Assembly (NCBI RefSeq): GCF_030936135.1
Contig: NC_082595.1
Location: 102,155,334-102,219,333 of the forward strand
DNA length: 64,000 nucleotides
Direction of reading: 5' to 3'
DNA from: Gavia stellata
Taxonomy: Eukaryota > Chordata > Aves > Gaviiformes > Gaviidae
Shown: one piece after another, positions 1-64,000 of the stretch
Layout of the letters: the number at the start of each line of letters is the position of its first letter
Numbering within the stretch: the first letter of the stretch is position 1
Program-made: the position numbers and the translations under genes
Notes under the pieces: generated by a model
What the model was told of the DNA's origin: nothing
The model's input: only the letters and a program-made list of their open reading frames with translations
The model's database searches: none

Positions 1-386
1 AACAATTCCCATTGTATGACTTAGTGCACTCAATTTAACCAAACAGCAATGAAAACACTGGAGCCTTACCTATATGACAGCCTCAATTACTACCAAATTT
101 AGAATCATGCCCAGTTCTGTTTAATATTAACAAAGCGTACATTTCCTTATTATGAAAATAAAATCACAAATTCATTATAAAAGCAATGGCTAAGTCATTC
201 CATCACCAAGACGGATACTCACATTCCACTAAAACTTCAAGTCAATAGTGTTGATCAAACAGTAATCATAAGTTAAGCATTGATTTAATATATTAGAGAA
301 AGCTACTTTTTCAACCCATTCAGAAAGAGAATAAATAACAGGAAACTTATCAAGTCAAATTTGTCAAGTGCCACATAACTACATAC

Positions 387-10334
<9,948 letters not shown>

Positions 10335-10430
10335 CCTAGAGGAGAGGGCAGCGGGCGAGGAGTACCGACCCACACCGCTCTTCACGGCGGCGCGGCGCGA
10401 CGGGCACAGCACGGCCTCCCTGGTAACCGC

Positions 10431-10444
10431 GTCACCCTGGCAAC
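10431..10444 (+). promoter_or_regulatory. WDR35: X-box (RFX site) in the WDR35 promoter
   Basis: GTCACC-CT-GGCAAC fits the X-box form of two 6-bp half sites around a 2-bp spacer. It lies about 97 bp upstream of the WDR35 ATG. RFX factors drive many ciliary genes, including IFT genes, through such sites close to the start codon. A further half site, GGTAACC, lies at 10422-10428. Occupancy is inferred. Confidence 0.7.
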
Positions 10445-10794
10445 CACCGCCGGAAGTTCGCGCCGGGTGCCCCCCCCAACTTCCGGGCGCGGGAGAAGAA
10501 AGACACGATTCATTTGCTGCCGCCCGCCCTCTGGCGCCAGGCACAAGCGCTCCCGCCCCTTTGGGGCGGAGCCAAGATCTGGCCCCGCCCTCGAAGGTGC
10601 CCGTCGAGGCGGTGGGGGGAGTGGGGCCCTGTCGCGGCCTGCGGAGCCGCCCGCCCGGCTGCCAGCCCGCCTGCCCGCCGGCAGCGATGGCGGAGGATGG
10701 GCCCCTGAGGGGGGAGGTGGGCGGGGGGTTTGCCCGCCCCGGCATAGAGGCAGCAGCGGGCAGCACGTTAACGGTCGCACCCAACTTGGGTAGA

Positions 10795-11014
10795 AAGCAC
10801 TGGATATTAGGAAAAATTTCTTTACAGGGAGAGTGGTGAAACACTGGAAGAGGCTGCCCAGGGAGGTGGTGGAGTCACCATCACTGGAGGTGTTCAAGGA
10901 ACGTGTGGACGTGGCATTGTGGGACATGGTTTAATGGGCATGGTGGTGTTAGTTGATGGTTGGACTTGATGATCTTACAGGTCTTTTCCAACCTCAGTGA
11001 TTCTGTGATTCTGC
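10795..11014 (+). mobile_element. CR1 LINE 3' fragment next to the WDR35 promoter
   Basis: This is a typical avian CR1 3' end. It contains an AGGCTGCCCAGGGAGGTGG block, a GGTTGGACTTGATGATCTTA block and a TTCCAACCTCAGTGATTCTG end that closes with the short ATTCTGTG-type repeat. It is 5'-truncated and has no coding capacity. It begins right at the edge of the WDR35 CpG island. Confidence 0.95.
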
Positions 11015-13734
11015 AATAAAGGTTGCTCTGGTTATGCATGAAGGAAAATCTGAAAGCCTGCGAATCCCAGAGTGTTTGCACGCAGTGGTTTTAGTACAAC
11101 TTGTATCAATACATCCTCAGTTACCCCAACCTCAGAGTTGTCCCAGATGTCCCTGTTCACTAGGGTGACGGGCGGCCGTGGCTGAGGCCGCAGGCGTTGG
11201 ACGCCGTTCCCGCTCCCTCGGAAGGTGCTGCCGGCACCCACAGCCAGGTCTGGTCAGCCAGTTACTCACAAACACAGATGAATAATGCCTTGATTCAGTG
11301 GGTTAGAGAGGGTAAGCAAGCCCCATGGCTACTCCTACAAAGCTCTTGGACACTGAGCAGCGCAGAGGGGAAGGGGAAAGATCAAGCCTGTATTTGTGCC
11401 CCCACGAGGGGTGCAGGGGCCTTCAGGAGCAGCCTGGCTCTGCAGCACTGGCCCCAAGCTAAGCTGGACCCGGCTGCAAAATAAGTATTTTCCATACCGA
11501 AGCTGTTTTGTAGCTGACAGACAGAAAAGGGGAACATGGGAGTTGTAGAGAAGACAGTCTGTCCTGTGTCTTCTACATCCCGCTCTAAAAACTCACCTGC
11601 TTGACACAGGAGGAAAAGAAGTGCCATGTCTCCCAGGGCATCGCTCTGGCTTTCAGAGTGGCTAAGCGCTTCACAGTGCAATTATCCACAACACAAACAC
11701 TGAAACATAAGCAATTTGTTTAATGTCAAAGGAGGATCACAACAAAGCCAAGTTCTCAAACCTGTGTCTCGTCAAGTTTAGCGCATTCCCCTCTTCTCAG
11801 AGAGGCTGTCTGGAAATGTAGAGAAATAGAACCAGCCGCGGGTTATCGTCACATCATTTTATTGAAGTTACATGAACGTGCAACAGCGAGGAGCATTGGG
11901 CAGCCAGCTTTTTGACTGATGCCAACTTAGAAGCACATATGTAAGACAGAACTATAAGGCAAAGCTGGCTGAACCCCTGTAAGCATCTTACAGCTGAGTA
12001 AGAGAGCTAAAGGTAATTTAGAAAATGCCCGTGGTCAGGCAGTTGGACTAGATGATCACTGTAGCTCCCTTCCAACTGAAATATTCTATTCTATTCTATT
12101 TTAGCAGAGTAAAAGTTATTTTTAAATGCCATCAAAAAGATTAAATTTAGTTCTTTTCATAACAGTTCTCTGCATTAAAGTTCTACTGCCCCAATAACTA
12201 AAACAGTATAATTACTCATGCCGTATCAACAAGCACATCTATATCTAAAATAAAAATGTTCAGTCAATAGGACGTGTTGGTATGTCCTATTTTAAAGAAA
12301 TCACTTATATCACTTTGGAATTTTATCTGGTGCTCACAAACACAAAGTGAGACAAGATAATCGCTCAGAGGAATTGAATGTAAATACTATCATTTGTAAC
12401 GTAAAATGGCGTTATGAATACTAACGCATGAAACAAAGCCTGCCCAGCTGACAGATTGCAAGACACATCTGGCCTCCAGAACAATTTTCCACTATCGTAT
12501 AAAATTATACATCTCATCTGACAACTGGCCTTAGTGTAAATGGAACTGATGTCATCCACTCCCAATTGCCAAGAAGTTGAAAAGTCTTGCACTAGATTTA
12601 CAACTTGTTTATTCTTACCAATTACGGAGGCCAAGGCATACTTCTGGCCCTATAAATCCTTATATAATACCCATGTATAAGCAGAGGACATGAAAGTAAG
12701 CAAAGCAAAGTGCTGGATATAAAACTCCATGACTTACAGAAAAAATACGCATACACAGCACTTTGAGGAAGCAAGTGTAGCATAGCTAGGTTGTTCCACA
12801 CTAACTTTGATTGAACTACAGCAAATTAGTATCAGTGGGGACACATAGCAAAATATCAAACACAGACCAACCCAGCAGCCTTGGAGAGTTTATAGTCTCA
12901 TTTTTAGCCCTTGCTGAAGCTGAGGCCCATGAGGCCCATGTTCACCTGTGCTATTCAGTATTATATTTTAACTTAACATTACTGTATAGACATATCTGAA
13001 GTCTTACTCACAGGTGCAGTGAACATGATAACTGAACTTCTGCCCACCGATTTTTCCTTGCAATTGTTTGTACCTATTCAGTGCAGGGTATGAAGCAAGC
13101 ACAGATGTCGTTATAATATGTCCTTGGCGTACCAGCTACTGATATAATATTCGTGTAATTATATTGCAAAGCTTTACAAAATATGTTGGATTTTTCAATT
13201 CTAAAAAAAAAGAATAACAATCATAGTTTTGACTCCCATCTTCAAATTTATTTAAATATAGTTTCTAAAGCATTTGGATGATTACAAATGCCAAGTGTGC
13301 AAAACAAGTGGATTCTTTTAACAATTAAATTTTTAAATTGTTAGCTTGTGTGTTTTATCCTACCAGCCCGATTGACACAGGTAGTCCCAGTAAAGTCCGT
13401 GGTATGACAACAGGAATGAGTGACTAATAATATAAGTAAATCTTGCAGGATAAAAACCTTAAGTTGGAGGGTATCTTTTATCCTTTTGAGTGTCAAACAA
13501 CATTATTAATACTTGAAATTACTATTAAACCTTTTATCTGTATTAACAAGGACTTGTAGGTTTTAAAATCAACTGGTTCTTTTTCCAACTATGTGGCTTG
13601 GGGATAGCATCCTGTTTAATTATGTGGATTTCTTCCATTTATGCCTCCTTTGAGTTTTTATTTCCTTGGTTTTGTTAAACACTTCATTACATAACACACA
13701 TCCTTTAAGTTGTATACAAAAAAACTTCCAACAT
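11015..13734. other. Intergenic stretch between WDR35 and the MATN3 3' end
   Basis: Apart from the CR1 tail at 12038-12101 I see no gene here. The sequence is unique and mostly AT-rich. A minus-strand AATAAA at 11858-11863 could mark a distal MATN3 poly(A) site. Short open frames here show no recognisable domain. Confidence 0.6.
12038..12101 (+). mobile_element. CR1 3' tail fragment
   Basis: A short CR1 end is seen: TTGGACTAGATGATCACTG, then a CCCTTCCAACTGAAATATT block and a run of ATTCT units. It is strongly truncated. Confidence 0.85.
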
Positions 13735-14198
13735 CAGTGTGCTGATCATACTTTATTTTATTAAAATAAGTTACAAGACCCCAAATTACTTTCCCATTTA
13801 ATGGACAGATGACATAGGCACATTTTTTACTCTGCCTTGCCATTTCACAGTTTTATATAATGTGATATACTGTATCCATTCATTTTTTCTGCATTTACTT
13901 TTAAATAAGAGAATAAAAATGCAGTTACTGCAGAGAAGCAGTACCTGCTGTACTACTTGTAGTACAATCTGAAGCACAGCAGGTACAGGTAGCTTTATGG
14001 TTATAAAGTGGCTGTACATGAAGATCTTCAGGGTCACTGTATTTTCAAGACAGTTGTCTTCCTGAAGTCTTCTTGACATTTGTCAATAATAACAAACCAA
14101 CTGCTGTTTTGTAAGCTGTGCCACAAAATAAAGCTTGCTGAACACAATAAAAAGGATTGCTTCTGAAAGATTATTTTAGAATTCAGTAGAATAATAGC
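13735..14198 (-). other. MATN3: Probable MATN3 3' UTR with poly(A) signals
   Basis: The first minus-strand AATAAA motifs after the stop codon are two overlapping copies at 13752-13762, followed downstream by a T- and GT-rich tract. This suggests a 3' UTR of about 450 bases. A more distal AATAAA is at 11858-11863. Position is inferred. Confidence 0.45.
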
Positions 14199-14254
14199 TC
14201 ATACAACCAGCTGTCTGCCTTGATACACCTGCAGCTTCTCAGACACTTCATCTA
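14199..14254 (-). CDS. MATN3: MATN3 exon 9: end of the coiled coil and stop
   Basis: This 56-base coding part follows a CCAC acceptor and encodes [18 protein letters not shown] and TGA at 14199-14201. Joined to exon 8 it restores the heptad pattern [12 protein letters not shown] of the trimer/tetramer-forming coiled coil. Confidence 0.92.
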
Positions 14255-17200
14255 GTGGTCAGTTGTTAAGGGCAATATAATAGATGGCTATAAGGTTTGC
14301 TTTATAATCTTCCTCATTGCTGCATTTTCAACAAACAGTCTGTTTTGAGCAATGAGGTCAATACATTCTTGAACCAGAGATTTCAAAACATTTTAGAGAT
14401 CTGTCAAGGTCTGGCCACTTCCCAAATGACCTCAATGACCCTAATTTCTTAGAAGGGGTTGGACCAAGTGACATTCGGGGCTGAGGAGCAGCAAATGATT
14501 GTCTCTGCTGCTTTTTCCAGGTTTTCTTGAAAGGATGCTAGGGATACAAATTGCCCACCAAACAATAACTTTGAAAGAAAGCATCAGTTCTTTGTGATAA
14601 AGTACTCCCCTAAATCAATTACTATTTGAACAAGAGTGCATTTTACGGAAAAAAGCATGTAGTCTCAAAAATTTCCAGTGATGAAAATCCTGGTAAATTG
14701 TCACAATGACCAACCCCTCTCACTTCTAAAAATCGTGCCTTATGTTGAATCACAGCTTGCCCAACTTTAACTTCCAGTTATTAGTTCCTGCCATGCCATC
14801 CGAGGGCATTTATTCCAGCATTCAGGTTTGCTGTGGTACCACAGAGTTCACCACCTTCTCTTTTTTTTTTTTGTTTTTTTCTCTGCCACATATTTGTGAA
14901 ATGTCTGATCTGGGGGCTGACCACATTTCTTTTTGCTGCCGCAGGCGCCGCACTGCAGCAAATGAAACCGGCAAATGCCAGCGCAGCGTAGCTGGCACCT
15001 GCCAGCCTGCACCTCAGATGTCCCACGGACCCGAGGCTTGCCCAGTGCCTCCAACTTCGGCACCCTGCCTTGCAGCTCTCCCGTTCTCGTATATCCCAGC
15101 AGCTGGATATTAATAGGCCAGCACATTTTCACGGAAAAGAAGGTTGTGCATGAAAATTGCTTGGGTGCGTGAAAATTGCCTGCCTGTGGAGGTGGGGTGC
15201 AGAGGAATACTGCAGCTAATGGGACTGTTGTCACACTGCCTGTGAAGTTGTCTTGAAAATTTTGGGACGTAATAGGAGGGCTCAAAACTGAGCATTTGTT
15301 TTAACAGTGAAAGTCATCTGGAAGAATTACGAACAGAGCAGTGCTTGATGTTCAACAGAGCATACATAATCTAGGTGATGTGGGCATGCGCATTTCATCT
15401 GTGTCTTGATACTAAAGCCCTTCAATGAAATATGAAAGCATAATGGTATTTGCAACAACCAAGATTTTGCTCCATAACATTTCTAAAATTACCAGGAAAA
15501 TACTTTCTGTTGTGAGGTGTGTTCCTTCCCTGGCTAACATCAAAGCAGCTCCCTCTGAAATACCAGTAAAAAGCTGAATGCAGAAGATCACATAAGAAAA
15601 AGGATATATTTTGTGGAGAGAGCTTCAAGGCGTGAAGTGACCGAGTCCTGCAGGACAGCTATGGCTTCACACTTACAGGATTCTTCAGTTGTTACGAGAC
15701 TGCTCGTTATGGCTCCTAAGAGAGAAAACAGCATTTAGAATATTTATGACAATTATGAAACATTTAAATCCCAGGAAAACGCTTGATTCTGCAACAGGAG
15801 TTGAACTCATGCTGTGAGACTACAGCAAGCACTGCAACCCAGGGCAGTCGGGAAGGAGGGACGGCAGAGAACAGGGGCTGGTGTGCAGCCAAAGATACGA
15901 ATGTCATAGTCCAGAAACAGGAGAGGCAAGAGAGAGTTTGACTCTAACCGAGGAGGAGGCAGAGCAGGTTGTTCCTCGCCTGCCTACCTGGATCCTCTGC
16001 GCTCTTTAAATTAGACCATTATTGAACAAAATATAAAAAGAGGCCTGGGTGCAGGGACCAACCAGCCTCCCCCATCAACTCTAATCACTAGACTAGTGTG
16101 AATCTTCCCTTCACTTGTTATCTCTCCCTCTTGTCCAGAATATCCCCCATCCCAAAAGGTAGGGCACCCTGGGGAGTAAAATGAGTGTGTTCAAGCGATG
16201 CAGACTGAGAAGAACCTGCAGTCCAAGTCTCTGTCTTGTAAGTAGTACTTTGACCTTGACTAGACTAGACTATCTACACAGGAAGGCCACTGGCATCACT
16301 GTAAACAGAATCTATTCAATTAGCTGTATTTAAGGCCATGACTAACTTACTGGGCTTCTCTTCAGAAGAATGATAGAATCATAAAATGATTTGGGTTGGA
16401 AGGGGCCTTTAAAGGTCATCTAGTCCAACCCCCCTGCCGTGGCCAAGGACATCTTTCACTAGACCAGGTTGCTCAAAGCCCCGTCCAACCTGACCTTAAA
16501 CACTTCCAGGGTTGGGGCACCCACAACTTCTCTGGGCAACCTGTTCCAGTGCCTCACTGCCGTCATAGTAAAGGATTTCTTCCTCGTATCTAAATGTATC
16601 TAAATAGAATCTAAATCTATCTACCTATACAAAATCAAGGTTGCTGCCCTGTCAAAGCTGGATTTTAATGACATTTGGGGTACCCATCACTCCCAAACAT
16701 AGCACTTCTGAGAATCCATTAGTCCAAAGTTAAACCTCCAGCAGTTTTGCAAGCCAAGCAGGAAGACACGTAGTGATTTTAGGCACATAAAGACTCGATT
16801 AGAGTGTTAGAAATTGGTCAGTTTGCATCAGTTTCTGAGATGTGGGTGGAATTTAGATACCTAAGTCTCAGCTTGGGAAGGAATTAGAAGAATTGAATTT
16901 ACCACTTGGTAAACAATACAAAAATGAAAGCAGTAACACATGTATTAATTTTAAATGCTAAGCAGTAAGGTTCAGCTAAATAATCAATGTGTATCACCCC
17001 ACAAGTACTCTTGGTTTGTAACATTGGCAATACGCATGCATAGGGAGTATAATTTTTGATTCATCAAGAAGTGTGAACACAAGTCCATTCCAAGGTCATG
17101 TGAATATGGATGGAGGGAACAACTTTCAAATAGGCCCAAATGAATTTAAAATCTAGTAGAAAGGCACAGCAGTATTAATGGAGGAGCCAGTTATATGACA

Positions 17201-20200
17201 GAGAAGTCATCAATCTCTTAAGAGAAAGCAAGCATTGCCATACTGCACAGTGGTTCCATTGAATCTCTTCCTAGGTCTTACCCTCAGTCTTCCAGACATA
17301 CAGAAGACCAGCCCTAGATGTCCTAAATAATTCCTTTTTCTCCATAATCCACCACAAAACCAGGGATGATCACAAAGGGCTCAGAGAGATGATAATTTCA
17401 TTGTGGTATAATAACATCAGGCATCCGCTGATGGCTGTGAGTTCATAGCTACATGAGTGGCAATTTAACCTCACCTACTCCATGAAGAAAATAGGAGTTA
17501 AGGCAAGCTGCGCCACTTGCTGCAGGCTAAGAACAAACATATCAACAGCTACTGAAGCACAGGTACTGTAATAAGATTACCGTCTACATCTGAGACCAGA
17601 ATAATAAGCTTCCAAAGGCAGAGTCTTCTTAAAAGAGGGCCTACAATTATGAAATACCCTTTCAACAAGTTATCAAGAGGTATTACGTGTGTGTCTCCTG
17701 ACACCTGTGTTTTTACGTTGCTTGCAAAGGCAACGACAGCAGATTATTCAATTATTTTTTCTGTAGATATATAAATGCATTTATAATAGCTGATCAATGC
17801 CAAACAAATTATGTGAGCATTGTAACAGTAAAACAATAGAAATATTATACCTGGATACAATTTCTCTTTTTTTCTGAATTGTTTTGGTTTCTTTTTATGT
17901 TTATCAATCATGCCATTGATATTTCCATTTTGCAGGGAAACTGCAAAATCTATGAACAGATTCATTTCTAGCAGTGCAGAAATTCATTTGTCTTAGAGCC
18001 AATCTTGAAACTGGTGTCTCCTTGATTCCACTGAACCTGTATTTGTTCAGCTCCCTTCTTTGGAATGTTCTGCCGGCTTTATGGTCAATGTACAAAGAAG
18101 AGCTGTTCAAGAGTCAGCTGGAGGAAGGCCAGTTCAAAATATCACACCAACGTGGTTGGTTTCCAACCAGCTGCCAGTTAATTTTTTATGTTTGCATTTA
18201 AATTCTCCAATGACAGATACAGATCCTCCTTGGATTATGTCTGTTTTAAGAAAATTACTTTTCCAACCAACTTTGGCAACTGCCCAAGGGTACCCTGAAG
18301 TCTTCTACAGTCCTTCTGTGAAATTTAGAGTCTTCCAGTATTTGATATTCAAAATCTTGGACACTCCCATTGCCACTGGGACACCCAACAAGTCATACAA
18401 AACATGCTAGAGTTGTGTTTTTACACTGCATTTATGTTTAAGTCCAGACCTACAAAAAATTACTATTTTTGCAGATGGTGTTTGGCTATAGCCACCTATT
18501 TTATAACTTTGCTCTTACATAAGGTCCTTAGCCACTTGATGTAATGGCAAGTTATTCCTCCTCTGAACCAGAGATCGGACTAGGTACCTATTGAGGTCCC
18601 TTCCAACCCAACTTTACTTATGATTCTACATCAAATGGTGCAGAGGTTCTGCCAGCAGTTGATGCCATTATTGCTCATCTGAAGGGAAAACAGTTGGTGA
18701 GTTCATGCCCGCCCCACTCAGCTTGGAGGAGTGGACAAGAACATATGGTTTAGCATTGCAGTAGTTCTTCTGACACCAGTTCTGTTCCCCTCTGACTTCC
18801 CACCATCCCCTGAATGCTGGCATGCAATTGAGTCCCATGCCCCAGAGACAGATGCCCCAGAACCCTGCCTTTCCAATCACCCCAATTATTCCCATTTCAT
18901 AAGGAAATGCAATTTGTAACAGATTATTTTTTTTAATACTGTGAAGTCCTTAAATGTGTGGTGATAGGTAGGAGTCAACTGTAATTTTAAATACAATGAT
19001 TGCTGTAACTAAGCAAGAAGGATCAAACTAGCTCGAAACATTAGTGGAAACAGGCAGAAAAGAATGAAAAGGGTTTATACATTCAGGGAGTTAGTGAGTT
19101 GATAGAACATTTCTCAAACAGATTAAAAGGATTTAACAAATTAAAGAGAGGTACTTCAATAAATATATTCAGAAAAAAAACCCAAACCATTAAATTATTA
19201 CTTGAGCATGTTTTCTCATCTGGATTTAAGGTAAAGCCTTTATAGCAGTCACAGGTATATGATCCAGCATTACTCACACAGACCTGCTCACAGTCATGGG
19301 CTCCCGGTGCACATACATCAGTTCCTACAGAATGCTTTTTGGAGAAAGTTATCCGAAAACAAGATAACATTGCTTCCCAATGGCAATGCTTTTCCGTGCT
19401 GAGAGCCTATCCTACGTGAATCTTACCACTACTGAGATATGTAACTGATCTTGCCTTGGAGCAGCGAGATGAACTAATTGCCTTACTGGGGTCTCCCTCA
19501 GTCCTTACTTTGTACAGCCTATGCTCACTCTGACCGCAGCTGCCTGACCCCACCAGATGTGGAGTGCCAGATCACCTCCAAAGGCATGCTATGAAAAGCT
19601 GCAGCACACAATAACTTCACCGTAAGGAGACCGGGAACGAAAGAACCATTTTTATAAAAATTACATTTTTACTATAACACAAAGTTAGCTGAGAAGCTAA
19701 AGAAACAAACAGCAACATGAAATTCAGCCAGGAGGGGAGGACACCACTTCAATATCTCCTGGATGGTGGTACGCAGTTTCCACAGTACTGCAGAGTGTGT
19801 GACTGTGTGACTAACCCCAGCTTTTCTCTCTTCAGTTATGTCTCAGTTCTGGGTTTGCAGAATATTGCTTTTTTTTTTTTTTTTAAATACAGTGAAGGCC
19901 TTAGTTATAAGGTGGTAAAGAAAGACCAAATGGTAAACAGTTACATACAAAGTGCTTTATATCTCTGAATGTTGCTCGAAGTGGAAAAGGCAGAGTGACA
20001 TAGAACTGTCTTATAACACTTGAATGCGTGTGAAAGTTTCTCAAACAGATCCAAATATATTAACCTTCTAATGAGAGCTATTTCAATACATGTACTTATC
20101 TGGAGAGGGTATGGGGGAATAGGGAACAGCAATCTGCTCTTACTTGAGCAAGTCTTCTTGTCTGGATTCAGGGTGTAGCCTTGGTAGCAGTCACAGGTAT

Positions 20201-23200
20201 AGAACAGATCGTCTCTTATGCAGAGCTGCTCGCAGTCGTGCCTTCCAGGTGCACACATGTCGACAGCTGAGGAAGGCATTTGAGAAGACAATACCCAAAT
20301 TTCAGCCTTTTTAGTTGGTGTTAGTAATTCCCATTTGCAAACCTATCTTCATTTGGATTCAAACCAGGATGTTTTTATTGCGTGTCAGCACACTATTAGC
20401 CATAGTAGGGTATACAGAGTGTGTTTTTATCCGGCTATCAACATCACAAAATTAATACGATTTTTGGAATACTGGCAACGCTTTTTTGCAGTTGTAACAG
20501 ATTGCAAAAGGAACCGAACTAGCAGTGACCCAGTTACAAAATAATGATCCAAAGGAATTTCAGAGAACAAATATCTGGATTTTAAGAGACTATTTGGCAT
20601 TATTTCAGCTCTAATTGAGTTGGATAAGACACTGTTTTATGGAGTGAAAAGACCATAAACAGAAGAGTATACATGGCTGCTAAAAAAAAGAGAGACGTGG
20701 CACCCACTGCCAGTTACAAAGTGGGTACTTTATGTGTGAGGCTGATGTTTTCTGCCAAATTTAACACGTCAGCTCTGAAAGGGCAAGCTGAGAAGGCGTT
20801 CCTATATTTGGATATCTTTGCACTGAAGAGGTCCAGTAAGGCACAAGCAAAGAAAGAAAGAAAAAAGCCCCTCCTGGACCTAGACTATTTTTATTATATC
20901 ACAAAGACCTGGATGGTTGAGAAATCATTAGCGGCATACTGCAAAATGAGATTCAAAAGGAAAAAAAAAGCAAGCATATTAGGGAAATAATCTGAAATTT
21001 GACTATGCAGGGGGAGAATCAGTGCTATGAAAGGAGGTTCAGGACTGGACTCCCAAAGGGGATACCTAACTGAATTCACATTCCCTTCACAGATGTTTAT
21101 TGCGTCTCTATAATGCCAGGTGAGAGCTAATCTTAGGAACTATATTTACAAAATCAGCTCCTAAACTAGGCAGGAAGAAATATTGAGGCCCTCAGGCTTC
21201 ACCTCTTTGAGATGCGAGACATATGACTTATTTGGAGAGATTTGCCTAGGAACCTCCTGGAACTGGAAGCCTAGGTTCAGCGCTTTGTCACACAAAATGG
21301 AGTAAGGAAAGGAATTACGATGGAAATGGAAGAAAGGATTTTGCGTAAATAAATCATCAGTGAGACATCCAAAGAAATTAGGAGTGATATTCAAATCCTC
21401 ATCTAGTGAAAATAATATAGAACACATTAATTTGTAGGTACTATATACTTAAATGTGCATCCTTAAGTACCAGCTATACCTATGCTCCTGGTCTCCACAA
21501 GAGCCCAGCACTGGGAAAGAACATTTCCCTCCATCCTCTAAAGCTTTAAGGCTGGAGTATTTTTTAAGGTCCAAACACATCCACCAGAAAGAGTGATCAC
21601 ACTCATGATGCAGGGGTCTCAAATTATTACATGTAGAAAAAAAGTTGCACTGTGTTTTCAGGAATTGTACAGAAACTCTTGGATAATTTGTCAGAAAAAT
21701 AACATAAATTAACCTGATTTTTTAAATTTACTTGGTTTTGGCTGAACACAATGTTTCCTTGATCAGGTCTTACCTGAGCAAGTCTTCTTATCTGGATTCA
21801 GGGTGTATCCTTCAAAGCAGTCACAGAGGTAGGATCCATCATTACTCAGACAGACTTGTGCACAATCATGCCTTCCAGATGCGCACACGTCCGTGGCTGT
21901 GGTGAACCATGTTTTAGAGAAGAAAGCTATTAATCCCTCCCAGACACTCAAGCGTATTAAATGCTTCAACGTTTATAAGTACAATTTAATTAGGATTCAA
22001 ATTAGGATTCAACCAGTGCCCTACTATATTATTACATTATGCTGCAGACAACTGAATTCAGTTACTAATTATTTAATGCAGGAGGCAGGTGTCTGGACTG
22101 CAAGACATTACTGTACCACGACTCAGGCAATCTGATTTTTATCAGCAATTCTAACAGCCCTGAATATCCCCAGTAAGGATGAAGCTAAAACACCATACTG
22201 AGATGAGCAATAACCTGCCACATGTCAAGGCAGAAGTTGTTTCTTGCAGTATTAGCAGTAACTGTGGTGAATCCAAATTTAACGTCATACTTTCATCCAT
22301 GAGCAGAAGGCAGGCACAAAAAGCCGGGCATGATATGTAGAAATGCTATTAAATGGCAAAGAGATACAAAGCCTAGTGAGAACAAAAGCAAACAAACAAA
22401 CAAACAAACAAAAAAGCAGGAGCACTAGAAGATTATGTTCTCTCTTCAGAAATAAAAAGAGTGAAAACTTCATCGTGAAGAATGCTTATGTGCTCTCTAA
22501 AGGAGGGATGCACTTACCAGTCACAAAATAGCTACCCTAAGGCTGGTGCCACTCAGAACTTCTGGATTTAAAGAAACAACTCCAGAGAAGTACTTGGGGG
22601 AAAAGAAGTTTTTATAATAATTTTCTAATAAATTTTACAATAAATTTTCAGGGTGACAATTCAAGAAGCTGCTGCCAGTGTAAGATTGGGGTTGCTATAT
22701 CGCAGATCCCTGCACAGCTTGGAAGCAGAAGCAGCAAGCTGTGAAAAAAATGAGTTTCGACAGGAGAGATGGAGAGGACAGGGGAAAACCATCAGGTTTT
22801 AAGTTCTCTATGGACGAGTGGCACTCACTCTCCAATGGAGAAACAGTGCTGGTGGGCATCTCTGGAATAGGTTTATCCTCTCCCAGGGACTACGTGATGT
22901 TTATGAAATACTGCAAAGACCATAAAATGGTAGGCAAGTCCCAAATTGCACTTTTGTAATCAATACATTTAAAGAAAAATGCAATTTTACTGTTACTGGA
23001 ACCAAGGGGAAATTGTACAGGTGAATTCTTATTTTAAGAGTTGATGTCTGTAAGCAATTTTTCAATTAGAAACAATGAAGGTAACTCACAGAAAACATGT
23101 CCATGTTTCCACGAGTTTCATATATTATAGTAGCCTTTAATTCTTACCTGAGCAAGTCTTCTTATCTGGATTCAGGGTGTAGCCTTCATAGCATTCACAG

Positions 23201-26200
23201 ACATAGGATCCGTTGTTACTCACACAGATCTGATCACACTCATGCCTTCCAGGTGCACACATGTCCACAGCTGCAAGACACACATTGGAGAAACAATTCA
23301 AACAGAACAAGTAGTTTGGCGCGAAGTGCACGTTCATGTTTTTGAATATATTTCTATTTGGAATCAGCTCAGAAATGGCAATAGTAATTGAAGGAAATAG
23401 AGTAAGTGTTAGGAGAAAATATCTATACAGTGTCTACATCTGAAGACTTTGTTTTGGCATCTGGCCCTAATGAATGGTTCTGTAGGCATAATAAAAAGGA
23501 TGGTGATGGAATCAAACTATTTCTGAGCATTACTTGCAGTAGACTTTATTTATTTATTATTTATTATTAGATATATTATTACTGAAGGAGATACAGACGT
23601 TCACTGTTTCACCAGAAGTACACAAGTAGCTTCTCAAATCCAATTATGATGTTAAAAAGTGATTTTTTTTCTAGTTGAACACATTTACCAAAGGAGTAAT
23701 ACCTGAGCAGGTTCTCTTGTCTGGATTGAGAGTGTAGCCTTCATAGCAATCGCAAAGGTAGGATCCGCTGTTACTCACACAGACCTGCTCGCAGTCATGG
23801 GTCCCAAGTGCACACACATTCGCAGCTGCAAAGGGCATTTACAGAAAAGGCATTTCAGCCATCCCAAAGGAGAGAAACATGCATTAATAATGTATGCTTA
23901 CAAAGTACATCTTGAACTGTTTGCTGGATTAGTAGTAGTAAATGTCAGTGCTGTGCCACCGTCACAAAAGTTACAGGCATCTTTTGCATGATTCTGTAGC
24001 CAGAAGAAAGAGGTCATAAACAACACTGGAACAACTGCACTGAAATAACTCACCACCTGAGGTGGCAGAAAGGGAAGATTAATCTGAAAAGGGTACAACA
24101 GGGAGAGAGAGGTTTTAGGCATTTAGTAACATTACACTGGAAATGAGAACTCAGCAATGAAAAGGACCTTCTGGCTTATTATATCCAGTCCCTTTCTATT
24201 ACAGACAACCAGTTCAAATAATCCCAAAATGTATCAGTCACTGTCTGGCAGCTTACTAACTTCTGCTCACTGGCATATGACCTGATTTATGAATTCCTGC
24301 TGCACTGTAAAAAACTACCATGTAAACTGCAATGTGGCAGAAAGCACAATAAATAAAATAAAATAAATAAGATAAAACAAAATAAACTGCAATAGAAAAA
24401 GCATCAAGACCAGGAGGAAAAGAAAAATGACTCAGTGGGACTAAGATAACACTGTCTTCTCAGGGATGAAGAGAGGGTCTGCATAATTATGGTGTATCAG
24501 CCAGCAAAGAAACCCACCGGTGCAAGAAGGGTGTGCGAGGGCTGCAGCTGCCTTGTTCCATCAGGTTTAAAAAGACAAGACCAAAAGAGGATACGGACGA
24601 AAGTTTCTACAGTAAGGTAGCTTTACAGGCACGTGAACCTCCTAATTGAAGGGCAGTGCAGAAATAACATCCAAACCTCAGAGAACTGAGAAGCTGAAAC
24701 TGCAAACTACAAAATGAGATTCAACTTTTGGGGACCGGCTAATTCCCCAGCAGACAGTAAGGCTATCTCATCAGACTGAGAAAACAGAAAACAGTGATAC
24801 GAAAAGCAGCGTGACATATGGCAGCTGATGTAACTGTGTTGTGTTGACAGGGTAGACAAAATGACTCTTGTAACGCTGAGCTGTCTCTGCAACGCACTAT
24901 GTGTGCTGACAGTCTTTTCCTTCACAGATGGTCTAAGTAACTAATTCTGACCAATTTTTCTGAGGTGTATTTAGCTTTGGATCTGCTGCTTCTTCGGTCA
25001 CCTCAAGATGCCTCTGTTTCTCTCCACAGACTGTAGAGGAATCCTAGATTCTTGCTTAAACTTAGATGATTTTTAGATTACTAAATTTAGATGAGATGAA
25101 AAAGGGAAGGGGAGAGGGGAGGGGGGAGGAAAAAAGGTGGAGGAAAAAAGTGGGAAGGGGGAAAGAAAGAAAAGAAAGAAGGAGGAAACAAAAGGGAAAA
25201 GGAGAAAAATGGAAGGACAAGTCTGTTATTACCTGAGATGTTATTTACATGAGTAGTTACAATGTGGGTAAAATCAAACTCCAACGCAATAGTGACATAA
25301 GAAATGAGAAGCAAGAATGCTTGAATCTTCTCATGTATTTTTGAATGAAAGGCAACATTGCCCATTTTCTAAAACATGGAAGATTTAGATGTCCCCTAAT
25401 AAGGCTGATAGAAAGTGTGTCTTGTATTTCCATTGGCAAAAACAAATCTCAAAACAAGACAGCGTCTTTTCATTTTGCCACACCCTTGGGAGTAAGAGAA
25501 TTCATCTCCATGACTTCTGAACAAAATCTGTGGGTGATATTTTCAACCATAACTGAGAAGCTTGGACTCAAGTGGTCAGATTTTTGTGGTAGGAAAGTCA
25601 AGCTTCCACTGACTTGGACACCAATTCAAGGTGAAGATTTTCCATCTCCAGGATGGTCTCATGTTGAATGATGCTCTCAGTGCATCAAGAACTTGATCTT
25701 AGCCAACTATTTTGCCCCTGAACATTAGCCTTCCTGTTCTCAGTTCATCCTACAAACAAATTTATTTGCCTTGGCCAAAGCAAAGAAAATCCTAATTGTC
25801 ACTGGTGAGTCTCAAATTTCTGACCAAAAAGCAGTCTGGAGCTGGAAAAGACCCAGCTTACCCACACTGTCTTACAAGACCCTCTTAGATTCATTTGGTT
25901 TATAGGAACCTTTTGAAAAACTATTCCCTTTACCCCATTTTTGTCCATGAATCCCACGGATTCTGGCTAATTGCATGCAGGAAACTCAGTTACACTGGAA
26001 GGGTGTATGTGTGAGCTCTCTCTGGTTTATCCTCCAGCTTAGTAGGGGCATAATTCCTATGCTTCAGCACAATAAACAGTAAGTTTACTCTTAAGAACAA
26101 GAGATCTTTTTCTTTGGTGCTATGAAAGGACTTGCTTTGGTGAGAACATAGGTGGAAAATTAGTGCTATGTTCACAGCGCACATATCTGCCCAGCTAGGT

Positions 26201-29200
26201 GGGCATTTGTACCCACTTCCAGCTACCAGAGAGAGGATGTGGTCACATCAGCAACACAACATGTTGTCAAGCCAAACCTCAAGGCGTTTCCTATGATAAT
26301 TATTGGGCAAAGTGTCCTGTCTACAGATGGTCCTACACATTTATTTCATACCTAGAAAAAGAGGTATTCAAATGGTATGGTGGTAATTTTTAGTAAGGCT
26401 CTGAAATAGCAAAGTAACACCTTGCCAGTCAAGTTCCCAAGGCAATGGCTGTTACTTTAATTCTCTTACAATGTTCTTTACACCTGATTTTACCCATTAC
26501 TTGCTGGATATTTATTTTACAAGTAATTTCCTTAGAAATTTGCTAGAAAAAATCTACTTCATACAGGTTTTTTAACCGTCAAAAAGTCGTTGTTTGATTT
26601 TTTGGGTAGGGCTGTGGCATAGCTATCTACAGGCAGTTCTCAATACTCCAGATAAATGACTTTTTTTTCTGTAAATTACAAGAACAACCCACACTGGCCT
26701 AGCATCGTTAGTGGAGTTCTAGACCAAACCAAATATACATCCAGCATTTTTCCAAGACCAGCCCTCAAAGAGCGAAGCTAATTCAACCCATCCCACAGTT
26801 CCCTGTCTAAATCAAGTTGCAGAGAAACCCAGAAAGGTGCGAGTCCGGCAATGCCTGCAGAGTGAAAGCCCATCCCAAGATGATCTGCCATTGTGTTCGG
26901 GCACTTCATCCTGGACCAAATTTCTCAAGCTAGGGTGACAGTTCACCTGCCACACTGATTTTCCTACTCTGAATCTATAAGGAGCCCTTCAGAACCACAC
27001 TTCCACCCTCCTCGCTTCCCAGCCAGACGGGAAAAGAAATGAGCAGACTGCACAGCTCCAGTATGCACTCTCGGTAAGTCAGTAAATGCACATAGCCGAA
27101 TCCCAGCCAGATCGCTGTGCTTTCTCTTGCACTAAACTGGGCCAACTGCACAAGGAGGTCCACTGAAACCAGGTCTGTTACTTGCATGGTAAGGTCACTA
27201 TTCAAAAGGAAAGGTCATTACTTGGCCTCCACTGAATAAAAGGGTTGAATGTTTGCTCAACGGATGGTAAAGGAAATATTTAAATGTGAAACATAGCACT
27301 TCTCATAAAGAAAAACAACTTTCTGAGATAAAGAAAAACTTCTTTCTTAGGGAGTGGAACCACAGTAGGAGCCAAAAGGAGCCAAATTACACTACCCTCT
27401 TGGACTGACCACCTTACCACAGAAAGTCTCTCTGAATTTGGATGTCAGCTTTTCGATCACACCGTAGGTCTCCACATAAAAGACGTGTTCATCCAGTGGT
27501 TCGCTGGCCATTATCCTCAGGGACTGCATGTCTGCCCGGTCTACCCCAACTGCATAGATCTCAATGCCAGCTGTCCGGGCACTTGCTGCCACGTCTTGAA
27601 CCTGGTCTTGTGGTCGTCCATCTGTCACAACAATGACCACCTTGGGGATATTGAAGGTTGCTGGCCGGCTGCCCATTTCCTCAGTGAAGACTTCATCCAT
27701 GGCAGTTTGGATGGCAAGGCCGGTCATTGTGCCAGCAGACAAGGGCTCAATGTGAGATATAGCCTCCTTCATAGATGCTTTATCAAAGTAGGTTCGGAGG
27801 GGAAACTCTACCTTGACAGTGCTGGCATAATTCATGACCGCCACACGGGTTGTTCTTTCACCAACGTCCAGAGTATCAATCATTTTTGACAAAAAGATCT
27901 TCACTTTCTCAAACTCTTCAGGTCGGACGCTACGGGAACTGTCTATGATGAAGACGAGGTCTAGGGGCTGGTTCTTGCAGGCAGTGTCTGTCAAGAAGGA
28001 AGGAAAACACTTCAGTCATCTCCTACACAGGATCAGAGCTCTCACCCTAGGGCAGCGAGAGCTGTCATGGCAAACTACTCCTACCAGATAAACGCTGGCA
28101 CTCTTGGTTGTCTAGGAAGAGGCTCAAAATTATAGCGAGCAACACATTATTTTATCTATATGTAATATATAGATAAATAAAATAGGTATGTGTATATATA
28201 TTAAATATATATATTTATATTATTATATAAATTCTTAAATGTTCATTTTGACAAGTAATAAATAATTGAACTTTTCTAAGCATTAAAAGATGTGTCCACA
28301 TTTAAGCCCACAAAATGTCTAACTATCCTTGAAACAAAGGATTGTAGTTTGCACATAACAGCCAACACAGAAATGTGGCAATGATATATAAATATACTTA
28401 CTTTTTATTTTTATAAAGATAAAGCCTGAATTCCATTGTTATAAGCTACAGAAATAAAATGGTAAAACAACTGGCTAGATTACATAGTGAACAAACCCCA
28501 ACAATTTTTTTTAGGATAGTAACAATATAGATTGCTGATTAGGAATTATTTTGTGTTTGTAATTCACAATCCAAAGTACACAACAAGAAGAAATAAAGGC
28601 CAACAGGAAAAAGATGCAAATGATGCTGTGGTAAAGGGTTCTTTAGAAGTTGTTACTGTTTAAGGGCTTCTAGAGCAGAGAAGAAAATTGAACTTACTAT
28701 TTATGAACTAATTTTACATGTAAAAATGAAGATTTACACAAATATTTCTAGCTTCTAAAATTCCTCACTGACATATAAATCTAGACAGAAACAGAAAAGC
28801 AATAGCTCAGATCAGAGACAAGCATCACTTCTAGGAAGACAAAAAATAAGCAAGACAGCAACAACAGGCAAGCTAAGCTGTGCACCCTCTGTCCTGATAC
28901 CCTGACCTGACACTGACGATACCGTGAGGTTAGTTTATACCATCAAGGTATGGATTTGTACTGCTGGTTTATGAAAAACACACAACCCAAAGCACAATAT
29001 TTCTACAAAAGAGACATTCCTGCTCAACAGTGCATTAAATAGAAAAATGTGAGGTGTTCAGTTTGAATACACTCCCTGAAGAGCTGTTTTGGGAATGTGA
29101 CGCACCTTTCCCAGCTCCTGTCAGGTTGACTTCTATTATTCCATTCCAGTTTTAAAAAAAATAAAAATAGAAGTTCTTCACATGTCTCTTAAAAGTAGAG

Positions 29201-30170
29201 GTGAAAACAGCACCTTTTTTTTTTTTAGTGCATTAAAAAACTTTTTTTCTCTTGTGCAAGTTAAAAGGGGGGGAAGAAATCAAATTGCACAGATAGATCT
29301 TACTTCCATCAGGAAACACAACAGTAGAGCTGATTTTGCTTTTGAACAGAGTAATGGACTGGACGAATCTAGGATCCCATCCAGGACTGTTATATATAGT
29401 TCTACATGCATCCCATAACTCAGTTTTTGCCTAAGGATTTAGAAGAATGGCTTTGTGCCCTTCGGAAAGCTGAGAGAACATGTTTGTCCATGGATGCATA
29501 GCTTAAGACATGAAAGAAAGAGAGACACAATGTTTGTCCTACAAAAAAAGACCAAATCCAGATTTGTCGGCAGAAGAATTTTCTTTCTTAGATCAAGAAA
29601 AAAAGACCTTTTCAGCAGCCTGATCCTTCTGTGAGTCTGAAAGAGATGTTTTGAGAAATGAACGCAGGTAGGGAAGAGTTATATAGGTTTTAGAGATTAG
29701 CAAGGCCAGCTTTGCTTAAAAAAAAGTAGTTGGCACTGCTGCCTACAAGCGCACGGCCCACGGACCGCTGCAGCTACAGCGAAATGCCCCTGGGGCACAA
29801 CCTTCCTGTAAAACCAAGCGTGTAAGGAAACGCCCTAAGAGGAGCGATGGTGGGGGGTCCCCGGCGCGGCTGGGGAGCAGCGAGCAGAGCGTGCAGCGAG
29901 CGAGCCGGAGGGCATCGCCCCCGGGCAGGGCTGGCCGGGGGCGCGCAGCCCCCGCGGGAGGTAGCCGGCTGCGGGGAGAAGGCAGCTGCCGCTGCCCCGC
30001 GGGAGTACGGTACCTGCCGCGGCGTGGCTCCCGGAGAGGCCGCCGCCCGGCCGCGGCTGCCGGCGCAGGCGGTGCGGGGAGCCCCGCGTCGCGGGCGGCA
30101 GCGGCAGCAGCAGCAGCAGCGGCGGCAGCAGCGCCAGGCAGCAGCCCAGGATGCCGAGCGCCCGCCCCAT
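14199..30170 (-). CDS. MATN3: MATN3, matrilin-3 (complete, nine coding exons, five EGF modules)
   Basis: Matrilin-3 is a secreted oligomeric adaptor of cartilage matrix that links collagens, COMP and proteoglycans. Exons read leftwards: 30014-30170, 27418-27987, 23703-23825, 23148-23270, 21774-21896, 20144-20266, 19202-19324, 15608-15715 and 14199-14254. All internal junctions are phase 1, and the joined frame is 501 residues. Order: signal peptide and basic linker (1-52), vWA (53-242), EGF1-5 (243-447, 41 residues each, six cysteines), coiled coil (448-501). The vWA has MIDAS motif DSSRS at 68-72 and VTDG. The last intron is AT-AC. Human matrilin-3 (486 residues) and, from memory, chicken (about 452) have four EGFs, so EGF5 is extra here. 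The gene sits between WDR35 and LAPTM4A, as in human. Confidence 0.95.
14255..15607 (-). other. MATN3: U12-type AT-AC intron in MATN3
   Basis: The intron starts ATATCCTT at 15600-15607, a perfect U12 donor. It has a branch-site match CCCTTAAC at 14265-14272, and ends CCAC at 14255-14258, about a dozen bases later. Matrilin genes are known for an AT-AC intron in the coiled-coil region. Nothing else is seen within it. Confidence 0.92.
15608..15715 (-). CDS. MATN3: MATN3 exon 8: first half of the coiled coil
   Basis: This 108-base exon follows a CTCTTAG acceptor and encodes [20 protein letters not shown], then [16 protein letters not shown]. The CKC pair is the usual interchain disulfide site ahead of the matrilin coiled coil. 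It ends in phase 1 at ATATCCTT, a U12-type AT-AC donor, not at a GT. Confidence 0.93.
16373..16605 (-). mobile_element. CR1 LINE 3' fragment, reverse orientation
   Basis: The plus strand shows the reverse complement of a CR1 3' end: GGTTGGAAGGGGCCTTTAAA, TCTAGTCCAACCCCCCTGC, GGCAACCTGTTCCAGTGCCT and a TTTCTTCCT end. It is truncated and non-coding. Confidence 0.96.
18571..18629 (+). mobile_element. CR1 3' tail fragment
   Basis: A short, diverged CR1 end is seen: GATCGGACTAGGTACCTATT, then a GGTCCCTTCCAACCCAACTT block and a TGATTCTA end. Confidence 0.8.
19202..19324 (-). CDS. MATN3: MATN3 exon 7: additional EGF module 5
   Basis: This 123-base phase 1-1 exon encodes [20 protein letters not shown], then [20 protein letters not shown] and S. 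All six cysteines are present and there is no stop. The acceptor is TTCTGTAG; the donor GTAATAAT is weaker than those of the other EGF exons. The exon can be skipped or included without a frame change, because both flanking junctions are A|GA (Arg). It is intact in sequence; use in mRNA is inferred. Confidence 0.8.
20144..20266 (-). CDS. MATN3: MATN3 exon 6: EGF module 4
   Basis: This 123-base phase 1-1 exon encodes [20 protein letters not shown], then [20 protein letters not shown] and S. The acceptor is TCCTCAG and the donor GTAAGAGC. The RDDLFYTC stretch resembles the last EGF of chicken matrilin-3 as I recall it. Confidence 0.95.
21774..21896 (-). CDS. MATN3: MATN3 exon 5: EGF module 3
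   Basis: This 123-base phase 1-1 exon encodes [20 protein letters not shown], then [20 protein letters not shown] and S. The acceptor is CACCACAG and the donor GTAAGACC. Confidence 0.95.
22390..22412 (+). repeat. (AAAC)n microsatellite in MATN3 intron 4
   Basis: About six AAAC units lie in the intron between EGF2 and EGF3. Confidence 0.85.
23148..23270 (-). CDS. MATN3: MATN3 exon 4: EGF module 2
   Basis: This 123-base phase 1-1 exon encodes [20 protein letters not shown], then [20 protein letters not shown] and S. The acceptor is CTTGCAG and the donor GTAAGAAT. Confidence 0.96.
23703..23825 (-). CDS. MATN3: MATN3 exon 3: EGF module 1
   Basis: This 123-base phase 1-1 exon encodes [20 protein letters not shown], then [20 protein letters not shown], with six cysteines in EGF spacing. 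The acceptor is TTTGCAG and the donor GTATTACT. Confidence 0.96.
23826..27417 (-). other. MATN3: MATN3 intron 2 (vWA to EGF1)
   Basis: This 3.6-kb intron holds an A-rich AAATAA-type tract at 24346-24390 and a long polypurine tract at 25093-25216. No exon-like open frame with EGF or vWA features was found in it. Confidence 0.7.
25093..25216 (+). repeat. Polypurine tract in MATN3 intron 2
   Basis: About 120 bases are almost entirely A and G on the plus strand, with G-runs (GGGGAGGGGGGAGG type) and GAAA repeats. Such tracts can form triplex or G-rich structures. Confidence 0.85.
27418..27987 (-). CDS. MATN3: MATN3 exon 2: von Willebrand factor A domain
   Basis: This single 570-base phase 1-1 exon carries the entire vWA domain. 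It starts [20 protein letters not shown] and contains the metal-site elements DSSRS, the threonine in SAGTMTGLA and [10 protein letters not shown]. It ends at SKFRETFC. The acceptor is TTGACAG and the donor GTAAGGTG. Confidence 0.97.
28141..28236. repeat. AT-rich low-complexity tract, MATN3 intron 1
   Basis: Alternating TA-rich sequence (TATATATTAAATATATAT type) of about 95 bases lies in intron 1 (27988-30013). The rest of this intron shows nothing recognisable. Confidence 0.85.
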
Positions 30171-30340
30171 GGTGCTGCCGCCTGCCCCGCCGCGCCGCGC
30201 TTAAAGCTGCCGGCCGCCACGGGGGGCGCGACCGAGGTGGCATCGGCTCCCCCCGCCGCCTCCTCCCCAGGGGCGGCCGGCCGCCAGGAAGGAGCGGGCT
30301 GCCAGCCCGCCTCCCCCGCCCCGGCGGGACCTTCAGCCCG
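29750..30340. promoter_or_regulatory. MATN3: CpG island / promoter region of MATN3
   Basis: A sharply GC- and CpG-rich block spans exon 1, the start of intron 1 and about 170 bp upstream of the ATG. No clear TATA box is seen. Long open frames on both strands here come from GC-rich composition and are not genes. Confidence 0.7.
30014..30170 (-). CDS. MATN3: MATN3 exon 1: signal peptide and basic linker
   Basis: The ATG is at 30168-30170 in a good context (CACCATGG). The exon encodes 52 residues, starting [19 protein letters not shown], with a leucine-rich hydrophobic core partly built from CTG codons. Cleavage is likely near ATRG, followed by the arginine-rich stretch RLRRQPR. It ends in phase 1 at a GTACCG donor and lies in a CpG island. 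Confidence 0.88.
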
Positions 30341-32404
30341 GGGGAGAGGGAAGGGCTGCAAGGATTGGAGCTGAACTTTGGGAACTTGCGGCACGGTAAG
30401 GACAGGGTTCAAACCTGGGAGCAGGGGGAGGTGAAGTGCAAACTCACCCTTTCCCCCTCCACTGGAATTATTTGATCCCGGTCTGCTAACTTTGCACTCC
30501 TGGTCTCAAGCAAGCGCCAGGCTTTATCTCCACGGCACTATTTGCAAAGAATGGGAGAAAATGCTCCCAGTGTGATCACCAAGGCACAAGAAACAGCCTT
30601 GCCTGTTTTCAAACCTGACTTAAGGCCTTTTGTCTGGTCCCGAGCACTGCAAATCCTGCCAGTTCCTGTGGGAAGCTGTAGCAAGCTTTAACAGAAAGCA
30701 TGGTTTAGGGCACAAATCCGCTACGATCTCCAGCATGGTATTTCAGAAGACACCTGTGCTGAACCCACAGTCGACACATTGGACTGCAAACCATCGTTCC
30801 TCCCTTCACCTCTGTAAGGGGAAGAGGAAGCCCCAGTTTAGAACAGAAACAAACCACCACACCCTCACAACCCACCGGCAGTATAGTCTTGGGCAGGTAT
30901 TGACTCACTTCAGGAAGTACGATCTTGACTGCACAGCAGAAGCAGCCACCATCACATTCGCAAAGCCTGCAGATGAAGTCAGGGTAGAGGGAACACCACC
31001 CTTCATGCAGAGGAACGCCACAGGACAAGGCTCCAGCGGCGTGCAATGGCCTTCATCTCCTAGAGGGGACTGCAGCTCTGTTTGAGCACCAGCGTGTGCA
31101 CACAGACCACAGGAATTTCAAGCAGGGTCTGCCACTGCCAAGTACTGCTCACCCATATGATCACCCACCCCTTGGCCAGAGCTCCCTGCCCATATCCAAC
31201 ACTTTCAAGTTCCTTTGGTGCCCATTCGTGGGCAGACAGCTAAGGAAGGAGCAGGCTTTTGGCTTCACTCTGTAACACACACACTGAATCTCCCTCAGGG
31301 CAGATGGATCCAGGCCAGAGTACCTCTGGGATCAGTATTTGAGCATCACACAACACACCAATAGTTTCAGCTGTGTGTTCCTTAGACCACTTTAGTTTCA
31401 TGTAGTCTTTCAGCTCCCCTCCAGAAGTCACATTTAAGCAGTCTTTGCCAGCATCCAAAGATTCCTTGGTTTTGGAGTCTCTGGGAGTCCAGATCCAATG
31501 CAGTTCCTTAGAACTTTGAAGCTGAGAGCAGCTGGGTGCCCAGGGTAACGGGGAGGGCAGGGCACTGCCAGAACAGTGGTGCGAGATGCTCTTACACCAT
31601 GACAGTTACAGGTGCTCTCGCAGATGGCATCTTAGGTTCCTTAGTTTTCTCTTTACCCCTTACCAACAGCGTGGTAATGACAAAGGGCATTTCTAAACTT
31701 GTCAGGGGGAGTGGAAGGAGGTACATAACTTGAACAGACTAGAATAACCGACCACCTGTATGCTGTAGCAACTTGAATCCTTTTCCCCGGAGTTTAATTC
31801 CAGATCCCTTTCATCTTCCAAAGTAGAAAGCCATTTTTTCTTTAGGTGTATGAACAGATCACTAAATTACCTCCTACCTCTTACGACAGAGGAGGAACAG
31901 CAGAAAGTTGTTGTTTGTAGTTGGTTTTTTTTGTTTGGTCGGGGGTTTTTTGCTTTGTTGTTTTTTTTTTTTTCCTTTTCTTTTTTTAGAAGAACACCTC
32001 TGAAATATGGCATATGTCCCACAACTTTGGACATTTTCCAATGTAAATAATATTGTAGTCCTGCTGGGTGTCTGTCCTGCTCTTAACGCCTAGCTCATCA
32101 GACATCAGATTTGCCCCAAGGGTTAGAAGCCTCCAGTACAATTCCCTTTTCCCAGCTTATGTAAAAGTAGCAACCAGACAAGTAGAAGACAACCGAGTAC
32201 TTGAACCGCAAAGGCTGTGATACAAGCTTATACATTAAAGGGAATCCATGTTCTCCACCCACAGGAGGACTTCTGCTGAACAACACAGATCAACCACTAA
32301 ACAACCTGTAGGAAGCCAGCTACTAAGCTGCATGTATGTGGGACTATCTGCAGTACACTGAAGCACTTAAAAAATCCACAACAAACAGATCAACCAAGGC
32401 TACT
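30341..32404. other. Short intergenic region between MATN3 and LAPTM4A
   Basis: About 2.1 kb separate the MATN3 CpG island from the probable LAPTM4A poly(A) site. A T-rich tract lies at 31920-31990. It may hold MATN3 upstream control elements. No gene is seen. Confidence 0.6.
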
Positions 32405-33115
32405 GGTAAACATTTCGTAAAAGATTTATTTAAGTATCATTTATCACAAAGAGGAAAATACATATAAGATTAGAAGCATGCAACCATCTTCCACATTTCT
32501 ATTTATTTTTCTTGCATTTTCAGCACATTGTAATACAACTTGTGTGCACCCTCACTTCTTCCTGAAAAATACAATGTTTCAAGACATAGGATAACCAAAA
32601 AAACACAATAAAGGTAAGATAACATATGAGAAAAGTGCAAAGTAAAAAAAGTCACATATATACCACATTCAAACCCCCTCTTCCTCCAAAAAATGGATAA
32701 AGGCAAGCCGTCCTTTTGCTGTACAAACAGATTGTCTTTACGAACTACTTAACAAAAAAAATTAATATAAATTAAGGGCACGATCCTGCAGACACTTATA
32801 ATTGTAGCTAACTTCAATCATAGATTGGCTCAGTTGATATTATTAAAAGCCACAAGTTAGTCACATGCATAAGTTCTTGCAGTATAAGGCCCTAAGGCAA
32901 TAAAATGTTTAAAAGCATTAAGGAGGACAAAAATTAAAGCAAACAAAAATCACTCCCAGATGTGTTTTGCTTAGTAAGTTCATATCAAACATATTTTAAA
33001 CAAAACAATTTGCTCCTAAAGCCCTGAATATTTCTATTACTTAAGCAGTTTTGCAAGATTAAAAGACAAAACCCCCAGGAAGCTGGTACAGATGTTAATT
33101 AACATAAAAATTGCT
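32405..33115 (-). other. LAPTM4A: Probable LAPTM4A 3' UTR
   Basis: Minus-strand AATAAA signals are at 32502-32507 and 32425-32430, giving a 3' UTR of about 600-710 bases. The exact cleavage site is inferred. Confidence 0.5.
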
Positions 33116-46620
<13,505 letters not shown>

Positions 46621-48520
46621 GTTGGTGGAGGTTGATCAGGGAGAATAGCCGGTGCTCGGCCTCCAAGCAGGCATTCAGAACCTTACGGGGAAAACTGCAT
46701 TGTCCAGCGACAACCCTTTTCTTCCAAGAAAAACCGGAGTGGGTGTCCCCTTAGTAGAGCCCGCAGTGGCCTCCTTTGAGATACTACCAACATCCCATGG
46801 CTGTCACCGAAACCGGGCAGTACTGTAGAGGATTTAATTCACTGAAACCCTTTAGCTATTCTTTTGCATTAGTTCCTTGGATTAAAGTACTAATATTGTG
46901 TGTTACGTGCTAAAAGGATATGTGATAAGAGGGTAAACAGAAGAGGTGAGTTTTAGTCCACAAGGATACGTTACTTTTTTATGAGTTAAAGTCCCTGTTT
47001 GTGAGTGGATAATAGTATTTCATTAGTCCCACTGAAAATTGCAGGTGTTGCCAGATACATGTGTTTTAATTAGAAATAATGTATAAATCCAAGTGCTGCT
47101 TTCATATGTGTATGTGATAAGAGGTTGCGCCACCACTTAGACATAAGATCTCCTGTTCCCGTATGGAGCGAGACCTGTAAACTTCCTCTGACCCAAGGGC
47201 TGTCCTGATTTTTGCAGACCTGAGCTGTTGATACAGATATGCACACAGTTTATTTTAACCCTGGTGCAGCTGCAAGTATTTCCTTCTTGGCCATGTACAA
47301 CCAATCTGAGACACTCACAGAACCATAAATATTTGCTGTACATATATACACTAAAATGTATGTCATATGTCAGTATTAATAGAGTTTTTTCACTCTGAAC
47401 AACGAGAAGGTAATGAACATGACTGTACTCATCCTTTTGATATATTACAGATCCTACAATTAACGCATTTTATTTTTTCAGCTACTTAGTCTATTTTTAA
47501 ACATGAGCTGTTGCTGAGTTGTTTGAAATTATTTACTTCAAGGCTTTAAAACTGACCTTTTTATTTTAAATCTTCTGTGTTCCTTAATTGGCATTTTTCT
47601 TCCTTAGGGCATATTTCATTTTTGAATAAACATGTTGTAAGTGCTGCTAAGACTGCTCTAATGATCCTATTACAAACTATTGTTTGTTTCTTTAGTGCTC
47701 CTAATGTTCTCAGCCATGTGCACAGATGCTTAATTATAAACACTCTGACTTAATGTAGCAAAACCGGACTAATTTTAATCAATATACATGTATGCATGTA
47801 AATAAATAGAAAAGCAATGTGCATTCTGTTGTAATCAGTCGTTTAAAAAATGAGTTTTCTCACAGATGGCACGTTGGGAAGCCTAAGCCAACTGTTTCTA
47901 CAGCGTGCACGCCTGAATTGATTACATTGTTCCTGCGGAGTTGAGAGAGGCTCTCCCTCCTATTGGACTGTCCCAGTGTGAAAGAGGAATTCACAGAACT
48001 AGAGTTGAGTCAGAATAGAAAGCAGGAGCTTCTTGCTTGAGTGAGGGCCTCCACTTGGAAACACCTAGATTCCATTCTCAATTCAAATGGTTTGTGAGGG
48101 CGAGTGTTCCAACCAAGACCTTGCAGTTGGAGACTCTGCCTTCACTGGTATCACTGGCAGCTCTCATGTCAGGCTCAGATCTTCAGGGCTATTTTCATGA
48201 GATGAAAAAAATCTTAATTAAGTGTTCATATCTTTGTCAGCCAGGCTCAGAATAAAAATTGATGTGATTCCCTTGAGCTTCACTGCTTGTTATACCCTGC
48301 AGACAACAAAGATACTGGGAAGAATAATGTGAATGTCATTTAACATCACAAAGCAGCTTTCCACAGCAGGATAGACTGATGTGGAACTATTGAGTGGGCA
48401 TAAAAATCCTTTCCACTTTCTCCTCCTCTCAAAAAAAGAAAAAAAAGATTAAACAATTGTTTTGAGAATGATTGCATTGTTTCATGTACTTGGGGGCAGA
48501 GAGGATAGGTTGATGATTTT
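46621..48520. other. Upstream of LAPTM4A: no gene seen
   Basis: This is AT-rich unique sequence right of the CpG island. Short open frames show no recognisable domain. A divergent non-coding transcript could start from the island, but I have no direct evidence for one. Confidence 0.55.
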
Positions 48521-48529
48521 AGTCCTACT

Positions 48530-48690
48530 CTCTGTGAAAGATTCCAGTTCTTCAATGCCACAAGCAGCCCAGATGACCTCAGGCAAGACACTTCATTCTC
48601 TCTGACCCTTAATTTTCTCCATTTTGCTAGTTCAGAGAGGATTTGTGAGGCTAAATACATGAAAAATTCTGAAGGGCTCAGCTTACAGTC
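48530..48690 (+). mobile_element. MIR-like SINE relic
   Basis: The order of blocks matches a MIR element: ATGACCTCAGGCAAGACACT, TCTCTCTGACCCTTAATTTT, CTCCATTTTG, GGATTTGTGAGGCTAAATAC, then a GAAGGGCT end. It is old and diverged. Confidence 0.75.
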
Positions 48691-49489
48691 ATGGCAGCCA
48701 GAGCAAAATCTCAGGGAGACGGAGAGTACTGGTGATAAACTTTTCTTCCCAAATAGCAAAAAGACCTTGACATCGCAGAAGTAAATCGTACACCTCAACA
48801 ACAGTAAGAGCAGAAAGCCCTACATATATCTGCAAGTCAGAAGCAGCTGCAAAAGAATGGTTCAGATTCCTTTACCAGCATGACACTTAACTCCTTCCCT
48901 CTCAGCAGGTAGGGAGGGGAGGAGTTTTGGTATCATGGTGTTTCTCATTTGCCAAACTAGTTAGGTCTTTCAAAATCTATGTCTAGCAGGAGATTTGAAC
49001 TTCTGTCTTGAGAGGGCATGGCAATGTTTTACCAAACACAAATTATTATTTTTGAATAATCATATTTGAAAATAATATAAAAACACATGTGACAGCAGAA
49101 CAGCTAGGATCATGTAAATAAGAAGCCAGGTTGCATTCTTCTTCAGCTTCTTCAAGACGTTAAGTTCAACACCTGCAAGATGTCAAAACAATACAGCACT
49201 AAGACTGTTTTATGCTGATCTTTGTAATTCCACAGTCTCTCCCTTTTGTGCCATTCTTCAGTCTATCCTTGGCTAAAAGATGTTGGTTTAGACTTATGCT
49301 GTAATCATTACTTCTCCTCTGCATGCTTCTCCTCTGAACTATTGCCAGGTTGCTTATGAAAGATGAGGTGCTATTCTGCTTCAGCATTTGCTCTATGTAT
49401 GTGTGCGTGTGAGGGGAAACCTACAGACCATGAGCTGATAATCGTGCGTAACCTCCATGGGCAGAGTTCATATCACTTTATAATGAAAA

Positions 49490-49580
49490 TATTGTCCTGT
49501 GTGGTGTTGGGGAAACTGAGGCACAGTGAGATGAACTGATTTAACCAACACCACAAAGGCTAGTGAAAGCAACAGGAACA
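49490..49580 (-). mobile_element. MIR-like SINE fragment, reverse orientation
   Basis: The plus strand reads TTGGGGAAACTGAGGCACAG, the reverse of the MIR block GTGCCTCAGTTTCCCC, followed by a TTTAACCAACACCACAAAGG section that fits the TGTGTGACC-TTAA part only loosely. Confidence 0.6.
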
Positions 49581-52500
49581 TCAAGCAAGTTTCCTGTCCA
49601 GTGGCTGCTTTGCCAGTGAAGAAAAGGTGCAGTGCAGGACACGCTGGAGCTCTTCCATCCCAAATGGAAGGCATTTGACTATGAGGGCAGTAACAAGCTA
49701 CTTCTACAATTTTTTTTCTATAACTTTACTCTATGCGTGTGTCTACTACTCTACATTATCAAATAAAAAGAGGAAAGGGGACTTTGCTTCTCAGACTTGG
49801 TTATTTTCCACACTGAACAACAATTTTTAAATTAAAAACAAAAAAGCAAGGTTTTTCAACATCCCAGAGAAACTAATGTCTTTACGTAGATACAGTATAT
49901 AGCACCATATCCCTTTAACAGAATTTAGAAAAATCGATAGAACTGGTGAAAAATATCTGGGCTGAGAGCATGGATTGGCTTTTTGCTTCCTTCAAAAAGA
50001 TAAGAATGTACTGGAGTAAAAGCAAAGCATTAACATATCAATGAGGGGAAAAAAAACCCAACCATAAAATAAACTAGTCAGGAGGGAAACTTTCCTGTTG
50101 GTGACTCACGCAGTGAAATCCTAGATATCCTGAAGTCGGCATTAACAAATTTTACCAGCCTTTGTCTCCAAGATGGATTCTGCTAGAAGAAAACAAGCTA
50201 ATCTGGAGATTCAGTGGTTTCTTGTAAAAGAGATAAGAAAGTAATAAGAATGTATCATGATGAGTTTTGTGGTTATTGGATTTTTACTTTTGTTTATTGA
50301 ATTAATCAACATCACTTTGAGATTCCTAATGTAATGTTCCAAGCTTCTGTACTTTCTGTTCTAGTTGATTGCTGTTAACAATATGAATTATCTTTTACCA
50401 GCAAAAGTCAATTTAACTCAGTTCCAAACCTTTTAACTTGTAACAGATGGATCAGAAAGTCAGGGTTAGAAAAGAAGCTAAAACATGACAGCATGACGTA
50501 AAACTTTTATTGGCACAAGACCGTGTTTCTGGGTTACTTGCTGTACGCTCAGGTTTTCTGAATATCAAACACTGAATAAAAATTCTTGTATTCATTTACA
50601 GAATCAAAATCTGCTAGACTAAAAGAGCTGTGTTTCATTTATATCAGGCTTTATACAGCTGAGGAGCTATAAAAACGTCTAAAAATAATGTACAGCATTT
50701 TCCTCCATCTGAAATGGTACTTGCAAGTTCAGATATCTCAGTATTTTCACATGACTAGAAGTGAGTGCTGGAAACGGGAAATGTCCTGTACTTGCTGGCA
50801 GTCTCCCCCTTCCAGCCCTCAGCCTGGACTTGCCTCTCCATGAATCCTGGCAGGGGGAACAGGAGGAGCCCGAGGACCCGAACGCTACCCACTCAGGGAA
50901 GTAGGAAGAGTTACCTTCTGATAACTGTTATTTCTTTACACGTTGGCTCTTTGAATATGTTTGCAGCTTGGGACGTCAGCAAAGATTTCCAGGAGGAACA
51001 CAATGGCAAGCAGCTGACGCTGCCAAAAGTGCTTGATTAAGTAATTTATCATGTGTCTCTGTAGCTTACAGTACTCAGAACCACACCAAAGGAGAATGGC
51101 ACATGGATACAGATACCAAAGTTTGATATAAATTAAAGTTTACCAAGTTTCTAGTAGTCTCTCAGTGGGATGGTACAAGGGTCAGTTATTGTTACAGGGG
51201 CTTTTTCCCAAGAAGACGGAGTTTGTTTCAGAGACCAATGCGTTACAGTGTCCTTTCAGTACAGGAGGATGCTTCCTTTGCTGATGAGAACATCTGCAGA
51301 GCTGAATGTCAGGGGTAGCACATACTGGAAACTTCATTTTGCCTTAAAAAGAGCCCTGGGTCTGATTCAGTATGATCACAGAAGAAGGACAAGATTTCCT
51401 ATATCTGATCTTGGTAGCCCATGACTTAAAAACCCTCCCTCCTCACAAGGAGCCAGCTACCCTTAGAGCATTTTCAGTATTACGGAGCAGGCCTGTGTTG
51501 TTAGCATAGCAAATAAATTATTTTCCGCCAAGCAATTAGCACGTCTACCTGATACTCGGCTCATGCAGATATGTCAGCTGTGCCACTGATCTGCAGAATG
51601 GGTGGAACCTTGATAATTATAGATAATTACAACGATCAATTACAGATAATTATGGAACAGCAGGCCCAATTCCTCTCCGTGTTTGCCCCACTTAACCCTG
51701 ATGGTGTTACACCACCGTTTGAGTGTGAAGCAAAGGTTCAGCCTCTGCATCTGCATACTGCAGTCTGCCTCTGAGTAAACACAGCTTTGTAGGTCAGGAG
51801 TTCAATTACAGCATCAACCACATCTTAATGCCTGACATACTCACAGACCCATCGCTTACGGATATGGCCCTATTATTAGGGATATAGCCCATCTTCCACC
51901 TTCAAAAGGCTCCCACAAGAAAGAGCATCATTACAAAAATAGAGCAGAATGAGTTTAATAGAAAGTTGCAACTTAAAGCAGTGTATTTCATAATTTGCAG
52001 CTGCTGCTGTAACAATTAATTGCTTGCTCCTAACCAGATCATAGATGTTTTCCCAGCCACACTTCACCCAACCTCCCACGCCGCGGCTGCACCAGAGGCT
52101 TGATTTCCAGCCGCTGGACCATCTGCAGGCCCAGGGAGAGCTTTTGGCTGTTCCCGAGGCGTGTGCCAATCAAGCAACTAATAAATTGCTTAGGAAAAAG
52201 GCAGGGGGAGCCAGCTGGATCTGGCCCATGAAGTGGCAATTGGGCAACTGACTACACTGGGTTGATGAACGACCAAAAAGAGGCTACTCTGGATTTACCC
52301 TTCGAAGGGATAAGTTATACAGAGAATAAAAACATTCAGCTCTAGCACAAGCAATGCTACAACCTGTTGGAGGTGTTACGCTACTCTCCAGCTACTAAAG
52401 ATCAGAGACCAGGAGAATGAACGTACCAAGCACATTCGTTTAAGTCTCCTGGTGCCAGAAGCAGCATAGCAGGCTGATCATTTGCGCAGAACGGTTAATT

Positions 52501-55500
52501 CTCGTAGAAGAGAAGGGGAGACATGTCTTAAAAGCATAGAAACCAGGGAGTAGCCTGAACATGCAGTGATGAAAGGAAGGGGAATTTCATAAGGGACTCA
52601 AAGGTCTGCTTTTCAAAGGCGCTGACCATCTGCAAAGATGCCTCTGAGGACTAGGAAGTGAAAGAATGGAAGTTAACAGCAGCTGCTGAGTGCTTTCTGT
52701 TTTGGTTTGGTTGGTTTTTCAAACTCAGTCCATTCACTGAGGAACCAGACCCTCAGCACACTTTCCCATCCCTGGGAGCCCGTGTAGGAGCAGCCCTGGG
52801 GGATACGGCACAGAAAGGCTCCTGGCACTACCGCAGCCGTATCAACCAAACGGTGCCCAACATACCCGTCCTAACTACTCGCAGCAGTGGTACCAATACA
52901 GCAGATGAATTGCACAAACTGTACATTGCCACTAAATTTGCCCTGAAGAGAGCTTTGCAATTATTTAGGAAAGCCTATGATCAACAGTATTTAGTTGTAG
53001 GACTGTATTTATTTTTCCTACATTAGAACGTGACGTTAAGTAAGGTGCTGCTATAAACTACTGAGCCCATCTGTGTTACAGTGATGACTTCCCATCTGTG
53101 AAACAGTGGAGCCAGAAGAAAAGTACAGCTCTCCTGATACCGCTGATGTCAGTAAGAGTGGTACTGATGAATTTGACAGAAAAACTGGGTATATAATTTG
53201 CTGTTGCTTGTCATCACCACCGCAGTCAACTTGTCAGGGCTACAGGTCTTGATTGTTCTTTTATCCCAACAACAGAAGAATGTCATGAGGATTTCCTAAA
53301 CCTAAAAGGGTTCAGATGAAGGAAATGTCTTAAAAAACATTAGCAGTACCTCGAAAAAGCTTGAAAATTAAATGTTTTTAGCCAAAACCACTTGCTCTTA
53401 CTCACACAAATACAAACTAATTAAATAAAACCGCTCATCAGTGCTGGGCTTTGGGCAAAAGTTTTGGCTTTTTATTATAAAAACAATGAACATTTGAAAT
53501 ACTTTAACATGTTGAAATAAAACATAATTACATAGACATCAAAAAGTTTGCAAGCAGATATAGAGAAAAAAGCAGAAGAAATCTGGAGTCTACCAATCTT
53601 GCAATCTTGTGAGCTTCTCTTTATCATCTCCCTCATTCTTTTTTTTTTTTTTTTTTTTGGATGACAGAGGTTATCTTCAATGCTAAACAAAGACCTTGGG
53701 CAACATCCTGGCCCCAATGAGGTCAATGAATGTTTTCCATTGGCTTCAGAGATAGCAGAACTTTACTCACTACCCACATACTCATTAACACAACTAAATC
53801 CTTGAACTTGCTGTACTTGTTTCTCCAGTGAGACCATGTATTTTCTTGTTATGCATCTGTTCCAAACTAGTTACTTTCCAGATAAAAGCCCTTTGGTCTA
53901 TTCAGTCCATTCATAAACTGCCTATATTTCCCCTGCACTGAGACACAAGCACCAAGATGTGCAGATTCTAGACAGTGGGCTGCTAAGTGGCATCAGTTAA
54001 GATTACCCCTCACCTGTCTGTCTGAAACAATCCTGCTGTGCCAAATTTCAGGGCACACTGTACAGCTAGCTACTCCAAAAATCTCAGCACAAGAGAACTG
54101 CCATTTAACACACAGTAGCTAAACTACAAACGCAAATACATTGCTCCAATTAAGTGCTTTTCTGAAGGATACAGCTGCTTTGACAGCTATGCAACAGATG
54201 AAGGCTATCAGGTAAAAGTGTTGAGCTGCAGGTAAAGCTCAGACAAGCCAGCATCAGGGACTGGGTGGCTGCGATGGCAGAAGCACAGAGCTCTCCTCTG
54301 GCTCAATGATGCAAACAGGAGTGCTGCTGTAGTGATGAAAAGCCATTAACATCCCTGGTTACTCAGTGTCCAACGTGAAATGAGTTTCACAGCATCAGCC
54401 CAATGCCTACGAACGTGCATACGTTTAACATGCATTAGTAAGGTAATATTCCCATAGAATCTCCAAAGGGCAAAGTCAAATGCAGATGGAGATTTGACAA
54501 TCATTATCTCATCCTTCAAGGCAGCACTTCTAAGGTGGGTCAGGTGGAGGCACAGTCTCAGGACCATCTAAGAAACCCTCACAGCTACCACCAGAGCTGC
54601 AGCTCCTCTAGGGATAAAGACCTTCAGCTTTTAGTGGTGTCAGCTCAGAGCTATTTATAAACCACAGTATTCAATTGTAACACATTCCCTCCTCCATACT
54701 ATAAGCCCTCTGACAACGAGAAATACACACTCTTCAATAAATACTAAAATGAAATTTTTAAAAATTTTGTTCACAAATTTAGTTTATATTAGAATATTTA
54801 AGTAACAAAATGATAAAAACTTTCCAACATCAGATTGACAAAAATTATTTCAAAAAGTTACTTCAGTCTACTATAAGTACAAATGCAACATGCTTTGGAC
54901 ATACAGACTTTAAACTTTAGCCCACCATGAAATCTGAGGAGAAAAAAAGGGTTTAGACCGTGTTTCCAAATAAGTTTAAAACCTCCTCTAGAAATTTTCA
55001 CTCGTGGAGCAAGCTAGCCTGATGTGGGGTGAAAAGTATAAATATGTCAAGGTATGAGGCAAAAGTCTGACTGTAGCAGCCAACAAGGATTTAAAAGATT
55101 TAGGAGGTTTGAGAACGATCCATGTTATTCTCCCTTTGTCTCTGAACAATGCTTCCTTCTGTACATTAGTAGCCTGTCAATGAGCACCTCTCCAAAAATC
55201 CCAGAGACCAGACTAGCTCATGGACCCTCCACGGAACTGAAGTACAATCACGGTCAGGTACATCCCGACCATTTCTACAATGGCATATAACATTACAAGC
55301 TGACAAACAACATGACAGTGGAAAACCAAAAGGACTTAATGCAACCAGGCAAAACCCATTCAACAGCTTTTAATCAAGGGCAGCAGTTTGTAATGAACAG
55401 CCACTCTGTTTCAATGCCACCTCCTGTGCACAGCGTGCTCATACTCTCCGTTCTCTCACACACTCACGCTCTCTGGCTCACTGCTCCTCTTCTCTTCCTC

Positions 55501-58500
55501 TCGCTGGGAGGTCTCCTAGAGCCTCTCTTTACTTTGGGCTCAGCGCGGCATTGCAGAAAGCAGAATCCCTGCAGCTCATCAGCACGCCTGCCCCATTGGG
55601 TTGTCACTCTGGCAGCTGTACAGATCCCTCAAGTCTCTTTCTTCATTTTCTTCCTCTTCCTCCTCTCCTTTTTTCCAGGTACACCTGCCATACAAACAAC
55701 AGGGGCCAGTGCACAAACCTTCCCCATGCAATCACGACCCTGGGAACTGCTGGCTTTTTGCCTGAAGAAGGGTATTTTGGGGTTCTTAGATGTGTTTTAC
55801 AAGGGCCACCTACTTAAAAGGGTAATCCAAAGTCATAGGGAGGGCTCTGAATGTTTTTAGTGGGCTCTGACTCACACGTACATTTGCTTCCACTTTGCAT
55901 TTAAAAGCGCTGTGCAAAAATTATTCCTGCTAAATGCAATAGCAGTTTTGCTCATTAACTCTGGCAGGAGCAGGAACAGGTATTTGTCACAGAAAAAAGT
56001 GTAACAGAGCTTCTCTAAGAATTAACACATACAGCTAAAGGAGAAGCATTTTGCATATTCACTTAAAAATGCATTTGTGAACACTTCTCAGATTACACAT
56101 TATTCTGAAACCAAAATTCATCAGATGTGCAAAAACAATCACTTACCATTACTGGGTGAATTATTAGCAACGTCCAAGGATTTTTTGAAGGAAGCACAGA
56201 CTGCATCACTGCTATGTTTTGTAGATATCAAGTCCCTTGGGCCTTCTTCCATTCCTGTTTCCAAACCTTGCTGGGGCTTAATTGAAACAATATGCTTCAC
56301 CAAACATGTAAGTTACACGAAGCATATGCGAGTACAAAATATGGGAGAAAATGTAATTATTGGAGGGAATTAGTGTGTTTAAAGAAACTGCAGGGCAAAT
56401 TAGTTTTTAAATGGTTAGAATATTCTGGCATGCCATCTACCTACCTCCTGCTTATTTGTTTTAGAAGGGATTAAAGTATTGAAATTGTCTTTCATTACAA
56501 TCTTTCCCCTTGTTTTCCCCCATGAATAGAAGAACAGCAAGATATATTGAGGTGAAAGTACTGTAACTGTATAGTGAGACTGAAGACTAAGATGTGCCCA
56601 GTGACTGCTAAATGACCACAGTCCACAGAAATACTGGAGGTAGCACAGGAGGTGTGATGAGCAGCTTTGTATATCTGGCTTCATAAGTAATTTCATTTTT
56701 TTATGTCCATCTCCAAAGGATGAACTTGCACAGCGGCAGACACTGGCATTTGGGCTGACATGCAGCACAAACTCCTTCTGGCCCATCATAAACGTGCCAG
56801 AAGAAACAATGCTGTCCTGAGGAGTCTGAACAGCACTATTAAGAATCTTCATTAAGATACATACAAAGTTAAAGCAACTAATTGGATGTGCAAGAGAGAG
56901 AGTGGCCTGGCAGCCCTCTGATAACTGATGAGCTGTCCTAATGACCGTGTGGATTGCAGTCAGTGCGTTAGTTAAAAGCGTCTCCCTTAAAGTGGGAGCA
57001 TCAGGAGTTCAGGGAGCAAAATTGTCCCAAGGATCAGGAGAGACCACAGTAGGTACGAGGGAAGACAAATGATACTACACAGCCGTACAAGTCCAGAGCA
57101 ACATATTCAGCGACAAGTGAATGAAAAACAATTAGGTCATCTTGGGGGTCCCCTCCATTTCTCATTTCACTGAGCAGCAAGGACATCACAGCCAAGGAGT
57201 GGTCCAAAACCCAGTCAACACTCTGTTCCTTTGTACTTCCCATCCCAAATGAGCTGACATTTTCCACAGCCTTTCTCTGTTGCACTCTGAGACATTTTTC
57301 TCTCAATAAGCTTTTCACTGGTGTAACATTGGTCTCGCTTTATCTTCACTGGCTTTTGGGAACCACCTTTGCATTACTGTTAATATCTCCAGGTGACCTT
57401 CCGTCATAGATAAAACACAGCCCAGTTGTACACTAAACTTGGAGTGCACTTGCCTGAGAAAGCATTTTTTATTCTATGATTAAAGCCATCTGCTCCTCTC
57501 TGCATTGCAAAACCGAACTGTTTGTAAATATGTGAGGGAATACTGTGCTGCAAAAACCCACTGGTCACTGTGCTCACCCTTCTTTTATGGGAGGGCAGGG
57601 AGAAAAGAGAAGAGAAGAGGAAGCCAGAAGATGGAGAGGAAGAAAAGCCCCCCTTAGAGGTCATATCATCCTAATGGAAAAGACATCCCCCTCTGCTCTT
57701 GGAAAACCAGACACTACTCTGGGAATACAAAATACTCACATGCCTCAGTCCAGCTCCACCCCTTGTTTCCTTCACTTCCATTTTCTTCTTCTTCCGCTGT
57801 GTTTTGCTTTCGAGTCCAGAAAGGCAGACCTGAATGCCTGCTTTGCCTTTTGGGTAATCCTAAAAGCATCAGAGATTGTATAAGAGGAGGCCTGGGATGG
57901 CTGATTCATGTTTTTTTCAGGAAAACTGACTACCTCCAGGAGTGTGTGCTGACCGTGTATAAGCAGGGCGTCTCTCTGGATAAGATACACACCTCGGCTT
58001 AAGACAGCTGTTTGCAAAAAGCTCAGCACGCTCTTCCCACTGCTGCCAAAGAGGGACATTTCCCTGGGCTTCTAGAAAGCATTTAAACTGCAAGCTTTCT
58101 GCTTCTACCTCCCCACTCAAGCTACGACTGCATCACTATCAGCAAACCCTCTCACTTAAATAAATACCTCCCAGCCGCCTCAGATGGTGTGAAGGCTGGT
58201 GTCAGCTGTGGACTCTACACCTCTTTAAAGCCCCAGGTATTCAGGAAGGTCAGCAGCAGTAGAAAGAGTTCATTCACGCAGCATGGCAAACACCCGATGG
58301 TTTGCTGCTCGGAACAGTAATGCCATCCGGATGATGAACTCCCAGAACCAGCCAACTCCCCAAGCCCATCTCACACAAGTGTAGCCCCCAGGTCCAGCTA
58401 TCTCAGACAGGTCAGGGGAGTGACCACACCAACCGCCTCCTCCCAGCGTGAGAAAGACCCCACGACCAGAGGAGTCTGGCTCTAGGGCTGGGCTGGACAC

Positions 58501-59140
58501 CGTAGTCTGGCTGAGACTGACCCCTGTGAAGCAGGTCTCCCTTGGTCATCAGTGCCGCTGCCTCACCTTCTCATCTCCTGGCTGATGCTCCTCATCTCCC
58601 ATCCAGTTTCCCCACTCTTCCGTGGGAGCCTTCCAGTCAGAGTCTAGGTCAATCGCTGAAGGATCATCTATTAGGACAAGCATACGAATGGGTTATGTTC
58701 AAATCCATACTACTTCCCAGGCTCATATTAGTAACACAAATGCTGCTTCCTCCGTCTTCCAGCTTGCCGATGGGATGCCTTGGTGTGCGTGTACGCACGT
58801 GCATCTTAGACATATTTTAAAAAGTATACATTGACTGCTCATTCACAATTAGTGACTGCACTCTTCAGGACAGGAGGAAAATTAAAAAAGGGCAGAAAAA
58901 CACATACAGGAACAAAAGCCCTTCCAGCCTCCGCTTTAATATAACAGGCTTTACAAAACTAATAGCATGGCTTGTCAAACATTTTCTTTTAATCTCAGGG
59001 AGAAGGATTCAGGCATATCCAGAAACGCTAGCAGAGACAGCAGGCTCTTCCACTCACTGCAACATGCCATCCTCAGGGCAATTATTTGTATGGAAAAATA
59101 ATATTAGCAAAGGATTTGTGCATTTGTTAATGCTCTCATT
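49581..59140. other. Long intergenic stretch, no gene recognised
   Basis: This is mostly unique AT-rich sequence. It includes a T20-type run near 53639-53658, a pyrimidine-rich tract at 55631-55679 and a purine-rich tract at 57598-57648. A 182-codon open frame at 55312-55860 (+) has no recognisable domain. No SDC1 or other expected neighbour exon was seen. Confidence 0.55.
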
Positions 59141-59202
59141 GGCTTTTCTTTCCTATAAAAAGCAGTACCAAGGCTTTTCTTTCCTATAAAAAATAGTACC
59201 AA
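59141..59202. repeat. 31-bp tandem duplication
   Basis: Two adjacent 31-base copies (59141-59171, 59172-59202) start GGCTTTTCTTTCCTATAAAA and differ at only a couple of positions, so the duplication is recent. Confidence 0.93.
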
Positions 59203-62200
59203 GTGCCTTCTTGACTTCATCTTCCTCTTCCATTTTCTTTTCTTGAATGTAAGCCAGAAGGGCACCACACGGCATAGATTTCCAAAGCTCCCTAACATGC
59301 AACTCTAAATATGCATGAAATAGATAACACCTACCCTGCATCGATTCCGATCATTTCATGGGGACTAGGCAGAAAACTTTTGAAAATCTTTTAGGTTTCT
59401 GTATCTGCCAGCATCTGGTGCCTTTGAAAATCTGGCCACAAGCCCTCAGCTGCCTCTCTACAAAGCACTGGCAAATGATCCTCAGGCAAGAAGGCAAAAC
59501 AGACCAGTCTAATTTCTTTGCCCAAACTGAATGAGGTGCAAAAAAGCAGATAAATCAGCACAAGATGTTGAAAGGACTACTTGATTATTTTTTAATGGTT
59601 TGAATGTGACAATCTTAAGTCTTGTCCTAACAGGGAGAAAGACTTTCAAAACACAACATATAATAATAACTCTTAGCTGATCACATCTCTTAAAATAAAA
59701 ACAAATATAAAAAAATCCCAGGCTGGATGGAAAAACTTCTAGTTGAAGCAGGGCCAAAACCAAAAGCATGCTGGGGATGATAAAAGAAAACTGTTTCCAA
59801 AAAGTTGCTCTGTCCAGTTTGCTGCCAAATGTTATAAACATGATTATAAACATTGCTCAAGTTTCTCAGTTTAAAATCCATGCCCTGTACGTAGACAGTA
59901 TTTCTTTCCTTCGTCAAAAGGGACAGGAACCAGTATTTTCTAATGTATTCCCCAAAAAATGCCAGTCTGAGCATTTTAGGCAAATGAATGCGTCTAGATT
60001 CGAGAGATGCACAATATACATGAATGACTTAGATGTCTGAAGAACAGTTTGTGTAAGTTGTAGCATGGGATAGCACCACCAAAAAGCTTCCGCTGTTTCT
60101 CTCCAATTACGTTACATAAGGGTCTGGCTCACAAATTCTGGAGGATTTAGCTGTTGTGGTTGAAGGCAATACCAACCTCTGTTCTCTACCCCTTACCTAT
60201 GCCAGAAGGTACATCAGGGTGAGGACCCAGCAAGTCCCAGCTTCACAGCCGTGCGTGCTCGCTCTGCCTTGGCACTAATATACCACAAGTGTGCTGTGGC
60301 AGCAAAGAATAGAGGCAAAACCATGCTACTACTGCTAGAGAGGAGCCAAATTCTGGCTACCAGGAAGGTACACAGCATGATGCAGGGACTACTGAAATGA
60401 CTTCAGGAATGACAGTCCCTCCTGAGCTGCACAGCAGCAGCTCTGCCAATGGATGCTCTCATGGGTGTGCAAGCAGAACGGGCCGTAACTTGAGGAAGGC
60501 ACACTGGAAGCCGTGACGATCGTTTTCACTTATTTAACTTCTGATGTATTAGACAGCATGTTTATGTACTTATTTTTAAGCATGAAAATCGTTTTAATGG
60601 CTAAACTCCTGCAATGGGCTTACGTTCATGCTTCACCCTTGTCGTGCGAGTAGGCATGAAGCTCAGCCAGGCAGTGGTGACTGTGCCTCATCTCAGAATT
60701 ACTCTTCCCAAAGCATTATGTCCCAGGGGTGCTTAAAATCAGAGTAAAATTAAGTGCAATATAAGATTCTTTACAATTTGCTGGATTTTATGGGAAAATA
60801 GGATTAAATGTAATTATCCTAGAGCTCTGGTTTAAAACCTCTCCTGTTGTGTCACGTATTTCCCTTCCAGCTACAGTGACATCTCCTGCAATGGCTTTAA
60901 ACTTTAAATAATCTCTAATATTTTAAAAACAGCAACTGGTCCTGCTTAGGTCACAACTTCTCTCACAGGCTAAAACTGGTCAGTAATTCCTTCAGCAGGA
61001 AAAACCCATGAGCACAAAAGGAATGTGCCATGCAGCAGCAAGTTCTCCTGCTTCCTTGGTGGGTTTAGCACTAACGGAGGTGATCTCTCCCAGCCCATCT
61101 ATAGACCAACATCTTGATAATTCCTGCTGTTCATTTTTACAAAAGCAGTGCTGCTAAATGCCATTTTCCAACTAGATTCTTGCATGCAACCCACCTCAGT
61201 CCCCCAGCAGCGGCACCCAGACAAAGCTGTGCTTTTCTGATCCCTACTAATAGCAAACATGGCCCATTTGCAGCGTGCATTTCAGGGCCGAGGTGATTTC
61301 CACATACCCCATGTAACAAAGACACTTTAAGATCCTGAAGGGCACTACTTTGAAGGTGTCTTCAAAAATCAGGGAGGATGCCAGCACTTCTGCAGGCAGA
61401 ACGTCCATCCCAGCGCCAACCACGCGAACGCCCTTGGTCTCCAGCTGCCCGGGCAATGCTGGGGAGCTGCCGGCTGTGTGCTGGGAGGTGTCAGGGAGAA
61501 GGCAAATGGGGCCCCACAGCAGTAGGGTCTGGTCAAAGGGGACAGTCAGCAGGTTGCCTATGTCAGCTGATAGAGAGAGTAGAGTAGAGGATTCTACAGG
61601 CTGAACCTAATTATCTGGCCTGGAAAACAAAGTTGGAAAGTACTGCAGCAAAAATCAGTCTGTGTCACAGAAGCGGATTAAAAAATTTCTAGTCCAGAGT
61701 TGTAGGTTTGGATCCTATGCTTTCAGTATCCCTCTTTGGCATGCTCTCCCCCAATATGGTCGGCAGAAACCTAAGGGAGAGCAGCCCTTCATCTGGCAGG
61801 GCAAAATCCTTAGTGGCCTGCATATTGTCTATGCTGCTGAGTCCTTCTGTGGCTGCTGTAGAAAAACCGTCCCTTTGCAAAGGGCAGGTGGCTGTGTTAT
61901 GAGCATGGTCCTAACCCAAATCCTTGCTGAGCCCTCACTTGTAGACCAAGTGGAATCCATTCAGCGCAAATGGATAGAAAATTTCCAGTCTAAAGCTTGC
62001 ATTTATGTGTTACAGGTCAAAATTATTGCTACCAACAGTTGGGTGTAGGAGTCCCTCATTTGGCACCTTCCTTTGGCATAATTCAGTAGATGCAAAAATA
62101 TCAAATAAATCCCAGACTGAAGACTTCTTTTAATCTAAAGAAGCTGCTTATTCCCATGAAACAAAGGAATTAAAATTCATTTTAACCCCAGGACAGAAGG

Positions 62201-63018
62201 AAGGATGGGAGTCATGAGAGACAGGAGCTTTCTGAAGGTTCCAGGGAAAGTCTCTCTTGGCAACCAAGAAGGATTCATTGGAAAAGATGCCAAGTCACAG
62301 GTAAAAAGACAACCATGGTGGTCATGAGATGCGCTGCATTTGCGAAGCAGAACGTGGGTCTTCTGAGACTGCCCTGCACTGTTGCCAGAGCCCAGGCCCA
62401 CTGCACTCGGAAGCAGACACACGGCATAAAATCTGTATTTGCTTGCCCTGGAAGCAGACACAAGTGCTCTAAAACAGCCCGGCCGGCTGCACTGTGCGGG
62501 TTACACATTTTGTAACAGCAAAACCAGCCACAGTCCATAATGTGTTTTGTGAGACAGCTAAGCATAAGTACATAAACGTCACCAAAGGGGCAGCAGTGGA
62601 CGTGTGGTATAGTTGCACAAAGGCAGTATTGGGAAACACCTGCAAGTAGTAAAGCCATCAAGGTAGAGCACAGGAGGCAGAGCAGGCAGGAGATGTCTGG
62701 TGGAGCCAGAACAACCCTGCAGAACAAGCGAGAAAGGTGCCTGTCGAAACCAGAGCAGCTGCCGGGTCCGAAAGTAAAGTGAACTATGCCAGAAACACCA
62801 GAGGTTTTCTCTTCGTGCCAGGGCTGAGAAGCATACAAACAGTAACGATGAGCAGGGAAAAATAAGGATGAAAGAAGTTGCCCACTTTGGAGCCTCCTTC
62901 CCTCATGAGGGACTGCAGCCATCAGTGCTAACCATGTGGCTTCAGCTCCAAGACACTGATTGCTAAGGACTAATTGTTTGAATACGCAGAGACAATGATT
63001 GATGACAGAATGAGGATT
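59203..63018. other. Intergenic stretch, no gene recognised
   Basis: This is unique sequence with somewhat higher GC towards 61-63 kb. A 215-codon open frame on the minus strand at 62275-62922 is unexplained and shows no recognised domain or conserved splice sites. Confidence 0.5.
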
Positions 63019-63396
63019 ACAGAATCACTGAGGTTGGAAGGGGCCTCTGGAGATTGTCTAGTCCCACGCCGTTGCTCACAGCAGGCTCAGCTACAGCAGG
63101 TTGCTCAGGGATGTAGCCATGCGGGTTTTGAGTATCTCCAGGGATGGAGACTCTGCAACCTCTCCGGGAAACCTGTTCTGCTGCCTGACCACCCTCACCA
63201 CAAAAAAAAAGCTTTTTCTTACATATACATGGAATTTCCTGTACTACACTTCATGCCCCTTGTCTGCTCACTGGGCAGACCAGAGCCAACCAGCCCATCA
63301 TACACACAGATGGACTCTGCGGGACCCGCTCCAGTATGTCCATGCCCATCCTGTACCGGGGAGTCCAGAAATGGGCACAGCACTCCAGATGTGACA
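63019..63396 (-). mobile_element. CR1 LINE 3' fragment, reverse orientation
   Basis: The plus strand shows AGAATCACTGAGGTTGGAAG, GACTCTGCAACCTCTCCGGG, CCACCCTCACCAC, a GGACCCGCTCCAGTATGTCC block and GGGCACAGCACTCCAGATGT. This is a longer CR1 copy than the others here. It is non-coding. Confidence 0.95.
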
Positions 63397-64000
63397 ATGA
63401 CTAAGAATTAACCATCAGCAACGTGTATCATTAATGAATGTCAACCTAGCAGCGTGTTGTTTTGAAACCAGCCTTGATTTATCAGTCTTCTAAACACTCC
63501 CGTATCACAGTGACCGCTCACTTCCCCAACTACTAACTCCCTCTCTCCCTCTATGTGTATACGCTTTCAGTTGCGACAACACAACACTTAAGCCTTAAAC
63601 CTTTTGTGAGCTAGGCTGTTGTTATTACCGGTACTTCACAAAAAGGTAACCCGATGCGGCGTGGGGAGCCAGCCAAAGCGGCTCCGCGAGCTGGGGCAGA
63701 GGCAGGACTCCAGCATCCAGCTCCTTCTGCACCAGCCCATCGCGGAACAAAGAGACTCATTAAATGTCCTGATTTGGATTTGATAAAATGACCCCAGCTC
63801 ATATTCAGGTTATGAATGGCATTTTTTTTAGTTCACAGGCCTGCAAGCGCTAACAGGCCTTGCTTAACTGTCAAAGAGCTCATTTTGCCTGCAGCGCAGA
63901 CCTTAATGCCAACCATTACCTCATCTAAATTCAGGGAATACATGTTCGTGACACTCCCCTCTGCATCAGTATCAGGGCTAATGATGCAAAGGAAAAGAAC
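63397..64000. other. Right edge of the window, nothing recognised
   Basis: This is unique sequence with a small GC-rich patch at about 63650-63730. I see no gene or repeat here. Confidence 0.5.

Follow-up and report, generated by a model that had tools for sequence, protein, structure and literature searches.

Structure of the MATN3 locus

The window, that is, the whole 64-kb stretch of DNA analyzed (C2:102155334-102219333 of the Gavia stellata assembly), contains a complete matrilin-3 gene (MATN3) on the minus strand. Its parts, in the direction of transcription, are as follows:

30014–30170, minus strand: MATN3 exon 1, coding part from the ATG (signal peptide); open reading frame with a hydrophobic N-terminus, donor CAG/GTACCG
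27418–27987, minus strand: MATN3 exon 2, vWA domain; Pfam VWA E-value = 3.7e-54 on the containing ORF, AG/GT borders
23703–23825, minus strand: MATN3 exon 3, EGF 1; 123 nt, phase 1-1, six cysteines, AG/GT borders
23148–23270, minus strand: MATN3 exon 4, EGF 2; 123 nt, phase 1-1, six cysteines, AG/GT borders
21774–21896, minus strand: MATN3 exon 5, EGF 3; 123 nt, phase 1-1, six cysteines, AG/GT borders
20144–20266, minus strand: MATN3 exon 6, EGF 4; 123 nt, phase 1-1, the counterpart of the final EGF in the chicken cDNA, no Gly-Ser in the loop from the third to the fourth cysteine (C3-C4)
19202–19324, minus strand: MATN3 exon 7, EGF 5, the exon studied here; 123 nt, phase 1-1, six cysteines, AG/GT borders
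15608–15715, minus strand: MATN3 exon 8, encoding the hinge and the start of the coiled coil; Pfam Matrilin_ccoil E-value = 8.9e-9
14255–15607, minus strand: U12-type AT-AC intron between exons 8 and 9; ATATCCTT donor, CCTTAAC branch site, AC acceptor
14199–14254, minus strand: MATN3 exon 9, end of the coiled coil and stop codon; spliced frame, preceded by the AC acceptor

The spliced frame is open from the ATG at 30170 to the stop codon ending at 14199 and encodes 501 amino acids with exon 7 or 460 without it. According to the Pfam matches of the spliced product (VWA, EGF families and Matrilin_ccoil), a single vWA domain is followed by the EGF modules and the coiled coil, and a second vWA domain is absent. 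Five phase 1-1 EGF exons of 123 nt, all having six cysteines and splice sites, had been described in a sequence-only reading of this DNA; they were confirmed on the minus strand, and the coordinates of exon 7, the preceding donor (20144), the next acceptor (15715) and the donor GTAATA were all found to be right.

The coiled-coil region of MATN3 is split by the AT-AC intron, whose donor and branch site are textbook-like. WDR35 adjoins MATN3: two ORFs on the minus strand, 303–605 and 4386–4748, match the Pfam WDR35/TULP4 N-terminal family with 58 and 66.7 bits as single exons, both below the family cut-off of 80. WDR35 is also the neighbor of MATN3 in human. A purine/pyrimidine-rich tandem repeat, open in several frames on both strands, lies in the WDR35 part (3503–3827). 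A further ORF on the minus strand (46037–46354), without a Pfam match above the cut-off, resembles the start of LAPTM4A. Globin exons of this 1.32-Gb assembly are those of a bird, one beta exon being identical over 75 amino acids to chains 3eok_B and 3a59_B; the likeness of the gene to chicken MATN3 agrees with this.

Exon 7 as an EGF exon

Exon 7 (19324–19202) has an open frame without a stop codon, six cysteines in EGF spacing and AG/GT borders, and the match of its product to EGF families is well beyond chance (Pfam FXa_inhibition E-value = 3.1e-9; EGF_CA E-value = 7.6e-8). A tblastn search of the 64-kb window with the five EGF modules recovered the five exons, the next hit having an E-value of 0.061, and neither tblastn nor blastn with the five modules over the window revealed a sixth EGF copy or remnant in the MATN3 gene. 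Among the best candidates in the same assembly, the DNA of exon 7 matched at least four places, namely itself and MATN3 exons 3, 4 and 6. At the protein level, 37 places were matched in the whole assembly, of which the top five were the MATN3 exons, followed by one C29 exon (63%) and then by MATN2 exons (on C3) and C20 exons. Thus, exon 7 is a genuine intact EGF-type exon at the sequence level. An origin of exon 7 as a duplicate of the assembly process was ruled out, as at least 32 of its 123 bases differ from every other EGF exon.

The structure matches listed for the vWA domain and for exon 7 were integrins, collagen VI, von Willebrand factor and other EGF proteins, with no matrilin among those listed (in one search, the best 60 of 95). 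No relatives of the vWA domain were found in viral contigs.

Comparison with chicken and described matrilin-3

Matrilin-3 is described with four EGF modules (PMC4849044; PMC2427018, introduction), which agrees with the number assumed in the sequence-only reading. The gene of Gavia stellata resembles this protein in its vWA domain, EGF array, hinge, coiled coil and adjoining WDR35, and differs from it in that five intact EGF exons are present instead of four. Primers for the chicken matrilin-3 cDNA, together with the chicken hinge, are printed in PMC2427018 (Table 2); that they represent chicken and not mouse cDNA is our own reading of the letters. The primer from the start of the EGF region agrees with exon 3 in 16 of 20 bases, versus 9–13 for the other EGF exons, and the hinge primer matches exon 8 in 16 of 18 bases. 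The primer from the end of the last EGF matches exon 6 in all 16 bases, exons 4 and 5 in 15, exon 3 in 13 and exon 7 in only 12.

The hinge encoded by exon 8 of the window resembles that of chicken MATN3, and in the published chicken sequence the EGF/coiled-coil junction, RATTSSLVTDEEA, comes directly after an EGF of the exon 6 type. The first residue of the hinge, arginine, requires a final A in the preceding exon, which is present in exons 6 and 7 and absent from exons 3–5; either of the two, when joined to exon 8, yields the same arginine codon. The primer matches and the requirement for the final A therefore indicate that the chicken cDNA, as far as it is represented in this source, has an exon 6-type EGF followed immediately by the coiled coil, with exon 7 absent. 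Consequently, judged from these primer sequences, exon 7 is the extra module relative to the chicken cDNA of PMC2427018, as had been proposed from the sequence of the locus.

A literature search combining "matrilin" with "five EGF" yielded no paper apart from one on an ant genome. By their titles, the papers found for MATN3 with birds or avian selection were hen transcriptome studies only, and none of those found for matrilin-2 with chicken concerned EGF number.

Tandem duplication of exons 6 and 7

The 400-nt flanks of all EGF exons were compared pairwise (10 downstream and 15 upstream pairs), with 100 dinucleotide shuffles per pair. Among the downstream pairs, only that of exons 6 and 7 stood out, with a score of 124 and z = 22.0 against shuffles that reached no more than 45. 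The remaining 24 pairs were not clear of their shuffles, the highest being the downstream flanks of exons 4 and 6 (z = 3.8, with a score equal to the shuffle maximum); none of the 15 upstream pairs exceeded z = 2.4, and exons 6 and 7 gave z = −1.1. The best local alignment runs continuously through exon and intron (20286–19746 versus 19346–18795) and defines two copies of one block:

19746–20286, minus strand: exon 6 copy, comprising about 20 nt upstream, the exon and about 400 nt of intron 6; local alignment to 18795–19346, intron part z = 22
18795–19346, minus strand: exon 7 copy; local alignment to 19746–20286

Exons 6 and 7 are thus an old tandem-duplicated pair, and exon 7, regarded in the sequence-only reading as the extra exon, is one half of this pair and not a lone addition.

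The starts of introns 6 and 7 share 70% identity over 333 aligned columns (about 350 nt; K80 = 0.385); with another scoring, 216 columns gave K80 = 0.362, and a 57-column core gave 0.247. With the rates of 2 to 3.9 × 10−9 substitutions per site per year given for bird introns in PMC2946954, K values of 0.36–0.385 correspond to about 46–97 million years since the copying, which is likelier to be too young than too old because only alignable sequence was counted; from the 57-column core alone, an age of some 32–62 million years would follow.

Exon similarity and selection

Exon 7 is roughly equidistant from the other EGF exons, sharing 86 to 91 of 123 bases with each. It should be noted that exons 6 and 7 are not the nearest exon pair, their identity (86/123) being as low as that of any pair. 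In the last 41 bases, comparison of exons 4, 5 and 6 gave 40, 37 and 36 identical positions, with 40 of 41 shared by exons 4 and 5, and the values for exon 7 were only 30 to 32. The near-identical ends suggest gene conversion among exons 4–6 (21774–23270 on the minus strand, and exon 6). Such conversion, had it taken place after the duplication, would explain why the two exons with related introns are not the most similar two in sequence.

Changes private to one exon were counted as nonsynonymous or synonymous. Exon 7 carries 5 nonsynonymous and 8 synonymous private changes, a total of only 13, with a larger silent share than expected under neutrality (P = 0.0096). Counts of this kind would be skewed if sequence had been converted between exons. 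The corresponding numbers were 4 and 7 for exon 3 (P = 0.012) and 4 and 5 for exon 5 (P = 0.067), and exons 4 (5 and 0, P = 1) and 6 (9 and 5, P = 0.32) were indistinguishable from neutral. Pairwise dN/dS between exon 7 and the other EGF exons ranged from 0.08 to 0.25, with dS saturated in several pairs. In a neutral simulation of 20,000 exons, in which survival meant that the splice dinucleotides, the frame and the six cysteines were all kept, 391 exons survived at 0.2 changes per site, 150 at 0.25 and 984 at 0.15; the intron K80 of 0.36–0.39 amounts to about 0.19 per copy. Taken together, these data tilt clearly, though not overwhelmingly, toward constraint, under which exon 7 has probably evolved.

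Of the duplicated pair, exon 6 is the copy that departs from the EGF consensus. Its C3-C4 loop has Leu-Phe in place of Gly-Ser before the conserved Tyr (IRDDLFY versus VSNxGSY), and its private changes are concentrated mainly in codons 14–21. The ratio of 9 to 5 private changes and the lost Gly-Ser may reflect selection that has been relaxed or altered for this module (20144–20266, minus strand).

Splicing signals of exon 7

Among the seven donors, that of exon 7 pairs most poorly with U1 (−1.6 kcal/mol, versus −4.5 for exon 6, −7.1 to −8.5 for exons 1–3 and −11.0 for exons 4 and 5). The acceptor of exon 7, with 9 pyrimidines in 17 positions, is the second lowest of seven, after that of exon 5 (8/17). 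The donor GTAATA had been called weak, and on this basis alternative use had been suggested: the weakness was borne out by the U1 pairing, but it does not by itself show alternative use, as the donors of exons 1 and 3 have the same number of consensus matches (6/9). Nor is the exon 7 donor alone distinctive, because 96 of the 191 GT sites in intron 7 pair with U1 equally well or better.

A further candidate signal lies beyond the donor:

19173–19180, minus strand: eight consecutive T, +22 to +29 after the exon 7 donor, candidate TIA1/TIAL1 site; T-run scan

Behind the donors of exons 2–6, the five used for comparison, T runs at +7 to +46 reach at most 4 nt. According to PMC2964331, TIA1/TIAL1 bind U-rich sequence beside the donor, recruit U1 and enhance inclusion, and TIA clusters 10–28 nt past an alternative exon are a predictor of inclusion. 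By analogy, the run of eight T may act as a TIA1/TIAL1 aid to the inclusion of exon 7. Being symmetric (phase 1-1), exon 7 can be included or skipped without a frame change, as had been anticipated, and its use as a cassette exon is plausible. Adjacent copies, homologous introns and frame-neutral inclusion are features shared with tandemly duplicated symmetric cassette exons, for which the pair described here is a candidate.

Origin and probable use of the fifth EGF exon

The reading that we prefer, with a probability of about 0.68, is that a fifth EGF module is truly encoded by exon 7 under constraint; the exon originated as a tandem copy and would be included in part of the transcripts, in a tissue-dependent manner. 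A block of about 540 bp, consisting of one EGF exon and about 400 nt of the following intron, was copied in tandem to give exons 6 and 7. The ends of exons 4, 5 and 6 would later have been homogenized, most easily by gene conversion, with exon 7 being spared, as the pattern of identities suggests; exon 6 has changed in its C3-C4 loop. Insertion or omission of the symmetric exon 7 would give a protein of 501 or 460 amino acids. Weak U1 pairing, combined with a U-rich tract at a position where TIA1/TIAL1 helps U1, would be expected to result in partial, tissue-dependent inclusion. Inclusion would add 41 amino acids to the rod that separates the adhesive vWA domain from the oligomerizing coiled coil. 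The EGF modules plus coiled coil of matrilin-3 have been proposed to bind BMP-2 (PMC4849044), and inclusion may, by extension from the literature on the four-EGF protein, add a module to this region.

It is also possible, although we hold it only tentatively, that exon 7 is always included, so that five EGFs would be constitutive and the four-EGF form would be the state of chicken, which either lost the exon or never gained it. The constraint seen in the private changes agrees with this, as does the occurrence of equally weak donors (6/9) on exons 1 and 3, which are indispensable for the known protein; however, no other donor of the gene is as weak as that of exon 7, its acceptor is poor as well, and a symmetric exon followed by a U-rich tract has the layout of a regulated exon. 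The same weak donor and acceptor would be expected of a fossil, formerly used and recently gone from the mRNA, with decay yet to come, and exon 7 is indeed missing as the last EGF from the chicken cDNA of PMC2427018. A fossil is nevertheless unlikely, since its private changes would not be expected to be mostly silent (5 versus 8) and only 391 of 20,000 neutral exons survive 0.2 changes per site, although a very recent loss would escape both the private-change test and the simulation. The outcome of a dead exon, entertained in the sequence-only reading, is therefore disfavored by the pattern of changes.

The two copies might also serve as alternatives, with four EGFs kept and only the fourth being chosen. 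This would suit tandem duplicates that both end in A, provide the same arginine codon at the exon 8 join and have strongly different C3-C4 loops; since both exons are symmetric, however, the choice would not be enforced by the frame, and we regard such an arrangement as quite improbable. A constrained fifth EGF exon with partial inclusion thus remains the preferred reading.

Matrilin-3 acts as a bridge between collagen fibrils, mutations in it occur in human skeletal dysplasias, and the number of its EGF modules is usually treated as fixed. EGF exons are well known to be gained through tandem duplication, and the present finding is a modest one, namely, a gained EGF exon of a kind already known. 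According to the introduction of PMC2427018, EGF number is without effect on assembly. A bird with a fifth, selectively kept EGF module would offer a natural test of how EGF number bears on spacing, BMP-2 binding and assembly.

Other matrilins in the same genome

The matrilin loci of the same genome were scanned for six-cysteine patterns with a splice test, which gave one EGF exon in the C29 locus, four in the C20 locus, five in MATN3 and 19 in MATN2. By EGF count and synteny, the C29 and C20 loci are presumably MATN1 and MATN4, respectively. Matrilin-2 and matrilin-4 resemble matrilin-3 in having EGF modules on symmetric exons of 123 nt, and the number of modules varies among the members. Matrilin-2 differs from matrilin-3 in having two vWA domains, and its 19 EGF exons here contrast with the ten modules described for mammalian matrilin-2 in PMC6271824. 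The gain of EGF exons in this genome thus extends beyond MATN3. A more general reading, which we consider doubtful, is that the matrilin EGF arrays of this bird lineage are being remodeled: MATN3 would have acquired a regulated fifth EGF exon by tandem copying, the C3-C4 loop of exon 6 would then have diverged, MATN2 would have grown to 19 EGF exons, and the length of the matrilin rod would vary in avian connective tissue and be set partly by splicing.

The MATN2-type locus (C3:25200761-25240346, L017-L021) lies on the minus strand, with its 19 EGF exons between two vWA domains. The splice test was passed by 18 of these exons; the nineteenth failed since the pattern overran by one cysteine, and GTGAGT follows that exon. 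Twelve of the 19 exons sit in two tight clusters, within which neighbors are 213–420 bp apart.
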